Shown here in pieces: positions 1 to 64,000 of a DNA stretch of 64,000 bases. The notes below the pieces were generated by a model, which saw nothing but the letters and a program-made list of their open reading frames with translations, searched no databases and was not told the DNA's origin. The position numbers and the translations under genes were made by a program. Source of the stretch: Bacteroidales bacterium. Its GTDB lineage: Bacteria; Bacteroidota; Bacteroidia; Bacteroidales; P3. Positions within the stretch are counted from its first letter, which is position 1, and each line of letters starts with the position of its first letter. Where the stretch lies: the NCBI GenBank assembly GCA_017480245.1, contig JAFVBA010000010.1, positions 124,001 to 188,000 on the forward strand, read 5' to 3'.

Positions 1-37
1 ATATTTGGTAGTTCTTGTTGAAGTACAATTTCTTGTT

Positions 38-1273
38 TTAATCAATAGGATTTACTTTAGGGAAATTGGCATTGAAGGTTTCAAATTCAGGTTTGCCGAT
101 AATATGTCCTAAGAAATCTTTATACATATCGGTAAATACGAATTTTTCTTCGTCAAAATACTCCGTAGGAAGCGGACGGTTGCCGATTTTTCCCATATCT
201 ATAGAGCCGCAGTTGTATTCTTCCAAATCACCGTATGAACATACTTTCTTTAGTACAGGCATCTTGCCGTATTCTTCTCTCAATAACAAATCCACTGCCT
301 TATCTGCCAAAGCCTGAGTTAATCTGCGGTCGTAAGCGTTGCACATTCCCGAACGTGGATAGTATCCCGTCATTTGCGCACGTGCATCTATTTTCAATTT
401 TGCAGAAATCTCGCTCGCAATTGTACCGCACACTCCGCCCAAACGTGCATGTCCGTACTCGTCTTGCTCAGTTGAAGCATAGACAACATCACACGTTCCA
501 GTTTGTTCGTTATACCAACGCACGCCTTCACTTACAGGTATGATAAGACTTTTATCCGGACTGTTTTTATATGTTTCGGCTACAATTTCAAAGAATTTTT
601 CTTTTCTTTCTTTGGTCATCTCCAATTCAGGAATCAAACTTATCGTACTGCCGCCGAATGTTCCTGCACCAGTAAGCCAACCTGCATCTCTTCCCATCAC
701 TTCCATAACCATTATACGCTGATGTGATTCCGCCGTTGTCTTCAAACGTGCCGCAAACTCTGCAATTGATTTTGCTGCGGTAGGAAATCCCGGACAGATA
801 ACGGCATCGGTTTCTTTGCCGTTGTAAGAATGCATCGTCAAAGTGCGTAAATCGTTGTCTATTGTCTTAGGAAAACCGATTACAGGGATACCTTCCTGTT
901 CGTATAAGCGTTTTGCTGCCCCGTTGGTGTCATCACCGCCGATTGTTACCAATACATCAATCTTGTAACGCTTAAGATTTCTCATCACCTGCGGAACTCT
1001 GTCCTCAGGATTTTTCTTTGACGGGAACGGATTGGTACGTGAGGAGCGCAAAGAAGTTCCGCCGTAAAGTCCGTTGTAAGGACGGTTAGTTAAATCCACG
1101 ATGTCGCCGTCGCCTAACAGACCTTTCCAACCTGTACGGATACCATAAACTTTGAAACCCAACATTAAAGCGCGGTTTCTTACACTTTCTATACTTGAAT
1201 TTATAGCAGGCGTATCTCCGCCGCCGGAAAGAATTGCAAGTGTCTTACCTGCAAATAATTTTTCTATTCTCAT
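38..1273 (-). CDS. pfp: PPi-dependent 6-phosphofructokinase
   Basis: Phosphorylates fructose 6-phosphate to fructose 1,6-bisphosphate in the cytoplasm. The phosphofructokinase fold is clear over 411 residues: the N-terminal glycine-rich loop LSGGGDTPAIN, then GGDDTNGAA, then PKTIDND with the catalytic aspartates, then the MEVMGRDAGW segment. In this family the phosphoryl donor is read from two positions: ATP enzymes have GGDGS and PGTIDND, PPi enzymes have GGDD and PKTIDND. Both PPi-type residues (second Asp and Lys) are present, so pyrophosphate is the predicted donor and the reaction is likely reversible. It is a single gene read leftwards, with a -7-like element (CAAAATTA, reverse complement of TAATTTTG) at 1317-1324. 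Family assignment is very sure; the donor is inferred from motif only. Confidence 0.95.
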   Translation of the reverse strand: MRIEKLFAGKTLAILSGGGDTPAINSSIESVRNRALMLGFKVYGIRTGWKGLLGDGDIVDLTNRPYNGLYGGTSLRSSRTNPFPSKKNPEDRVPQVMRNLKRYKIDVLVTIGGDDTNGAAKRLYEQEGIPVIGFPKTIDNDLRTLTMHSYNGKETDAVICPGFPTAAKSIAEFAARLKTTAESHQRIMVMEVMGRDAGWLTGAGTFGGSTISLIPELEMTKERKEKFFEIVAETYKNSPDKSLIIPVSEGVRWYNEQTGTCDVVYASTEQDEYGHARLGGVCGTIASEISAKLKIDARAQMTGYYPRSGMCNAYDRRLTQALADKAVDLLLREEYGKMPVLKKVCSYGDLEEYNCGSIDMGKIGNRPLPTEYFDEEKFVFTDMYKDFLGHIIGKPEFETFNANFPKVNPID

Positions 1274-1316
1274 GATTCTTGAATTTATATATTTGCATTT
1301 CTTGTTTTGAAGAGTG

Positions 1317-1324
1317 CAAAATTA
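1317..1324 (-). promoter_or_regulatory. Bacteroides-type -7 element for the phosphofructokinase gene
   Basis: On the minus strand this reads TAATTTTG, matching the Bacteroides -7 consensus TAnnTTTG, 44 bases before the start codon. No clear TTTG box is seen at the -33 position, so the call rests on the -7 element alone. Confidence 0.5.
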
Positions 1325-1485
1325 CAATAATTTTTAAAAACTCTGAAATAAAATACACGAAAATAAAAGCAAATGAAATAAAACCTAAATCATTAATCTT
1401 TTTAATAGTTTCAGTGTTTAGAAAATCTTTAATTCAATTTCCCAAAATAAAAGCTTTGTTGCTTCTAAAAAATTCAAAGATATTA

Positions 1486-2100
1486 TTATCTATCTTGAGA
1501 ATTATTAATTTCTTGTAACAAATCCTTATACCACTTCTGCCCGAAACGGCGGATAAGTGCCTCTTTGCAGTTTTCATATACGTGGATATTCTTATTTTTC
1601 CCCTCCTGCAAAGCACTTTGACACACGTCCCAACCGTGAAAATTCAACGCAGTCATTTCATCGTACTCACTGACACGGATTGGGTACAAATTACAGGAAA
1701 TAGGTTTGATGAAATCAATTTTCTTCTCCATATAAAGTTTTTGAAATACGCAAAGATGGGCAGTTACCGGCTTTTCGTTTTCCGTGTTGCCGTCGTTATC
1801 CGAAAGAATTGTCTGCTCAAAAGCAAAAACGCAGTCCTTACCGTCAATAATCTGCGTTACAAGGTTGCCTTCGTCGTCAAGAGTAAAAAAATTCTTGTCC
1901 TTAATAACCTGCTGCGACTTTTCACTGAGGTAGGGAAGCACTTGAGGCAAAAGATTTTTGATTATTTTCTTTTCTTCTTTGGTTATCGGGGCTCCGAAAT
2001 CACCTTCCACGCAACACATACCGCAGCATTTTGCAATATTGCAACAAAAATGTTTGTCCTTTATATCATCGCTTACTATGCTATTGCCAACTATCAACAT
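1486..2100 (-). CDS. DUF3109 family cysteine-cluster protein
   Basis: This 204-residue protein resembles the DUF3109 family, whose function is not established. It has an N-terminal cysteine cluster (HFCCNIAKCCGMCC), further single cysteines in DGKDCVF and HLCVF, then ISCNLYPIRV and WDVCQSA. The spacing recalls YkgJ-like CxxCxxxC proteins thought to bind zinc or an iron-sulfur cluster, so metal binding is a reasonable inference. There is no signal peptide, so it should be cytoplasmic. It stands alone between the phosphofructokinase gene and mscL, with its own -7-like element (CAAAATTA) at 2121-2128. The first in-frame ATG gives a start that matches the usual beginning of the family. Confidence 0.75.
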   Translation of the reverse strand: MLIVGNSIVSDDIKDKHFCCNIAKCCGMCCVEGDFGAPITKEEKKIIKNLLPQVLPYLSEKSQQVIKDKNFFTLDDEGNLVTQIIDGKDCVFAFEQTILSDNDGNTENEKPVTAHLCVFQKLYMEKKIDFIKPISCNLYPIRVSEYDEMTALNFHGWDVCQSALQEGKNKNIHVYENCKEALIRRFGQKWYKDLLQEINNSQDR

Positions 2101-2120
2101 ATTTCACGTATTTTGAATTG

Positions 2121-2128
2121 CAAAATTA
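2121..2128 (-). promoter_or_regulatory. Bacteroides-type -7 element for the DUF3109 gene
   Basis: Reads TAATTTTG on the minus strand, 21 bases before the start codon. The -33 box is not obvious. Confidence 0.45.
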
Positions 2129-2188
2129 CATAAAATAATCAAAACAACTCTTTTTATAATCTCAATAGCAGTTAAGAATTTGTTTCAT

Positions 2189-2398
2189 CTTAATAAGAAT
2201 TTCGCAAACGCGGATAATGATTTTGTAATTACGGATAAAATTTTTGCAATTTCAGAAAACAATTCTGTCAAGACCGTCCAAAATATAATTTCAGACGGTT
2301 TAAAAGTATATTTTGGACGGTCTGAAATATACTTTTAAACCGTCTAAACAAAAATCTTTCCACAAATCACAAAATTATTTCCACTTTTCACAAAAATA
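2189..2398. repeat. Diverged palindromic array of 21-22-nt units
   Basis: Left arm: successive 21-nt units at 2189-2209, 2210-2230, 2231-2251 and 2252-2272, two of them beginning RCGGATAA. Core: 22-nt units at 2275-2296, 2297-2318 and 2319-2340. Right arm: 21-nt units at 2357-2377 and 2378-2398, both beginning TTTCCAC. The left segment at 2212-2230 is an imperfect inverted copy of 2365-2382, and symmetry is centred near 2297. Two overlapping, mutually exclusive hairpins are visible: 2271-2287 with 2307-2323, and 2294-2313 with 2325-2344, the latter a perfect 20-bp stem. It lies between the promoters of the DUF3109 gene and mscL and fills most of that 375-bp gap. Confidence 0.75.
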
Positions 2399-2423
2399 AT
2401 CTCTCTGTTTATAAAAATTTTAC

Positions 2424-2431
2424 TAACTTTG
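2424..2431 (+). promoter_or_regulatory. -7 element of the mscL promoter
   Basis: TAACTTTG matches the Bacteroides -7 consensus and is followed by GCA, as in other promoters of this window. The start codon of mscL lies 44 bases downstream. The -33 region is poorly conserved. Confidence 0.55.
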
Positions 2432-2475
2432 CACGGTATAAATTCATTATTAACAAATTTAAAAACGAAAAAACA

Positions 2476-2862
2476 ATGGGCTTAGTTAAAGAATTCAGAG
2501 ATTTTGCAATGCGCGGCAACGTTGTTGATATGGCTGTCGGCGTTATTATCGGAGGTGCTTTTGGTAAAATAGTATCTTCATTGGTTGATGACGTGCTTAT
2601 GCCGTTGATTGGCGTAATTACAGGCGGTATTGACTTCACCGGTTTAAAGGCAACGATAGGTGATGCCAACATAACCTACGGTAATTTTATTCAAAACGTT
2701 GTTGATTTCCTTATCATCGCATTCTGTATCTTTATGATGATTAAAGGTTTGAATAAATTGTCAAAGAAGAAAGAAGAAGAGCCTGCTGCTCCTCCTGCTC
2801 CTTCAAAAGAAGAAGTCTTATTGACAGAAATAAGAGACCTTTTGAAAAATCAAAATAAATAA
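2476..2862 (+). CDS. mscL: Large-conductance mechanosensitive channel MscL
   Basis: Homopentameric inner-membrane channel that opens under membrane tension and releases solutes on osmotic downshock. The 128 residues show the full family layout: an amphipathic N-terminal helix ([15 protein letters not shown]), a glycine-rich first membrane helix ([15 protein letters not shown]), a periplasmic loop around residues 50-70, a second membrane helix ([15 protein letters not shown]), then a charged cytoplasmic helix ending near EIRDLLK. Length is typical. It has its own promoter, and a palindromic heptanucleotide-rich repeat lies between it and glnS. Confidence is high. Confidence 0.97.
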
Positions 2863-2867
2863 TTTTA

Positions 2868-2948
2868 TTTAGAGTTTAAGGTTTAGAGTTTAAAGTTTAG
2901 TAATAAACTCCTTTAAACCTTAAACTTTAAACTTTAACACCTAAACTA
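2868..2948. repeat. Palindromic repeat of TTTARRG heptamers
   Basis: The left half is built from the heptamers TTTAGAG, TTTAAGG and TTTAAAG on the plus strand; the right half carries the same heptamers inverted (CTTTAAA, CCTTAAA). The whole forms a long imperfect hairpin between mscL and glnS, about four 21-nt units. The same sequence type occurs inside the histidine kinase gene (12335-12418, 12503-12586) and at the start of rluD. Confidence 0.8.
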
Positions 2949-2961
2949 ATAATATCGGCAA

Positions 2962-4641
2962 ATGGAAACCAACACTTTAAATACTGAAAAGGTACAAAAG
3001 AATTTTTTAGAGGAAATAATTGAGAGCGATTTGCAGGAGGGTCGTGTGCAATCCATACAAACGCGTTTTCCTCCAGAGCCTAACGGTTATCTTCACATAG
3101 GACATGCAAAAAGTATCTGTATTAATTTCGGTTTGGCAAAGAAATACGGAGGTAAAACCAACCTTCGTTTTGATGACACCAACCCTGTAAAAGAAGATAC
3201 CGAATACGTGGATAGTATTAAGGAAGATATTCATTGGCTTGGCTTTGATTGGGCTGAGGAACACTATGCTTCGGATTATTTCGAGCAACTTTACAATTGG
3301 GCTTGCGAACTTATAAAGAAAGGTTTGGCATATGTTGATGACCAAACTAACGAACAAATCCGCGAGAACAGAGGTACAGTCCAAAGTCCCGGTAAAAATT
3401 CTCCTTTCAGGGACAGAAGTGTTGAGGAAAACTTACATCTTTTTGAAGAGATGAGACAAGGTAAGTATCAGGACGGAGAAAAAACCCTTCGTGCGAAGAT
3501 TGATATGGCTCATCCTAATATGAATATGCGCGACCCTATAATGTACCGTATTATTCACACCTCACATCACCGTACGGGCAACAAATGGTGTATTTATCCT
3601 ATGTATGACTATGCCCATGGCGAAAGTGATTCCATCGAAAAGATAACTCATTCCATTTGTACGCTTGAATTTGACATCCACCGTCCGCTTTACGATTGGT
3701 TTATCAAATCCCTTGAAATTTATCCTTCACATCAATACGAATTTGCAAGACTTAACATTACCAATACCGTAATGAGTAAGCGAAAATTGTTACAATTGGT
3801 TAAGGAAGGCTATGTTGCCGGATGGGATGACCCGAGAATGCCGACTATTTGCGGATTCAGACGCCGTGGTTACACACCCGAAAGTATCAGAAAGTTCTGT
3901 GAAGATATCGGAGTGGCAAAACGCGACAACCTTATTGATTATTCTCGTTTGGAAAACGCACTTCGTGATGATTTGAACAAGAAAGCCGACAGGGTTATGG
4001 CAGTTCTGCATCCTGTTAAGTTGATTATTGACAACTATCCTGCAAATCAAACCGAGGAGTTGGACGCTGTGAATAATCCGGAGGACGAAAGCCGCGGCAA
4101 ACGCAAGATTTCTTTCTCCAATACCTTATATATAGAGCAGGAAGACTTTATGGAAAACGCTCCGAAGAAGTATTTCCGTATGACTGTGGGACAAGAGGTG
4201 CGTTTAAGGTATGCTTACATAGTTAAATGCACGGGTTGCGAGAAAGATGAGCAAGGTAACGTTACCGTTGTTCATTGTGAGTACGACCCTTTGACACGCG
4301 GCGGCGATACTCCTGACGGTAGAAAGATTAAAGGTACTATTCATTGGGTTGATGCTAATAATTGCATCGATGCAAAGGTAAATGTCTTTGACCGTTTGTT
4401 TAATACCGAAAAGCCTGACGAAGTTGAAGAAGGCAAAACCTTCCTTGACAATCTTAATCCTAATTCTCTAACAGTTTTAGAGGGATGTAAATTGGAGAGG
4501 TCCTTACAAAATGTAAAGCCTTTGGACAAATTCCAATTTGAAAGGTTGGGATACTTCAGTGTTGATTATGATTCTACGCCTGAAAACTTGATTTTCAACC
4601 GTACGACTACATTAAAAGATTCTTGGGCGAAGCAAAAATAA
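2962..4641 (+). CDS. glnS: Glutaminyl-tRNA synthetase
   Basis: Class I synthetase that charges tRNA-Gln directly with glutamine in the cytoplasm. The 559 residues include the HIGH-type signature in [17 protein letters not shown], the KMSKS-type loop in VMSKRKL, the GlnRS/GluRS catalytic core and the C-terminal beta-barrel anticodon-binding region. Length is close to the E. coli enzyme (about 554), and the sequence is GlnRS-like, not discriminating GluRS. Its presence implies the direct route to Gln-tRNA, not GatCAB transamidation alone. It is followed after 9 bases by a barrel-protein gene, so co-transcription is possible. Confidence 0.96.
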
Positions 4642-4650
4642 ACTGTTGAT

Positions 4651-5304
4651 ATGAAAAAAATAATTATTGCCGTATTATTGAGTGTTGTTTCTTTAACTGC
4701 GTTTTCTCAGGACAGACACCGTGCAGGCGACCAGCCGTATGATATTTTTGTATCCTTACGTCCTACCTATTATATATTGCAAGACAATTTCCTTGACAAT
4801 TATGATTGGGGGGCAGGGGGAAAAGTAAATATTGAATGGTTGTATCAAGAACTGCATTTGTCATGGGGAATTTCCGTAGGCTACAACCGCTATCAGCCGA
4901 AGTGGTTAAAATGGGATTTTGTGCCGACTAAACAACTTTTCGTCGCACAGGAAATTCCTATTATCTTGAATTTTAATTATTATCCGTTTGTTAATAAAGT
5001 TAAGCCCTACATTGGAGTCGGTCTTTCGGCAATGTGGGGAAAGTATGACTATTCTTTCTCCATTATGAAGAACAATTACACGACGGGATTGGAATCTAAT
5101 TTGGACAGATACTATTATCAAGAGTTTGAGATGGAAAGCGGATTCAAATTCGGCGTAATTCCTCACGTTGGATTGATGTTTTCTTTAGACCATAAGAATG
5201 GTTTTGGCTTTGAAGTGGGAATGGAGAGATATTTTTCTAACGGAAGAATGGAAAAACAGAACACTCTGAGCGGTACAATCTACTATACATATATTATTGA
5301 CTGA
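4651..5304 (+). CDS. Outer-membrane beta-barrel protein of unknown function
   Basis: A 217-residue protein with a clear signal peptide (MKKIIIAVLLSVVSLTAFSQ), so it is exported. The mature part is rich in alternating aromatic and glycine residues with many Tyr and Trp, for example YYPFVNKVKPYIGVGLSAMW, and ends in YYTYIID. This is the pattern of a small porin- or OmpW-like barrel (about eight strands). No specific ligand or pathway can be read from it. It begins 9 bases after glnS. Confidence 0.7.
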   Translation: MKKIIIAVLLSVVSLTAFSQDRHRAGDQPYDIFVSLRPTYYILQDNFLDNYDWGAGGKVNIEWLYQELHLSWGISVGYNRYQPKWLKWDFVPTKQLFVAQEIPIILNFNYYPFVNKVKPYIGVGLSAMWGKYDYSFSIMKNNYTTGLESNLDRYYYQEFEMESGFKFGVIPHVGLMFSLDHKNGFGFEVGMERYFSNGRMEKQNTLSGTIYYTYIID

Positions 5305-5593
5305 TGTAGTTGCGGCAATAAGCGAAGAAAATTTACGGAAATTGAGATAAAATTTTCTGAAATCAAAATAAAAGATGTGTAATTGCGAAATCATTTATAC
5401 ATCTTTTGTTTTCGTTATAGCGTGTTCGAATCAAATTGAAAAAACTTATTGTTTTACGAGATTGTTTTATGAAAAGTTTAAATTATTTTATGAAAAACGA
5501 TAAATTTTTATTGTTATTAGAAAGATAAGGCGTAATTTTGCAATTGTAAAGTCAAAAAATAGTTTAACGAATTAACAGAGAATAAAAATAACA
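5305..5593. other. Intergenic region with weak 21-nt periodicity and a promoter
   Basis: No gene is seen. Two short direct repeats are spaced 21 nt apart: a CGGAAAT/CTGAAAT pair near 5334-5375, and TTTTATGAAAA twice near 5466-5500. They look like degenerate relatives of the 21-nt-unit repeats elsewhere in the window. The promoter of the downstream gene lies at 5511-5540. Confidence 0.4.
5511..5540 (+). promoter_or_regulatory. Promoter of the DUF2975 gene
   Basis: TTG at 5511-5513 and the -7 element TAATTTTG at 5533-5540, 19 bases apart, match the Bacteroides promoter pattern. The start codon is at 5594. Confidence 0.6.
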
Positions 5594-6286
5594 ATGGAAA
5601 ACAAGAGAATAAACAGAAGAGTGAGGATAAGCAAAGTACTTTCCAATTCATGGATTGCGCTGTTGGGAATTTTATTATTTGCTGTTATATGCCTCAAACT
5701 GCAATATCTCATAACGGATAATTATAAAGTTACATTCAAGTTGCCAATGTATCAAAAAATCATCAATGTCGATGAAGTGTATATAGAAAATCAAAATCCG
5801 AATGTGTCAATTATGACGGCAAGTAGCCTTTGCTATGTAAATATTGACTATTCCGACAACAAGATTAAGGCTGTTGCTATAACACTTTTGCAAACCATTA
5901 TAAACTATTTGGATTATTTCTATTTTATACTGGTTGCTATTCTACTGACAAAGGTATATCTTTCTGCGGCATGGCTGGATAAGGGTGTAAATCTTGAAGA
6001 AAGAAATTCAAAATACAGAATTTTTACTAAGAAAACCGAAAAACAGTTGCAATGGATAGGACTTGGATTCTTAATATTGCCGTTTATTCATATTGGTTGG
6101 AGATATTGGGAATATTTTACCGCAAAAAATTGTATTGCGTTGCAGGATTACGACATTGACATCCTATATTTGTTTGACATAAGCATAATAGGAATATATA
6201 TGTTGGTCTCGTTTATCTGCTGTTGCGTAACTTTGATACTCAAACAAGGGGTGAAATTGCAACAAGACAGCGATTTGACAATTTAA
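5594..6286 (+). CDS. DUF2975-type membrane protein
   Basis: A 230-residue integral membrane protein with about four predicted helices: residues 20-40 (WIALLGILLFAVICL), about 95-120, about 150-170 (WIGLGFLILPFIHIGW) and about 195-215 (IIGIYMLVSFICCCV). A soluble loop of about 50 residues follows the first helix. Topology and the small HTH gene directly downstream match DUF2975 proteins, which are typically paired with a YozG-type regulator. The biochemical role of the pair is unknown. It has its own promoter. Confidence 0.65.
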   Translation: MENKRINRRVRISKVLSNSWIALLGILLFAVICLKLQYLITDNYKVTFKLPMYQKIINVDEVYIENQNPNVSIMTASSLCYVNIDYSDNKIKAVAITLLQTIINYLDYFYFILVAILLTKVYLSAAWLDKGVNLEERNSKYRIFTKKTEKQLQWIGLGFLILPFIHIGWRYWEYFTAKNCIALQDYDIDILYLFDISIIGIYMLVSFICCCVTLILKQGVKLQQDSDLTI

Positions 6287-6315
6287 TTTGCGGACAAAAA
6301 ACACAAAGAAGCAAT

Positions 6316-6528
6316 ATGATTGTAGTAAATTTGGATGTTATTATGGCGAAAAGGAAAATGTCTCTGAACGAATTGGCTCAGAAAGTCGGAATAAGCATAA
6401 CAAATCTTTCTATATTGAAAACAGGTAAAGCTAAAGCCGTAAGATTTTCTACCTTAGAGGCTATCTGCAAAGTTTTGGAGTGCCAACCCGGAGATATTTT
6501 GGAATATCAAGACGAGGAATCTATATAA
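6316..6528 (+). CDS. YozG-type XRE-family transcriptional regulator
   Basis: A 70-residue single-domain helix-turn-helix protein. Residues 9-60 hold the Cro/CI-like fold, with the LNELAQKVGISITNLSILK segment as HTH and an ending (LEAICKVLECQPGDILEY) typical of the YozG group. An upstream in-frame start at 6223 exists but would overlap the membrane-protein gene by 64 bases. The ATG at 6316 gives the canonical YozG start (MIVVNLDVIMAKRKMS) and is preferred. It follows the DUF2975 gene by 29 bases, and the two probably form a regulatory unit. Confidence 0.8.
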   Translation: MIVVNLDVIMAKRKMSLNELAQKVGISITNLSILKTGKAKAVRFSTLEAICKVLECQPGDILEYQDEESI

Positions 6529-6570
6529 TAGTTTAAAGATTGGCAATAATTGGATAATTATTTGAGATTA

Positions 6571-7350
6571 TTACCCGAACATTACGTCCATTATCATCAT
6601 AAGAACAAAACCGACAGCAAAACCTATTGTAGATAAATTACTGTGTTTCCCACTTGATGCCTCAGGTATTAATTCCTCCACAACAACATACATCATAGCG
6701 CCTGCAGCAAACGATAAAAGATAAGGCATCATCGGACTAATCATATTGGAAAGCAATATCATAAGTACAGCTCCTAAAGGTTCGACTGCACCGCTCAATG
6801 TCCCGAGTATAAATGAACGCATACGGCTATTACCTTCCGCTTTCATCGGCATAGATATTATTGCGCCTTCGGGAATATTTTGAATAGCAATACCCAAACT
6901 CATAGTTATTGCAGCGGAAATTGATAAATTAAGATTATTTTGCAATGCACCTGCAATAACAACACCGACTGCCATTCCTTCAGGCAGATTGTGTATAGTA
7001 ACAGCCAAAGACAGCATAGAGGTTTTTGATAAATGGCATTTTATTCCTTCTTGTGTTGAAGTATTTACGTGAAAATGGGGCGTAATGTAGTCAATCAACA
7101 ACAGAAATCCTATTCCTGCCATAAAACCAATGGAGGTAGGAAGGATTTTTTGCCAAGAATCTGCAACCGAAACCTCTAAACTCGGAATTAAAAGCGACCA
7201 AACGGATGCAGCAACCATAACCCCTGAAGCAAATCCTAATAACAGTTTTTGAAGATTTGAAGACATTTGTTTCTTCATAAAAAAGACGAATGCTGAACCC
7301 AAAGTTGTGCCGATAAAAGGAATTAATATTGCAATAATTATTGAAATCAT
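6571..7350 (-). CDS. ZIP-family divalent metal transporter
   Basis: Inner-membrane importer of divalent metals such as zinc. The 259 residues contain eight hydrophobic segments. The transport-site motifs are HNLPEGMAVG in the fourth helix and NIPEGAIISMP in the fifth, with metal-binding His, Asn, Pro and Glu visible. VVEELIPEA near the C-terminus matches the GufA/ZupT branch. The variable cytoplasmic loop between helices three and four is short and has HFHVN. A -7-like element (CAAAATTA) lies at 7390-7397. Family is certain; the metal is not readable. Confidence 0.9.
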   Translation of the reverse strand: MISIIIAILIPFIGTTLGSAFVFFMKKQMSSNLQKLLLGFASGVMVAASVWSLLIPSLEVSVADSWQKILPTSIGFMAGIGFLLLIDYITPHFHVNTSTQEGIKCHLSKTSMLSLAVTIHNLPEGMAVGVVIAGALQNNLNLSISAAITMSLGIAIQNIPEGAIISMPMKAEGNSRMRSFILGTLSGAVEPLGAVLMILLSNMISPMMPYLLSFAAGAMMYVVVEELIPEASSGKHSNLSTIGFAVGFVLMMIMDVMFG

Positions 7351-7436
7351 TTTTGTTGTATCTTATATTTTCGGTTTAAAATTAGCATACAAAATTATAA
7401 CAATACGATATATTTTGCAATACTGACATTTGAGTA

Positions 7437-7520
7437 AAATAAAGTGCCGAATCAGTAAATTCTTTTTTGAAAAGAGTAAAATGTTTTCAGAAAAGAATTT
7501 ACTGATTCGGCACTTTATTT
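7437..7520. repeat. 84-bp palindromic element, GTGCCGAATCA family
   Basis: Perfect 30-bp terminal inverted repeats at 7437-7466 and 7491-7520, beginning AAATAAAGTGCCGAATCAGT, around a 24-bp centre. It lies just downstream of the PorE-like gene and may end its transcript. Related copies are at 24648-24733, 29510-29595, 49437-49522 and 57035-57120. Confidence 0.92.
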
Positions 7521-7605
7521 CGATATAGTTATATTATATATTTCTGCGTTCAAAAAGTTTATGCAAATTGCACTGCTTTATTTTCCTAAGAAGAAAAATT
7601 CTTGA

Positions 7606-10245
7606 TTAGTTATCAAATATTATTTCGCCAGTTTCTCTGCTGTAGGTGAAAGGTCCGAAATCTTTTAATCCGTTTTTATTAACTATCATCGTATATTCCA
7701 TACCGGATTTAACGATAACTTCAAATTTTTCTGCAGAGTACTGACCTATTGAAGCATTCTTAAATACTAAGACGGCATTCTCAAGAATTTCACCTTTAGC
7801 ATTAAAGGCTTTGTCCTTGTCTTTAAAATTATCTTTGGTTATCCGTCCGGTCTTTAAAAATTTCATCGCTTGGTCCCAATCCAATACCGCAGCGTCTTTG
7901 TATTTTTCATCATATATTGCAGGGACTGCCGCACCGTTTAGTATAATGTAAAGTTGTGCTTTGTCGCCGTCAATCATTGTGATAGGAATATGGTTAGTTG
8001 TATAGACAATAGGAATATCTACTTCACTTTGAGGCTTATTGCCGCTGACTATATCCACAACTGTTGAATTTAATGCCGCATCTGCCAAAGAATCTTTAAC
8101 ACTTTGAGGAACATAATCTGTTCTCAAGATACGGAATTCCGTTCTTCTGTTCAATTGATGGGCAGCTTCTTTTTCATCTTTCGTTTTCAATGAATTTATG
8201 TAGTCATCGGTAAGCGTTATTCCCTTAGGAAATACAAATGTTTTCTTACCTATTGTTACCGATGCCTCACGTTTTAGTGTTCTTGGCACTCTTTCTCCGT
8301 ATCCTTTGGCAACTAATCGTTCAGGCTCTATACCTCTTGCCACCAAAAAATCCACAACACTTTCCGCTCTTCGCTGACTAAGTGTATCATTTGTCAAAGC
8401 AGGGAAAGGACGTGAATCTGTATGCGAACCAAGTTCTATTACATAGGTAGGATTATTCACCAAAATTACTAAAAGGTCGGAAAGAGAGTCTTGATATTGG
8501 TCTAAAAGTTCCCAACGCGACAAATCATAACGGATTTCCGGCAAAACAATAGGCTCTTTCGGTATAGGAACCAAACGGAAATTGTGAATAATGTCTTTAG
8601 ATGTCGTAAGACCGACGGTACTTTCCTTTCCTTCGCCGTTCATGTAGTCAATTTGCGAAACTTTAAGCGTATAATTTACGTTATATCTTATTTGTTCGTT
8701 ATTGAATGCATATTTACCTTCGTAATCTGTACGGGTTTCTATCTGAGTATTGTCATCACCGATAAGTTTTACCTTTGCACCGGCAATAGCTTGCATACTT
8801 TTGTCGTCTCTTACCTCTCCGCTAAGAGTATATAGCAAAGGAGCGCGGTAAAAAGAATAAATATCATAACCGCCTTTGCCTCCTTCACGGTTAGATGAAA
8901 AATAACCGCTTTCAGCTGAAGAAAGATTTTCATCACTATTACAATTAAATATCATACCTATCTCATCAGAAGTAGTATTTATAGGATAACCCAAATTAAC
9001 CGGCTCGCTCCATTCTCCGTCTTGCAATTCAGTCATAAAAATATCGTAACCGCCGATTCCTTTTAAACCATCAGAGGAAAAATATAAACGGTTATTGCCT
9101 CTAAGTGTCGGAAATTCTTCTTTTCCTTCCGTATTTATTCTGCTGCCTAAGTTAGTTACGTTACCGAATTCCTCATTTACACTGCTGCGGGTGGCTTTCC
9201 ATAGGTCATAGTCGCCATGTCCGCCCGGACGGTTGGAAGAAAAATATATCGTAAGCTCATCTTGTGTAACTGCGGGGTGGAAATAGTTGTAAGAAGTGTC
9301 GCCTAAATTCAACATAACCCAACTTTCTTCGGAAGAATCTTTGGAGTTAGAGTTTTTATTTGTTGATTTATTTTTAGAAGATGTTGATTTGCTGTTTTTA
9401 TTTGCCGATTTTTTGTTTCCTTTTTCGTTTGCAGGTTCAATAGGTGAAGAATAAATGGCACAATTAAGCTGAAGATTCTTTTTAACATTACAACGGGAGA
9501 AATAATAATGCGTATTTTTGCCGTTAGTTATCTTTACAAGTTCTCCTTCATTGGCGTCGGTGTTAATACCTGTTACATTAAGCGAAGAAGGTTCGCCGAA
9601 AATTCCGCTTTTTAGCTTTGTAGCCGTATAAATATCCGAAAAATATTCACCCGTCCAAGCATCTCTGTCATTGCTTTCGTCATTATTGCGTGAAGAAGTG
9701 AAAGTAATGGAATTACATGAACCGTTTTCGTCCCAAGTCGGCTTCCAATCGTTCCATTCTGTGTTAATATTTTTCTCAGGTAGTATTTCATATTTACCGG
9801 GATTTGCCATAGATTTTTTAGCAAAAGCAATACTTTCCAATCTTCGCTTTGCAAGCGGGTCATTTGGCACAAGTTTCAAATATTCTTTGTAATTAAATTC
9901 TGCATTATCCCAATCTGCTAAATATCTTTGGAAGTCCGCCATATAAAGATACAATTTAGGTTGTACTTGATAATATTTAGCTTTGACAAGTCGCTGATAA
10001 GTTTTTATAGCTCGCTCTTTATCGTCCAAATATCTGTAACATTCTGATTTTTGCCACAAGATACGGTTTTTTTCTTGCCTGTTATTTTTTACTTTTGAAT
10101 AAGCTTTCTCGTAAAGTTCGGCAGCAGTTATGTATTGTTGCGAATTAAATGCTTCATCTGCCTTTTTTGTCAAAGAATTAGACTGACTAAACGCATTATA
10201 ACTTACTGCAACGAGCAGAATTAAGATAAATTTCTTTATATCCAT
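7606..10245 (-). CDS. PorE-like TPR/PD40/OmpA-domain protein
   Basis: An 879-residue exported envelope protein. Order: signal peptide (MDIKKFILILLVAVSYNAFS), TPR repeats to about residue 150, PD40 beta-propeller blades (SSNRPGGHGDYDLW, FSSDGLKGIGGYDIF, FSSNREGGKGGYDIY) to about 450, a carboxypeptidase-regulatory-like domain, then an OmpA peptidoglycan-binding domain (LGSHTDSRPF, LSQRRAESVVDFL) at about 585-700. This is the domain order of PorE, an envelope anchor of the type IX secretion system. Two differences: the signal peptide has no lipobox cysteine, and about 170 residues follow the OmpA domain. The ATG at 10245 places the signal peptide at the N-terminus, unlike the ATG 24 bases upstream. 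A Lys/Ser/Asn-rich linker interrupts the propeller near residues 270-300. Confidence 0.82.
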   Translation of the reverse strand: MDIKKFILILLVAVSYNAFSQSNSLTKKADEAFNSQQYITAAELYEKAYSKVKNNRQEKNRILWQKSECYRYLDDKERAIKTYQRLVKAKYYQVQPKLYLYMADFQRYLADWDNAEFNYKEYLKLVPNDPLAKRRLESIAFAKKSMANPGKYEILPEKNINTEWNDWKPTWDENGSCNSITFTSSRNNDESNDRDAWTGEYFSDIYTATKLKSGIFGEPSSLNVTGINTDANEGELVKITNGKNTHYYFSRCNVKKNLQLNCAIYSSPIEPANEKGNKKSANKNSKSTSSKNKSTNKNSNSKDSSEESWVMLNLGDTSYNYFHPAVTQDELTIYFSSNRPGGHGDYDLWKATRSSVNEEFGNVTNLGSRINTEGKEEFPTLRGNNRLYFSSDGLKGIGGYDIFMTELQDGEWSEPVNLGYPINTTSDEIGMIFNCNSDENLSSAESGYFSSNREGGKGGYDIYSFYRAPLLYTLSGEVRDDKSMQAIAGAKVKLIGDDNTQIETRTDYEGKYAFNNEQIRYNVNYTLKVSQIDYMNGEGKESTVGLTTSKDIIHNFRLVPIPKEPIVLPEIRYDLSRWELLDQYQDSLSDLLVILVNNPTYVIELGSHTDSRPFPALTNDTLSQRRAESVVDFLVARGIEPERLVAKGYGERVPRTLKREASVTIGKKTFVFPKGITLTDDYINSLKTKDEKEAAHQLNRRTEFRILRTDYVPQSVKDSLADAALNSTVVDIVSGNKPQSEVDIPIVYTTNHIPITMIDGDKAQLYIILNGAAVPAIYDEKYKDAAVLDWDQAMKFLKTGRITKDNFKDKDKAFNAKGEILENAVLVFKNASIGQYSAEKFEVIVKSGMEYTMIVNKNGLKDFGPFTYSRETGEIIFDN

Positions 10246-10362
10246 GATTTTATTTATTTTTCTTGTCAAGTTATTCTTAATAATTTACAATCTATCCGTA
10301 TTTGCCGTTAAGTTACCGTTTTCTATCGGCATCATACCTTATTAATACGTTATAATTGAGCG

Positions 10363-10370
10363 CAAAGTTA
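10363..10370 (-). promoter_or_regulatory. -7 element upstream of the PorE-like gene
   Basis: Reads TAACTTTG on the minus strand, 118 bases before the start. A -33 box is not clear. If used, it leaves a long 5' leader. Confidence 0.45.
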
Positions 10371-10407
10371 CAAATATTTTTAATAATATCGCTTATTTTT
10401 AAGGATT

Positions 10408-13400
10408 TTATTTCAAAATATCAAATTCAACAAAGAACACAGTTCCGATATTCTCCTTACTTTTGAAATAAATAGAAGCGTTGTAACTTTCAAGTATCGT
10501 TTTAACGATTGTAAGTCCTATGCCGCTGCCGTCAGTCTTTGTTGTAAATGAAGTATTGAAGATTTTATCAAAATTCTCTGCCTTTATACCGCAGCCGTTA
10601 TCCTCTATACTTACGATATGACGCAATTCATTTTGTTTGATTGCGATGTTAATTCTTCCGTCAGGCTTGTTATACAAAGATTGCAGCGCATTTTTTATCA
10701 AATTATTGAAGATACGGATAAACAGTGTCATTTCACCCAAAGTATAACAAGATTTTTTTTCTTCATATCTTATTTCAACGCCTTCAGTTGCCGAGAAAAG
10801 ATTGATAGCAGCCAAAATACAATCGTTCAAATCCACTTTATCTTTTTTAACTGAAGGTTTGCTGTAAGAATTCAGCTCTTGGGTTATCGTACTTATGCTT
10901 TCAATCTGAGAAATCAAAGAAGGAGCGATTTCATTAAACTTTTTATCAAAATCGGCAGGCTTTTCATTGTAAATTCTCTGCAAATACTGAATAGAAAGTT
11001 TCATCGGAGTTAAAGGATTCTTTATATCGTGGGCTACTTGTGCGGCCAATTCCCGCCAAGATGCCTGTCTTTCTTGATTCTTCAGCAAGATAGCGCTTTG
11101 TTCTATCTTTTCAACCATAAGATTATAAGATTTAATCAAATCACCCATCTCATCATCGGCTTTCCATTCGATTTTTTCGTTAGAAGTATTCACGTTAATT
11201 TTCGCCATCTGCCGTTTAACCAACTCAAGTGGCTTTGTAATTATATTACTTAGGAAAACAAAGATAATAACTGCCGCATTAACCAAGAAAAGAAACAAAT
11301 TAGCGAAATTATTTATCAAATTATTGATATTATCTTTCATTATTTTTTGTTGATTAATGAAAGGAATGTTTATATACAGCAATTTACCGCCCGAATAATC
11401 GGAAACAGTTACATAAGAAGCCAAAAAATCTCCGTTACATATCTTTTCTTTTTGATAAAACAGCGTATCTGGGTTGGTTCTCAGCATTTCAAAGGCAGGA
11501 TAATTCATTTTACGCGAAATAATACCTTTATTAAATATATCTTCTTGCGAACAAACGGCAAGATTTCCCAAAGTATCAAAAATATTTATGTCAGTAAGGA
11601 ATGTATTTGACAAATTAATCAACGCAATATCCGAAATATCTTCTCCTGAATCCAATATTTTTTCTATTTCAAGGGCAATACTCTCGGTTTTTTCCTTTAA
11701 AATGTTCAGATTACCCATATTATTCATATCAATTGTGCTTTTAACGGAAAAGAATCCTATGATAATCAAACTGACTGCGAAAGAACCGAGCAAAGACAGC
11801 AATATTTTGGATTTTATACTTAAAGTTTTTTTTCTGAAATTCGGAATTGCGTTAATCAAATGTTCAATTCCTAACAATATTATCAACATTAAAAACAAAA
11901 CCGACACAAAGAAGAAGATTTGGTTAAAGTTTTCATTCTCTAAACTCTCAACTTTAAACTTTAAACTCTCGTCTTCATCCAAGAAAAGAGAATAATTCAT
12001 ATTTTTATTAGTCTGTTTTTTCAAACATTCTGCGAAGATATAGAAATTATCTCCCTTATAAAAAAACATAGTCGGCAAAGTTTCTTCATCGGCTGCGGAT
12101 ATTCTGTTTTGAACATAAGAAAGAATATTCTCATATTTGTTTTTAGGTTGAACAATCATTGAATCCCTTTCATTAAACACCAAAACATTGGTATGATTAG
12201 CCGAAGAAAGCAAAGAAAGATAATATTTAGCGATATAACTCTCCGTTTCTTCGTAATTTTCCGCCTTTATCTTGGAAAGAATTAAAGAATCCTTAGTTAC
12301 ATTCTCCATTAAAATAGAGAAATTTTTTAAATCAGTGTTTAAAGTTGAAGGTTTAGTGTTTAGAGTTGAAAGTTTAGTGTCATTAAACTCTAAACTATCA
12401 ACCTTAAACTTTAAACTATACATATTAACAGCGAAACTAAGCCCTGCGATAAGCGTAATAATCCAAATAGTTACGAATTGCCTGATAATAATTTTTGGTT
12501 GGGAGTTTAAAGTTGAAAGTTTAGAGTTTAGAGTTGAGGGTTTAGGATTTTCATTCTCTGAACTATAAACTTTAAACCTTAAACTAAATTCAGTAATTAA
12601 ATAAACAAGAAATCCCGATAAGGCTACGGTGATAAAAATAAGTATATTATTGTAATTAATATCGGAAGTATAGAGTTTGAAAGCGAAATTGTCTATCTTA
12701 CTGCACAAAAACCACACAAAAACTGCATAAATAATATACAAAACTGCCAAGAAAATCCGTCTGAATGCTGCTTTTTTGAAAATAGTCTTGAATTTTGTTT
12801 CCAAACATCCCAAGTTTTTCTCCCAACATGGCAGTTTTTTCTCCGAACTTCCCAACTTATTATCCAAAAAACGCCGCTTTTTACTCCAAAAAACGCCGCT
12901 TTTTACACTAAAAAACGCCGTTTTTTGCATATTAACTCTTGATGTTTGGAAATTATCTTGGGAAGTTCGGAGATTATTTTGGAGTGTTTGGAAACTTTTT
13001 TCAGAGTGTTGTTTTTTATTTCTTGAGATAATGATATTTTTTTGCCATACAATACAGATAACTCCTAAGACAAACAGATTGATTAGCAACCATAAACGGA
13101 AAATAAACTTATCTTTTGCGCTCGCTTTAAGACATTCGGGCGAAACTTCCAAATATCCGACAGTTTTTCCTTTATATATTATAGGAAAATCGGTTTTGTA
13201 ATTGACTATCTCTATTTCTTTATCAAAATTAAAGGGCGGATTGAACTTGTTTTCGGCAAATCTATTCTCGTTTTTGTAATTGTATTTGATTAAACTTAGA
13301 TATATATCCGTCGTATCGCCGTGTTTTATGTTTTTTTTGAGATATACACCGTTTTTTGTCTCTATTATAATATTTGTATCGGTAAGTATATTCTGCGGTT

Positions 13401-13632
13401 TGGCAGAAACGTAATCCAAAACAAAAGAATTATCACCCCAAACGACTAATGAATCTTTTATAAAGGTATATTTCCCACCTGTTTTTTCTATTTCTTTGTA
13501 AGTTCGGGCAACTTGACGGGAAAATCTTTTATCTACATCGGAAGTTTTGCCCTGAGAAAAGAATTTCCATGCAAAACAACCCAAAAAAGATGCAACCAAA
13601 AGAATAAGAATTATTGATTTTTTTGTATTCAT
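10408..13632 (-). CDS. NtrY-like sensor histidine kinase with repeat-derived insertions
   Basis: A 1074-residue inner-membrane kinase. It has an N-terminal membrane helix, a periplasmic domain to about 175, several membrane helices (about 180-200, 290-345, 390-405, 570-590, 615-635), a second sensing region, a membrane helix near 780, HAMP, the phosphoacceptor segment AAQVAHDIKNPLTPMK (His about 868) and an HATPase domain with N box (NNLIKNALQSL), G1 (DNGCGI) and G2 (GSGIGLTIVK). The HDIKNPLTP form is typical of NtrY. No response regulator is adjacent. The gene carries a 187-bp palindromic array (residues about 214-276) and two 84-bp repeats (about 349-376 and 405-432), all kept open in frame in poorly conserved linkers. 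These add roughly 118 residues. Kinase assignment is sure; the ligand is unknown. Confidence 0.9.
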   Translation of the reverse strand: MNTKKSIILILLVASFLGCFAWKFFSQGKTSDVDKRFSRQVARTYKEIEKTGGKYTFIKDSLVVWGDNSFVLDYVSAKPQNILTDTNIIIETKNGVYLKKNIKHGDTTDIYLSLIKYNYKNENRFAENKFNPPFNFDKEIEIVNYKTDFPIIYKGKTVGYLEVSPECLKASAKDKFIFRLWLLINLFVLGVICIVWQKNIIISRNKKQHSEKSFQTLQNNLRTSQDNFQTSRVNMQKTAFFSVKSGVFWSKKRRFLDNKLGSSEKKLPCWEKNLGCLETKFKTIFKKAAFRRIFLAVLYIIYAVFVWFLCSKIDNFAFKLYTSDINYNNILIFITVALSGFLVYLITEFSLRFKVYSSENENPKPSTLNSKLSTLNSQPKIIIRQFVTIWIITLIAGLSFAVNMYSLKFKVDSLEFNDTKLSTLNTKPSTLNTDLKNFSILMENVTKDSLILSKIKAENYEETESYIAKYYLSLLSSANHTNVLVFNERDSMIVQPKNKYENILSYVQNRISAADEETLPTMFFYKGDNFYIFAECLKKQTNKNMNYSLFLDEDESLKFKVESLENENFNQIFFFVSVLFLMLIILLGIEHLINAIPNFRKKTLSIKSKILLSLLGSFAVSLIIIGFFSVKSTIDMNNMGNLNILKEKTESIALEIEKILDSGEDISDIALINLSNTFLTDINIFDTLGNLAVCSQEDIFNKGIISRKMNYPAFEMLRTNPDTLFYQKEKICNGDFLASYVTVSDYSGGKLLYINIPFINQQKIMKDNINNLINNFANLFLFLVNAAVIIFVFLSNIITKPLELVKRQMAKINVNTSNEKIEWKADDEMGDLIKSYNLMVEKIEQSAILLKNQERQASWRELAAQVAHDIKNPLTPMKLSIQYLQRIYNEKPADFDKKFNEIAPSLISQIESISTITQELNSYSKPSVKKDKVDLNDCILAAINLFSATEGVEIRYEEKKSCYTLGEMTLFIRIFNNLIKNALQSLYNKPDGRINIAIKQNELRHIVSIEDNGCGIKAENFDKIFNTSFTTKTDGSGIGLTIVKTILESYNASIYFKSKENIGTVFFVEFDILK
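12335..12418. repeat. 84-bp repeat of four 21-nt units inside the kinase gene
   Basis: Four consecutive 21-nt units at 12335-12355, 12356-12376, 12377-12397 and 12398-12418. The first two start GTGTTTA and the last two hold the same heptamers inverted (TTAAACTCTAAACTA). Total 84 nt equals 28 codons, so the insertion keeps the frame. In the kinase it encodes residues about 405-432, including the quasi-repeats FKVDSLEF and KLSTLNTKPSTLNT. Confidence 0.85.
12503..12586. repeat. Second 84-bp repeat of four 21-nt units inside the kinase gene
   Basis: Units at 12503-12523, 12524-12544, 12545-12565 and 12566-12586. The first two start GAGTTTA; the last carries the inverted heptamers. It has the same heptamer family as 2868-2948 and 12335-12418. 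It encodes kinase residues about 349-376, with the repeated peptide KPSTLNSKLSTLNS. Confidence 0.85.
12803..12989. repeat. 187-bp palindromic array inside the kinase gene
   Basis: Left arm: three 21-nt units at 12803-12823, 12824-12844 and 12845-12865, each ending in CC. Core: three palindromes AAAAAACGCCGCTTTTT (the last ending in GTTTTTT) centred at 12874, 12896 and 12918. Right arm: 21-nt units at 12927-12947, 12948-12968 and 12969-12989, then GG; these invert the left arm (for example CCAAACATC against GATGTTTGG). It is symmetric about 12896, which is also the centre of the 187-bp span. In the kinase it reads as seven-residue quasi-repeats such as FQTLQNN, LRTSQDN, FQTSRVN. Confidence 0.88.
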
Positions 13633-13775
13633 TGTTGAAATTTCTGTGCTTATTGTTGAGTTTTATACATTAATTATTGATTTTGCGAAATTAAAAAAAA
13701 TAATTGAAACAGTAACATACCTTATATTGAGGATTACATAGTATATAATTTTTTTAGTTTTAGAAGATTTTTTTG

Positions 13776-13783
13776 TAATTTTG
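13776..13783 (+). promoter_or_regulatory. -7 element of the rbfA promoter
   Basis: TAATTTTG followed by GCA. The rbfA start codon begins only ten bases after this box, so the mRNA would be almost leaderless. Confidence 0.6.
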
Positions 13784-13793
13784 CACCTGTATT

Positions 13794-14138
13794 ATGGAAA
13801 GCAAGAGAGTAGAAAAAATAAATAGGTTAATTCAGAAAGATTTGGCTGAGATTTTGAGAGAAAAAGCCAATTCTGATTTTTTAGGTGCTATGCTCAGCGT
13901 AACAAAAGTCAATATTACTTCGGATTTGAGCTTTGCAAGAGTTTATGTAAGCATCTTTGTAGTAGGTGATAAGTATTCGGACGAGCAAATTCTTCAACTT
14001 ATGATGGAAAAAAAGGATTATATACGTATGCTTTTGGCACAAAAAGTCCGCCATCAACTGAGAATTATTCCGGATTTGATGTTTTTTATAGACGATACGC
14101 TGACTTATGCCAAAAGAATAGACGAACTCCTTAAATAA
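13794..14138 (+). CDS. rbfA: Ribosome-binding factor A
   Basis: A 114-residue small-subunit assembly factor that binds the 30S particle and helps 16S rRNA 5'-end maturation. The KH-like fold is recognisable: ESKRVEKINRLIQKDLAEIL at the start, then VTKVNITSDLSFARVYVSIF, and a C-terminal helix with VRHQLRIIPDLMFFIDDTL. Length is normal. The start matches the usual family start, yet the -7 box ends at 13783, leaving no room for a Shine-Dalgarno site. The downstream permease gene begins 55 bases later and may be co-transcribed. Confidence 0.95.
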   Translation: MESKRVEKINRLIQKDLAEILREKANSDFLGAMLSVTKVNITSDLSFARVYVSIFVVGDKYSDEQILQLMMEKKDYIRMLLAQKVRHQLRIIPDLMFFIDDTLTYAKRIDELLK

Positions 14139-14193
14139 AACGGGAAGTTCTTTTTGTTATTTGCCTGTCTGAACGTATTATGCAACATAAAAT

Positions 14194-15423
14194 ATGAGTA
14201 ATTCGGGATTTATTGTCAAACGGTTGATACTTTCACGGCGTAATAAAGGAATTGTGCATATTATTTCGCTTATTTCTTTAATCGGTGTGGCTGTCGGTGC
14301 GTTTGCATTGGTAGTTGTACTCAGCGTTTTCAATGGTTTTACCGATGTTGCAAAGACTATGTTGGAAAAGACTTCACCTCCTTTGCTTATTGAGCGAAGC
14401 GGCGGATATATTACGCAGCAAACAATAGATAATTTGAAAGCAAAGACAAATAACTCTTCTGTTTTGAATGACGGATATTCTCTTATTCCCGTTATAAAGA
14501 CAACGGCGATGGTTACTTTTTCGGATAACCGCAGTATAGTAACGCTTTTCGGTATTGATTCTTCGTTTTTTTTGTACAATCCTTTAGATACTTGCATTGT
14601 TTCGGGAAAAAATATATTTAATGTCAAAGATTCTTTGTTTTGTTTGATGGGTATCAACCAGGCTTCTTTTATCGGATTGAACAGAGGCGCAGAAAAAATG
14701 AATATTCCCGTAAAACTGACAGTTCCAAACGCAACTAACGAAGATGCAATGGTAATGGAAGACAAACTTTCAACAGTTTCGGTGTATTACCAGGCATGTT
14801 ATCAAACTCATTCGGATTTGGACGAAGGAAATGTGTTTATTTCAATAGATAAGATGAGACAATTGTTGGATATTGCGCCGGATGTTTGCTCTCAAGTGTA
14901 TGTTGCAGTGAAAAATCCTTCGGATATACCGAAAATTCAGACATTTTTGCAAGATAACCTGCCAAATGATTACTCTGTAAAGACAGTTTTGCAACAAGAA
15001 CCGCTGTATTTCCGAATTGTTTCTTCAGAAAAATTAGCTGTCTATATTATTTTGTCGTTTATTATTTTTATTGCGGCAATAAATATAGTAAGTACAATAA
15101 TTATCTTGCATATTCAAAAAGAAAAGATGAATAAAATCCTGCGTACAATGGGAATGCAGCAAAAAGACTTGCGGAGAATATATTTTTATTACGGACTTAC
15201 GCTAAATATTGCGGGATGTTTGTTGGGTATTGCTTTAGGTTTGGCGCTTTGTTTGCTTCAACAGCGGTTCGGTTTAGTAAAATTGGCTGAAGATGCTTTT
15301 GTTGTGGATGCGTTTCCTGTACAAATAATGATTAAAGACGTACTTGCGGTAATTATTTTGGTAGTTGTTATTGGTAGTTTGGCAATTAGCGCCGTTACTT
15401 CAAGAATTAAAGAAAAAATTTAG
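14194..15423 (+). CDS. LolC/LolE-type FtsX-like ABC permease
   Basis: A 409-residue inner-membrane permease of the lipoprotein-releasing or MacB/FtsX superfamily. One N-terminal membrane helix (ISLIGVAVGAFALVVVLSVF) is followed by a large periplasmic domain to about residue 280, then three C-terminal helices (YIILSFIIFIAAINIVSTII, LNIAGCLLGIALGLALCL and VLAVIILVVVIGSLAISAV). LolC and LolE help extract lipoproteins from the inner membrane with the ATPase LolD, but no ATPase gene is adjacent. The gene ends 34 bases before cysS. Confidence 0.85.
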   Translation: MSNSGFIVKRLILSRRNKGIVHIISLISLIGVAVGAFALVVVLSVFNGFTDVAKTMLEKTSPPLLIERSGGYITQQTIDNLKAKTNNSSVLNDGYSLIPVIKTTAMVTFSDNRSIVTLFGIDSSFFLYNPLDTCIVSGKNIFNVKDSLFCLMGINQASFIGLNRGAEKMNIPVKLTVPNATNEDAMVMEDKLSTVSVYYQACYQTHSDLDEGNVFISIDKMRQLLDIAPDVCSQVYVAVKNPSDIPKIQTFLQDNLPNDYSVKTVLQQEPLYFRIVSSEKLAVYIILSFIIFIAAINIVSTIIILHIQKEKMNKILRTMGMQQKDLRRIYFYYGLTLNIAGCLLGIALGLALCLLQQRFGLVKLAEDAFVVDAFPVQIMIKDVLAVIILVVVIGSLAISAVTSRIKEKI

Positions 15424-15457
15424 ACAATTAACGAGAAAAAATCAATAATTTCAAGCG

Positions 15458-16933
15458 ATGAGAGATAAGAGAGAATTGGTGGTTTATAACACTTTGAAAG
15501 GAAATAAAGAACTTTTCGTGCCGATTAGTGACAAACGCGTAGGAATGTACGTCTGCGGGCCGACAGTTTATGGCGAAGCGCACTTAGGTCATGCACGCAG
15601 CGCAATAACTTTTGACATTGTGTTCAGAGTTCTTCAGTTTTTGGGCTACAATGTTCGCTACGTGAGAAATTTTACTGACGTTGGACATTTAGTTGCTGAT
15701 GCCGACGACGGCGAAGACAAAGTTGAGAAAAAAGCACAGGCGGAAAATAAGGAACCGCAGGAGGTAGCACAATATTATGAGATGATGTACCTGAAAGCAA
15801 CGGATGCTTTGAACTGCTTACGGCCGAATATTATGCCGATAGCCTCGGGACATATCATAGAACAGATAGACGTTGTGAAAAAACTGCTGGACAAAGGACT
15901 TGCATACGTAAGCGAAGGCAGCGTATATTTTGACGTAGCCAAATACAACGAGACAGTTAAACCCTACGGCGTGCTTTCCCACAGAACATTGGAGGACACG
16001 ATGGAAAACAGCCGCGAGTTAGCCGGACAACAGGAGAAACGCAATCCGTACGACTTTGCATTATGGAAAAAAGCGCCGAAAGAACACATAATGAAGTGGG
16101 AATCTCCGTGGTCAATGGGCTTCCCTGGTTGGCATTTGGAATGCACGGCGATGGGAAGAAAATACTTGGGAGCCGAATTTGACATACACGGCGGCGGAAT
16201 GGATTTAGTTTTCCCGCACCACGATTGCGAGATAGCACAATCTGTCGGCGCTTTCGGGGACATGCCTGCCAAATACTGGCTGCACAATAACATGATTACC
16301 ATTGAGGGTAAGAAGATGGGCAAGAGTTACAACAACTTCATTACTTTAACTGAGATGTTCAACGGCTCACACCATCTGTTGAAACAAGCATACCATCCAA
16401 TGACGGTACGTTTCTTTATGTTGATGGCTCATTACCGCAGCACTCTGGATTTTTCCAATGACGCACTGATAGCAGCCGAGAAGGGATTGGCAAGATTGAC
16501 GGAGGCACAGGCAAAAATCCCGGCACTTAAGGAAAGCGGGGTGAGCAGTTTCAATGCAGAGCAGATAATTGAGGACGCATTGGCGGCAGTTTGCGATGAT
16601 TTCAATACACCTGTGATGATAGCCCATCTGTTTGAACTTTGCAAGCATATCAACAGCGTTTCGGACGGCAAAGCCACGATAACAAAGGCGGACAAAGAAT
16701 ATTTGCAGGAGTGGTTCGGCAAAATAATGCAGGACATTTTGGGATTAACTTCGGACAATAGCGCAGCAGACGAGAGCGTAACGGAAGGATTGATGGACTT
16801 GATAATGTCAATACGTGCCACAGCGAGAAGTAACAAAGACTACGCAACCTCCGACAGAATACGCGATGCCTTGAAATCCATCGGTATTGAGATTAAGGAC
16901 AGCAAAGAGGGCGCAACTTGGCGGCGCATTTAA
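15458..16933 (+). CDS. cysS: Cysteinyl-tRNA synthetase
   Basis: Class I synthetase charging tRNA-Cys. The 491 residues include the zinc-ligand and HIGH region (MYVCGPTVYGEAHLGHARSA), GWHLECTAMGRKYLG with further zinc ligands, HHDCEIAQS and the KMSKS loop as KKMGKSYNN. The C-terminal DALR/anticodon region follows. Length is normal. Codons in this gene are noticeably more GC-rich than in its neighbours, which fits either a highly expressed gene or regional variation. It is convergent with the HU-like gene, with a bidirectional hairpin between them. Confidence 0.97.
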   Translation: MRDKRELVVYNTLKGNKELFVPISDKRVGMYVCGPTVYGEAHLGHARSAITFDIVFRVLQFLGYNVRYVRNFTDVGHLVADADDGEDKVEKKAQAENKEPQEVAQYYEMMYLKATDALNCLRPNIMPIASGHIIEQIDVVKKLLDKGLAYVSEGSVYFDVAKYNETVKPYGVLSHRTLEDTMENSRELAGQQEKRNPYDFALWKKAPKEHIMKWESPWSMGFPGWHLECTAMGRKYLGAEFDIHGGGMDLVFPHHDCEIAQSVGAFGDMPAKYWLHNNMITIEGKKMGKSYNNFITLTEMFNGSHHLLKQAYHPMTVRFFMLMAHYRSTLDFSNDALIAAEKGLARLTEAQAKIPALKESGVSSFNAEQIIEDALAAVCDDFNTPVMIAHLFELCKHINSVSDGKATITKADKEYLQEWFGKIMQDILGLTSDNSAADESVTEGLMDLIMSIRATARSNKDYATSDRIRDALKSIGIEIKDSKEGATWRRI

Positions 16934-17012
16934 AAGAAATTCTTTATAGTTCGGCAAGCAGCTGTATCAATCGGAAAAGAAACTCCAACAGTAGAGTAGA
17001 AATTTCATTCAT

Positions 17013-17052
17013 TTAAGGATTTTAATGTAATAGAAGACATTAAAATCCTTAA
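17013..17052. terminator. Bidirectional hairpin between cysS and the HU-like gene
   Basis: A perfect 16-bp stem: TTAAGGATTTTAATGT at 17013-17028 pairs with 17037-17052 around an 8-base loop. It sits between convergent genes and overlaps the HU-like stop codon. The T-run is short, so efficiency is uncertain. Confidence 0.75.
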
Positions 17053-17477
17053 GTTTTGGAAATTTCCTCTTCTTTTACGAAATTAACCTTATTCAAATCG
17101 ACAAAATGCAATGGTTCTTCGTTGAGAGTTTGTAACAATTCACGGTCGGGACGAAACTTCACATTAACTTTCTTAATGTCGCGGAAGGTCAAATCTTCCT
17201 CATTTTCCTTAGAATCCACCGTCAGCGAAAGAGAAAATGTCCCGATATGGTCAAGTTTAACGCTTTGGCCGTTGCGCAGTAACTGCATAAGATTCCAACC
17301 TATCTGTTGAAGCGCCAACTCCGTTTCTCCGACCGCCAGAGTTGAACCTTTGTTAATACGCTTCGCCAATTCGCGCGTATAAACTTTCTCCTGCGGTAAC
17401 ATTCTGTAGAAAAACCGCTCTTGTTTCTTACCGTTGGCATTTATTCTCTGTTTAACTTTATAATAAGGTATAGGCAT
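17049..17477 (-). CDS. HU-HIG family DNA-binding protein
   Basis: A 142-residue protein of the Bacteroidota HU-like family (DNA-binding histone-like, HIGH/HIG domain). The N-terminal half (YYKVKQRINANGKKQERFFY, then TRELAKRINKGSTLAVGE) and the beta-arm region (HIGTFSLSLTV with KKVNVKFRPDRELL) match these proteins, which are longer than canonical HU (about 90 residues). The role is presumably nucleoid structuring. The C-terminal 20 residues are a short acidic-basic tail. It is a lone gene. Confidence 0.85.
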   Translation of the reverse strand: MPIPYYKVKQRINANGKKQERFFYRMLPQEKVYTRELAKRINKGSTLAVGETELALQQIGWNLMQLLRNGQSVKLDHIGTFSLSLTVDSKENEEDLTFRDIKKVNVKFRPDRELLQTLNEEPLHFVDLNKVNFVKEEEISKT

Positions 17478-17548
17478 AGCAAATTTATTTTTACATGTTT
17501 ATAATTCTATTTTACTCTTTCATTCTTCAACTTTACCATTTCCTCCAA

Positions 17549-17818
17549 AATTGCTGTCTTCTGCGGAAAAATCTGTACCGACATTGAAAGATTACGTACC
17601 AATATAGAACGCAAAGCCGACAATTTTATTATAAAAAACGGTTTTTTCAATTTGAAAAAACGGTTTTTTTGATGCAAATAAACGGGTTTTTTTAATCAAA
17701 AAAACGGGTTTTTAAATTAACTTTGTCGGCAAATAATTACGAATTGACGGCAAATAATTGAAAACCGTCGGCAAAAAATCCGTTCCCGACAACAAAAAAT
17801 CGGCGGGAATAAGAAATT
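17549..17818. repeat. Large palindromic array, 4-4-4 form
   Basis: Core: four palindromes of the form A6-7 CGG T6-7 centred at 17640, 17662, 17684 and 17706, exactly 22 nt apart. Right arm: 21-nt units starting AAAT or AAT at 17714, 17735, 17756, 17777 and 17798, most carrying CGGC. Left arm: 21-nt units at 17549, 17570, 17591 and 17612 carrying the inverted motif (ACCGAC, GCCGAC). The span 17549-17797 is symmetric about 17673, which is midway between the two central palindromes. It fills most of the 449-bp gap before the peptidase gene. Confidence 0.85.
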
Positions 17819-17862
17819 TTGTGATATAAGAAACTTTAAAATCCTTAAAAGAAAGAGCGTAA

Positions 17863-17894
17863 TTGTGTGTTATCGGGAAATTTTTGTAATTTTG
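17863..17894 (+). promoter_or_regulatory. Promoter of the M28 peptidase gene
   Basis: TTG at 17863-17865 and TAATTTTG at 17887-17894 with 21-base spacing. The start codon is at 17927. Confidence 0.6.
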
Positions 17895-17926
17895 CAACGT
17901 TGAAATATAAAATTCTTAAACGGGTG

Positions 17927-18919
17927 ATGAAAAACAAATGTTTGATAATTATGGCGGCTGCTTGTCTGTTGTTGGCGGCATGTAACAAAAACAAAACGGC
18001 GGCAGATGATTCCGCAATCGTTAATTACAATGAAGTAAAAACTCCGCTGTTTAACGCCGACAGTGCTTATCATTTCGTGAAAGTACAGTGTGATTTCGGT
18101 CCGCGTGTTCCCCAAAGTAAAGCGGCAGAAAATTGCGCACAGTGGCTTATTTCCTATCTCAAAAGCAAAGCAGATACGGTCTATGTGCAGGAATTTACCT
18201 CCGAATTGTGGAACGGCGAAAAGGTGAAAGGTAAGAATATTATTGCTTCGTTCAACATTGAGGCGACCGATAGAGTGCTTTTCGCTTCACATTGGGACTC
18301 GCGCTTGTGGGCTGATCACGACCCAAACCCCGACAATCACAAGAAACCTATCTCAGGTGCGAACGACGGGGCGAGCGGAGTGGGCGTCTTGTTGGAAGTA
18401 GCCCGTTTGATGAAAGATTGTAATACCCGACAGGGATTGGATATAGTCCTCTTTGACTTGGAAGACCAAGGAACGCCCGCTTGGGAGGAAGAAAAGAACG
18501 AAGAGCAGAACGACTGGTGCTTAGGCTCGCAATTCTGGGCGCAGAATCTACATATACCTTATTACCGTGCGAAATACGGCATTCTGTTGGATATGGTCGG
18601 TTACAAAGAGTTACGATTTACTAAGGAAATGCAATCTATGGGTTACGCTTCGTCAATAATGAACAATGTTTGGAACATTGCACGCGACCTTGGTTACGGC
18701 GATATTTTCACTGACGGCGGCTATAATTCCGTAATGGACGACCATATTTGGGTAAATCACTACGCTAATATTCCTACGATAGACATTGTTCAGAACAGTG
18801 TCGGCACTTCTTTTTTCCCGCATTGGCATACAACTCAGGACGATATCTCCTGTATTGACAAACACTCTTTGGAAGTGGTAGGTAAGGTTATTTTGGTAAG
18901 TTTCTTCGCCGCTGAATAA
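17927..18919 (+). CDS. M28 family zinc peptidase / glutaminyl-cyclase-like lipoprotein
   Basis: A 330-residue lipoprotein: MKNKCLIIMAAACLLLAACN has a lipobox (LLAAC) at residue 19. The mature part has the M28 zinc-peptidase or glutaminyl-cyclase fold, with metal ligands visible in ASHWDSR, GANDGASGV, DLEDQG and the C-terminal HWHTTQDD. In Bacteroidota such proteins are often secreted glutaminyl cyclases that form N-terminal pyroglutamate; an aminopeptidase role is the alternative. An upstream in-frame ATG at 17867 lies before the -7 box and would spoil the signal peptide, so 17927 is chosen. Confidence 0.85.
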   Translation: MKNKCLIIMAAACLLLAACNKNKTAADDSAIVNYNEVKTPLFNADSAYHFVKVQCDFGPRVPQSKAAENCAQWLISYLKSKADTVYVQEFTSELWNGEKVKGKNIIASFNIEATDRVLFASHWDSRLWADHDPNPDNHKKPISGANDGASGVGVLLEVARLMKDCNTRQGLDIVLFDLEDQGTPAWEEEKNEEQNDWCLGSQFWAQNLHIPYYRAKYGILLDMVGYKELRFTKEMQSMGYASSIMNNVWNIARDLGYGDIFTDGGYNSVMDDHIWVNHYANIPTIDIVQNSVGTSFFPHWHTTQDDISCIDKHSLEVVGKVILVSFFAAE

Positions 18920-18976
18920 CTAAGTGCTACAACTGAATAACGAATCGGCAGGACTGAATAATAAAAGTGTAGGGGT

Positions 18977-19396
18977 ATGAAAAAATATTGGTGCATATTG
19001 TTACTTATAGTCGGCTTTACGGCGTGTAAGGATGACTTTGACGAGTGGGGGTACGTCAATTTTTACATAGAACCCGACACTACCGAATATTATAACTTGA
19101 ACGAAGGGACGCGCTGTTGGGAATACTTTGAAGGAGGTAACCGCGGAGTTATAATCTTCCGCAACTCACATTACGAATTCATGGCTTACGAGCGCTCATG
19201 CGTGGTAAAAAATTGCAAAGGACGGCTTGAGGTGGAAGAAGATAACAATGTAATTATAAGATGTCAGAAGTGCGGTAACGAATGGTTGGGATTTGACGGC
19301 TCGCCGCTTTCCTCTTCTTCCGCTACGAGAATGTTATACTCCTATTGTGCTTACTATGACGGCTGGCGGCTTTACGTTAGAAATTGCAACAATTAA
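18977..19396 (+). CDS. Small lipoprotein, Rieske-like with a four-cysteine site
   Basis: A 139-residue lipoprotein with signal peptide and lipobox GFTAC (Cys17). The body resembles Bacteroidota lipoproteins with a Rieske-type fold: EFMAYERSC, then KNCKGRLEV, RCQKCGNEWLGFDGSP, then a closing YDGWRLYV. A Rieske site uses CxH and CxxH. Here the candidates are Cys75, Cys80, Cys96 and Cys99 with no histidine at the second and fourth positions, which would suit a zinc-ribbon or rubredoxin-like site. Function is unknown. It sits between the peptidase and lpxK and ends just before the lpxK start. Confidence 0.6.
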   Translation: MKKYWCILLLIVGFTACKDDFDEWGYVNFYIEPDTTEYYNLNEGTRCWEYFEGGNRGVIIFRNSHYEFMAYERSCVVKNCKGRLEVEEDNNVIIRCQKCGNEWLGFDGSPLSSSSATRMLYSYCAYYDGWRLYVRNCNN

Positions 19397-19398
19397 AT

Positions 19399-20352
19399 AT
19401 GTATTTCCTTATCACGCTTATACGGAACCTTTTGTTTGATTTGAATATCCTGCGCTCAAGGACTTATGATGAGGTGTGTGTCGTTTGTGTGGGAAACATA
19501 AGAGTCGGCGGCACGGGCAAAACGCCTATGACTGAATATCTCATCTCCTCGTTGAAAGAAGAGTTTGAATTGGTTGTCATATCGTTGGGATATAAGCGCA
19601 AAACGAAAGGACTCAAAGAAGTACAGGTAAGCGATGATGCCTCTGCGGTTGGCGATGAACCGCTCCAGATGAAGAAGAAATTTCCCGATGTGCATTTCTT
19701 CGTCAATAAAGACCGCAACTTCGCAATAGATTATATAAGAAAAAATCTTCCGCAGGTAAGGCTTATCCTTCTGGACGATGCTTTCCAATACCGCAGGACT
19801 GCACCCAATGTTACGGTGTTACTTACCGAGTACAACCGTCCGTATTTTAAAGACAAAGTGATACCTTACGGGCGTTTGAGGGAAGGGCAAAAATCGGCAG
19901 AAAGAGCGGATTTTATCGTAGTTACCAAATGTCCTGACAACCTGTCGGCAGATGATAAGCAGAGGTTTTGCTCTCAGTTGCGTTTGCTAAGCAATCAAAG
20001 GGTGTTCTTCTCCAAAATATGTTATGATGAAAGCACTCTTCCCATGGATTGCAGCAAATTACTCTTTGTTGCAGGCATTGACAATCCGCAACCCGCAGTT
20101 GAATTTCTGAGGAGTAAGGGATTTGATACGGAACTTAAGAAATATCCCGACCATCATACCTATACTTTGAAAGATTACGAAGAAATAAAACGTCTTGCGG
20201 GCAATGAGCGGCGGATAATCACAACGGAAAAGGATGCAGTAAGGTTGGAAGGCTCGGGGCTTACGTTCTGCGTTTTGAAGATAAGAAATGAAACAGATAA
20301 TAACTTTTTAAACATTCTTAAAGATGAGTTACGAAGACATATCGGAAGCTAA
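19399..20352 (+). CDS. lpxK: Tetraacyldisaccharide 4'-kinase
   Basis: Adds the 4'-phosphate to the lipid A disaccharide precursor at the inner-membrane face. The P-loop is VGNIRVGGTGKTP, followed by GYKRKTKG, the LLDDAFQYRR motif and the C-terminal PDHHTYTLKDYE motif typical of LpxK. At 317 residues it is somewhat short: the usual N-terminal membrane anchor is reduced to MYFLITLIRNLLFD. The ATG at 19399 is preferred over a TTG 15 bases upstream that would overlap the previous gene. The 3' end overlaps the phosphorylase gene by 29 bases. Confidence 0.94.
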   Translation: MYFLITLIRNLLFDLNILRSRTYDEVCVVCVGNIRVGGTGKTPMTEYLISSLKEEFELVVISLGYKRKTKGLKEVQVSDDASAVGDEPLQMKKKFPDVHFFVNKDRNFAIDYIRKNLPQVRLILLDDAFQYRRTAPNVTVLLTEYNRPYFKDKVIPYGRLREGQKSAERADFIVVTKCPDNLSADDKQRFCSQLRLLSNQRVFFSKICYDESTLPMDCSKLLFVAGIDNPQPAVEFLRSKGFDTELKKYPDHHTYTLKDYEEIKRLAGNERRIITTEKDAVRLEGSGLTFCVLKIRNETDNNFLNILKDELRRHIGS

Positions 20353-21148
20353 AAATTACATAATGTCAAGAATTAACGGCGTACCGACAGTTGCCGTTGT
20401 CTTGGGAAGCGGACTTTCTCCTTTGGCGGAAGAAATAGAAAATCCGGTGGTAATTCCTTATAAAGACATTCCGCACTTTCCTGTCTCAACGGTAAAAGGT
20501 CATGCAGGAAATCTTATTTACGGCTCGCTGAACGGGGCAAATGTTTTGTGTATGCAAGGACGTTTCCATTATTATGAAGGTTATACGATACAGCAGGTAA
20601 CATTTCCCGAAAGAGTGTTTGCACTGTTGGGTATCAAGACACTGATTGTTACCAATGCGGCAGGAGGAGTTAATAAAAACTTCAACTGCGGTGACATTAT
20701 GTTAATCACCGACCATATAAACTTCATGCCTAATCCTCTTATAGGAACCAATGACGAACGTTTCGGCGAAAGATTTCCGTCAATGAACGAGGCTTACAGC
20801 AAAGAACTGAGAGCTGTTGCCTTGAATGCCGCCTCTGAGTTGGGAATAAGTTTGCAACAAGGGGTGTATGCTGCGGGTACAGGGCCGAGTTTTGAGACTC
20901 CGGCGGAATATATGATGTACCGCACGCTCGGTTGTTCGGCAGTGGGTATGAGTACGGTACCTGAGGTTATCGTGGCGGTACATTCGGGTATGGATGTGTT
21001 GGGATTGAGTGTTATAAGCAATGTTTTCAATGAACAGAGCAATGAACAGCAGACCCATACGGAAGTGTTGGACAACGTCAATGCTGCAGCCAAGAAGATG
21101 GTGTCATTGGTTAAGAACGTAATAGGAGCGTTAAGCAACAAGAAGTAA
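20324..21148 (+). CDS. Purine nucleoside phosphorylase
   Basis: Phosphorolysis of purine nucleosides to the free base and ribose 1-phosphate. The 274 residues match the trimeric PNP/MTAP family: phosphate loop VVLGSGLSPLAEE, the HFPVSTVKGHAGNL segment, MQGRFHYYEGY, TNAAGGVN and the base-binding TGPSFETPAEYMMYRTLG with VGMSTVPEV. The VGMSTVPE and N (VISNVFNE) residues indicate the guanosine/inosine type. It starts inside the end of lpxK (29-bp overlap), so translation is probably coupled. Confidence 0.94.
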   Translation: MSYEDISEAKNYIMSRINGVPTVAVVLGSGLSPLAEEIENPVVIPYKDIPHFPVSTVKGHAGNLIYGSLNGANVLCMQGRFHYYEGYTIQQVTFPERVFALLGIKTLIVTNAAGGVNKNFNCGDIMLITDHINFMPNPLIGTNDERFGERFPSMNEAYSKELRAVALNAASELGISLQQGVYAAGTGPSFETPAEYMMYRTLGCSAVGMSTVPEVIVAVHSGMDVLGLSVISNVFNEQSNEQQTHTEVLDNVNAAAKKMVSLVKNVIGALSNKK

Positions 21149-21178
21149 GGCCTCAGTGTTTAAAATCTAAGAGTTGTT

Positions 21179-22333
21179 ATGCAGAATAAAAAGAATATTG
21201 CAGTATTGGGTTCTACGGGTTCCATAGGGACACAGACTCTTGACGTGATTCGTTTGCATAAGGATTTGTTTCAAGCGGAAATTCTCACTGCGGGAGCAAA
21301 TGCCGACTTGTTGATACGTCAGGCTAAAGAGTTTAAACCTAACGCCGTCGTGATTGCAGACGAGAGCAAGTACAAGTATGTTTGCGATGCCCTGAAAGAT
21401 GAAGATATTAAAGTATTTGCGGGAGATAAGGCGTTGGAGGAAGTTGTGGCTTTCAAGAGTGTGGATATTGTCTTGACGGCTCTTGTAGGTTTTGCAGGAT
21501 TAAAACCTACCGTTGCGGCAATAAAAGCACACAAACCCATAGCGTTGGCAAATAAAGAAACGATGGTAGTTGCTGGCGAGTTGATAACACGTCTTGCCGC
21601 CGAAAACAATGTTCCCATTCTTCCCGTGGATAGCGAGCATTCGGCGATATTTCAATGTATTCAGGGCGAGTGGGACAATACAGTCAAAAACATACTTCTC
21701 ACGGCTTCGGGAGGTGCATTCCGCGGCAAGAAGAGAGAAGATTTGGAAAAGATTACACCTCAGGATGCGCTGAAGAATCCTAACTGGACTATGGGGGCGA
21801 AAGTTACCATTGACAGTGCTACTCTTATGAACAAAGGGTTGGAAGTTATTGAAGCCAAGTGGCTGTTCGGTGTTGATACATCACGGATTACCGCCGTAGT
21901 GCATCCTCAGAGTATCATACATTCAATGGTGGAGTTTGAAGACGGTAGCATCAAGGCTCAGTTATCACGCCCCGATATGCGTTTGCCGATAATGTATGCT
22001 CTGTCGTATCCTCACAGACTGCCCACGCCGTCATTTGCGATGAATGTGTTTGATTTGACCGCCCTGACGTTTGAAAAACCCGACACAGAGACATTTCCTT
22101 GTCTTCTCTTGGCTTACGATGCGGCGCAAAAGGGCGGCAATATGCCGTGTATTATGAACGCTGCCAACGAGATTGCCGTGGCTGCATTCCTTAAAGGCAG
22201 GATTCCGTTCTTGAAGATAAGCGATATTATTGCAGATGCCATGGCTGCTTTCCCTCTTGTCAAGAACTGCACCCTTGACACCTACATCCAAACTGACAAA
22301 GAAGTAAAACAAAAACTGAAAGCTATGTATTAA
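21179..22333 (+). CDS. dxr: 1-deoxy-D-xylulose 5-phosphate reductoisomerase
   Basis: Second step of the MEP isoprenoid pathway, NADPH-dependent. The 384 residues show the N-terminal nucleotide-binding loop (LGSTGSIGTQTLDVI), the ALANKETMVVAGE and LPVDSEHSAIFQ catalytic region, the LTASGGAFRG flexible-loop region and the MNKGLEVIEAKWLF metal site. Length is standard. It is downstream of the phosphorylase gene and upstream of rseP, an order common in Bacteroidota. Confidence 0.97.
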   Translation: MQNKKNIAVLGSTGSIGTQTLDVIRLHKDLFQAEILTAGANADLLIRQAKEFKPNAVVIADESKYKYVCDALKDEDIKVFAGDKALEEVVAFKSVDIVLTALVGFAGLKPTVAAIKAHKPIALANKETMVVAGELITRLAAENNVPILPVDSEHSAIFQCIQGEWDNTVKNILLTASGGAFRGKKREDLEKITPQDALKNPNWTMGAKVTIDSATLMNKGLEVIEAKWLFGVDTSRITAVVHPQSIIHSMVEFEDGSIKAQLSRPDMRLPIMYALSYPHRLPTPSFAMNVFDLTALTFEKPDTETFPCLLLAYDAAQKGGNMPCIMNAANEIAVAAFLKGRIPFLKISDIIADAMAAFPLVKNCTLDTYIQTDKEVKQKLKAMY

Positions 22334-22345
22334 AGAATTTATTTG

Positions 22346-22353
22346 TATCTTTG
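22346..22353 (+). promoter_or_regulatory. -7 element upstream of rseP
   Basis: TATCTTTG followed by GCA, 44 bases before the start codon; it suggests rseP has its own promoter as well as possible read-through from dxr. Confidence 0.5.
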
Positions 22354-22396
22354 CAAATTCAAATTCAGTAACTAACAAATTAAAATATTACAACAA

Positions 22397-23779
22397 ATGA
22401 AATTATTGGCACTTATGCTCAGTCTGTCGTTTCTTGTGTTGATTCACGAGGGAGGACATTTCTTTTTCGCAAGACTGTTTAAAACCCGTGTGGAGAAATT
22501 CTATCTTTTCTTCAATCCTTGGTTTTCCATATTGAGAGCAAAAAAGTTTGAAGGCAAATGGCATTTTTCTTTTTTCTCAAGTCAATCTCCCGAAGAGTTT
22601 GCAAAATATCCTGACAACACGGAATGGGGTATCGGATGGTTACCTTTCGGCGGCTATTGTTCAATTGCTGGTATGATAGACGAAAACAATACTGACGGAA
22701 GCAAACTTGCCAGTGAAGAACAACCATGGGAATACCGCAGCAAGAAAGCATGGCAAAGACTTTTGATTATTTCGGGCGGTGTGTTGGTAAATTTCATCGG
22801 TGCGTTGGTAATTTATTCGGCTATTATGTTTCATTGGGGAACGGATACATTACCTTTGAAAAACGTTCCGTATGGATATGATTACAATGCAACTGCACAG
22901 AAATACGGATTGCAAAACGGAGACTATATTCTTGCAATTGACGGCAAGGATATGTATGAAATGAAAGATGTTGTCAATGAATTGTTGCTTAACGGCGGAA
23001 CTAATGTAAAGGTTTTGCGGGGAAATGACACTGCTATGGTTAAACTGTCTGACAGTTTTGCTAAAGAAATGATCGGGGCGGGAGAAAAACAGTTTGCCGT
23101 GCCGAGATTTCCTTTCGTTATCGGAGGATTTGCCGACAATTCGTTAGGAGAAAAAGCCGGATTGAAAGTTGGGGACAGTTTGGTTGCAATTAACTCTCAG
23201 CCAACGGCATCTTTCTTTGAGTTTAAGGCAAAACTTGCCCGTTATGTCAATGCTCCTGTTGTTATATCCTATTACCGTAATAATGTTTTGGATTCTGTAA
23301 AGATTAAGTTGGGACAGGATGGTATGATAGGCGCAGCTCCTAAAGATTTTTTGTCAGATGTCAAATATGACCACCATTCTTACGGATTTTTAGAGTCCAT
23401 TCCTAAAGGTATTTCCTACGGAGTTGAAACTTTAGTGTCGTATGTAAAACAATTTAAGTTGGTCTTCTCAAAGGAAGGTGCCTCTCAATTGGGCGGATTC
23501 GGGACAATAGGAAGTTTATTCCCTGAGACATGGGATTGGTTGCGCTTTTGGACAATGACGGCATTCCTTTCAATAATTTTAGCATTCATGAACATATTGC
23601 CGATACCTGCTTTGGACGGCGGACATATAGTTTTCACGCTGTGGGAAATGATAACGGGAAGAAAACCGAGCGACAAATTCTTGGAAAGAGCGCAAATGGT
23701 GGGAATGATTCTCTTATTCGCACTTCTAATCTACGCCAACGGAATGGATATAGTGCGTTGGTTAGGCGGAAAGTTCTGA
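22397..23779 (+). CDS. rseP: Site-2 intramembrane zinc protease RseP
   Basis: Intramembrane protease that cuts membrane-bound regulators such as anti-sigma factors. The 460 residues have the first-helix zinc motif HEGGH in LIHEGGHFFFARLF, two PDZ domains (about 150-220 and 235-300, including GEKAGLKVGDSLVAINSQP) and the C-terminal MNILPIPALDGGH motif carrying the third ligand. Length fits the Bacteroidota form. A hairpin terminator follows. Confidence 0.96.
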   Translation: MKLLALMLSLSFLVLIHEGGHFFFARLFKTRVEKFYLFFNPWFSILRAKKFEGKWHFSFFSSQSPEEFAKYPDNTEWGIGWLPFGGYCSIAGMIDENNTDGSKLASEEQPWEYRSKKAWQRLLIISGGVLVNFIGALVIYSAIMFHWGTDTLPLKNVPYGYDYNATAQKYGLQNGDYILAIDGKDMYEMKDVVNELLLNGGTNVKVLRGNDTAMVKLSDSFAKEMIGAGEKQFAVPRFPFVIGGFADNSLGEKAGLKVGDSLVAINSQPTASFFEFKAKLARYVNAPVVISYYRNNVLDSVKIKLGQDGMIGAAPKDFLSDVKYDHHSYGFLESIPKGISYGVETLVSYVKQFKLVFSKEGASQLGGFGTIGSLFPETWDWLRFWTMTAFLSIILAFMNILPIPALDGGHIVFTLWEMITGRKPSDKFLERAQMVGMILLFALLIYANGMDIVRWLGGKF

Positions 23780-23805
23780 TAAAAAAGTTAGTAATACATA
23801 ATATG

Positions 23806-23849
23806 AAAATAACCACGCATAATAATTTACTAAAGTGCGCGGTTATTTT
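23806..23849. terminator. Hairpin between rseP and the convergent unknown gene
   Basis: AAAATAACCACGC at 23806-23818 pairs with GCGCGGTTATTTT at 23837-23849 with one mismatch; AT-rich flanks allow use in both directions. Confidence 0.65.
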
Positions 23850-23887
23850 ATTAATCTGTGTTATTAATTTAACTGGAAGTGATGATG

Positions 23888-24421
23888 TTAAATTAACTTC
23901 AATATTGCTGTTTCGTTAATCTTCACTTCAGGAGATAAAACATATTGAAGATTAGGTTTGATTACATATTCAAACTTTCCGTCAGTGAAGAAAAATATTG
24001 AAACCAGAAAATAAGCCGAAATAATGTTGTCATTACCGCTTGTATTCTTTAAAGGACGGTAAGTAAAACTAATAAACTCCTGTAAATCTTCGAATTTATA
24101 TTCCTGTTTATTCAAAAACTGAGGCAAAGCAGTAGCTTCAAATGCAATAAAATTCAATAGCAATGAATTGGCTTTCATTTCTTCTTGACTGCTTTTAGTC
24201 GCAATTGTCGGGAATAATTTTTTTATACTATTGTTTTCGGTTAAAGCAATTCGCAAATCCACAAACTCTTTATCTTCTGCCTTAATATCTTTGTAACCTT
24301 CAAACTCTTTGTCAAAAACTGTCATCGCAAGAGTTTTTAAATCATCATCAATCTTTTGTTTGGCGAAAAAAGATGCAAACTTCTTGATTAAAGCCGTAGT
24401 TTTTCTCGTATAATTATCCAT
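23888..24421 (-). CDS. Hypothetical protein, 177 aa
   Basis: Not recognised. The 177 residues have no signal peptide and no clear membrane helix. The N-terminal half is Lys-rich and predicted helical (KKFASFFAKQKIDDDLKTLA); the C-terminal half is more hydrophobic (SAYFLVSIFFFTDGKFEYVI). It is convergent with rseP. A -7-like element (CAAATATA, reading TATATTTG on the minus strand) lies at 24438-24445, just upstream, which supports a real gene. It could be a cytoplasmic structural or regulatory protein; nothing more can be said. Confidence 0.6.
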   Translation of the reverse strand: MDNYTRKTTALIKKFASFFAKQKIDDDLKTLAMTVFDKEFEGYKDIKAEDKEFVDLRIALTENNSIKKLFPTIATKSSQEEMKANSLLLNFIAFEATALPQFLNKQEYKFEDLQEFISFTYRPLKNTSGNDNIISAYFLVSIFFFTDGKFEYVIKPNLQYVLSPEVKINETAILKLI

Positions 24422-24647
24422 AAATTCAAAATTTTTGCAAATATAATATAAATTTTGATTTTGTAATCATTAAGAAACAAATAAATTTCCTAAACCTAAA
24501 AATACAATCTGCAATTTCCCGAGAACAAAATACCATTGCAACTCAAATAGACGGTACTGCACAAAACTACGGTATAAATACATAAAACAAAATTGCTGCG
24601 AGCAGCATTGGCGATATAGAATTATTGACTACTTATTTTACAGTACT

Positions 24648-24733
24648 AAAATAAAGTGCCGAATCATGAAATTGTTTTCTGAAAACATTTTACTCTTTTC
24701 AGAAAAGAATTTGCTAATTCGGCACTTTATTTT
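24648..24733. repeat. 86-bp palindromic element, GTGCCGAATCA family, opposite orientation
   Basis: Begins AAAATAAAGTGCCGAATCAT and ends with the inverted copy ATTCGGCACTTTATTT. The centre (ACATTTTACTCTTTTCAG) is reversed relative to the 7437-7520 copy. It lies between divergent genes, so it cannot simply be a terminator for either. Confidence 0.88.
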
Positions 24734-24779
24734 GATGATACGAAATCGCCGTTTCCGTTATTTTCTCTTCAATTTAAGA

Positions 24780-24811
24780 TTTGCGTATAATAATTTTTTA
24801 TTGTAATTTTG
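24780..24811 (+). promoter_or_regulatory. Promoter of the 94-aa gene
   Basis: TTTG at 24780-24783 and TAATTTTG at 24804-24811, 20 bases apart; start codon at 24831. Confidence 0.65.
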
Positions 24812-24830
24812 CAAAATAAATATTAGTAAT

Positions 24831-25115
24831 ATGACGGCGCTGGAGTTGCAACAAAAGAAAGAGATTTTTGTAAATCGTTTTATGAAAGTCAATAGCAATG
24901 AAACGGTTGATAGAGTTATTTTTTTCTTCAACAGAATAGAGCAAGGTATTGATGTTGAAGATATAGAATTTCCGTTCTTGAGGCCGAAGACTTATGAGGA
25001 GGCAATGGAAAGAATTGAATTATCTCAAAGACAAATTGCAAACGGAGAAGGTATTCCGTGGAAAGAGGCTCAGAAGAAATATTTTACAATTATAAAGAAA
25101 TATGCTAAACATTGA
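24831..25115 (+). CDS. Small helical protein resembling orphan antitoxins
   Basis: A 94-residue, charged, helix-rich protein with no signal peptide. The second half (TYEEAMERIELSQRQIANGE followed by GIPWKEAQKK) resembles the C-terminal pattern of small Bacteroidota antitoxin-like proteins of ParD or RHH-type loci, where a line like RIxxSxxQIxxG precedes a basic tail. No toxin gene is next to it: sufC starts 90 bases downstream. It has a good promoter of its own. The antitoxin idea is inference from pattern only. Confidence 0.55.
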   Translation: MTALELQQKKEIFVNRFMKVNSNETVDRVIFFFNRIEQGIDVEDIEFPFLRPKTYEEAMERIELSQRQIANGEGIPWKEAQKKYFTIIKKYAKH

Positions 25116-25205
25116 AATTTGCATATTATTGATATTTGGGACACAAAACAAAGTGCAGAATCACTCTTAAACAGAATTTAATAACGGATAAAACAAATAA
25201 ATATA

Positions 25206-25964
25206 ATGGCATTATTAGAGATTAGGGATTTACACGTCTCAATAGGTGATAAAGAGATTTTAAAAGGGTTGAATCTTACGGTAAATAAAGGAGAAATCCA
25301 TGCTATAATGGGACCTAACGGTAACGGAAAGAGTACTTTGGCTGCCGTTATCGCAGGAAATGACAAGTTTAAGGTAACTCAGGGCGAGATAATGTATAAA
25401 GGTATGGACCTTTTGGCAATGAGTGTTGAACAAAGGGCTTGCGAAGGAGTTTTCTTGGGATTTCAGTATCCTGTTGAGATACCCGGTGTTTCTATTACTA
25501 ACTTTATGAAAACCGCTATCAACGAACAGCGCAAATACAAGGGATTAGACCCTATCAGTGCCAAGGATTTCCTTGCTCTTATGAAAGAAAAAGAAAAGTA
25601 TGTTGAGTTATCATCTTCCCTTGCGGGCAGAAGCGTAAATGAAGGCTTCTCGGGAGGAGAGAAAAAACGCAACGAAATATTCCAAATGGCGATGTTGCAA
25701 CCGACACTTAGCATTTTAGACGAAACGGATTCGGGTTTGGATATAGATGCTCTGCGTATCGTTGCCTCAGGAGTTAATAAGGTTCATACGAAAGACGATG
25801 CCGTTATTTTGATTACCCATTATCAAAGATTGTTAGACTATATCGTTCCCGACATTGTGGATATTCTTTACGAAGGACGCATAGTCAAAAGCGGAGATAA
25901 GGATTTGGCAAAGACCTTAGAGGAAAAGGGTTACGATTGGATAAGAAAAGAATTAGGTAATTAA
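25206..25964 (+). CDS. sufC: Fe-S cluster assembly ATPase SufC
   Basis: ABC-type ATPase of the SufBCD scaffold for iron-sulfur cluster assembly. The 252 residues have Walker A (GPNGNGKST), the Q-loop (FLGFQYPVEIPG), a signature motif in the SufC-typical form (FSGGEKKRNEIFQM), Walker B (LSILDETDSGLDID) and the H-loop (ITHYQR). Length is standard. It is followed after 30 bases by sufD. sufB and sufS, which often flank these genes, are not in this neighbourhood. Confidence 0.97.
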   Translation: MALLEIRDLHVSIGDKEILKGLNLTVNKGEIHAIMGPNGNGKSTLAAVIAGNDKFKVTQGEIMYKGMDLLAMSVEQRACEGVFLGFQYPVEIPGVSITNFMKTAINEQRKYKGLDPISAKDFLALMKEKEKYVELSSSLAGRSVNEGFSGGEKKRNEIFQMAMLQPTLSILDETDSGLDIDALRIVASGVNKVHTKDDAVILITHYQRLLDYIVPDIVDILYEGRIVKSGDKDLAKTLEEKGYDWIRKELGN

Positions 25965-25994
25965 GTTATTATTTTTCAATAAAGCCTATTCGTT

Positions 25995-27035
25995 ATGACA
26001 AAACAAGATAATATTTGCGAATGTTTCGCATGCAATATACCTAATCTTGATACAATTAAGATAAAAAAGGAAAACGGAAGATTTACTGCCGAAGACAGCG
26101 CCGTTTTCAATTGTTTGAAAGAACAGATAAGTATAACTACTGACGCAGACAATCAATGTATCATCACCATTAAAGATAATGCCGAAATCTTGCGCCCAAT
26201 TCAGATAATCAATCTGCTTGACGGAGAAAAGAATTCTGAAATAAATTCAACGACAACGATTATTGCGGGAGAAAACTCAAAAGTTACTTTCCTTTATTGC
26301 GATGATACTTTACCGAAAACCGAAGTGTCGGTTGCAAACACAATAAACGTTAAACAGAATCCTTATTCTGATGTTGCGTTTTATAAAATGGAGAACGTAA
26401 ATAACCACACTGCCGTAAATTCTTCGCTTGTCTTTGATATGAACAGCGACAGCAGTTTAACTACTTTTTTCATTACTTTGAACGGTGGCAGATTAAAAAA
26501 CAATATTTGCGTAAATTTCAACGGCGAACACTCATCTGCCGACCTTAACGGGCTGTATCTTATGGACCGTCAGCAAAGTGTGGAAACCGTTATGCGTGTT
26601 AATCACTACAAAAACTCATGTAAAAGCAACCAATTGTTCAAAGGAATTTTGGATGACGAAGCAAAAGCCAATTTCTTGGGACATATTTTGGTTGATTACG
26701 ATGCTAAAGGAAATGATGCCAGACAAATCAACAACAATATCCTTCTTACCGACAAGGCAAAGGTGAATACGCGTCCTGTGTTGGAGATTTACAATGACGA
26801 TGTGCAATGTTCTCACGGTGCAACCACGGGTCAGTTGGACGAACAGGCTCTTTATTATCTGCGTTCTCGCGGAATAGGACAAAAACAAGCGAAGATGCTT
26901 TTGATGAATGCCTTTTGCCAAAGCGTACTTGCCAAAAGCGGCATAGAAGAACTCAAAAACGGTCTTTCCGATTTGATAAAAAAACGTTTGGAAGGCGAGT
27001 TGTCAATGGAAAATCCGTTTAAAATAAGTTTATAA
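25995..27035 (+). CDS. sufD: Fe-S cluster assembly protein SufD
   Basis: Scaffold subunit that pairs with SufB and SufC. The 346 residues are low in similarity at the N-terminus but carry the SufBD core beta-helix and the C-terminal signature QCSHGATTGQLDEQALYYLR followed by SRGIGQKQAKMLLMNAF. At 346 residues it is shorter than the usual 420-450, mainly in the N-terminal helical region. It lies directly behind sufC and 17 bases before nadK. Confidence 0.92.
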   Translation: MTKQDNICECFACNIPNLDTIKIKKENGRFTAEDSAVFNCLKEQISITTDADNQCIITIKDNAEILRPIQIINLLDGEKNSEINSTTTIIAGENSKVTFLYCDDTLPKTEVSVANTINVKQNPYSDVAFYKMENVNNHTAVNSSLVFDMNSDSSLTTFFITLNGGRLKNNICVNFNGEHSSADLNGLYLMDRQQSVETVMRVNHYKNSCKSNQLFKGILDDEAKANFLGHILVDYDAKGNDARQINNNILLTDKAKVNTRPVLEIYNDDVQCSHGATTGQLDEQALYYLRSRGIGQKQAKMLLMNAFCQSVLAKSGIEELKNGLSDLIKKRLEGELSMENPFKISL

Positions 27036-27052
27036 TCCAATTCCTCTCACCG

Positions 27053-27946
27053 ATGACAATATCTATTTACGGGAAAGTTCCGAAAAATCTGCAGGATAGG
27101 CTGCTTATCAAATCTTTGTTTGATGATTTGACAGCGACATACGGTAATATTCTTGTATGGCAACCTTTTTTTGAAGCAATCAGCGAATTGATTGAAGACA
27201 AATCAAAACTTAAGACATTTAATTCAAAAGAAGAAATAAAAGATTCTTCAAAAATTCTGCTGTCATTGGGCGGGGACGGAACAATGCTTGATACCGTTGA
27301 TTACGTATTGGGAACTGATATTGCGGTATTGGGAATAAATCTCGGACATTTGGGTTTTCTGACAACGGCAGGCAGAAACGATATAAAGAATATTGTAAAA
27401 CAGACCGCAAACGGCAACTTTACCATAGAAAAACGTCGATTGCTGCAAGCTGAATATTCGTTTGACTGTACGGGCAGGCGTTATGCCGTCAATGAAGCAT
27501 GTTTTCTTTCAACTAACAGGGGAAGTATAATAGATTTGGAGGTATTTGTGAATGACAAATACGTATCTACGTTTTCGGGGGACGGACTTTTGATTGCTAC
27601 ACCTACAGGTTCTACGGCTTATTCTATGTCTGCAGGCGGTCCTATCATAACTCCAGAAAGCCAATGCCTGTGTCTTACTCCCATTGCGCCGCATAATCTT
27701 ACTTTCCGCCCCGTAATACTTTCCGATGATGACGTCATAAAAGTCAAAATACCAAATTCGGACAACCCTTGCAAGATGTTGATGGATGGTTATTCGGTAT
27801 TTGAACGTTCCGATGAGTATGTAATAATTCGCAAAGCCCCATATGATTGGAATCTTGTCAGATTGGAAGACCAAGATTTCTTTTTAGCTATAAGAAATAA
27901 GTTAATGTGGGGACAAACTCCGAAAAGACTTAGCGGAAATCTGTAA
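27053..27946 (+). CDS. nadK: NAD kinase
   Basis: Phosphorylates NAD to NADP. The 297 residues contain the GGDGT motif (LSLGGDGTMLDTVDY), NLGHLGFL, the NE-type segment VNEACF and the conserved TPTGSTAYSMSAGGPI. Length is typical. The translation start 17 bases after sufD suggests a sufC-sufD-nadK operon. A bidirectional hairpin separates it from the convergent tyrS. Confidence 0.96.
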   Translation: MTISIYGKVPKNLQDRLLIKSLFDDLTATYGNILVWQPFFEAISELIEDKSKLKTFNSKEEIKDSSKILLSLGGDGTMLDTVDYVLGTDIAVLGINLGHLGFLTTAGRNDIKNIVKQTANGNFTIEKRRLLQAEYSFDCTGRRYAVNEACFLSTNRGSIIDLEVFVNDKYVSTFSGDGLLIATPTGSTAYSMSAGGPIITPESQCLCLTPIAPHNLTFRPVILSDDDVIKVKIPNSDNPCKMLMDGYSVFERSDEYVIIRKAPYDWNLVRLEDQDFFLAIRNKLMWGQTPKRLSGNL

Positions 27947-27958
27947 AAAGAAAAATAA

Positions 27959-27998
27959 GGTTTGATATTTAACACCTTAAATGAAAAAATATCAAACC
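27959..27998. terminator. Bidirectional terminator between nadK and tyrS
   Basis: GGTTTGATATTT (27959-27970) pairs with AAATATCAAACC (27987-27998), a perfect 12-bp stem with a 16-base loop. The A-rich stretch before it gives a T-run for the minus-strand transcript of tyrS. Confidence 0.75.
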
Positions 27999-28013
27999 CT
28001 ATTCTAAAATTAT

Positions 28014-29294
28014 TTATTCAGCAATTATTATAAAATAATTCTTTTTGCCTTTCTGAACAAGGATATACTTATTGTTCAAAAGGGATTCCGAATTTGTTAC
28101 ATACGCGTCTGTAATCTTTTCTTTGTTTATTGACAAAGAATTACCCTTTAGTTCTCTGCGTACTTCACCTTTTGAAGAGAGTATCTGCGTTTTCTCTGCC
28201 AATAAATCTATTACAGGAATACCTGCCTCTATTTCGGATTTAGCAACGCGGAACTGAGGAACTCCGTCAAAGACACTCAAAAACGTCATCTCGTCAAGTC
28301 TGCTCAATGATTCTTTTGTGCCTTTACCGAAAAGGATTTGCGAAGCCTCTATGGCGTTGTCATAATCCTCTTGGCTATGTACGCGTATAGTTATATCCTT
28401 TGCAAGAGTTTTCTGCAACAAACGGGCTTCAGGTTGTTTGTCATGCTCACTTTCCAAAGCTAATATCTCTTCTTGCGGAAGTAAGGTGAAGATTCGTATA
28501 AAACGTTTTGCGTCTTCATCGGACAGATTCAACCAAAACTGATAGAATTGATAAGGACTGGTTTTCTCTTTATCCAACCAAATGTTACCTTTTTCGGTCT
28601 TACCGAATTTCTTTCCGTCAGCCTTTGTAATCAACGGGCAAGTCAAAGCATAGGCTTCCCCGTTACAAACTCTCTTTATTAACTCTGTACCTGTTGTTAT
28701 GTTACCCCATTGGTCAGAACCTCCGAGTTGCAGACGGCAGTTGTGATTTTGGTATAAGTATAAGTAATCGTAACCTTGCAATAACTGATAAGAAAACTCG
28801 GTAAAGGAAATTCCTGTTTCTATTCTCTTTTTTACGCTGTCTTTTGCCATCATATAATTGACGGTTATGTGTTTTCCTATCTCGCGTATGAAATCTATAA
28901 ACGACCACTCCTTAGTCCAATCGTAGTTGTTGAGAATTTCGGCGTGATTTTCCGCACTTGCGTCAAAGTTTAAGAACTTTGAAACTTGTTTTTTGATACA
29001 TTGCAAGTTGTGATTGATAGTTTCGGGAGTTAAAAGCACACGTTCGGACGATTTAAAGGAAGGATCGCCGATCATTCCCGTAGCTCCGCCCACTACAATC
29101 AAAGGTTTGTGTCCGCAAGCCTGAAAATGCGCCATTATCATTATACTTACCAAGTGTCCTATGTGAAGTGAGTCTGCGGTAGGGTCAATTCCTACGTAAG
29201 CAGTCTGCATTCCTTTTTTCAATTGTTCTTCTGTTCCCGGCATTATGGTGTGAATCATTCCTCTCCACCGTAATTCTTCTGCAAAATCTTTCAT
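28014..29294 (-). CDS. tyrS: Tyrosyl-tRNA synthetase
   Basis: Class I synthetase charging tRNA-Tyr. The 426 residues show the HIGH-type motif [14 protein letters not shown], the tyrosine pocket ([21 protein letters not shown]), the KMSKS-type loop [10 protein letters not shown] and a C-terminal S4 RNA-binding domain ([20 protein letters not shown]). Length is standard. Its 5' leader is about 90 bases, with a promoter at 29388-29418. Confidence 0.97.
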
Positions 29295-29363
29295 TTGTAC
29301 CGTTGTCTATTATATTAGTTATACCTTTTATTAATTACAAAAATTGAAGTGCGATAGCGGGAG

Positions 29364-29385
29364 AATTGCCCGTGCGGCTCGCACC
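29364..29385. repeat. 22-nt direct repeat containing GTGCGGCTCGCAC, copy 1
   Basis: AATTGCCCGTGCGG is followed by CTCGCACC; the core GTGCGGCTCGCAC is a 5-bp hairpin with a 3-base loop. The second copy at 29606-29627 differs by one base. The two flank the palindromic element at 29510-29595. Confidence 0.75.
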
Positions 29386-29387
29386 TG

Positions 29388-29418
29388 CAAAGTTACGACT
29401 TTTTATTTTAACTGCAAA
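29388..29418 (-). promoter_or_regulatory. tyrS promoter
   Basis: Minus-strand TAACTTTG at 29388-29395 and TTTG at 29415-29418 (seen here as CAAAGTTA and CAAA), spaced 19 bases. Confidence 0.65.
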
Positions 29419-29509
29419 TTTCGGTAGGATAATATATGCTTTTACTATGCTAAAATCTGTATTTTATATCATTTGTTGAGATGTTGAAAAATAGATACTT
29501 ACAATCATT

Positions 29510-29595
29510 AAAATAAAGTGCCGAATCAGTAAATTCTTTTCTGAAAAGAGTAAAATGTTTTCTGAAAACAATTTCGTGATTCGGCACTTTATTTT
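29510..29595. repeat. 86-bp palindromic element, GTGCCGAATCA family
   Basis: Starts AAAATAAAGTGCCGAATCAG and ends with the inverted GATTCGGCACTTTATTTT; the centre holds two 21-nt units (GTAAATTCTTTTCTGAAAAG, GTAAAATGTTTTCTGAAAAC). Same orientation as the copy at 7437-7520. Confidence 0.9.
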
Positions 29596-29605
29596 GATGG
29601 ATTTA

Positions 29606-29627
29606 AATTGCCTGTGCGGCTCGCACC
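29606..29627. repeat. 22-nt direct repeat containing GTGCGGCTCGCAC, copy 2
   Basis: One mismatch to the copy at 29364-29385. It is followed directly by ACTTTATTTTAAG, which resembles the end of the palindromic element just upstream. Confidence 0.75.
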
Positions 29628-29713
29628 ACTTTATTTTAAGGACTCTAAATAAGGCGTTAAGAATGTTAAATAGAATGTTTATAAATATTAAAGTTTAGGT
29701 TTTTAAATGCTTT

Positions 29714-30805
29714 TTAGTCGTAGTATTCTATTGTATGAATAACCATCTGTGTGGTATTGTCTTTCTGAGGTATGATATAAACAATACAATTGCCTTTATT
29801 ATCAAGTTTCATCAACAATTCATCTTTATTACCATCGCTGTAGATAAATGTTTCTGTGGTTTTGTTACTGTTATATGTTATGTTGATAGTTGTTGTCAGT
29901 GTATTACCGTAGTAATATTCTGTTTTTACAAGTTTATCTCCGCTATAAAAATACTTTGTTGATGCTTTATAATCATTTTCCGCCTCTTCTACTTTTTGTA
30001 ATCTATTATTCTTATCATAAATATAGTTAATAATACTACCTTTAGAGGATTTTTGTATCAAATTACCTTTGTTATCATAAATATAAGTACAGCTATCTTG
30101 ACAACGGGCAGAAGTATCTTCTGGAAATTTCATATAGAAATTGCTTTCCGTCATATTCTTTTCAGAAAATCTGTATTTAGTAAAATAATATATACTTGTG
30201 TCTTGTCCGACTAACTGAATAGCTGCAAGAGCGTTGCCTTTTCTGTCGTATTTTATTATATGTCTGCTGCCGAACTGGAATTTATTGTCATTACCTCTGA
30301 AGAAACTCAAAATTTCCTGTGTTCTGTTTCCGAAAGTATTAAACCTGCTTATCTGGTAATCTGTTCCGATTTCCTTATTATATACCATATAAAAGTAACA
30401 ATGCTGCTCGGTGTCAAATTCCATATAATACGTACGTTTTATTTCACCTTTACCGATTGTATCTGTAGAAATACCGTCTTTTATATACCAGTCTATACGC
30501 CAAGATTTGATTTTACCGTTCAAATTGTACCCGAAACTTTCGGCATAGAACTTAACATCATTTCCTTTGACTGAAAAATTGCACGTTGTTTGCTTAAACG
30601 TATCTATATTTGTAGTAAAAAGGTGGATATATTCCTTTCCTTCATTTGAAAAAGTAGTATCAATCTGAAAATTCTTTAAATCTTCAAGATGATACAGCTT
30701 TGCGTCTTCAAAAAATACGTTTTCGTCAAAATTTTTACACGAAACAAAAAACAAAAGTAATACATTGATTGCACAAATCCAAGTTATAACAGAATTATGT
30801 TTCAT
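29714..30805 (-). CDS. Lipoprotein with YD/RHS-like repeats
   Basis: A 363-residue lipoprotein: the signal peptide ends in the lipobox LFFVSC. The mature half contains short strands of the type YDRKGNALAAIQ, YIYDNKGNLIQKSS, YIYDKNNRLQKVEE and YFYSGDKLVKTEYYYG, spaced about 20-25 residues. This is the Y-D-x-x-G-N pattern of YD-repeat proteins, which form beta-sheet cocoons. It is not long enough to be a polymorphic toxin and has no toxin tail. Function is unknown. A -7-like element (minus-strand TACATTTG) is at 30823-30830. Confidence 0.75.
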   Translation of the reverse strand: MKHNSVITWICAINVLLLFFVSCKNFDENVFFEDAKLYHLEDLKNFQIDTTFSNEGKEYIHLFTTNIDTFKQTTCNFSVKGNDVKFYAESFGYNLNGKIKSWRIDWYIKDGISTDTIGKGEIKRTYYMEFDTEQHCYFYMVYNKEIGTDYQISRFNTFGNRTQEILSFFRGNDNKFQFGSRHIIKYDRKGNALAAIQLVGQDTSIYYFTKYRFSEKNMTESNFYMKFPEDTSARCQDSCTYIYDNKGNLIQKSSKGSIINYIYDKNNRLQKVEEAENDYKASTKYFYSGDKLVKTEYYYGNTLTTTINITYNSNKTTETFIYSDGNKDELLMKLDNKGNCIVYIIPQKDNTTQMVIHTIEYYD

Positions 30806-30895
30806 AGTACATTAATTTTCGTCAAATGTATCACAATTTTTTGACATATTGTATTTCAATAATATAGAAAAACAATAATAAAACAGAATTTTAAT

Positions 30896-33307
30896 TTATT
30901 CTATCGTAACAACCGTGCTGTAAATAGGTGTATAAGCATCTTTTCTTACGGAAATCTCGTACTCTCCTTTGGATAGATAAAATTCCGTTGCCTCTGCATT
31001 CCACTCACGGAAAGAATCGTTGTCAAGAGTTATATGCACGGATTCGTTTTCGCCTTTATTTATGAACTTTTTATCAAAACCCCTTAAGTTTATTTCATTT
31101 GTTGCGTAATCGGAATAAAGTTTCTTTACATAGACTTGCACAACCTCGCTACCGTTATAGTTACCAGTGTTGGTTATATTGCAATCCACACTTACCGTTA
31201 CGCTGTCCGTACGGTTGTTATTCACTTTCACTGAGAAATTACCGTAATCAAATGTGGTGTAACTTAATCCGTAGCCGAAAGGATAAAGAGCTTTTGCGTT
31301 GCCTTCAAGATAATCGCTGCGGTTTGCAACTCTTTTGGTGTTGTAATAGCAAGGCAATGCCCCGATGTCTGACGGGAAGGAGATGGGAAGTCTTCCCGAA
31401 GGCGAGAAACGATCACCGGCGAAAATAACATCATATATCGCCCAACCGCCTTGCGCTCCGGGGTAGAAACATTCAAGAATTGCATCGCAATATTCCCTAA
31501 CTTCCGTAAGGATAAGCGGTCTTCCGTTAATTAATACCAATACGATAGGTTTGCCAAGCGAATGTAATTCTTTTAAAAGTTGTTTCTGCACGCCCGCAAG
31601 TTCTAAGCAACTACGGTCAAAGCCTTCGCCTGCGGTAATATCGGATATTGTGTTGTTTGCAACCTTTGCCGCACCCGTGTTTTCGTATTCTACGGTTTCG
31701 TAACGTGAAGACGAACCTCCCAAACACAGAACGATTACGTCAGATTGCTTAGCCGCTTCAACAGCATCGGCAAATCCTGTCGTGGAAGTGTCTTTTATTG
31801 AACAGCCTTTCGCATACAATATTTTAGAATTACTATATGTCTCTAAAGGAGAGGCAAACGAATTTTCAAATGCCTGCCTTACAGTAATAACTTCGCTTTT
31901 TGAAACAGGACCGGTGTAATCGCCTAACATATTATATATATTGTCTGCATTAGGACCTATAACCGCTATCGTTTTTACTCTGTTTGTGTCCAAAGGAAGA
32001 GTATTGTTTTTGTTTTCCAGCATAACTATGCTTTCAGCAGCGAAATGAAAATTACTCAATTGCCAATCTGAAGTCGTAAATTCCCTGTCGTTATGAATAG
32101 TTTGGGTAAAAAAGGGATTGTCTATAAGTCCGCAGGCGAATTTTTGGTACAACACTTTTCTGACAGCGTCATTTATTCTTGCGGTATCAACATCCGAGAG
32201 ATTATTATAAAAATCCGTTGCACTCAAATCCAAATCCACGCCTGCGTTTATTGATTTCTCCGCCGCCTGTTTTAAATCTTTTGCCACTCCGTGCGAGAGT
32301 AATCCGCCTATGGAGTGAAGATCAGAGATTACTATGCCGTCAAAACCCCACTGAGTGCGCAAAACATCTTGCAGAAGATAGGAATTCATGGAACAAGGTA
32401 CGCCGTCAATTTCGTTATATGCCGTCATAACCAGTTTTGCTCCTGCATTTATTGATTTTTTAAACGGAGGCAGTATATCGTTGTGCAATTCCCGTCTGCC
32501 GATATGCGCACTGCCTGCATTGTGTCCGCCTTCCGATATACCGTAAGCGGCAAAATGTTTCAGCGTTGGCAATAAACGTCTTTTCCTATCGCCGTAAGAA
32601 TCCGTTAAACCCTGAACAAAAGCCGATCCCATCTCACTTGCCAAAAACGAATCCTCTCCATAAGTCTCTTCAACGCGGCTCCAACGGGCGTCTCTTGCCA
32701 CATCAACCAAAGGACCGAAGCAAATATTAATTCCTTGCCACTTTGCATCCAGTCCAATCAAAAAAGCAATATGCTGAACATACTCTTTATTCCATGTAGA
32801 AGCCTGTCCGATACCCGTAGGATAGACTGTACCGTCTGCTTGCATGATGCCGTGCATACATTCTTCGGCAATAAACATCGGAATTCCCAAACGGGTGGAA
32901 TCAATCATATATTTCTGCAATTGATTGACGCCCTTGGCAGCCAAACTCGGCGTTAAACCGCTTTCAAGTGTCTTCCCGCTCCAAGGATCTGCGCGGAAAA
33001 ATCCCCAAAGCGACCCCATTTTCTTTTCTTGTATGGTTTTGCGGGCGTAAGATGTCAAAAAAATGTCGGTATCCTGCCTTTCGTAATACTGCCATCCCAA
33101 ATCCATAAGCAGTTGTCCCTGTTTCTCTTCAAAAGTCATCTGATTGAGCAAATCTTCCACGCGTTTATCAATCGGTTGCGAGGAATCCTCAAAGACATCC
33201 ATCTTATTATTTTTGTTATAATCGATATAAGAAGATTGTTTTGTGTTTTTCTGACCGTAGGAACAGAAGACGACAAACAAAGAAGCGATAAGAATTATTT
33301 TTTTCAT
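30896..33307 (-). CDS. bglX: Glycoside hydrolase family 3 beta-glucosidase
   Basis: An exported exo-acting glycosidase that releases beta-linked sugars from oligosaccharides. The 803 residues comprise a signal peptide (MKKIILIASLFVVFCSYG), the N-terminal TIM barrel with KHFAAYG and the nucleophile region GIVISDLHS, the alpha/beta sandwich (YPGAQGGWAIYDVIFGD-like segment) and a C-terminal fibronectin type III-like domain (NITNTGNYNGSEVVQVYVK). Domain order matches BglX-type enzymes. It is a lone gene, not beside SusC/D genes, so the substrate cannot be inferred. Gene symbol is by similarity only. Confidence 0.93.
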   Translation of the reverse strand: MKKIILIASLFVVFCSYGQKNTKQSSYIDYNKNNKMDVFEDSSQPIDKRVEDLLNQMTFEEKQGQLLMDLGWQYYERQDTDIFLTSYARKTIQEKKMGSLWGFFRADPWSGKTLESGLTPSLAAKGVNQLQKYMIDSTRLGIPMFIAEECMHGIMQADGTVYPTGIGQASTWNKEYVQHIAFLIGLDAKWQGINICFGPLVDVARDARWSRVEETYGEDSFLASEMGSAFVQGLTDSYGDRKRRLLPTLKHFAAYGISEGGHNAGSAHIGRRELHNDILPPFKKSINAGAKLVMTAYNEIDGVPCSMNSYLLQDVLRTQWGFDGIVISDLHSIGGLLSHGVAKDLKQAAEKSINAGVDLDLSATDFYNNLSDVDTARINDAVRKVLYQKFACGLIDNPFFTQTIHNDREFTTSDWQLSNFHFAAESIVMLENKNNTLPLDTNRVKTIAVIGPNADNIYNMLGDYTGPVSKSEVITVRQAFENSFASPLETYSNSKILYAKGCSIKDTSTTGFADAVEAAKQSDVIVLCLGGSSSRYETVEYENTGAAKVANNTISDITAGEGFDRSCLELAGVQKQLLKELHSLGKPIVLVLINGRPLILTEVREYCDAILECFYPGAQGGWAIYDVIFAGDRFSPSGRLPISFPSDIGALPCYYNTKRVANRSDYLEGNAKALYPFGYGLSYTTFDYGNFSVKVNNNRTDSVTVSVDCNITNTGNYNGSEVVQVYVKKLYSDYATNEINLRGFDKKFINKGENESVHITLDNDSFREWNAEATEFYLSKGEYEISVRKDAYTPIYSTVVTIE

Positions 33308-33327
33308 AGTATGTGCAAATTAAAGCG

Positions 33328-33335
33328 CAAAAATA
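33328..33335 (-). promoter_or_regulatory. -7 element upstream of the GH3 gene
   Basis: Minus strand reads TATTTTTG, 20 bases before the start codon. The -33 box is unclear. Confidence 0.4.
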
Positions 33336-33346
33336 CAAAAAAAGAA

Positions 33347-33372
33347 CCACATTTTAGAAAATGCAGTTCTCA
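33347..33372 (-). terminator. Hairpin after the carbamate kinase gene
   Basis: GAAC plus CATTTT pairs with AAAATG plus GTTC across a small mismatch. The minus strand then runs into an A/T-rich stretch that includes TTTTTTTG. It probably ends the carbamate kinase transcript before the GH3 gene. Confidence 0.5.
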
Positions 33373-33402
33373 AAAAGTTTAATCAAATTATGAAAAAGAC
33401 AA

Positions 33403-34338
33403 TTATTTTACTATTCTTGTGCCGCACGAATCGTTACCTAATTGTGCTGCGTCGGTAATTATGCATTGTTTTCCGCCGTTTTTAACAAAGTAAAGGGCTG
33501 CCCGTATTTTCGGAGCCATACTTCCTTCTCCGAATTGGCCTTCCTCAAGAAGTTTTTCCGCTTCTTGTACTGTTAATACGTCCAATGCCTGTTCGTTTTC
33601 CTTACGGAAGTTGATATAAACCTTATCAACATCGGTCAGAATGTAGAATTCGTCAGCCTGAATTGCGACAGCAGTAACTGCACTTGCCAAATCCTTGTCA
33701 ATAACAGCCTCAACACCCTTGATTTGTCCGTTTTCCTCAATCACAGGTATGCCACCGCCGCCGACAGTTACGATAATATTACCGTCTTGTGCCAATTGCT
33801 TAACCAAATCAACGTTTTCAATTGTCAAGGGGACGGGAGAAGCAACAACTTTGCGCCATCCTCTGCCTTTAGCATCCTCTTTGAACTGCGCACCTGTGGA
33901 TTTTGCATATTCTTCTGCGCTTTCCTTAGTATAATATGGTCCTACAGGTTTGGTAGGATTGGAAAAACCTTTATCATTCTTATCAACTGTAACCTGAGTA
34001 AGCAACGTAACGACATTTCTTTTAACATTCATTTTATTCATTACGTTTCTCATGCACATATCTATCAAATATCCGATACTGCCTTGCGTTTGCGCTACGC
34101 AATAATCCAACGGCATATCTTCAACTTGGAATTTCTCTTTACCAGCTTCATTTTGCAGCAAAATATTTCCTACTTGCGGACCGTTGCCGTGTGCAATCAC
34201 CACATTGTAATCATTCAACAACTTTCCTATTTGTTCAGTTGTTTGATTTACGTTCTGTATTTGTTCTTTATATGTTCCTTTTTGTTCGCTTCTAAGGAGA
34301 GCATTTCCTCCCAAAGCCACAACTGCTAATTTTTTCAT
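33403..34338 (-). CDS. arcC: Carbamate kinase
   Basis: Makes ATP from carbamoyl phosphate and ADP, releasing ammonia and CO2; it is the last step of arginine deiminase-type or allantoin/agmatine catabolism. The 311 residues show VALGGNALL at the start, IAHGNGPQVGNILLQNE, the VVASPVPLTI segment, VTVGGGGIPV and GEGSMAPKIRAALYFV, all typical of ArcC. No arginine deiminase or carbamoyltransferase gene lies in this window, so the source of carbamoyl phosphate is unknown. A -7-like element (minus-strand TATCTTTG) is at 34369-34376. Confidence 0.95.
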   Translation of the reverse strand: MKKLAVVALGGNALLRSEQKGTYKEQIQNVNQTTEQIGKLLNDYNVVIAHGNGPQVGNILLQNEAGKEKFQVEDMPLDYCVAQTQGSIGYLIDMCMRNVMNKMNVKRNVVTLLTQVTVDKNDKGFSNPTKPVGPYYTKESAEEYAKSTGAQFKEDAKGRGWRKVVASPVPLTIENVDLVKQLAQDGNIIVTVGGGGIPVIEENGQIKGVEAVIDKDLASAVTAVAIQADEFYILTDVDKVYINFRKENEQALDVLTVQEAEKLLEEGQFGEGSMAPKIRAALYFVKNGGKQCIITDAAQLGNDSCGTRIVK

Positions 34339-34540
34339 CTCAATATACTATCTTTAAAAAAGAAGTTGCAAAGATAAATAAAAGTTTTATTCTGACAAGT
34401 ATTTTATTCAAAATATTTTTTCGGCACGTTAAAATCTGCATACTCTAAACTATTTTTCTAAAACGGCGTTTAATTTTTCTGACTCGCCGAAAAAAGAAAT
34501 TAAAATGCGATAATGGTATCTGAATAAGAAGAAAAATTCC

Positions 34541-34548
34541 TAAATTTG
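34541..34548 (+). promoter_or_regulatory. -7 element for the small lipoprotein gene
   Basis: TAAATTTG followed by CACC, 34 bases before the ATG at 34583. The -33 region is not clear. Confidence 0.55.
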
Positions 34549-34582
34549 CACCTTAGAAATTAACCGAATAACATCATATAAA

Positions 34583-34756
34583 ATGAAAAAGACAAGAAAA
34601 TCAATACCTATCACCATTATTTTAGTTGTTTTGACCTTTGCCTTTGTTTTGGTATCGTGCGACACCGACGATTGCTTTTCTAACGACAATTATAAGTCTT
34701 TAAAAACCGAAAAAGCTGCACCCGGAACACAGCCTATCGTAGAAACAGATTGTTAA
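34583..34756 (+). CDS. 57-aa lipoprotein
   Basis: A small gene with a good promoter upstream. The product starts MKKTRKSIPI, has a hydrophobic stretch (ITIILVVLTFAFVLV) and a lipobox LVSC at residue 26, leaving a mature peptide of only 32 residues that is acidic near its start (CDTDDCFSND) and ends in Cys. Three cysteines remain after processing, including the lipidated one. The function is not recognised. It is followed after 37 bases by the DUF362 lipoprotein gene, so the two may share a transcript. Confidence 0.7.
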   Translation: MKKTRKSIPITIILVVLTFAFVLVSCDTDDCFSNDNYKSLKTEKAAPGTQPIVETDC

Positions 34757-34793
34757 TTGAGAAATTATAACCATTAAAAAACATAAAAATAAA

Positions 34794-35792
34794 ATGAAAA
34801 AAGTTTTTGCAACATTATTGTTTGCTGCCGCAGGAATATTGTCCTTTATTTCCTGCTCAAAAGGCGGCAATACGGAAACTTCTACGGAAAAAGAAGAAGT
34901 AAAAGAGAGTGTAGTTTATATGACAAATGAAATCACTCCTGAAAGTCTTGTTAAGATTTACGAGGCATTAGGAGTTACGGCAGAGGGAAGGGTAGGCGTT
35001 AAAATATCTACCGGAGACGGTAAAGGTATTCACGCATTAAGTCCCGATTTGATTGCACCTTTGGTAAATAAATTGGGTGCTAATATCATTGAATGCAACA
35101 CTGCATACGCGGGAACCCGCCATACATCCGAATTGCATCACAAGACAATAACCCAACATGGCTATGACAAGATAGCAAAAGTTGATATTATGGACGAAGA
35201 AGGCGAAATAAAACTTCCGATAGCAGACGGTAAGCATTTGAAATATGATATCGTCGGCTCACATATTGACAATTATGATTTTATTGTCAATCTTGCTCAT
35301 TTCAAAGGTCATCAAATGGCCGGTTTTGGCGGAGTTTTGAAAAACCAATCCATAGGTTTCGGTTCTACTAACGGAAAAGCCTACATTCATTCTGCAGGTA
35401 CTTGGGAGAAGATGGAAGATTTGTGGGAAAAACACGTTGCTGCCCAAGATGATTTCACTGAATCAATGGCAGAAGCCGCAAAAGCAATTGCCGATAAGTT
35501 CAAAGGTAAAATTGTTTATATTGCTGTTATGAACAATATGTCTATTGATTGCGACTGCAATGCCAATCCTGCTGAACCGTTGATAAAGGACTACGGCGTT
35601 TTGGCTTCTACCGACCCTGTTGCGTTGGATAAAGCTTGTTTGGACATAATATATAATATGGAAGTAACGGAAGACAATAATACCAAACCGTTAATTGAAC
35701 GTATTGAGCAACAAAAAGGCGCCCATATCCTTGATTACGCCGAGGAAATAGGACTTGGAACTCAAAAATACACAATTAAAAAGATAGACTAA
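34794..35792 (+). CDS. DUF362 domain lipoprotein
   Basis: A 332-residue lipoprotein; the signal peptide ends in the lipobox SFISC at residue 21. The mature part matches DUF362: VGVKISTGDGKGIHALSP, the NLAHFKGHQMAGFGGVLKN segment, and the cysteine pair DCDCNANP followed by STDPVALDKACLDII. DUF362 proteins are often fused to ferredoxin domains; that part is absent here. A role in redox or metal handling is possible but unproven. It probably shares a transcript with the 57-aa lipoprotein gene. Confidence 0.85.
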   Translation: MKKVFATLLFAAAGILSFISCSKGGNTETSTEKEEVKESVVYMTNEITPESLVKIYEALGVTAEGRVGVKISTGDGKGIHALSPDLIAPLVNKLGANIIECNTAYAGTRHTSELHHKTITQHGYDKIAKVDIMDEEGEIKLPIADGKHLKYDIVGSHIDNYDFIVNLAHFKGHQMAGFGGVLKNQSIGFGSTNGKAYIHSAGTWEKMEDLWEKHVAAQDDFTESMAEAAKAIADKFKGKIVYIAVMNNMSIDCDCNANPAEPLIKDYGVLASTDPVALDKACLDIIYNMEVTEDNNTKPLIERIEQQKGAHILDYAEEIGLGTQKYTIKKID

Positions 35793-35865
35793 ACAAGTTA
35801 GTTAAAGAAAACCGCAATTAATTGAGTTATCTCTTTTGATTTAACGGTTCAATATCCCAAAATAT

Positions 35866-35909
35866 GATGCCTTATTGCAAAAAAATGACGCTTTAAGGCA
35901 TCTTTTTTC
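35866..35909 (+). terminator. Terminator-like hairpin after the DUF362 gene
   Basis: GATGCCTTA (35866-35874) pairs with TAAGGCATC (35894-35902), followed by a run of six T. It lies within the left arm of the 187-bp array. Confidence 0.65.
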
Positions 35910-36055
35910 TGCCCCTTGCGAAAAGAATTTGAAAAAAACTCTTTTTTTACCTCAAAAAAACTGTTTTTTCTGAATAAAAAAACTCTTTTTTTGAAAATAA
36001 TTTGCGAAAGGGCGGCGGCAAGATGTCCGAAGGCGACGAAATAAACGAAAAAGGC
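35869..36055. repeat. 187-bp palindromic array, copy in the gap before the Phd-like gene
   Basis: Left arm: three 21-nt units starting GCC, GCT, GCC at 35869, 35890 and 35911. Core: AAAAAAACTCTTTTTTT-type palindromes centred at 35940, 35962 and 35984. Right arm: three 21-nt units, each ending GGC, at 35993-36013, 36014-36034 and 36035-36055. The span is exactly symmetric about 35962. Outer arms carry GCCTT against AAGGC. Confidence 0.93.
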
Positions 36056-36121
36056 ATCAAGAACTTTGTATAACAGATTGAAGAAAAGAGAAATCAAAAT
36101 AAGGAGAACTCTGTAAATTAT

Positions 36122-36152
36122 TTTGTTATTAAGTCAGGAATTTGTAATTTTG
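36122..36152 (+). promoter_or_regulatory. Promoter of the Phd-like gene
   Basis: TTTG at 36122-36125 and TAATTTTG at 36145-36152, 19 bases apart; start codon at 36180. Confidence 0.65.
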
Positions 36153-36179
36153 CACCTGAATATAAAAATATCATAGATT

Positions 36180-36362
36180 ATGTTAGTCGTTACGGAAGAC
36201 AATTTTCCAAATGGTCTGAAAAAATATCTGTCTTTGGCAGAAAAAGGCGAAGATGTCCGTTTTAAGAAGGGCAATAACCTGTTCTTTAAAATAGTTCCTG
36301 TTTTTCAAGAAACGACAGAAGAAGAAACAGACCCGACTTGTATGACAAAAGAAGAATTTTAG
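36180..36362 (+). CDS. Truncated Phd/YefM-like antitoxin
   Basis: A 60-residue protein whose start (MLVVTEDNFPNGLKKYLSLA followed by EKGEDVRFKKGN) matches the DNA-binding N-terminal half of Bacteroidota Phd/YefM antitoxins. It stops right at DPTCMTKEEF, where family members usually continue into the toxin-binding C-terminal helix. So it looks like an antitoxin shortened to its dimerisation and DNA-binding part. No RelE- or Fic-type toxin is adjacent. It has a good promoter and is followed after 4 bases by a membrane-protein gene. The likeness is from pattern; the truncation is inferred from the usual length (about 80-90). Confidence 0.65.
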   Translation: MLVVTEDNFPNGLKKYLSLAEKGEDVRFKKGNNLFFKIVPVFQETTEEETDPTCMTKEEF

Positions 36363-36366
36363 GCAA

Positions 36367-37089
36367 ATGAAAATAAAATTATCGGATAATATTTGGTTTA
36401 GGTGTGCAGTTGTTTCTGCCGTTTTTATATTGTTGAATATAATTTTATGGTATTTTGACGAATTTTTAGGATTAAGTTTGACGTTTTTACTATTATTTTT
36501 GACAATTCCTGCAACTGTTATCAGTATTATTGCTCTTTGTCAGTCTTTTTCCTTTAAAACACACAGGCATACGGCAGTTTTTTCTCTTAATATGTTGAAT
36601 ATTATTCTTATTGCAGTATTTTACTTTGCAATATTGCCGCACCGTGATTGCGATGAGTACATTATGGAGGATAATTACACAAAGCATTATGCAGAAATGT
36701 CGGAATTGAAGAATTATTTCAAAAATGCAATTGACAGAAACAAATCCGTAAGAATGGAATGGTCGTTAAAATACAATACAAAGATAAAAGATTATGATTC
36801 ATTGGGCTTAACAAAACAAGAAGTTAAGACAATAAAGAAGAAATTACGCAAAATAAACTGCCAAGGTATAGAAGGTGGAAAACATAATGTAAAGATATTG
36901 TTTAAAAGAGTTGATTCTGGAGTTTATTATTACAATTTAAGTGATTCTGTCTTTGATTTGCAACAGATAAATAAGATAAAAAAGGATTGCAGTAGCATAT
37001 TGCTTAACGACAGTGTGTATTTCTCCCGAGTTGGTGGCGCAATAGGAAATTATTGCTTTGAAAATAAGGCGGAGTTTGAGAAAAGATAG
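36367..37089 (+). CDS. Membrane protein of unknown function, copy 1 of a tandem pair
   Basis: A 240-residue protein with three predicted membrane helices (about 12-30, 38-58, 72-92) and a soluble C-terminal domain of about 140 residues. The segments ILWYFDEFLG, CQSFSFKT and NDSVYFSRVGGAIG are shared with the next gene, so the two are tandem duplicates. I do not recognise the family. It starts 4 bases after the Phd-like gene, which implies translational coupling. Confidence 0.7.
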   Translation: MKIKLSDNIWFRCAVVSAVFILLNIILWYFDEFLGLSLTFLLLFLTIPATVISIIALCQSFSFKTHRHTAVFSLNMLNIILIAVFYFAILPHRDCDEYIMEDNYTKHYAEMSELKNYFKNAIDRNKSVRMEWSLKYNTKIKDYDSLGLTKQEVKTIKKKLRKINCQGIEGGKHNVKILFKRVDSGVYYYNLSDSVFDLQQINKIKKDCSSILLNDSVYFSRVGGAIGNYCFENKAEFEKR

Positions 37090-37124
37090 CAATCAAGCAA
37101 AGAATAATAAATGTTTTTAGGCAA

Positions 37125-37913
37125 ATGAAATCGGAGTTATCAAATAAATATTGGTTTTTATTCGTACTTAGTTGTCAGATTGTACTGATGGCGTTGATTA
37201 TATTATGGTACGTTAATGAATTCTTAGGATTTATGATAGCGGCATTGCTATTATTCTTCTCTATTCCTGCATTTGTAATAAGTATAATCGGATTTTGTCA
37301 GTCCTTTTCCTTTAAAACAAAATTTCATTGGTGGATTTTTGCTTTCGGATTGGCAAATCTGTCCCTTATTGTAATATATTCTCTTGCTATGTCGCCGCAA
37401 AGAAAATGTAATGCCTACATTATGGAGGAGCATTACTATAAATATTCCGACAAAATGTTTGAATTAAAAGATTATTTCAATAATGCAATAGACGATTCTT
37501 GTTATTTGGTTTTGGAATTTGACAAAGGGAAACTTGATATGATTATTTACAATAAAAATTCGGAAGAACTACGGGACAATCCTGACTCTTTGTTGAATTT
37601 AGCAGGCATAACAAAACAGGAACTTGGCACAATAAAGCAAAAACTTGAAGAAATAGAGTGCATCGGCGTACAAACAGGATTCAATGATACGAGAATATGG
37701 TTCAGAAGAGTGGGATGGGCATTGTATGGTTACTGTTTAAGTGATTATGTTTGGACAGAAGAACAGCAAGAACGTATAAAAATGAATCCGATATCTGTTG
37801 GATTTAATGACAGTGTGTATTTCTGGCATGCAGGCGGAGCAGTAGGTTCGGATAATTTCCCAGGAAAAGAAGAATTTGAGAAAGTAAAACTCAAAGAAAA
37901 GACCTCAAAATGA
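37125..37913 (+). CDS. Membrane protein of unknown function, copy 2 of a tandem pair
   Basis: A 262-residue paralogue of the preceding gene, with the same three helices and shared segments ILWYVNEFLG, GFCQSFSFKT, YIMEEHYYKY, LTKQE-like GITKQELGTIKQKL, and NDSVYFWHAGGAVG. The 16 bases before and into the start (TTTTAGGCAAATGAAA) are identical in both copies, so the duplicated block begins at the very end of the Phd-like gene. The C-terminal domain has diverged more than the membrane part. Confidence 0.7.
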   Translation: MKSELSNKYWFLFVLSCQIVLMALIILWYVNEFLGFMIAALLLFFSIPAFVISIIGFCQSFSFKTKFHWWIFAFGLANLSLIVIYSLAMSPQRKCNAYIMEEHYYKYSDKMFELKDYFNNAIDDSCYLVLEFDKGKLDMIIYNKNSEELRDNPDSLLNLAGITKQELGTIKQKLEEIECIGVQTGFNDTRIWFRRVGWALYGYCLSDYVWTEEQQERIKMNPISVGFNDSVYFWHAGGAVGSDNFPGKEEFEKVKLKEKTSK

Positions 37914-37930
37914 AAAAATTTGATGAAAAT

Positions 37931-37962
37931 TTTGGTGGATTGGGAAAAAGTATGTAATTTTG
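37931..37962 (+). promoter_or_regulatory. rpmB promoter
   Basis: TTTG at 37931-37934 and TAATTTTG at 37955-37962, 20 bases apart. This leaves a 5' leader of about 65 bases. Confidence 0.7.
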
Positions 37963-38032
37963 CAAACTCAAATTTTCAGGTGGAAAAGAGAGTAAGATAA
38001 GTTTAGATAATAATATAAAAAAGTATAAAGAC

Positions 38033-38272
38033 ATGTCAAGAATTTGTGAAATAACAGGAAAGAGAGCACAGAATGGTAACAGAGTTTCACACTCTAACAT
38101 CAAGACTAAAAGAAGATTTAATCCTAATTTGCAGGTTAAGAAATTCTATATCCCAGAGGAAGATGCATGGATTACTCTTAAAGTCAGTGCAGCAGGAATG
38201 CGTACAATAAATAAGAAAGGTATTATGGCTTGTTTGGATAACGCTTTACAAAAAGGTTACATCCAATACTAA
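38033..38272 (+). CDS. rpmB: 50S ribosomal protein L28
   Basis: A 79-residue basic ribosomal protein: MSRICEITGKRAQNGNRVSH, then RRFNPNLQ and a C-terminal RTINKKG segment are diagnostic of L28. In many Bacteroidota rpmB is followed by rpmG and a short DUF4295 gene; here it stands alone and is closed by a terminator. It has its own promoter. Confidence 0.97.
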   Translation: MSRICEITGKRAQNGNRVSHSNIKTKRRFNPNLQVKKFYIPEEDAWITLKVSAAGMRTINKKGIMACLDNALQKGYIQY

Positions 38273-38300
38273 AGTTCTTATTTAACGGAACAGAAATTAT

Positions 38301-38338
38301 AAAAGGCTGTTAGAAAATTACCTCTGACAGCCTTTTTT
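38301..38338 (+). terminator. rpmB terminator
   Basis: AAAAGGCTGTTAGA (38301-38314) pairs with TCTGACAGCCTTTT (38323-38336), one G-U pair, 8-base loop, followed by T-rich sequence. A strong intrinsic terminator. Confidence 0.88.
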
Positions 38339-38371
38339 CGTTACTTAACTGTAATATTTGGTGATTTTGTT

Positions 38372-39442
38372 ATGGCAAATTCAGTATCTGCAATACCGCA
38401 ATCAAAAAAACGTATCGGATTTATTGATGCTATGCGCGGAATGACGATGTTCCTTGTTGTCGTTGCCCATGTTATGACATTCGGATTAGGTATCAATGCA
38501 GAGAAATCCGTACTGGGCAGCGTACTTATTACATTCCGTATGCCCGTTTTCTTTCTTATAAGCGGTTTTGTGGCATATAAATCTTTGGAAAAATACACTT
38601 CGTCTTTTTATTTGGCGACTTTGTGGAAGAAAATCCTGATTTTACTTTTACCGACAGCCGTTTTCTTTTCCTTACTTTACTTTCTAAGAGGACATAATCC
38701 GATAACGGAATTTCTTTCTAACGGATTTGTGGAATATTGGTTCATGATGGTTTTGTTAGAAATCTTTTTAATCTACTTAACCGTCAATTTCCTGTGCCGA
38801 AGTTTAAAACTCAATGAGAAGATTGTTGATATTACTCTTTTGATTTTAGTTTGCGTTGCATGGTATCTGTATTTTAATAAATTCTTTTATATAAATACAG
38901 GAACAAGACGGATATTCTCCGTAGGCAAACTTGTAAATTATTTTCAGTTTTTTGTTCTCGGTACATTTTTCCGCAAATATTGGACGCAGATTTACGGATT
39001 TATGAAAAAAGATTGGGTAAAAGCTCTTGCAATCGTACTATTTACCGCCGTGATGTTAGTTATTTGGAATACGAAATGGACTTCCGCTAATATATTATGG
39101 TATAAAATTTTGCACGATGAGGTTGTCAGATATTTGGGATTGGCAGTCTTTTTCCTGTTATTTATGAATGCTGAGACGTATTTTGAAACGGATAAAAAGT
39201 TTTCTCACCTTTTGAAATTTATAGGTGAAAGGACGATGGATATTTACCTTATACATTATTTCTTTTTGCCTGACATTAAATTTTTGCACGATGTCTTCGC
39301 TACAAACGGGAATATTGCTTTGGAGATTGCACTTGTTACCGTTATGTCTTCGTTGATTATTGCCGTAAGTTTAGGTGTAAGTTATATTTTGCGTCAAAGT
39401 AATTTCTTAGGGCATTACCTTTTCGGCGCAAAGCGTAATTAA
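38372..39442 (+). CDS. Acyltransferase family 3 membrane protein
   Basis: A 356-residue integral membrane acyltransferase with about ten helices. The start KKRIGFIDAMRGMTMFLVVV is followed by AHVMTFG, whose His is the likely catalytic residue of the family, and FRMPVFFLISGFVAYKS. Members move acetyl or other acyl groups onto cell-surface polysaccharides or lipids. The following gene overlaps by one base (TAATG) and encodes a thioesterase, so they form an operon. Confidence 0.88.
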   Translation: MANSVSAIPQSKKRIGFIDAMRGMTMFLVVVAHVMTFGLGINAEKSVLGSVLITFRMPVFFLISGFVAYKSLEKYTSSFYLATLWKKILILLLPTAVFFSLLYFLRGHNPITEFLSNGFVEYWFMMVLLEIFLIYLTVNFLCRSLKLNEKIVDITLLILVCVAWYLYFNKFFYINTGTRRIFSVGKLVNYFQFFVLGTFFRKYWTQIYGFMKKDWVKALAIVLFTAVMLVIWNTKWTSANILWYKILHDEVVRYLGLAVFFLLFMNAETYFETDKKFSHLLKFIGERTMDIYLIHYFFLPDIKFLHDVFATNGNIALEIALVTVMSSLIIAVSLGVSYILRQSNFLGHYLFGAKRN

Positions 39443-39891
39443 TGAAAAATAAAAACACAACAGAAATGAAAACATACTCATTTGATTTTCCTTACAGGAT
39501 AAAATATTATGAGACTGACAAGATGGGATACGTTCATAACAGTAATTATTTCCGTCTTTTTGAAACAGGACGAGAGGAAACGATGCGTCATTGCGGCCTT
39601 TCCTACGATGATATAGAGAAAATGGGCGTTATGATGCCGTTAATTGAGCAATTCGCCCACTATTATCAACCCGCACATTACGATGATAACGTAATAATCC
39701 GTACAACCGTGATGGGAATGCCGCAAGCAAAGATAGAATTTCATTATGAAGTGTTTTCAATAAAAAATGATAAGAAGATACTTCACTGCAAAGGGTGGAA
39801 CAAACTGTGTTTTGTGGATGAAAAAACAAGAAAACCCCAAAGATGTCCGAAATTTTTGACCGAGATTTTGGAAAAAGTCTTAACGGAATAA
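39442..39891 (+). CDS. Hotdog-fold acyl-CoA thioesterase
   Basis: A 149-residue protein of the 4HBT/YbgC-like type: YYETDKMGYVHNSNYFRLFE contains the catalytic-region motif with Asp and the following Tyr/His. It hydrolyses short or aromatic acyl-CoA; the substrate is not readable. The start codon overlaps the stop of the acyltransferase gene (TAATG), a sign of coupling; an alternative ATG at 39466 would shorten the product by eight residues. Confidence 0.88.
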   Translation: MKNKNTTEMKTYSFDFPYRIKYYETDKMGYVHNSNYFRLFETGREETMRHCGLSYDDIEKMGVMMPLIEQFAHYYQPAHYDDNVIIRTTVMGMPQAKIEFHYEVFSIKNDKKILHCKGWNKLCFVDEKTRKPQRCPKFLTEILEKVLTE

Positions 39892-40186
39892 AATAATAAA
39901 GTATAAATTTAATCAATTATAGATTCTTATATCTAACATTTTGCCGCAAAGTTTTATATACTGCATCTTTTATTTTATAATCACAAGAAAACTTTGCGAC
40001 AAGATGTTTTATTATAATAACCCATTAATTAAAAATACTGTTTTCTGAAAATTATCTACAGTTTTCCTAAAAGAACATACTACAAAAGCACTTCATCTCC
40101 AACAATTCAACAACTAACAAACTAAAGTTGCGTAATTTCTTGGAGACTCGTCTTTTTATGTTTTGGAAATAATGTTTTGGAGTTTT
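39892..40186. other. Convergent intergenic region with inverted repeats
   Basis: No gene is seen. A 21-bp imperfect inverted repeat joins 39935-39955 and 39988-40008 (AACATTTTGCCGCAAAG against its inverse). Further on, two units spaced 21 nt start ACTGTTTTC and ACAGTTTTC near 40048 and 40069. These look like members of the 21-nt-unit repeat class. Confidence 0.5.
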
Positions 40187-40777
40187 CTATTCTTCGTTTT
40201 CTAATTTGTTTATCTTATCCCGTAAAATAGATGCAGTAATATAATCTTCTTTTTCAATAGCGTCTTTAAGCAAATCTTGTAACATATTAACGCCAAATAT
40301 AGATAGGTTATCAATATTATCAATTGTACTGCCAGATGCTTCAATTACATTTTCAGAAAAGAACTTGCAATAATCAAATCCCGCAATATCCATTATTTCT
40401 TTTGTAGCGTATATAGGACAATCGCACCGTAAAGCTAAATTTATTGCATCTGATGGTCTCATATCAAAAGTTTCTTCTTTATTTGTATCATCTATTACCG
40501 CAAGTGCATAGAAATTTCCGTCAAAGAATTTATTTATTATAACCTCTTTTAGTTTCAAAGAAAATTTATCCATAATTGTTTTAAAAACATCATAGGTCAG
40601 CGGTCTGGGAGAAGAAATTTTATCAATAAATACAGCAATATTATCCGCCTCTTGTTCTCCTATTGAAATATCCAGCGCCCTTGCACCGTCTTTTTCAAGA
40701 AGTATTATATCATAAAATGTTTTTATTCTTGATGCTTTTAAATCTTTTACTATCATTTTTAATTTTTCCATTTCCAA
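40187..40777 (-). CDS. DUF151 bifunctional nuclease family protein with UVR motif
   Basis: A 196-residue protein. Residues about 5-140 match the bifunctional nuclease (DUF151) domain, with the conserved ETFDMRPSDAINLALRCDCPIYA segment. The C-terminal 35 residues (LLKDAIEKEDYITASILRDK) form a UvrB/UvrC-type UVR motif. This combination is usual in Bacteroidota. Some plant members act as nucleases, but the bacterial function is unsettled. The N-terminal residues before MIVKDLK are a short extension. Confidence 0.87.
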   Translation of the reverse strand: MEMEKLKMIVKDLKASRIKTFYDIILLEKDGARALDISIGEQEADNIAVFIDKISSPRPLTYDVFKTIMDKFSLKLKEVIINKFFDGNFYALAVIDDTNKEETFDMRPSDAINLALRCDCPIYATKEIMDIAGFDYCKFFSENVIEASGSTIDNIDNLSIFGVNMLQDLLKDAIEKEDYITASILRDKINKLENEE

Positions 40778-40861
40778 ATCACTTTTAATATTTTTATTTA
40801 ACGTAAAAAAGTAAAAAAAGGTTGCATAAAAAAGATTTTTATCAATTTTTGCGATTTTTTT

Positions 40862-40892
40862 ATTGCGTTTTAATGAAAAATCTCTAAATTTG
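40862..40892 (+). promoter_or_regulatory. hppA promoter
   Basis: TTG near 40863-40865 and TAAATTTG at 40885-40892, 19 bases apart. The box lies inside an upstream extension of the reading frame, which argues for the start at 40974. Confidence 0.6.
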
Positions 40893-40973
40893 CAAATGCG
40901 TTTGTCTGAAAAACAACGGACAATTATACAAAACTACTTAGTACTGAAAATAAAAATAAAAACATATAATACA

Positions 40974-43397
40974 ATGAAAAGATTAATCACATTACTCGTA
41001 TCGCTCGCCACTGCAAGCACTATGTTTGCAAGCGAAGCAGACTTGGTAATCCCTGATGCTATTCACGAATTCGGTTTCTTGCATTGGGGATTTTTGGTAA
41101 CGGTACTCGGCTTTCTGTTCGGTATGTACCATTTTATTAAAACAAAAAAATTGCCTGTCCATAAGAAGATGTTGGAAATAGGTGAAGTTATTTACAAAAC
41201 ATGCTCCACTTATTTGAAACAACAGGGCAAGTTTTTGGCGACACTGTTTATATTTATAGGTATTATCGTGGCAATTTACTTTGGGGGGTTGGCTGAAAAC
41301 AATGCAGGTATCGGAGGCGTATTACTTATTTTGTTTTGGACGGTTGTCGGAATCTTGGGGTCGTACGGTGTTGCCGCTTACGGAATCCGTATGAATACTT
41401 TCGCAAATGCAAGAATGGCTTTCGCTTCATTGAGAAAACAACCTCTAAAGTTATTGAATATTCCGTTGAATGCAGGAATGTCAATCGGTGTAATGTTGGT
41501 TTGCGTGGAATTATTCTTGATGTTAATAATTCTTCTTTGCATGCCGACCCATTTAGCAGGCAGTTGCTTTATCGGATTTGCGATAGGAGAAAGTTTAGGT
41601 GCCTCAGCATTGCGTATAGCAGGCGGAATCTTTACTAAGATTGCCGATATTGGCTCAGACTTAATGAAAGTTGTCTTCAAAATAGGCGAAGACGACCCAA
41701 GAAATCCCGGAGTTATTGCCGATTGTACGGGAGATAACGCAGGAGATTCAATAGGCCCGACAGCAGATGGCTTTGAAACTTACGGCGTAACGGGAGTTGC
41801 CTTGGTATCATTTATATTGCTTGCGGTAAAAGACCCGATGATGCAAAGGGATTTGCTTGTTTGGATATTCTCTATGCGTATCCTTATGGTGATTACTTCA
41901 GTTGTTGCATTCTGGATTAATAACGGTATCTCAAAAGCAAAATACAGCAAAACGGAAGACTTAGATTTTGAAAAGCCTCTTACAAATCTTATTTGGATTG
42001 CATCAATTCTTAGTATAGCAGTTACATTTATCGTATCTTATTTCCAACTTGGTCATTTGGGTAACGGATTGTGGTGTTTGTTGGCTTCAATTATTTCATT
42101 GGGAACAATAGGCGCTGCGGTAATTCCTGAAATCACCAAAGTATTTACTTCTCCGCACAGCGGACATGTACAAGAGGTTGTAAAGGCCTCGCATCACGGC
42201 GGAGCATCATTGAATATCCTTTCGGGATTTGTTACCGGTAATTTCTCAGGATTCTGGACGGGATTGATATTTGTAATACTTATGTTCTTGTCTTATGTAT
42301 TGAGTGTAAATATTACAGATTCCATGATGTCATATCCTGCGATCTTTGCATTCGGATTAGTAGCCTTCGGAATGTTGGGCATGGGTCCTGTAACGATTGC
42401 GGTAGATAGTTACGGACCTGTAACAGACAACGCACAGAGTGTATATGAACTTTCCTTGATTGAGGACGAACCTAACAAGGATGAAGAAATTGAAAAAGAA
42501 TTCGGCTTCAAACCTGACTGGGAAAAGAGTAAATATTATTTGGAACAGAATGACGGCGCAGGCAATACATTTAAAGCAACTGCAAAACCTGTTCTTATCG
42601 GAACGGCAGTCGTAGGTGCAACAACGATGATATTCTCCATTATCTTGGTAATACAAAACGTTTTGGGAGTTAATCCATCCGAGATATTGAATTTGCTTAA
42701 CCCTTATACAATCTTAGGATTTATCCTTGGCGGTTGCGTTATCTATTGGTTTACTGGTGCATCCACACAAGCAGTTACCGTTGGTGCTAACCGTGCAGTG
42801 GCATTTATCAAAGACCATATCAAACTTGACCCTAACGCTCCTAAGAAAGCTGACCCTAAATCCAGTGTTGAAGTTGTTAAGATTTGTACTCAATACGCAC
42901 AAAAGGGAATGTGGAACATCTTCTTGGCTATTTTCTTCTTTGCATTGGGATTTGCATGCCTTGCATCACCTGCAGGTATCGGCGGAAGCAATGCTGTAAG
43001 TTTGTTTGTTTCTTACTTGATTTCTATTGCCATGTTCGGTTTGTTCCAAGCCGTATTTATGGCTAACGCAGGTGGAAGTTGGGACAACAGCAAGAAAGTT
43101 GTTGAAGTTGATTTGGCTTTGAAGGGAACTGATTTGCATGATGCTTCGGTTGTAGGCGATACTGTCGGCGACCCATTCAAAGATACGTCTTCGGTTTCCT
43201 TAAATCCTATCATCAAATTCACGACTTTGTTCGGATTGTTGGCAATGGAGATGGCTATCAGCGAAAGTTTTAGAGATATGGCGCCGTATTTCGGAGTTGT
43301 ATTCGTACTTGTAGCAATCGTATTCGTATGGCGTTCATTCTACAAGATGAGAATTGACGACACTATGGAAAATATTGTTAAACAATACAAGAAATAG
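40974..43397 (+). CDS. hppA: Membrane-bound ion-translocating pyrophosphatase
   Basis: Hydrolyses pyrophosphate and pumps Na+ (and possibly H+) outward across the inner membrane. The 807 residues have about 16 membrane helices and the PPi-site motifs GEDDPRNPGVIADCTGDNAG, ITDSMMSYPA, DSYGPVTDNAQSV and VGDTVGDPFKDTS. The K+-dependence site is the GNTxx motif: the sequence reads GNTFKA, with lysine where K+-requiring enzymes have alanine. An acidic insertion of about 30 residues (EDEPNKDEEIEKEFG onward) lies before it. The upstream start at 40863 precedes the promoter, so ATG 40974 is used; it gives a signal-like N-terminus. A terminator follows at 43445-43494. Confidence 0.95.
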   Translation: MKRLITLLVSLATASTMFASEADLVIPDAIHEFGFLHWGFLVTVLGFLFGMYHFIKTKKLPVHKKMLEIGEVIYKTCSTYLKQQGKFLATLFIFIGIIVAIYFGGLAENNAGIGGVLLILFWTVVGILGSYGVAAYGIRMNTFANARMAFASLRKQPLKLLNIPLNAGMSIGVMLVCVELFLMLIILLCMPTHLAGSCFIGFAIGESLGASALRIAGGIFTKIADIGSDLMKVVFKIGEDDPRNPGVIADCTGDNAGDSIGPTADGFETYGVTGVALVSFILLAVKDPMMQRDLLVWIFSMRILMVITSVVAFWINNGISKAKYSKTEDLDFEKPLTNLIWIASILSIAVTFIVSYFQLGHLGNGLWCLLASIISLGTIGAAVIPEITKVFTSPHSGHVQEVVKASHHGGASLNILSGFVTGNFSGFWTGLIFVILMFLSYVLSVNITDSMMSYPAIFAFGLVAFGMLGMGPVTIAVDSYGPVTDNAQSVYELSLIEDEPNKDEEIEKEFGFKPDWEKSKYYLEQNDGAGNTFKATAKPVLIGTAVVGATTMIFSIILVIQNVLGVNPSEILNLLNPYTILGFILGGCVIYWFTGASTQAVTVGANRAVAFIKDHIKLDPNAPKKADPKSSVEVVKICTQYAQKGMWNIFLAIFFFALGFACLASPAGIGGSNAVSLFVSYLISIAMFGLFQAVFMANAGGSWDNSKKVVEVDLALKGTDLHDASVVGDTVGDPFKDTSSVSLNPIIKFTTLFGLLAMEMAISESFRDMAPYFGVVFVLVAIVFVWRSFYKMRIDDTMENIVKQYKK

Positions 43398-43444
43398 TGT
43401 AATAAAAAGTAGATAAAATGTAATATCTCGTGTATTACGTTTTG

Positions 43445-43494
43445 ACAGTGTGCAATACAGATAAATGAAATGAGTATTGCACACTGTATTTTTA
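43445..43494 (+). terminator. hppA terminator
   Basis: ACAGTGTGCAATAC (43445-43458) pairs perfectly over 14 bp with GTATTGCACACTGT (43474-43487), followed by ATTTTTAT. Confidence 0.9.
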
Positions 43495-43632
43495 TATAAG
43501 AACTCAGTACTTTGACAAATTATCATTTTAAAAATTCATATTATTATATTAAAGTATAATTTTGCATAAATAATTTGAAGATTTAATTTTTTGAAATATA
43601 GTAGTGTTTTCTTCACTTTTTCATTGATTTTT

Positions 43633-43663
43633 TTTGTTTGTTAAATATAAAATCGTAACTTTG
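43633..43663 (+). promoter_or_regulatory. CoA-transferase gene promoter
   Basis: TTTG at 43633-43636 and TAACTTTG at 43656-43663, 19 bases apart; start codon 43703. Confidence 0.65.
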
Positions 43664-43702
43664 CGTTCTGTTTCAAGAGACTAACTTTAAATATTATATG
43701 TT

Positions 43703-45013
43703 ATGAATAACCATTACACCCCCGTTACTGCGAAAGAGGCAGTTCAAGTGATAAAATCGGGAGACCACGTTCATTTGGCGTCAGTTTCCGCTTCGCCGCA
43801 GTGTTTGATAGAAGCGATGTGCGAAAGAGGCAGAAACAAAGAATTTCAAAACGTTTATGTCCATCATCTTCACACCGAAGGTCCTGCACCTTACGCTTCG
43901 GAAGAATTTGCAGGCGTTTTCCAACACAATGCTTTCTTTGTAGGAAAAAATGTCCGCAAAGCAGTTCAGTCAGGTTTCGCAGATTATATCCCAGTTAATC
44001 TCGTAGATACCCAAAGGTTATATCGCGACGGAGTGTTGCCTTGCGACGTGGCAATGATTCAAGTTTGCCCGCCTGACGAGCATGGATTCGTTTCTATGGG
44101 TACGAGTGTTGATGCAACGTTGGCTGCAGTGGAAAAAGCGCATGCGGTTATTGCGGTGGTTAATCCTAATGTACCGAGAACATTCGGCGACAGTATTATC
44201 CCGATGTCAATGATTGATATTTTCGTAGAAGATGACAGCCCTGTAATGGAAGCCCCTGTTGCACAGCCTGACAGCATTCAGGACGCAATAGGAAGACACG
44301 TTGCCGAGTTGATTGATGACGGAGCGTGCTTACAGATGGGTATCGGAGCGATTCCTAATGCCGTTCTTACGCATTTGGGAGACCACAAAAACTTGGGTAT
44401 ACATACCGAGATGTTTTCTGACGGCGCTTTACCGTTGATAGAAAAAGGTATTATCAACGGTACTGAAAAAATAATGAACCGCTCACGTGTTGTCGCTACA
44501 TTTGTTATGGGAACAAAGAAGTTGTATGATTTTGTAAATGATAATGCAATGGTAAGATTGATGGACGTAGGCTATACCAACGATCCGCGAATCATTGCAT
44601 CACAAACGAAAATGACGGCAATCAATTCTGCATTGGAAATAGACATAACAGGACAGGTTTGCGCAGAATCAATAGGAACTAAATTCTTCAGCGGCATAGG
44701 CGGACAAATTGACTTTGTTACCGGTGCTGCATTGTCAAAAGGTGGAAAGAATATAATGGCTATGCCTTCCGCAACCAGCAGAGGAGAAAGCAAAATTGTA
44801 CCTACGTTGAAAGAAGGGGCAATTGGCGGAGCTCCGCGCAGTATGTTGCATTGGATTGTAACGGAATACGGTGCTGTTTATGTATATGGAAAGAGTTTGC
44901 AGGAAAGAGCGAAGTTGCTTATCTCTATTGCACACCCTGACCACAGAGAAGAATTGGAGAAAGCGGCATTTGAACGTTACGGTTCGCACTTTGTATATAT
45001 AGAAAAGGCATAA
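43703..45013 (+). CDS. Acetyl-CoA hydrolase/transferase family protein
   Basis: A 436-residue CoA-transferase of the type acting between acetate and 4-hydroxybutyrate, butyrate or succinate CoA esters. The N-terminal half covers VHLASVSASPQCLIEAM, the second half has LQMGIGAIPNAVL, GIHTEMFSDG with the catalytic Glu in HTEMF, and GIGGQIDFVTGAALSKGGK. In fermentative anaerobes these enzymes conserve the CoA bond energy while releasing acetate or butyrate. Which acyl group is moved cannot be told from sequence alone. It has its own promoter and a terminator. Confidence 0.92.
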   Translation: MNNHYTPVTAKEAVQVIKSGDHVHLASVSASPQCLIEAMCERGRNKEFQNVYVHHLHTEGPAPYASEEFAGVFQHNAFFVGKNVRKAVQSGFADYIPVNLVDTQRLYRDGVLPCDVAMIQVCPPDEHGFVSMGTSVDATLAAVEKAHAVIAVVNPNVPRTFGDSIIPMSMIDIFVEDDSPVMEAPVAQPDSIQDAIGRHVAELIDDGACLQMGIGAIPNAVLTHLGDHKNLGIHTEMFSDGALPLIEKGIINGTEKIMNRSRVVATFVMGTKKLYDFVNDNAMVRLMDVGYTNDPRIIASQTKMTAINSALEIDITGQVCAESIGTKFFSGIGGQIDFVTGAALSKGGKNIMAMPSATSRGESKIVPTLKEGAIGGAPRSMLHWIVTEYGAVYVYGKSLQERAKLLISIAHPDHREELEKAAFERYGSHFVYIEKA

Positions 45014-45020
45014 ATATTTT

Positions 45021-45084
45021 TAAAACGACACTTTAAGAGAATGATTCCGAAAAAGAATTTACTAAAGTGCCGTTTTATTTTTTG
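45021..45084 (+). terminator. Terminator after the CoA-transferase gene
   Basis: TAAAACGACACTTTAAG (45021-45037) pairs with CTAAAGTGCCGTTTTA (45062-45077), then TTTTTT. Its loop and right arm (GAATTTACTAAAGTGCCG) resemble the 86-bp palindromic elements, suggesting a common origin. Confidence 0.75.
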
Positions 45085-45142
45085 ATATGCCTTGTTATTC
45101 AAATAAACAATAATCTTACAATTATCCAATCACACAAGAGTA

Positions 45143-47026
45143 ATGCAAAAACGGAATTATTCCGAATATTTTAATATCTTGGCACTTTTGCTTATCATCA
45201 CGGCGGCATTTGTTCTGCGTTTGTACAGATTTTTTGACATTCCTTTTACGCACGATGAGTTCAGCGCATTGTCAAGAACGCATTTCAATAATTTTCATGA
45301 CTTGATAGAGAAAGGTGTTGCCATTGACGGACATCCTCCTTTGATTCAAATTTTCTTATATTACTACACGCAACTTTTCGGTTATGAAGAATGGGTGGTG
45401 AAGTTGCCCTTTATTTTGACGGGATTGCTGAGCGTCTTTTTAACTTATAAAATTGCTTTAAAGTTGTTCGGAAATACATCCGCCTTATTAAGCAGTACGG
45501 TTATGGCATCAACAGAGTTTGCCGTGATGTACTCACAGATTGCACGCCCTTATGTAAGCGGAATGTTCTTTTGTCTTTGCGCAGTTTATTTTTGGATTAA
45601 TATTATAAGGGAATATGAAACCAAAACTCTGAGAAATGCAATCGGTTTTGTGTTATCTGCAACTGCTGCCGCCTATACACATCATTTTTCATTGTTGCTT
45701 ATATTCTTTATAGGCATAAGCGGATTGTTTATAGTAAAGAAAGAAGACATTGTGAAATATCTACTGTTGTGTTTAGCAATAGTAGTATTGTATATTCCTA
45801 ATGTACCGATTATCCTTGCACAGTTAAAAATGAAAGGAGTTGGAGGGTGGTTAGGCGCTCCGCATTGGGATTTTCTGTTGATATTTCTTTATTATATCTG
45901 CCATTATTCTTTATTTGTTATAGCGTTTTTAATTTTGATTGTTGTAATTGCTGTATTGAGTGAAAAGAATTTTACTTTGCTGCAACGGAAGTTTCAATTA
46001 ATTTTTCTTTGTTGTTTTCTGCTTTCTTTTTTGACGGGATTTGTTTATTCATTGTGCGTAGATCCTGTACTGCAATATTCATCGCTTATTTTTTCTTTCC
46101 CTTTACTTGTTATAAGCTTCTTTTCTATAATAAAAAATCAAAAACCTGTTATAAACTTATTGCTGGTCGCAGTCTTGTTGTCAGTAAATATTACAACACT
46201 TATATACAAAAGAGAATATTATTCTTTGTTTTATAATTCAATCTTTGAAAAAATAATAACAGATAAGCAGATTTATCAAAAACAATGTCCTAATGTAGTA
46301 AGTATGATAAGTTTTCATTCAGAGATTACTACTTATTACATTAATAAGTACTCTGATAATAATAATTTTATAAATATATCGGATATCAAATCCGACAAAG
46401 AATTTTATGATACTCTGCAATACCTAACTACCAAGACGGATAACATTTATCTTGGGATATTTACTGTTGATAATATGGTATTTAGGAGCATGATTAAGGA
46501 GTTGTATCCTTATGTTGTGGCGTGGAATAACTATCAAGAGGGAGAGACATTTGTATTTAGTAAAGATGAAGATTATTCTGACAAAAATTTAACTCAGAAA
46601 TATGACTCTATAATTTATTATTCTTCGGATACCTTGCATGTAACACAAGATATAACATATTCAGATGCGGTGATAATTCCTTTAAAACAAATAATGAATG
46701 ACAAAAATAATTGTATTGACATCTCTTGTGAGGTATTGCTTACACAGAATAGTAACAATGGATATTTAATTGCGGAGATTAACGGAGGAAATAAACAATT
46801 GCTTTACCGAGGTTCCGATTTTGCAGAATTTATTGACCCAAACAAGAAGGATAATTGGCAAAAGATATTTTTGTCATTCAAATTGGATGAAAGATATTGC
46901 AGATATAAATCTCCGACAGTAACAATTTATGCCTTGAATACAAAACACAATGATTATTTTGTAAGAAATATGAAAGTGAAGTTGCGTACAGGTAATTGCA
47001 GGCAATGGAGAATCTTGGAAAAATAA
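45143..47026 (+). CDS. GT39-type (ArnT/PMT-like) glycosyltransferase
   Basis: A 627-residue membrane glycosyltransferase. The N-terminal half has about ten to twelve helices and the DE-type active-site loop PFTHDEFSALSRTHF, followed by GHPPLIQIFLYYY and MASTEFAVMYSQIARPY. These are typical of family 39/83 enzymes that use a polyprenyl-phosphate sugar donor. The C-terminal 250 residues (from about 375) form a soluble, presumably periplasmic domain. The acceptor may be lipid A, a lipoprotein or glycan. It follows the CoA-transferase gene after its terminator. Confidence 0.82.
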   Translation: MQKRNYSEYFNILALLLIITAAFVLRLYRFFDIPFTHDEFSALSRTHFNNFHDLIEKGVAIDGHPPLIQIFLYYYTQLFGYEEWVVKLPFILTGLLSVFLTYKIALKLFGNTSALLSSTVMASTEFAVMYSQIARPYVSGMFFCLCAVYFWINIIREYETKTLRNAIGFVLSATAAAYTHHFSLLLIFFIGISGLFIVKKEDIVKYLLLCLAIVVLYIPNVPIILAQLKMKGVGGWLGAPHWDFLLIFLYYICHYSLFVIAFLILIVVIAVLSEKNFTLLQRKFQLIFLCCFLLSFLTGFVYSLCVDPVLQYSSLIFSFPLLVISFFSIIKNQKPVINLLLVAVLLSVNITTLIYKREYYSLFYNSIFEKIITDKQIYQKQCPNVVSMISFHSEITTYYINKYSDNNNFINISDIKSDKEFYDTLQYLTTKTDNIYLGIFTVDNMVFRSMIKELYPYVVAWNNYQEGETFVFSKDEDYSDKNLTQKYDSIIYYSSDTLHVTQDITYSDAVIIPLKQIMNDKNNCIDISCEVLLTQNSNNGYLIAEINGGNKQLLYRGSDFAEFIDPNKKDNWQKIFLSFKLDERYCRYKSPTVTIYALNTKHNDYFVRNMKVKLRTGNCRQWRILEK

Positions 47027-47170
47027 CTATTACTTGTTTTGAGTAGTTGTTACAATAGAAAATTTTCATATTTGCGGTATTTCATACTGCTTAAAAGGGA
47101 ATTAAGAACATAATAAAAAGTACTTTTTTCAGTTATTAATGTAATAAATGATTAAAACAATAAGATTTTT

Positions 47171-49402
47171 ATGAAGTTTAGAAAAACGATATTACTGTTG
47201 CTTTGTCTTTGTTTGGTATTGCCTGCTACGGCTCAAAGAAAGAAAAAACAAGAACCTCAAAGAAAGAAAGTCGCTTTGGTTCTTTCAGGCGGAGGCGCGA
47301 AAGGTACGGCACACATAGGGGCATTGAAAGTTTTGGAAGAAGCAAATATTCCTGTGGATATGATTGTCGGAACGTCAATGGGGGCATTGATGGGCGGTTT
47401 ATACTCAATTGGTTATGATGCATCCATGCTTGATTCTCTTGTGAGGATACAAGACTGGCCTTTTTTGCTTTCCGACCGTATCAAACCAACAGAACAAAAT
47501 CTTTTGCAGCGCAATAAACAAAATACTTATATGGTTTCTTTAGCTGTAAATGACAAAGGCAGATTCAATATCTCCAAAACGGGATTTATAAAAGGAAAAA
47601 ATCTTTCCAATTTGTTTTCTAAACTTACTCTTGGCTATCATGACAGTATTGATTTCAATACTTTGCCTATTCCCTTTGCCTGTGTTGCTACCGATTTGAC
47701 TGATTTTTCCGAGAAAGTATTTCATAACGGCAACCTTGCTACAGCAATGCGTGCTTCTATGAGTATTCCTGCAGTTTTCTCTCCTGTTTATTTGGATAGT
47801 ATGGTACTTGTGGATGGCGGATTGCGGAATAATTATCCTGCGGACATTGCTAAGGCGATGGGAGCGGACATTATAATCGGTGTTTCCGTACAAAACGAGA
47901 TGAAAAAGCAGGCTGACAAATTCAATTCCGCACTTGCGGTTGTCAATCAACTGACGGACATCGGCAATTTGAACAAATTGGACGAGAACTTGGCTCTTAC
48001 CGATATTTTTATCAAGGTTAATGTTGATGGATATTCGGCTGCAAGTTTCAGTTTGGCGGCTATTGACACCCTTATAAGAAGAGGCGAAGAGGCAGCGAGA
48101 AGTAAGTATGACGAACTGCTTAATCTGAAAAAAGAATTGGGACTTGGAGATGATTACATTGCCCCAAGACCCAAACAATATCACATGGCAAACCAAAATA
48201 TCCGCATGAAAATAAGCGAAGTTCATTTCAAAAATATAACGAGTGCGGACAAAAAGTATTTGAGAGAGAAATTTAATCTGAGAAGAGGAGAATCCACTAC
48301 AATAAATGATATAGAGAAAGCATTGACTGTACTGCGTACCAATTTGTTTTATAATGACGCTTCATACCAAATTGAATACAAAAAAGACGGTTACGCAATC
48401 AATATAGAGAGTGAAGGTAAGAAAACGGCGGAATTGTTTATGGGCGTCCGTTTTGATAATGAAGAGAAAGTGTCTTTGCAATTCAACGGTACGATGCCCG
48501 TACAACTTTTAGTGCCTATCGTATTACAGGGAACGCTTAGGCTGGGTAAGAGAAGTATGGGAAGAATAGAGGCTACATTCAATCCTTCTTCGTTGGCTTC
48601 TTTCACTGCTGCATACACTTATCGGCACAATGACATCAATATTTATTGGAAAGGCGACAGAGATTTCAATCCTGACTACAATCAACACCAATTTGATATA
48701 GGTTTTATGAATTACGGTTTCAAAAATCTGTTGTTTGACTTTTTTGCAAGGTGGGATTACTACAATTATACGCAGATTCTTATCGGTAGTAGGTCAAGAA
48801 ATCCTTTTTATTCGGCATCTCACATGTACTCTTATCACGCAAGAATACATTACGATGACAGGTTAAACAAATATTTTGCTACTCAAGGACAACAATACGA
48901 GATTCACTATTTGCTATATACCGATAACTTCTACCAATATGAAGAAGGACAGCCGTTACATGCTCTTTCGTTTAATTTTCAAAAGATTTTACCGATTTCA
49001 GACAGACTTGTTATTGAGCCGATGTTATATGGCAGAAGTATTTTCGGGGACAACGTGCCGACGGTATTATATAACGGCATAGGAGGTCATTATTTCTCTC
49101 ATTACATTGAGCAACATATGCCTTTTGCAGGGATAGGCAATATAGAGGTTGTGAAAAACAATTTTGCAGGATTGGAACTCAACGCCCGTTACCGTATATT
49201 GGATAATAACTATGTAAGTTTTGCGGTAGCATCGGGACAAGTTAGCGACAAATTGAAAGAAATCTTTTCTGACTCTCCTTTGTTTGGGTTGAGATTGTCT
49301 TATTTCTACAATTCAATTATAGGACCTATCGGATCGTCATTGGGATATTCAACCCGTACTCACGAACCTTATTTGTTTGTAAATATAGGTTACGAATTTT
49401 AA
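47171..49402 (+). CDS. Patatin-like phospholipase with outer-membrane barrel
   Basis: A 743-residue outer-membrane protein of the PlpD type. After the signal peptide (LLLLCLCLVLPATAQ) comes the patatin domain: oxyanion loop SGGGAKGTAHIGALKVL, nucleophile GTSMG in VGTSMGALMGG, and the Asp of the dyad in VDGGLRNNYPADIAKAMGAD. One POTRA-like domain (about 340-420) and a C-terminal barrel ending in FVNIGYEF follow. It probably cleaves phospholipid acyl chains at the cell surface. The gene faces polA, with an 86-bp palindrome between the two. Confidence 0.92.
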   Translation: MKFRKTILLLLCLCLVLPATAQRKKKQEPQRKKVALVLSGGGAKGTAHIGALKVLEEANIPVDMIVGTSMGALMGGLYSIGYDASMLDSLVRIQDWPFLLSDRIKPTEQNLLQRNKQNTYMVSLAVNDKGRFNISKTGFIKGKNLSNLFSKLTLGYHDSIDFNTLPIPFACVATDLTDFSEKVFHNGNLATAMRASMSIPAVFSPVYLDSMVLVDGGLRNNYPADIAKAMGADIIIGVSVQNEMKKQADKFNSALAVVNQLTDIGNLNKLDENLALTDIFIKVNVDGYSAASFSLAAIDTLIRRGEEAARSKYDELLNLKKELGLGDDYIAPRPKQYHMANQNIRMKISEVHFKNITSADKKYLREKFNLRRGESTTINDIEKALTVLRTNLFYNDASYQIEYKKDGYAINIESEGKKTAELFMGVRFDNEEKVSLQFNGTMPVQLLVPIVLQGTLRLGKRSMGRIEATFNPSSLASFTAAYTYRHNDINIYWKGDRDFNPDYNQHQFDIGFMNYGFKNLLFDFFARWDYYNYTQILIGSRSRNPFYSASHMYSYHARIHYDDRLNKYFATQGQQYEIHYLLYTDNFYQYEEGQPLHALSFNFQKILPISDRLVIEPMLYGRSIFGDNVPTVLYNGIGGHYFSHYIEQHMPFAGIGNIEVVKNNFAGLELNARYRILDNNYVSFAVASGQVSDKLKEIFSDSPLFGLRLSYFYNSIIGPIGSSLGYSTRTHEPYLFVNIGYEF

Positions 49403-49436
49403 ATGAGAATCTGACACACAGGTATTTAAAATCTCC

Positions 49437-49522
49437 AAAATAAAGTGCCGAATCAGTAAATTCTTTTCTGAAAAGAGTAAAATGTTTTTTGAAAAGAATT
49501 TTGTGATTCGGCACTTTATTTT
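49437..49522. repeat. 86-bp palindromic element between convergent genes
   Basis: Starts AAAATAAAGTGCCGAATCAG, ends GATTCGGCACTTTATTTT, with the same central units as 7437-7520. It stands between the patatin gene (plus) and polA (minus), a place suited to a bidirectional terminator. Confidence 0.9.
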
Positions 49523-49535
49523 AATAAAATATAAT

Positions 49536-51908
49536 TTAGTGTATTTCCAACCAGTTATCACCCCATCCCATCTCTGCAAGAACGGGAACATTCTGCAAAG
49601 GAAGAGCGTTTTCCATCGTTTGCTTAACCAAAGTCTTCATTTCTTCCAATTCATCTTTGACAACGTCAAAAATTAATTCGTCATGAATCTGAAGAATCAT
49701 CTTGCTTTTCAGTCCTTTCGCCTTTATGTTGTCATACATTTTGACCATAGCAATTTTAATCATATCCGCACCCGTTCCCTGTATGGTCATATTGACGGCA
49801 TTGCGCTCGTCAAAAGCGCGTAAGTTGGAGTTTTTGGAAGCAATATTGGTTAAATAACGCCTTCTTCCCATCAAGGTTTGGGCATATCCGTTTTGACGGG
49901 CAAATTGTATGCGCTGCTGGATAAATTGCGCAATCTTAGGAAAAGAAGAAAAGTATTGGTTAATCAAACTTTGGGCTTCGGTACGTTTAATACCCAATCC
50001 CTGCGACAAACCAAAGGCACTAACACCGTATATTATGCCGAAATTGACACTTTTGGCAGCGCTGCGCATTTGTTTTGTAACATCTTCTTGCGGAACACCG
50101 TAGATTTTTGCCGCAGTTGCGCGGTGAATGTCGTGATTAAGTGCAAACTCGTTGCAAAGATGCTCATCTCCGCTCATTGATGCAATAATACGCAATTCTA
50201 TCTGCGAATAATCGGCACTTAACAGCAAATGATTATCGTCCGATGCCACAAAAGCCCTGCGGATTTCCTTTCCCAAATCGGTACGTATAGGAATGTTTTG
50301 CAAATTAGGGTTAGCGGAAGAAAGACGTCCTGTTGCGGTTACGGTTTGATTGAATGTTGTATGGATTTTTCCCGTATTCTTATCAACCAATTGCGGTAAG
50401 GCATCAACGTAAGTGTTTTTCAGTTTCGCTATTTCGCGGTATTCCAAAATTTTTTCTATTATCGGATTCTTATCTTTGAGTTTCACAAGCACGTCTTCCG
50501 CAGTTGAATATTGTTTGTTGCGTGTTTGTTTTGTTTTCTTGTCGCCTTGGATATTCATCTTCTCAAAAAGAACTTCTCCTAACTGTTTCGGCGATGATAT
50601 ATTGAATTGTTCGCCTGCCAAAGCGAAGATTTCTTGCTGTAAGGTGTCTTTTTGTTTTTGCAGATTGGCGGAAAACTCTTTTATTGCAGCAGTATCAAAA
50701 CGTACGCCCTCATTTTCCATATCCAAAAGGACATCACGCAACGGCAATTCTACATCATAATAAAGTTTTTCCAGATTATATTGTTTTAACTTCTCAAGAT
50801 ACTGCGCTTTTACTTCGTCTGCGTGATTTATTATATAATTATTGTCCTGCCGTTGTTCGGGATTGATAAGATAACCTGCCAACACGATAGGGTAATATTC
50901 GGAATGTTTGTCAATGACTGCGGGTTTTACGGCAGGGGATTGCGCAGTGTTTTCATTGGAAAAAGAAAACAAATCCGTTTGCGCAGGATTTACGTTTTGG
51001 AGTTGAGGTTTAGTTTCAACGGGAGCGTTATTGCCGAAAATTTTATAGAATCTCTCGGAGAATTTACGGAATTCTAAATCATCAAACAGTGATTTGCAGG
51101 CAACGAAATCAGGAGTTTTCATTTTGAATTCATCTTCTGAGAAATCTATCGGCACATCCAGCCGTATGGTTGCAAGTTCTTTTGAAAGCAATGCCTTATC
51201 TTTGTTATTTTCTATTGCATTGCGTATGCTTTTATTCTCAATCTTGTCAGTGTTTGCCAAAATCTGTTCAATGCTGTCAAATTGTTGCAAAAGGGCTTTC
51301 GCTTTTTTCTCCCCGATTGTAGGAACTCCGGGGATATTGTCGCTGCTGTCGCCCATCAATGCCAAAAAGTCTATAACCTGCAGCGGATTTTTTATCTCAA
51401 ATTTCTCAAGAACTTCTTTTGTTCCCAATATTTGTTCTTTTGAAAAGCCTGTTGCAAGTTTCAAGATATAAATATTGTCTTCAACAATCTGCGCATAGTC
51501 TTTGTCAGGAGTAACCATATAGACTTCATATCCCGATTGCTTACCTTTTTTTGCCAAAGTGCCGACCACATCATCGGCTTCGTAACCTTCGCACGACACC
51601 ATAGCGATATTCATTGCCTCAATCAAGCGCTCAATATACGGAATACTCTGCCGAAGTTCCTCAGGCATGGCTTCTCTGTTGGCTTTGTAGGCTTCAAACT
51701 CTTGTTTGCGGAAATTTTCTCCCTTACACTCAAAAGCAATTGCCATCAAGTCAGGTTGATATTTGGTAATTATATCCAAAAGTGAGTTGGCAAATCCGAG
51801 AATTGCCGAAGTGTTCAGTCCTTTACTGTTTATACGGGGATTTTTATTCAACGCATAAAAAGAACGGTAAATAAGAGCAAAAGCATCTATCAAAAAAAAC
51901 TTTTTCAT
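49536..51908 (-). CDS. polA: DNA polymerase I lacking the 3'-5' exonuclease domain
   Basis: A 790-residue polymerase. Residues 1-290 form the 5'-nuclease domain (AYKANREAMPEELRQ, CEGYEADDVVGTLA, TPDKDYAQIV, GDSSDNIPGVPTIGEKKA). Residues about 375-790 form the polymerase domain: motif A DYSQIELR (566-573), O-helix RSAAKSVNFGIIYG (615-628), motif C HDE (742-744). Only about 85 residues, with a low-complexity linker rich in Asn, Gln, Ser and Ala, lie between, against about 190 for the proofreading domain of E. coli Pol I. The DxE and YxxxD exonuclease motifs are absent. A remnant (YYPIVLAGYLINPEQRQD) resembles the end of that domain, suggesting deletion. It should act without proofreading. Confidence 0.94.
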   Translation of the reverse strand: MKKFFLIDAFALIYRSFYALNKNPRINSKGLNTSAILGFANSLLDIITKYQPDLMAIAFECKGENFRKQEFEAYKANREAMPEELRQSIPYIERLIEAMNIAMVSCEGYEADDVVGTLAKKGKQSGYEVYMVTPDKDYAQIVEDNIYILKLATGFSKEQILGTKEVLEKFEIKNPLQVIDFLALMGDSSDNIPGVPTIGEKKAKALLQQFDSIEQILANTDKIENKSIRNAIENNKDKALLSKELATIRLDVPIDFSEDEFKMKTPDFVACKSLFDDLEFRKFSERFYKIFGNNAPVETKPQLQNVNPAQTDLFSFSNENTAQSPAVKPAVIDKHSEYYPIVLAGYLINPEQRQDNNYIINHADEVKAQYLEKLKQYNLEKLYYDVELPLRDVLLDMENEGVRFDTAAIKEFSANLQKQKDTLQQEIFALAGEQFNISSPKQLGEVLFEKMNIQGDKKTKQTRNKQYSTAEDVLVKLKDKNPIIEKILEYREIAKLKNTYVDALPQLVDKNTGKIHTTFNQTVTATGRLSSANPNLQNIPIRTDLGKEIRRAFVASDDNHLLLSADYSQIELRIIASMSGDEHLCNEFALNHDIHRATAAKIYGVPQEDVTKQMRSAAKSVNFGIIYGVSAFGLSQGLGIKRTEAQSLINQYFSSFPKIAQFIQQRIQFARQNGYAQTLMGRRRYLTNIASKNSNLRAFDERNAVNMTIQGTGADMIKIAMVKMYDNIKAKGLKSKMILQIHDELIFDVVKDELEEMKTLVKQTMENALPLQNVPVLAEMGWGDNWLEIH

Positions 51909-51930
51909 CGCGGTAATATGAAGTTATTTG

Positions 51931-53220
51931 CTATTCGCAGTAAAGATTTACTATATTTTGGATTGATTTGGTGCAGACAGGACAAAACGGAGTCAAATCT
52001 CGCATCATGCAATGCAGATAAGGACGGTAAAATCCTTTGGAAATATAACTTGCACCCTCAAAAACCCCGACTTTGTTGCTGTATTCCTCCGTTTGAGGTG
52101 TCGGAATCGGAGTGTCTTTGTCTATCATATCGCCCCATTTCTTAGAAAAATCAACTAACGTTGTAACATTATCTTCGTATGGCTCAACTTTAGAAGAAGT
52201 AACCCCTGCCTGAGAATCATTTTCTGCGTATTCATCACCCAAACCAGCGAAACTATGGGAAAATTCATGCACAATAACTTCTTTACTCTTCTCTCCCATA
52301 TAACAAGTTGCGTAATAATTGTAAATACCTCCGCCTCCGTATGTGTCAGAGTTACAAACCATGATAATAGCATCGCAAGGCACTCTGTCAATAACGTCAT
52401 ACACGTCCCACAAGTTGCGTGTCATTATGTAGCGTGGCGAACCGAATGTATTATAAACTACTCCCAAATCACTGTCTTTTACTTTGGAATCTTTCAAACC
52501 GCCTATTCCGCTTTCCTTTGCGTATCTTTCCACTGCCGTTATCTGAATTTTGCCCTTTAAACTCTTGTAAGGTTCTTCGGAAAACATATATCCTGACATT
52601 TTCTGCAAATCCTGCATCATTTTTTCCCTATCTTCCAAGGTATAACCAACAGGAATCAAAACCAAATCCACACGTTTGTCAATTTCCCTGCCTGTCTCGT
52701 TCAACGTTATTATATGCGGTACAGATGGTTTGGCTTGTTTGGAAAAGAAATCTAAAGGTCGGATTTCGTTTTTGTCAATTCCGTAACGCACGACCTCTTT
52801 AAAATTATTTACGCTGTCGCGTACCGAAAACGCTATCTCAATTTCAACGTCCTCTTTTGGACAAGGAACGATTATCACCTCTTCAAAGTTGCCGCACATC
52901 CGACTTGCTTCGTCCATTGAGAGCCATTCGTTAAACAAAGAGGAAACTCCTTTGGAGAAAATCAACTTCTTGGTGTTTTTATCGTATAAACTGATAAGGT
53001 AAGCCCCGTTGTCAGTCCGGTCAATCAAGTTTTTATGGCTGCCCGAATAGAAAGGAATTTCTTTCATTGCCTCAATTGTGAAATAATCCACGCCCTGACG
53101 TCCCGAATGAGAGTAATCAATTCTCAAACCCTTGTTTTCAAAATATTTATCCCACTGCGCAAAACTTACAACGGGCAAGATGCTTAAAGCAATCAACAAG
53201 ATATTTCTTACAATTTTCAT
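51931..53220 (-). CDS. M64 family metallopeptidase
   Basis: A 429-residue exported protease. The signal peptide is MKIVRNILLIALSILPVVSF and the zinc site is the HExxH motif in HEFSHSFAGLGDEY. The C-terminal part (CMMRDLTPFCPVC) is also conserved in the M64 (IgA peptidase-like) family. Members are zinc endopeptidases of the envelope or secreted fraction; substrates vary, and the IgA specificity of the founding enzyme must not be assumed. The gene follows polA upstream on the minus strand and has a promoter at 53238-53268. Confidence 0.9.
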   Translation of the reverse strand: MKIVRNILLIALSILPVVSFAQWDKYFENKGLRIDYSHSGRQGVDYFTIEAMKEIPFYSGSHKNLIDRTDNGAYLISLYDKNTKKLIFSKGVSSLFNEWLSMDEASRMCGNFEEVIIVPCPKEDVEIEIAFSVRDSVNNFKEVVRYGIDKNEIRPLDFFSKQAKPSVPHIITLNETGREIDKRVDLVLIPVGYTLEDREKMMQDLQKMSGYMFSEEPYKSLKGKIQITAVERYAKESGIGGLKDSKVKDSDLGVVYNTFGSPRYIMTRNLWDVYDVIDRVPCDAIIMVCNSDTYGGGGIYNYYATCYMGEKSKEVIVHEFSHSFAGLGDEYAENDSQAGVTSSKVEPYEDNVTTLVDFSKKWGDMIDKDTPIPTPQTEEYSNKVGVFEGASYISKGFYRPYLHCMMRDLTPFCPVCTKSIQNIVNLYCE

Positions 53221-53237
53221 ATTTTAAAAATTTTGTG

Positions 53238-53268
53238 CAAAATTACGCTTATTTATTCACATCGCAAA
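53238..53268 (-). promoter_or_regulatory. M64 peptidase promoter
   Basis: Minus strand: TAATTTTG at 53238-53245 and TTTG at 53265-53268 (seen as CAAAATTA and CAAA), spacing 19. Confidence 0.65.
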
Positions 53269-53573
53269 AAATATTTTTGTTATTGTATAAAAATCAATGT
53301 TGTTTTCTTTGATGCCCTTTTTGATAAAAATAACGCCTTAGGTGATAACTCTGCCGCCCTTTGCGGAAAGAATTTGAAAAAAAGAGTTTTTTTACCTCAA
53401 AAAAAGAGTTTTTTTAGATAGAAAAAAGAGTTTTTTTTAAAATTTCATCGCAAAGGGCGGCGCAGTGATGGCAAAAAGCGGTGAATTTATCTGAAAGGGC
53501 AGGGTTGAGGTGAGTAAAAATTAAGGTGAATAGCGTAAATAAGTCGGTGAAATAAAAAAATATTTATAAAAAT
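53269..53573. other. Gap between divergent promoters, mostly a 187-bp array
   Basis: No gene is seen. The array at 53314-53500 fills most of this stretch between the M64 peptidase promoter and the tnaA promoter, so it cannot be a simple 3' terminator for either. Confidence 0.6.
53314..53500. repeat. 187-bp palindromic array between tnaA and the M64 gene
   Basis: Left arm: 21-nt units each starting GCC at 53314, 53335 and 53356. Core: AAAAAAAGAGTTTTTTT-type palindromes centred at 53385, 53407 and 53429. Right arm units end GGC, AGC and GGC at 53458, 53479 and 53500. Perfect 13-bp inner inverted repeat GCCGCCCTTTGCG (53353-53365) with 53449-53461. It is symmetric about 53407. Confidence 0.93.
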
Positions 53574-53604
53574 TTTGTCCGTATCGTTTTCTTTTGTAAT
53601 TTTG
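53574..53604 (+). promoter_or_regulatory. tnaA operon promoter
   Basis: TTTG at 53574-53577 and TAATTTTG at 53597-53604, spacing 19. Transcription would start near 53610, before the leader ORF. Confidence 0.75.
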
Positions 53605-53624
53605 CAGATGTAAATGCAGGAAAT

Positions 53625-53711
53625 ATGAAAATAATTAATCATAAAGAGTTCATATCTCACGATTTTCTTAATATAAAAGAACTTGACAGGTTTCTTTTAT
53701 GCAGCATTTAG
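53625..53711 (+). CDS. 28-codon leader ORF upstream of tnaA
   Basis: Starts MKIINHKEF and ends FLLCSI. It has a good Shine-Dalgarno (AGGA, five bases before ATG) and lies between the promoter (53574-53604) and tnaA (103 bases to the tnaA start). In enterics the tna operon is controlled by the TnaC leader with a key Trp; this ORF has no Trp. A bulged hairpin follows: GTATG at 53711-53715 with CATAC at 53751-53755, enclosing CAGCA/TGCTG. It may be a regulatory leader peptide or only a small ORF. Confidence 0.45.
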   Translation: MKIINHKEFISHDFLNIKELDRFLLCSI

Positions 53712-53814
53712 TATGTAGGATGCAGCATATTTTTGCTGTTATCAATATTGCATACTCCCTCTTTTGAAAAAAATTCATTCAATTTAATTAATAACTTAAA
53801 AACATCAGAAAATT

Positions 53815-55191
53815 ATGGAATTACCATTCGCAGAAGCGTGGAAAATTAAGATGGTTGAGCCATTAAAAAAATCCACAAGAGAACAAAGAGAACAATGGTT
53901 GAAAGAAGCTCATTACAATGTATTTCAACTTAAAGCAGAACAGGTTTATATTGACCTTTTGACAGATTCCGGTACGGGTGCAATGTCTCAAGGACAGTGG
54001 TCGGCAATGATGTTGGGCGATGAGTCTTACGCAGGTGCAACTTCATTCTACAAATTTGAAGAAACCGTAAAACGTATCTTCGGTATGGATTACGTTATTC
54101 CGACACACCAAGGACGTGCAGCAGAGAACGTATTGTTTTCTTACCTTGTAAAAGCAGGAAACGTTATCCCTGGTAACGCACATTTCGACACAACTAAAGG
54201 ACATATAGAATCACGTAAAGCATTTGCTATTGACGTTACTATTCCTGAGGCAAACGACACTCAACTTGAACTTCCTTTCAAAGGAAACGTGTCAATAGAA
54301 CTTTTAACTAAGGTTTTGGAAGAAAACAAAGGCAATGTACCTTTCATGGTTTTGACTGTAACTAACAATACTAAGGGCGGACAACCTGTAAGTATGCAAA
54401 ACATAAAAGAAACTTGCGAATTGTGCCACAAATACGGCGTACCTGTTGTAATGGATTCCGCACGTTTTGCAGAGAATGCTTACTTTATCAAAACAAGAGA
54501 AGAAGGCTACAAAGACAAAACTATTAAGGAAATAGTAAAAGAGATGTATTCTTATGTAGATATGGCAACCATGTCTTGCAAGAAGGATGCTATCGTTAAT
54601 ATGGGCGGATTCATCGCAACGAGAAATAAAGAAGTTTATGAAGGATGTAAATTGTTCTGCATTCCTTTTGAAGGCTATATCACTTACGGTGGATTGAACG
54701 GAAGAGATTTGAATGCTATCGCAGTAGGTTTGGAAGAAAATACTGAGTTTGATATGCTTGAAACCCGTATTAAGCAAGTTGAGTACTTAGCAAAGAAACT
54801 TGACGAGTACGGAATCCCATATCAAAGACCTGCAGGCGGACATGCAATCTTTGTTGATGCAGATAAAGTTCTTGACCAGATACCAAAAGAAGAATTTCCT
54901 GGCCAAACATTGACCTGTGAGTTGTATTTGGAGAGCGGAGTACGTGCTTGCGAAATCGGATATATGCTTGCAGACCGCGACCCTGTAACAAGAGAAAACC
55001 GTTTCGGCGGATTGGATTTGTTACGTTTGTGCATACCAAGACGTGTTTATACAAACAATCACATGGATGTCATTGCAGCAGCGTTAAAGAACGTTTATGA
55101 CCGCAGACATGAGATAAAACGTGGTGTAGAAATCACTTGGGAAGCACCTTTGATGAGACACTTCACTGTACAATTGAAAAGATTAGGCTAA
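53815..55191 (+). CDS. tnaA: Tryptophanase
   Basis: PLP-dependent lyase that splits tryptophan into indole, pyruvate and ammonia. The 458 residues match the TnaA/tyrosine phenol-lyase family; the PLP lysine lies in MSCKKDAIVNMGG. The position that in tyrosine phenol-lyase is an arginine binding the phenol (ME-R-G) here reads ACEIGYMLADRDP, as in tryptophanases, so tryptophanase is preferred. A leader ORF precedes it and a terminator follows (55235-55276). No tryptophan permease is adjacent. Confidence 0.94.
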   Translation: MELPFAEAWKIKMVEPLKKSTREQREQWLKEAHYNVFQLKAEQVYIDLLTDSGTGAMSQGQWSAMMLGDESYAGATSFYKFEETVKRIFGMDYVIPTHQGRAAENVLFSYLVKAGNVIPGNAHFDTTKGHIESRKAFAIDVTIPEANDTQLELPFKGNVSIELLTKVLEENKGNVPFMVLTVTNNTKGGQPVSMQNIKETCELCHKYGVPVVMDSARFAENAYFIKTREEGYKDKTIKEIVKEMYSYVDMATMSCKKDAIVNMGGFIATRNKEVYEGCKLFCIPFEGYITYGGLNGRDLNAIAVGLEENTEFDMLETRIKQVEYLAKKLDEYGIPYQRPAGGHAIFVDADKVLDQIPKEEFPGQTLTCELYLESGVRACEIGYMLADRDPVTRENRFGGLDLLRLCIPRRVYTNNHMDVIAAALKNVYDRRHEIKRGVEITWEAPLMRHFTVQLKRLG

Positions 55192-55234
55192 GATAAACAT
55201 TCGGTGTTTTTTATTGCGAAAACGCTGAAATCAG

Positions 55235-55276
55235 TCGCTGAAAACATACCATAAATGTATTTTTCAGCGATTTTTC
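55235..55276 (+). terminator. tnaA terminator
   Basis: TCGCTGAAAA (55235-55244) pairs with TTTTCAGCGA (55261-55270), followed by TTTTTC. Confidence 0.85.
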
Positions 55277-55323
55277 TTTGCAAATTATAATAATTAATTT
55301 ATTAATAATCAATTATTTGTGTA

Positions 55324-55333
55324 GGGGGGGGGG
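55324..55333 (+). repeat. Homopolymer tract of ten G
   Basis: A run of ten G in an AT-rich intergenic region, 20 bases upstream of the -33 box of the orphan promoter at 55354. Runs of this kind vary in length by slippage. Confidence 0.9.
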
Positions 55334-55353
55334 TATCTTTTCTATAAAAAATA

Positions 55354-55385
55354 TTTGGTAGTTTGAAAATTATTATGTAATTTTG
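55354..55385 (+). promoter_or_regulatory. Orphan promoter
   Basis: TTTG at 55354-55357 and TAATTTTG at 55378-55385, spacing 20. Good match to the Bacteroides pattern. No gene of normal size follows on this strand. Confidence 0.7.
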
Positions 55386-55387
55386 CA

Positions 55388-55477
55388 ATGTGGTTAGGAG
55401 GAGTTAGTAAAGGTTTCCTTCAATCACTTAAAAATCATCATCATTTTTACATTCATTTTTTTGTGCGGGCGATGTGA
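55388..55477 (+). CDS. 29-codon His-containing mini-ORF
   Basis: Encodes MWLGGVSKGF, then LQSLKNHHHFYIHFF and VRAM. Three consecutive His codons plus one more sit just before a strong terminator whose stem overlaps the ORF end, which is the layout of an amino-acid attenuator leader. The ATG is only two bases after the -7 box, so it would be leaderless or misplaced; an AGGAGG at 55396-55401 lies inside the ORF. No histidine gene follows on this strand. A small RNA with this sequence is an alternative. Confidence 0.35.
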   Translation: MWLGGVSKGFLQSLKNHHHFYIHFFVRAM

Positions 55478-55498
55478 ATCGTCCGCGCTTATTTTATT
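55463..55498 (+). terminator. Terminator of the orphan transcript
   Basis: GTGCGGGCGAT pairs with ATCGTCCGCGC (55463-55473 with 55478-55488) around GTGA, with two G-U pairs, followed by TTATTTTATT. Strong and GC-rich. Confidence 0.85.
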
Positions 55499-55523
55499 GA
55501 AATATATTGTGAATTATTGCTAA

Positions 55524-55608
55524 TGAATCCGCAATTCTTTACATCGACTCCGCAATTCTTTTTATCAAAACACGAATTGCTGCCGACAAGACGTAAATTG
55601 CTAACCTT
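55524..55608. repeat. 84-bp palindromic repeat of 21-nt units near the SUI1 gene
   Basis: CGCAATTC at 55530 and 55551 and (G/A)AATTGC at 55574 and 55595, each pair 21 nt apart and inverted relative to each other; symmetric about 55566. It runs into the stop codon region of the SUI1 gene (55601). Confidence 0.75.
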
Positions 55609-55960
55609 TTCTTTTGATTTTATAACCTTCTTTGCTAAGAATCTCTGCTGTTTTGTCTCTGAAATCGCCTTGAATCAAGATAACGCCGTCTTTAACCGCC
55701 CCTCCGACACCGCATTTGGTCTTTAACATCTTGCCGAGAGCGGTAAGGTCTTCGTCAGTGCCGACAAAATTTTCCACAAGCGTTACTTTCTTTCCGCCTC
55801 TTTGCTTTTTATCCAACGAAATATACAATGTCTGTTGATTATTTGGTAAAGTCTCCTGCTCAATCACCTCTTCGGAAAAATCATAGTTGGGATTAGTGGA
55901 ATAAACCACGTTCAACGAAGACAAATCCGACAAACTGCTATATTTTTTCTTCTCTTTCAT
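55601..55960 (-). CDS. SUI1/YciH-type translation factor
   Basis: A 119-residue protein of the eIF1/SUI1 family. The core runs from TLYISLDKKQRGGKKVTLVE through KMLKTKCGVGGAVKDGVIL to LSKEGYKIKRKG; the KCGVGG segment is diagnostic. The E. coli relative YciH influences start-codon selection. The first 40 residues are a variable Ser/Asn-rich extension. It is read leftward, 49 bases from the lipid-kinase gene upstream of it. Confidence 0.92.
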   Translation of the reverse strand: MKEKKKYSSLSDLSSLNVVYSTNPNYDFSEEVIEQETLPNNQQTLYISLDKKQRGGKKVTLVENFVGTDEDLTALGKMLKTKCGVGGAVKDGVILIQGDFRDKTAEILSKEGYKIKRKG

Positions 55961-56009
55961 ACCTCAAATATATACTATATTCTACTTACTACCTACTACA
56001 TAACGCAGT

Positions 56010-57011
56010 TTAGAGTTTTTCTCTTATTTGTTTGATAAGTTCCGCTATTTTATTCTCGTAAGGGAATATCTCACTGCGTTTTTCGTCAGGTATTATGACG
56101 TTTAACGATAGCGGATTGACAGAAAATTCCAATGTATTGTCCTTTATTTCCACTGCTTCGCCGTCCAGATTTATCAAGCCGTCTTCAAAACCTATCACCT
56201 TCACGTTTCTTGCCGAGTAAGTATGGACATACGGGCTTTTGTCGAAGTTTCTGAAAAACATAAACTGAACTACCAACGGCGCAAGGGCTAAAGGTACTTT
56301 TTTTACTATGCTTACGTCCAACAAACCGTCATTTACCGATGCTTTAGGAGCCACAACAGCGTTGTAACCGAACTGATTACTGTTGGCAAACGACACAAAC
56401 AAGGCTTCTGTTTCCACTTCCTTACTGTCAATAAGGAGTTTGTATTTTTTAGGTTTGTAATTAAGATAATCTTCCAGTACAAATTTAAGATAAGTTTGAA
56501 ATCCGCGCGTCTTATTACCCTCAAACTGCTTTGCAATCAACGCATCAAATCCCACACCTGCGATAGAAGCGTAATGAGTGCAGGATTTTTTTTCTGGGTT
56601 ATCCTCTTCTTCGGCGTTATAATAAGAAACAGTAACCGTATCCATCAAAAGAGAATTGCAATTGTTGATAACCTCAATTGCTTTATCCACATTAAGCGGA
56701 ATATGTAAGCAACGGGCAAGACCGTTTCCCGAACCGGCAGGAATAATTCCCAATTTAACGCGACTGCCTATCAATCCGCGCACGCAATCGTTGATACTGC
56801 CGTCGCCACCTACCGCAACAACGGTATCAAATCCCTCATTAACGGAATTTTTCGCTATCTCGGTAGCGTGATGTGCGTACTCGGTATAAGCAATCTGGTG
56901 ATCAAATTTGTCTTTATTCAAAAATTTATCCAAAGACTGCTCAACCGTCTTTTGTTTTCCTATTCCCGACACAGGATTTATAATAAACAATATCTTCTCT
57001 TTCATATTCAT
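56010..57011 (-). CDS. YegS/DAG-kinase family lipid kinase
   Basis: A 333-residue cytoplasmic kinase of the diacylglycerol/sphingosine kinase fold. FIINPVSGIGKQ at the N-terminus, the nucleotide-binding GGDGSINDCVRGL, GIIPAGSGNGLARCL and the late SVNDGLLDVSIVKKV motif are all present. It phosphorylates a lipid, probably diacylglycerol or a related one; the substrate is not certain. Bacteroidota also contain sphingolipids, so a sphingoid substrate is possible. Two ATGs at 57011 and 57005 are both plausible. Confidence 0.9.
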   Translation of the reverse strand: MNMKEKILFIINPVSGIGKQKTVEQSLDKFLNKDKFDHQIAYTEYAHHATEIAKNSVNEGFDTVVAVGGDGSINDCVRGLIGSRVKLGIIPAGSGNGLARCLHIPLNVDKAIEVINNCNSLLMDTVTVSYYNAEEEDNPEKKSCTHYASIAGVGFDALIAKQFEGNKTRGFQTYLKFVLEDYLNYKPKKYKLLIDSKEVETEALFVSFANSNQFGYNAVVAPKASVNDGLLDVSIVKKVPLALAPLVVQFMFFRNFDKSPYVHTYSARNVKVIGFEDGLINLDGEAVEIKDNTLEFSVNPLSLNVIIPDEKRSEIFPYENKIAELIKQIREKL

Positions 57012-57034
57012 AATAAAGTGTTTATGTGTTGGTG

Positions 57035-57120
57035 AAAATAAAGTGGCGAATCACGGAATTGTTTTCAGAAAACATTTTACTCTTTTTTGAAAACAATTTA
57101 GCGAAATGGCACTTTATTTT
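57035..57120. repeat. 86-bp palindromic element, diverged copy
   Basis: Starts AAAATAAAGTGGCGAATCAC and ends AATGGCACTTTATTTT; several arm mismatches. It is in the same orientation as 24648-24733. It lies between the start of the lipid kinase gene and the end of the sulfatase gene. Confidence 0.85.
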
Positions 57121-57150
57121 CACGACTTGTAATCATATTATTTTTATATC

Positions 57151-59103
57151 TTATTTCTCTGTTGTAGTTTGGTTTTTTATCAATCTGTTGTTATATTGCT
57201 GAATGATTGCTTCGGTCAAACGTGTGTGGAAGTCGGCAATCTTCGGATTGGATTTTGCAATATTTTTTTTCATATCAGGATCTGTTTTGGCGTTGAATAG
57301 TTGCGTTGCAAAGCCATCGCGGTATTTGCTTACGTAATCACCGACCATTAGGATATATTCGCCGTTAGAGTAGTAGATATAGAAATGCGGTTTGTCGGAA
57401 AATACACTCTGTCCGAAAGCAAATACATTCTTTTCGGTATGAAGTATATCGCTTATAGTAGGAAGTATATCCGTCTGTTGCATTACTATATTGGTTTGTT
57501 TGCCTTGCTTTAACATCGGGCTGTAAATAATGATAGGTATCTTGTAAAGTCCTAATTCCGTTTTGAATTCTTTAGTCTCATTCAAGGCGCTGTGGTCTGC
57601 CGTGATAACAAATACAGTGTTTTTGTACCAAGGCTGTTTTGATGCGCTCTCAAAGAATCTCCGTAAAGCGTAATCGGTATAACCGACCGTTTCGTGATAA
57701 CATAATGTTCCTTTGTCAAAATGTCCCGTGTGTTCTTGAGGGATTGTGTATGGCGAATGGTTGGAAAGGGTAAATAAAGTGGAAACAAACGGTTCTTTTA
57801 GCGAAGATGTCATTTTTGTTGCTACATATTGAAGGAACGGTTCGTCAAAAATACCCCAATTTCCGTCGTAATCCTTGTCGTTATTGTACTCGTTTTTGCC
57901 GTAATATGCCTGATAACCGACTTGATGTGCGAATCCGTCAAAATTCATTGTGCCGTTGTATCCGCCGTGGAAGAATGCGGAAGAATAACCTTCGCCTTTA
58001 AGTAAAGAAGCAATAGAACCCAATTTGTTATTGCCGTAAGAAGAGGTGATATAAGGAGTTTCGTTCAGCAGTGGCATAGACGCAGTAACCGCAGGTATGC
58101 CGTCGATACTTTTTTTACCGTTTGCCATTCCCTGAAATACTATACTGTGTTTGGCAAGTGAGTCCAAAAACGGAGTATATGTCTTACTTGTTTTGTTATA
58201 TACGCCAGTGTATTCGGCAGACATTGATTCTATTATTATAAACATTATATTCGTCTTACCGACTTGCGGAATTGAGTCAAACAGTTCGTCTGTCCAAATG
58301 TTTTTTGACGGAGTTTGGATAGGTGAGAAGATTGATTCCAGTTCTTTTTCGTCAAAATAATGTTTTGTTTCCAACGCTGCTTTCCCTATTGTGCGGTAAA
58401 AAGTGTAAGGAGTGTTCAAAACAAGTGCAGTATTCAGCGTTGAAGCGTAGTTACTTGCGTGAATAGGAGCCATAGGTCGCTTTTGCAAACCTCCTCTTTG
58501 GAAAACAATCATCAAAGCAGCGACAAGAACCAAAACAACCGTCTGTTTAAGAAAATGTCTTATGTAATAAAGATATTTAGGAGAAGTGTTTATTTCTTCT
58601 TTTGCAGTGGTAGTGAATTTTCTTCTCAATTTGCCGTCAGTAATATACAAAACGAAATTCAGAATTATGAAAATAAGAATTATATGCCAGTAATCCTTTG
58701 CAAAAGTAGGGATAAGAGAATTGAAATCTCCCCCGACACCCAAGTAATTGAAGATATCAAAGGTTATTCTTTTGAAAGTAAAACGGAAATATCCGCAATC
58801 AATCAGGTTAGCAACCATAATAAATTCAACGGCTATGAAAAACAAAACAGAAGTTATTGTTTTATATACTTTATTATTATGTATCGGCGCAGGCAACAGT
58901 GCAAAGAAAAGAAAAGGTGCCAAATAGAAACTTAAGGCAGAAAGAGAAAATTTGATGTTTCCCCAACATATTTTCATAAATGCCGGAAACGAATCAACAT
59001 TAAATAATGTCGTGTTAAGCAAATAGAATACTATTTGAGTTATGAGCAGTAAGCCTAAAGCCAATAAGTATCTGAACAGCGTAAGTTTATAATTCGGTTT
59101 CAT
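57151..59103 (-). CDS. LtaS-type sulfatase/phosphoglycerol transferase
   Basis: A 650-residue inner-membrane protein: five N-terminal helices (to about residue 190) and a periplasmic alkaline-phosphatase-like domain. Motifs: FIIIESMSAEYTGVY (metal-site Glu), the nucleophile region NGKKSIDGIPAV with Ser where many LtaS have Thr, FHGGYNGTMNFDGFA, and TADHSALNE. In Gram-positives such enzymes make lipoteichoic acid; in Bacteroidota they more likely move phosphoglycerol or phosphoethanolamine to envelope glycans. It ends seven bases before the GldB gene on the same strand. Confidence 0.9.
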   Translation of the reverse strand: MKPNYKLTLFRYLLALGLLLITQIVFYLLNTTLFNVDSFPAFMKICWGNIKFSLSALSFYLAPFLFFALLPAPIHNNKVYKTITSVLFFIAVEFIMVANLIDCGYFRFTFKRITFDIFNYLGVGGDFNSLIPTFAKDYWHIILIFIILNFVLYITDGKLRRKFTTTAKEEINTSPKYLYYIRHFLKQTVVLVLVAALMIVFQRGGLQKRPMAPIHASNYASTLNTALVLNTPYTFYRTIGKAALETKHYFDEKELESIFSPIQTPSKNIWTDELFDSIPQVGKTNIMFIIIESMSAEYTGVYNKTSKTYTPFLDSLAKHSIVFQGMANGKKSIDGIPAVTASMPLLNETPYITSSYGNNKLGSIASLLKGEGYSSAFFHGGYNGTMNFDGFAHQVGYQAYYGKNEYNNDKDYDGNWGIFDEPFLQYVATKMTSSLKEPFVSTLFTLSNHSPYTIPQEHTGHFDKGTLCYHETVGYTDYALRRFFESASKQPWYKNTVFVITADHSALNETKEFKTELGLYKIPIIIYSPMLKQGKQTNIVMQQTDILPTISDILHTEKNVFAFGQSVFSDKPHFYIYYSNGEYILMVGDYVSKYRDGFATQLFNAKTDPDMKKNIAKSNPKIADFHTRLTEAIIQQYNNRLIKNQTTTEK

Positions 59104-59109
59104 CGTTTG

Positions 59110-60153
59110 TTATTTTTTAGGTTTATAATTTGATTTCTTTAAAATTAATTGCGAATCGGTTATATTCATAAGCGAATCCCAGGAAATGTTTTCCTTATCC
59201 ATAAAATTCTTTACTATATTGTATCCGATAAAATGCCCTACTCTTGAAGGCGAATCGCCAAGCGGTTTTGATGTAGGGCCTTCTGCCGTTAAGGACATAT
59301 ATTTTGAGCGGTCTTTTTCGTAAAGAAGTTGATTTTGTATGATATATCCCCAGATTAGTTTCTCATTTTCATTGCACCAATCCATCTGTTGCTGCGTGTA
59401 TCTCAACACTTCGTAATCCTTGTATGTAGGAAGAATCTGCGAGATTATATAACTGTATTTTCCTTCGTCAATAATACAATCCAAAAGCGTACAATCGGGA
59501 TTCATTTGTACGTCCTGCGTGTTGCGGTATGTAACATTTTTAAGATACATACGCATAAAGTCGGGTGCAATATACCTTTGGTTCAACGTAGGTATGATAT
59601 ACTGAGGCATTTGATTGTAATAAGGATTTTTTTCTATCGCAGGATAAGAATAAATATCCAAGGCAATGGTTACATAGTCCCCGTTAGTGTAGTTTTTATT
59701 CTGAAGACAATATTCAAACTCCGCAGGACCGAATATCATTGTGAAAAAACGCCTCGGAAGTTCGGTGTCTTTGTGCTGAGTTTTCAATTTTGCAAACGCA
59801 GAAGTCAAATCCTTTTCCAAAAAACTTATATCGGGATAAGTTTTCTGCACTATATTTTGGGCATCAAGCAAATAATTGTCGGTAACAAACCTTTCAATCA
59901 TCTGTAAATACTTTTCGTCATCCAAAGATGAGGCAAACATTTCGGGATATTTGGTTTGCAAATCTTTTAAATAAGTTTTCAAATCACCGTCCTTGAATGC
60001 GAACAATTCTCTGTCAAAACGTATAATTTTAATTGTCTCTTCCTTTCCCGTTTGTTCGTTAATAAACTTTGTTTCTTTGGTTTTGCTGCAACCCAGTAGT
60101 AAAACCATCGCAATAATTACCGCTAATATTTTATAAAGTTTGTGTCCTGTCAT
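59110..60153 (-). CDS. GldB-like gliding-motility lipoprotein
   Basis: A 347-residue lipoprotein (lipobox LLLGC in MVLLLGCSK) of the GldB family. Conserved parts include IIRFDRELFAF, the FGPAEFEYCL segment and AEGPTSKPLGDSPSRVGHFIGYNIVKNF. GldB is required for gliding in Flavobacterium but the family also occurs in non-motile Bacteroidales, so motility is not implied. The upstream start at 60195 would place 14 extra residues before the signal peptide; 60153 fits a lipoprotein. It precedes the sulfatase gene by six bases, so the two are an operon. Confidence 0.85.
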   Translation of the reverse strand: MTGHKLYKILAVIIAMVLLLGCSKTKETKFINEQTGKEETIKIIRFDRELFAFKDGDLKTYLKDLQTKYPEMFASSLDDEKYLQMIERFVTDNYLLDAQNIVQKTYPDISFLEKDLTSAFAKLKTQHKDTELPRRFFTMIFGPAEFEYCLQNKNYTNGDYVTIALDIYSYPAIEKNPYYNQMPQYIIPTLNQRYIAPDFMRMYLKNVTYRNTQDVQMNPDCTLLDCIIDEGKYSYIISQILPTYKDYEVLRYTQQQMDWCNENEKLIWGYIIQNQLLYEKDRSKYMSLTAEGPTSKPLGDSPSRVGHFIGYNIVKNFMDKENISWDSLMNITDSQLILKKSNYKPKK

Positions 60154-60217
60154 ATTTATATTTGTTTTCGTTACCTTTTTATCTTTTCTTTTCAATATAT
60201 ATTGTTAAAAAACTTTT

Positions 60218-60404
60218 GCCTTTCGGCTGTTCTTTTCTGCCTTTTGCTTTCTTACCGCCGCCCTTTGCGAAGAAATTTTGAAAAAAACTCTTTTTTTTAC
60301 CAGAAAAAACTGTTTTTTTATATCAAAAAAACTCTTTTTTGGGAATTTTCTTGCGAAAGGGCGGAAGAATATTCCGTTAAGGCGTCATTGTTTCTTCATT
60401 GGGC
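60218..60404. repeat. 187-bp palindromic array reaching into rluD
   Basis: Left arm: GCC-starting 21-nt units at 60218, 60239 and 60260. Core: AAAAAAACTCTTTTTTT-type palindromes centred at 60289, 60311 and 60333. Right arm: units ending GGC at 60362, 60383 and 60404. Symmetric about 60311. The last 28 bases (60377-60404) are coding sequence of rluD, encoding its final residues. Confidence 0.92.
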
Positions 60405-61525
60405 GTTATTTTGTCTGCATTTATATTGCTGTTTGTGTAATTCTGCCATTTTTCTATTACGTTTTGCATATCCGAAGGCAGTTCTGAGGAGAAAAACATC
60501 TCTTCTTTCGTTCGCGGATGCTTGAATCCCAAAGTTGTTGCGTGAAGTGCCTGTCGCGGCAACATATCAAAACAGTTTAAGATGAATTGTTTGTATTTGG
60601 AAAACGTAGTTCCTTTCAGTATTTGGTCGCCTCCGTATGTTTCGTCGTTGAATAACGGATGTCCGATGTGTTTCATATGCACGCGTATCTGATGGGTGCG
60701 TCCTGTTTCCAACTTGCAACGGATTAATGTCGTATATCCGAAGCGTTCCAACACTTCCCAATGCGTTACGGCGTTCTTTCCTTTATCTTCGGAGCAGACA
60801 GCCATACGTTTTCTATCCTTTTCGTCCCTTGCAATGTTAGCATTAATCGTCCCTTTATCCTCTTTAAAATCTCCCCATGCCAATGCGGTGTAAGTTCTTT
60901 CGATGGTGTGATAATAAAATTGCTCTGCAAGGCGGGTTTGTGCGTCTTCCGTTTTGGCAACAACCAATAGCCCTGTAGTATTTTTGTCAATGCGATGAAC
61001 TAAAAGCGGTTTTATTTTTACGGCATCCATATTCACCTTTCCGTTTTGCAATGAAGTAGGATTGAAATAATATGTCAGTGCATTGACAAGCGTTCCCGAA
61101 TAATTGCCGTAAGCAGGATGAACAACCATCTGTGAAGGTTTATTGACGATAAGCAAATCGTCATCTTCATAAACTATATTCAAAGGAATGTCTTGCGGAA
61201 TTACCTCAATATCTCTCGGTGTTGTGGGCAGGAATATCTGTATTATGTCCTCAGGTTTTACTTTGTAGTTAGGTTTTACTTCTTTGCCATTGACTTTAAT
61301 ACAATTGTTTCTTGCCGCTTGCTGAATCTTGTTGCGCGATGCGTTTTCTATTCTCACCATTAAGTATTTGTCTATTCTTAACGGTGATTGTCCTTTATCA
61401 ACAATATATCTGAAATTCTCGTAAAGAAGAGTCTCGCTTTGCAAGTCCGTATTTTCTTCACTCAATACAGATTCCTCTTCTTTAAATTCTAAACTCTCAA
61501 CCTTAAACTCTGAATTATCTCCCAT
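60377..61525 (-). CDS. rluD: RluD-type 23S rRNA pseudouridine synthase
   Basis: Isomerises uridines in 23S rRNA helix 69 or related sites. The 382 residues hold an S4 domain (DKYLMVRIENASRNKIQQAA), the catalytic motif VHRIDKNTTGLLVVAKT (Asp in HRID) and the C-terminal ETGRTHQIRVHMKHIGHPL. The first 40 residues before the S4 domain are an extension whose start (MGDNSEFKVESLEFKEEE) is a translated copy of the TTTARRG heptamer repeat. The last ten residues (ITPNEETMTP) come from the right arm of the 187-bp array. The start overlaps the stop of the upstream gene by one base (TAATG). Confidence 0.94.
   Translation of the reverse strand: MGDNSEFKVESLEFKEEESVLSEENTDLQSETLLYENFRYIVDKGQSPLRIDKYLMVRIENASRNKIQQAARNNCIKVNGKEVKPNYKVKPEDIIQIFLPTTPRDIEVIPQDIPLNIVYEDDDLLIVNKPSQMVVHPAYGNYSGTLVNALTYYFNPTSLQNGKVNMDAVKIKPLLVHRIDKNTTGLLVVAKTEDAQTRLAEQFYYHTIERTYTALAWGDFKEDKGTINANIARDEKDRKRMAVCSEDKGKNAVTHWEVLERFGYTTLIRCKLETGRTHQIRVHMKHIGHPLFNDETYGGDQILKGTTFSKYKQFILNCFDMLPRQALHATTLGFKHPRTKEEMFFSSELPSDMQNVIEKWQNYTNSNINADKITPNEETMTP
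61481..61515. repeat. Short heptamer repeat at the rluD start
   Basis: TTTAAATTCTAAACTCTCAA continues as CCTTAAACTCTGAA; the same heptamers as 2868-2948. It is translated in RluD as FKVESLEFK. Confidence 0.7.
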
Positions 61526-63408
61526 TATCTCGCAATTATAAGTTTTTTTGTTTGATTGTTTATCTTCAAAAGATAGATTCCGTTTTGCAAACTCTCAATG
61601 TTTATAAGTTTTTCCTTACTTTGCTTAAGCAATTTTCCGTTTATGTCAAATATTTTTGTGTCCGCCTGACCCAAAATGTCAATATAAATGTAGTCTTTTG
61701 CAGGATTAGGATAGAAAGAAGCGATATTGTTATCGTCTTTTGCGGAGTTGATACCGACGGTTGAGTATCCGAAATAAGGACGTATCATTGCAGCGCCTTT
61801 TAAGAAGATATTAACCCAATCTTTTCCGCGTTTTTCAAATGTATATGCGCTTGCGTCGTTGTTTTGGTCGAATCCGATATTCATATATACGGAGTTGGCA
61901 GGTTTCAATGCGACAAAGAAATCTCCTTGCGGCAGAACCAACGGTTCATTTAAGTAGTAGCGTTGAAATTTGTTCATACCATCGTACGCAGGAGTGAGTT
62001 TCCCTGAAGAATACAACTCTCGGTCGGGTATAATTAACGTGTCGTAAATATCATTTCCCTCACTGTCTTTGTAAGAAGAGATTTCCTCGGTTGCATTGTA
62101 GATATAAAGGTAAAAAGGTTTCAAATTACTTTGTTGCCATGAGCAGTTAAAATAAATATCAACGCAATAAAGAGTATCGTTTGCGGCAAGAGGATAGCGG
62201 AGTGCGAACATAGAGGCGTTACTTGGCTCTATACCTATTCCGCTTTCGGCAGTACCGTCATCGTATGAAAAATAATTTTCAAATTTCTGCACAAAACGGC
62301 TTGTATCATTGCTCCTGATGTTGTCTTGTCCCACACCCTCGGTTACAATGTGCGTAATAGTGTATTGGGAAAAGATGTTGGCAGGAGGATTAAACGAAAA
62401 ATCGTTTTTATATGCGACGTGGTTTTTGGCCGATTGGAATTTATGGGTTTGAGGATAGGAAACAATGTTTTCAAATCCGCCCGAATAGGAATGAACGGTC
62501 GTGTTGTTTGCGTCTGTTATGTACATAGAATAATTGGAGTTCAAAGTAGAAGAATGTAAATTGACAATAGTATTAAAAACAGAGTCTTTCATATATTCTT
62601 GTTTGAAATGTTTGGCAGGAATGGCGGTAAAATCTTTCAATAAAGACTTGGCTGGATATACAAAAGCGACATCACGGTATGTAGAATCCAAATAATTGCG
62701 GTTAATATTCATATAAACGTAATCAATATTCCATTGACCTTTGTTAGATATGTAACTGTACGACGGATTGTTGTCCAAAGAACCGTAATTGATGAAGCGG
62801 AAACGGAAATCTTTGTTAAAATATGCCGTATCGGTGATTGCAATCAAGTATTGAAGGAAATAAGCGGAATCTTTTTTGTAAATAGTGTCTAAATTCGTGC
62901 CTTTCATACTCCAAACAGTAGTCCAAACGTCTTGATTGGACTTGTAAAATTGCAAAACTACGGAATCCTTAGACGACGGTGCCGTTCCGATACGCTCCCA
63001 TAAGTTGCCCATCGCACCACCAGGCTGAATAAAGAACGAAAGCCAAATACTGTCGCTTACTGCCAACTTCTTATTGACGGGTTCTTTGATACTGTCCAAC
63101 CGAATAGCGACACTGCTTAAAGTATCTGCCGCAAAACCATAAATATTTGCCTGTGGATAGATTTTTCCTTCGCTGTCCAAAATGTCAAGTGTAACAACTC
63201 CGCTTGTAGGCGGCAAAAAGGCAAAACCTGTATTGACAATAGCTCCTTTATTTTCCCATAAAGTATTGTCAGGTTGCCCTGAGTAAGATGAGAAATCATC
63301 TAAAAACGGAATGAATACGCTTTGCGCTGCCGAATTATTCGGAAATATAAAGTTTAATTGCATAAGGATGCAAACAATCAATGCATTTATTTTAATCAAT
63401 CGTTTCAT
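61525..63408 (-). CDS. Type IX secretion (T9SS type A) cargo protein
   Basis: A 627-residue exported protein. The start MKRLIKINALIVCILMQLNF is a signal peptide, and the C-terminal 75 residues are a type A sorting domain (SFYPNPAKDYIYIDI, KIFDINGKLL, LQNGIYLLKI) that directs T9SS export and surface anchoring. The body has no recognised enzyme motif and looks beta-rich with many Ser, Thr and Asn. The ATG at 63408 is preceded by GAGG, five bases away, and fits better than the ATG at 63441. It overlaps the PASTA gene end by 17 bases, and rluD follows at TAATG. Confidence 0.86.
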   Translation of the reverse strand: MKRLIKINALIVCILMQLNFIFPNNSAAQSVFIPFLDDFSSYSGQPDNTLWENKGAIVNTGFAFLPPTSGVVTLDILDSEGKIYPQANIYGFAADTLSSVAIRLDSIKEPVNKKLAVSDSIWLSFFIQPGGAMGNLWERIGTAPSSKDSVVLQFYKSNQDVWTTVWSMKGTNLDTIYKKDSAYFLQYLIAITDTAYFNKDFRFRFINYGSLDNNPSYSYISNKGQWNIDYVYMNINRNYLDSTYRDVAFVYPAKSLLKDFTAIPAKHFKQEYMKDSVFNTIVNLHSSTLNSNYSMYITDANNTTVHSYSGGFENIVSYPQTHKFQSAKNHVAYKNDFSFNPPANIFSQYTITHIVTEGVGQDNIRSNDTSRFVQKFENYFSYDDGTAESGIGIEPSNASMFALRYPLAANDTLYCVDIYFNCSWQQSNLKPFYLYIYNATEEISSYKDSEGNDIYDTLIIPDRELYSSGKLTPAYDGMNKFQRYYLNEPLVLPQGDFFVALKPANSVYMNIGFDQNNDASAYTFEKRGKDWVNIFLKGAAMIRPYFGYSTVGINSAKDDNNIASFYPNPAKDYIYIDILGQADTKIFDINGKLLKQSKEKLINIESLQNGIYLLKINNQTKKLIIAR

Positions 63409-64000
63409 TTGCCTCAATAATAACGGTATCATTTTCCTCAATCATCTCTTCTATTTGTTGAGATTGCTGAAAATCTTCTAATTGTTTCTTATATGCTTTT
63501 TCGTTTTCGTTCATCAAGTTAAGATTTATTGCAGTGCCTATCATAACTCGGCGGGAAGACGGCGTATAACTTATAACCCTTGTATTCTTTTGTTCATTCG
63601 TTCCTTGGAAAATCTTTCTTCCGACATTCAATCCCGCTTTCCATAAAAGGATTTCTGCATCGCTTTCAGTTTTGGAAAGAATGTCCGGAACAACAACTTC
63701 ATTTGTCGTAGATTTAACTTCAACTATCAAGTCAATTGCTTCTCCTGTTATAATATCGCTGCCAACGTTGATACTCTTTCCTTTATATCGTTGTTCAACT
63801 ACAATATTGTCTATCTCTCCGGTACGATACATTATGGTACCAACCCGTAATCCTACATCGATAAGCGATTGCACTGCACTTTTCAGTCCTTTGTCTTTGC
63901 AAAGCGGCATTCTTATCATCTCGCCTGAGTTAGATGCTATGGTGATGTATATCTTTCGTCCGTGTTTTACCAAACTGCCTTCGCTTGGGTCTTGAGTTAA
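63392..64000 (-). CDS. PASTA domain protein, 5' end outside the window
   Basis: Partial: the reading frame runs open to the window edge (LTQDPSEGSLVKHGRKIYIT at the left of the visible product), so the start lies beyond 64000. PASTA repeats bind muropeptides or beta-lactams in kinases and PBPs; here at least two PASTA-like units are visible (SAVQSLIDVGLRVGTIMYRT and KTESDAEILLWKAGLNVGRK regions), followed by an acidic Glu/Gln-rich tail. In Bacteroidota a short membrane PASTA protein commonly precedes rluD. The N-terminal membrane helix is not visible. Confidence 0.88.
   Translation of the reverse strand, partial: LTQDPSEGSLVKHGRKIYITIASNSGEMIRMPLCKDKGLKSAVQSLIDVGLRVGTIMYRTGEIDNIVVEQRYKGKSINVGSDIITGEAIDLIVEVKSTTNEVVVPDILSKTESDAEILLWKAGLNVGRKIFQGTNEQKNTRVISYTPSSRRVMIGTAINLNLMNENEKAYKKQLEDFQQSQQIEEMIEENDTVIIEANETID

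Follow-up and report, generated by a model that had tools for sequence, protein, structure and literature searches.

Dispersed palindromic repeats in bacteria have mostly been interpreted as selfish debris or as mRNA or 3'-end features. REP and BIME sequences are dispersed extragenic palindromes, the BIMEs joining palindromes with a bending site, and RAYT transposases are associated with them. Curved-DNA upstream elements with phased A-tracts are also known, as are activator sites whose effect depends on the face of the helix. The closest published element to the arrays reported here is BrickBuilt of Porphyromonas, a MITE of P. gingivalis that is intergenic and dispersed, with repeats of about 22-23 nt (PMC4596501). 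It carries 1 to 22.8 direct 23-nt repeats, which expand and contract between strains, and its leader and tail bear IS5-like terminal inverted repeats (PMC4596501).

Here we describe a rigid nine-part module that recurs, in dozens to hundreds of copies per genome, just upstream of unrelated genes in a rumen bacterium and two relatives. Like REP and BIME sequences, the arrays are dispersed extragenic palindromes, but they have 21-22-nt units in a fixed nine-part order and mostly face gene starts. As in curved-DNA upstream elements, their A-tracts stand in helical register with the predicted promoter, whereas here one standard module with separate GC-starting units is repeated at promoters numbering from dozens to hundreds, its distance from them varying by roughly whole turns. 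Like BrickBuilt, they are largely intergenic, dispersed, present in Bacteroidales and built from repeats of about 21-22 nt; they differ in the fixed 3+3+3 order of the main family, the palindromic cores, the inverted unit arms and a copy number of about 33-190, and a variable number of direct repeats was not seen (no core at ±44 or ±66 in 92 of 92 main-family arrays chosen for having three cores, and three cores in 45 of 45 GCC-arm arrays of the congener G013). The initial annotation had recognised no named repeat family, and our searches agree: Rfam gave no match in the window, no description of this element was recognised in the open-licence PMC literature, and BrickBuilt is akin in style.

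Architecture and copies of the module

The window is the whole stretch of DNA analysed, 64,000 nt long. The four 187-nt arrays that the initial annotation placed in it are all real and correctly located, and a variant array was also found.

12803..12989, no strand: array 1, a different subfamily with CGCCG centres, within a sensor kinase gene
17616..17772, no strand, ends approximate: variant array, between a HU-HIG gene and a divergent gene
35869..36055, no strand: array 2, three units, three cores and three inverted units
35869-35889, 35890-35910, 35911-35931: left units of array 2
35932-35948, 35954-35970, 35976-35992: cores of array 2
35993-36013, 36014-36034, 36035-36055: inverted units of array 2
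53314..53500, no strand: array 3, between a divergent M64 peptidase gene (- strand) and a beta-eliminating lyase gene (+ strand)
60218..60404, no strand: array 4, between a pseudouridine synthase gene and gldB

The middle of each 187-nt array is taken up by three cores whose centres are spaced by 22 nt, as had been proposed. Base-exact symmetry, also proposed, fails: the layout is mirrored, not every base (self reverse-complement identity 126, 114, 126 and 102 of 187). The three intergenic spans exceed shuffled sequence in identity to their own reverse complement (shuffle means 48-51, maximum 92). The idea of one design stands for the architecture, which is common to the four loci, but array 1 belongs to another subfamily and lies in a gene; likewise, the length of 187 nt is constant in two genomes but is 189 nt in G013.

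The module consists, in order, of three GC-starting units of about 21 nt, three A/T palindromes at 22-nt spacing and, in inverted orientation, three further units. In the main family the units start with GC(C) at -93, -72 and -51, mirrored at +51, +72 and +93, and cores of the form A6-7 N3-5 T6-7 lie at -22, 0 and +22, with linkers of 5 nt. Units start with GC in 24-28 of the 28 arrays of the window genome and in 51-60 of 64 from the relative RGIG9295. Measured against block-shuffled sequence, 95 of 95 arrays show A-tract phasing at 10.5 bp. Positional information drops toward background past the third unit, which suggests that there is no conserved leader or tail, and a fourth core at ±44 or ±66 occurs in none of 92 main-family arrays, a set pre-selected for three cores. 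Variant families have three or four cores; in the variant array of the window four A/T cores are centred near 17640, 17662, 17684 and 17706, flanked on the left by one GCCGAC-type unit and on the right by three units of the G(T/A)CGGC type.

Unit letters are species-specific. Core centres read CTC, CAG, CTG or GAG in the window genome, CTG, CCC, GGG, CAG or CTA in RGIG9295, and ATAGG, TCACA, TCAGA or CCACA in G013. A second family in G013 (8 of 53 arrays) combines single units of the GCCGATTCAG type with three or four cores and CCTGC or AGTGG centres; the centres of the two families are nearly separate, the GCC-arm set still holding four CCTGC cores and one AGTGG core.

A genome scan for further copies found about 33 arrays by pattern in the window genome, a rumen Bacteroidales assembly that is 69.6% complete (67 two-core matches), about 70-80 in RGIG9295 (147 two-core matches with the strict pattern, 164 with the loose one) and about 190 in G013 (376 pattern matches). 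The pattern is not due to chance, because the strict two-core form matched 60 times in the window genome against 0 for its reversed control; for looser patterns the reversed version fits within real arrays and is therefore not a valid control. The loose pattern matched seven times in G002, three times in G006 and twice in G012, and had zero matches in eight other congeners (one strict match in G009). Degenerate related forms occur in G010, and other genera of the family carry related forms with different centres. In the genome contigs of 84,980 species, the exact three-core A6N3T6 pattern was found only in RGIG9295 and in one RGIG8857 contig, in a scan that possibly excluded the window genome's own records and whose pattern the five-letter centres of G013 do not fit; it had no match among viral contigs. 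The array on the RGIG8857 contig (L037) matches one of RGIG9295 (L063) without a difference for 211 nt, the flanking genes match as well, and the contig is possibly mis-binned. In G002, related elements with GCCCC/CCACC centres lie near position 5020 of L143, L144 and L145; their high mutual identity is a sign of recent spread.

Most statistics refer to a high-scoring set of 95 arrays, 31 from the window genome and 64 from RGIG9295/RGIG8857 stretches. Arrays with fewer than 33 of 36 core letters were excluded, 6 of 70 pattern-matched arrays were set aside as duplicate or close to stretch ends, and the variant arrays at window positions 12896 and 17684 and at L087:4001 were left out of most counts.

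Array 1 (residues 215-277) belongs to an in-frame insert that separates two hydrophobic stretches in a histidine kinase with HisKA and HATPase domains (HAMP falls slightly below the cut-off). Eight aligned congeners have no such insert, and their loop is much shorter. No exact -7 box lies within 330 nt of this array, probably a copy from another subfamily that landed out of place. The kinase gene (window 10408-13632) also contains heptad-like low-complexity stretches (STLNSKLSTLNSQP and similar), resembling translated 21-nt repeats.

Promoter register and shared sites

In three species the repeat family is linked to predicted promoters by helical register: the arrays keep a helix-face relation to the -7 boxes predicted for adjacent promoters. 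The outward boxes at arrays 2 and 3 are as follows.

36145..36152, + strand: -7 box TAnnTTTG, 89 nt beyond array 2 and preceding ORF 36367-37089; offset from mean phase 2.4 nt
53597..53604, + strand: -7 box, 96 nt beyond array 3 and preceding ORF 53815-55191; offset from mean phase -1.2 nt
53238..53245, - strand: -7 box, 68 nt beyond array 3 and preceding ORF 51931-53220; offset from mean phase 2.4 nt

In the window genome and RGIG9295, 40 of 95 arrays lie between divergent genes, 36 between tandem and 6 between convergent ones; in G013, 6 of 45 are convergent. Sides facing a gene 3' end number 48 of 162, after removal of the 11 arrays among 92 that did not have a called gene on each side; in G013 they number 33 of 90. 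Genes were called with a simple longest-ORF script, by which 26 of 95 arrays overlap an ORF of at least 80 aa; with overlapping ORFs shorter than 160 aa set aside, four of 95 still overlap, one being the kinase copy, and nine are at stretch edges. The genes downstream of arrays are mixed, and a single regulon was rejected.

The window genome and RGIG9295 have at least ten array positions in common, judged by a shared adjoining gene. The ten pairs analysed were hand-picked, both neighbours matching in five and one neighbour only in the other five, and the comparison covered 64 array-bearing stretches (63 of RGIG9295, one of RGIG8857), which gives sharing and no absence rate. Across the pairs, identity is 0.94 in cores, 0.89 at the unit GC(C), 0.34 in linkers and 0.41 in outer spacers. 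Arm identity is 0.516, barely above the 0.493 of non-orthologous arrays from the two species; within species it is 0.573 and 0.533. The spacing from array to -7 box is largely kept at orthologous sites while the intervening DNA has diverged. This box comparison excluded the L075/L072 flank and the pair L079:12933/L011 (boxes 24/66), where an extra gene lies between array and matching gene in the window genome. Gene conversion as the source of the species consensus is not favoured, because linkers of the window genome are not homogenised (identity 0.316 within the genome, 0.327 across species); those of RGIG9295 are more alike (0.383), with GACTC, ACCCT and AGGGT frequent.

The site between the pseudouridine synthase gene and gldB carries an array in the window genome, RGIG9295 and G013, and none in seven congeners in which the upstream sequence, judged by eye, is that same gene. 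Upstream of gldB in G010 (L125), a stretch of a few hundred nt, also judged by eye, is enclosed by an inverted repeat of about 30 nt (GACGACGCCTATAGGAATATAGTTGTCGTC) and is perhaps a MITE.

Probable promoter control and competing explanations

From the observed architecture, copy number, position, phasing and orthologous spacing, we infer that the arrays are probably dispersed upstream promoter-control modules of fixed architecture, although the protein, its binding, the bending and the effect on transcription are all deduced. The three phased A-tract/T-tract palindromes would form a bent centre, and the three GC-starting units on each side would be binding sites two helical turns apart, recognised by a sequence-specific protein, alone or joined by a partner that bends DNA. 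Their complex would occupy a single face of the helix, aligned by whole turns with the -7 box of the adjacent promoter, or of both promoters at divergent sites, and would activate or otherwise modulate it like an upstream activating sequence. The protein's specificity would differ between species. Each species has unit and centre letters of its own, at partly orthologous positions, as would be expected of sites that follow a changing protein. The side-by-side binding on bent DNA suggested by the initial annotation gains indirect support from the 10.5-bp phasing, the species-specific units beside linkers that are not homogenised, and the -7-box register.

These data suggest a genome-wide way of controlling promoters that is undescribed so far. 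More tentatively, it could be an enhancer-like system, a nine-site nucleoprotein module at scores of unrelated promoters whose protein-DNA code changes from one species to another but whose sites and helical spacing persist, with several families per genome that differ in centres and in having three or four cores. If confirmed, this would be a genome-wide layer of promoter control in a rumen clade and a direct route to studying joint shifts of specificity in a protein and its scores of sites.

The arrays might instead be non-autonomous, MITE-like mobile passengers whose position upstream of promoters reflects tolerated insertion. We consider this unlikely, although they are multi-copy and of fixed length, a copy of another subfamily sits in frame in a kinase and is missing from its eight aligned congeners, and related elements at three unrelated sites in G002 are 92% (278 nt) and 87% (272 nt) identical in two comparisons. 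Array-rich and array-poor species are also interleaved in an unrooted two-protein tree of 13 congeners, which is compatible with ancestral presence and losses or with repeated gain. Against mobility, the highest identity among the arrays compared is 0.77 in the window genome and 0.80 in RGIG9295, so no recent copies are seen there; the architecture is kept at the ten shared sites with linkers near saturation, and the arrays are helically phased with promoters, at conserved spacing. RAYT (Y1_Tnp, PF01797) is absent from 14 of 14 genus genomes, with a control search positive in 5 of 14 named genomes, and identity with RAYT/REP systems is not favoured. One array stretch searched against plasmids and another against phages gave no match.

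Somewhat less probable again is that the arrays are BIME-like sites for nucleoid organisation or supercoil insulation, mainly between divergent promoters, with the promoter register a by-product of packaging. Divergent sites are in excess of the expectation from intergenic length (25 of 54 against 17.8 in RGIG9295, 14 of 26 against 7.9 in the window genome), neighbouring genes are mixed, and ordinary promoters share a general 10.5-11 bp pattern; yet the -7-box spacing is kept at orthologous sites, and tandem sites nearly match divergent ones in number.

Transcribed hairpins or intrinsic terminators, the former offered as an alternative by the initial annotation, are very improbable: one array folds as RNA with z -3.9 against shuffles and unit 2 shows a weak left/right excess (z 1.44, 2.14 and 1.14 in RGIG9295, the window genome and G013), but units 1 (z -0.30, 0.14, -1.35) and 3 (z -0.23, -1.17, -1.90) show none, the two linkers of a copy are less alike than shuffled ones (z -5.1 and -3.1; G013 -1.8, not significant), Rfam has no match in the window, convergent placement is rare, and the arrays do not mainly follow gene 3' ends. 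Compensatory base changes between arms were not seen: within a copy, left and right arms resemble each other no more than shuffled pairs do in units 1 and 3. The mirror symmetry is mainly a matter of family design, as with inverted protein sites.

HU-HIG genes and array-free promoters

Three variant arrays of the window genome have a HU-HIG DNA-binding protein gene (PF18291) as neighbour.

17049..17477, - strand: HU-HIG gene, adjoining the variant array 17616-17772
L087:4186-4701: HU-HIG gene, beside the variant array at 4001
L225:1672-2085: HU-HIG gene, beside the variant array at about 1500

These are three of the six known intergenic variant arrays of that genome, the L225 array having been found by searching beside HU-HIG genes (one of nine fetched loci positive). 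In G013 an array-like element lies near 3 of 11 fetched HU-HIG loci. In the tentative enhancer-like reading, HU-HIG proteins are candidate cognate factors of the arrays. HU copy number was rejected as a tracker, HU-HIG matches (4 in RGIG9295, 30 in G002) not following array number.

Array-free promoters in RGIG9295, the window genome and G010 show A-tracts or GC phased at about 10.5-11 bp upstream of the -7 box, and the arrays may be an elaborate form of this ordinary phased AT/GC upstream pattern of the clade.
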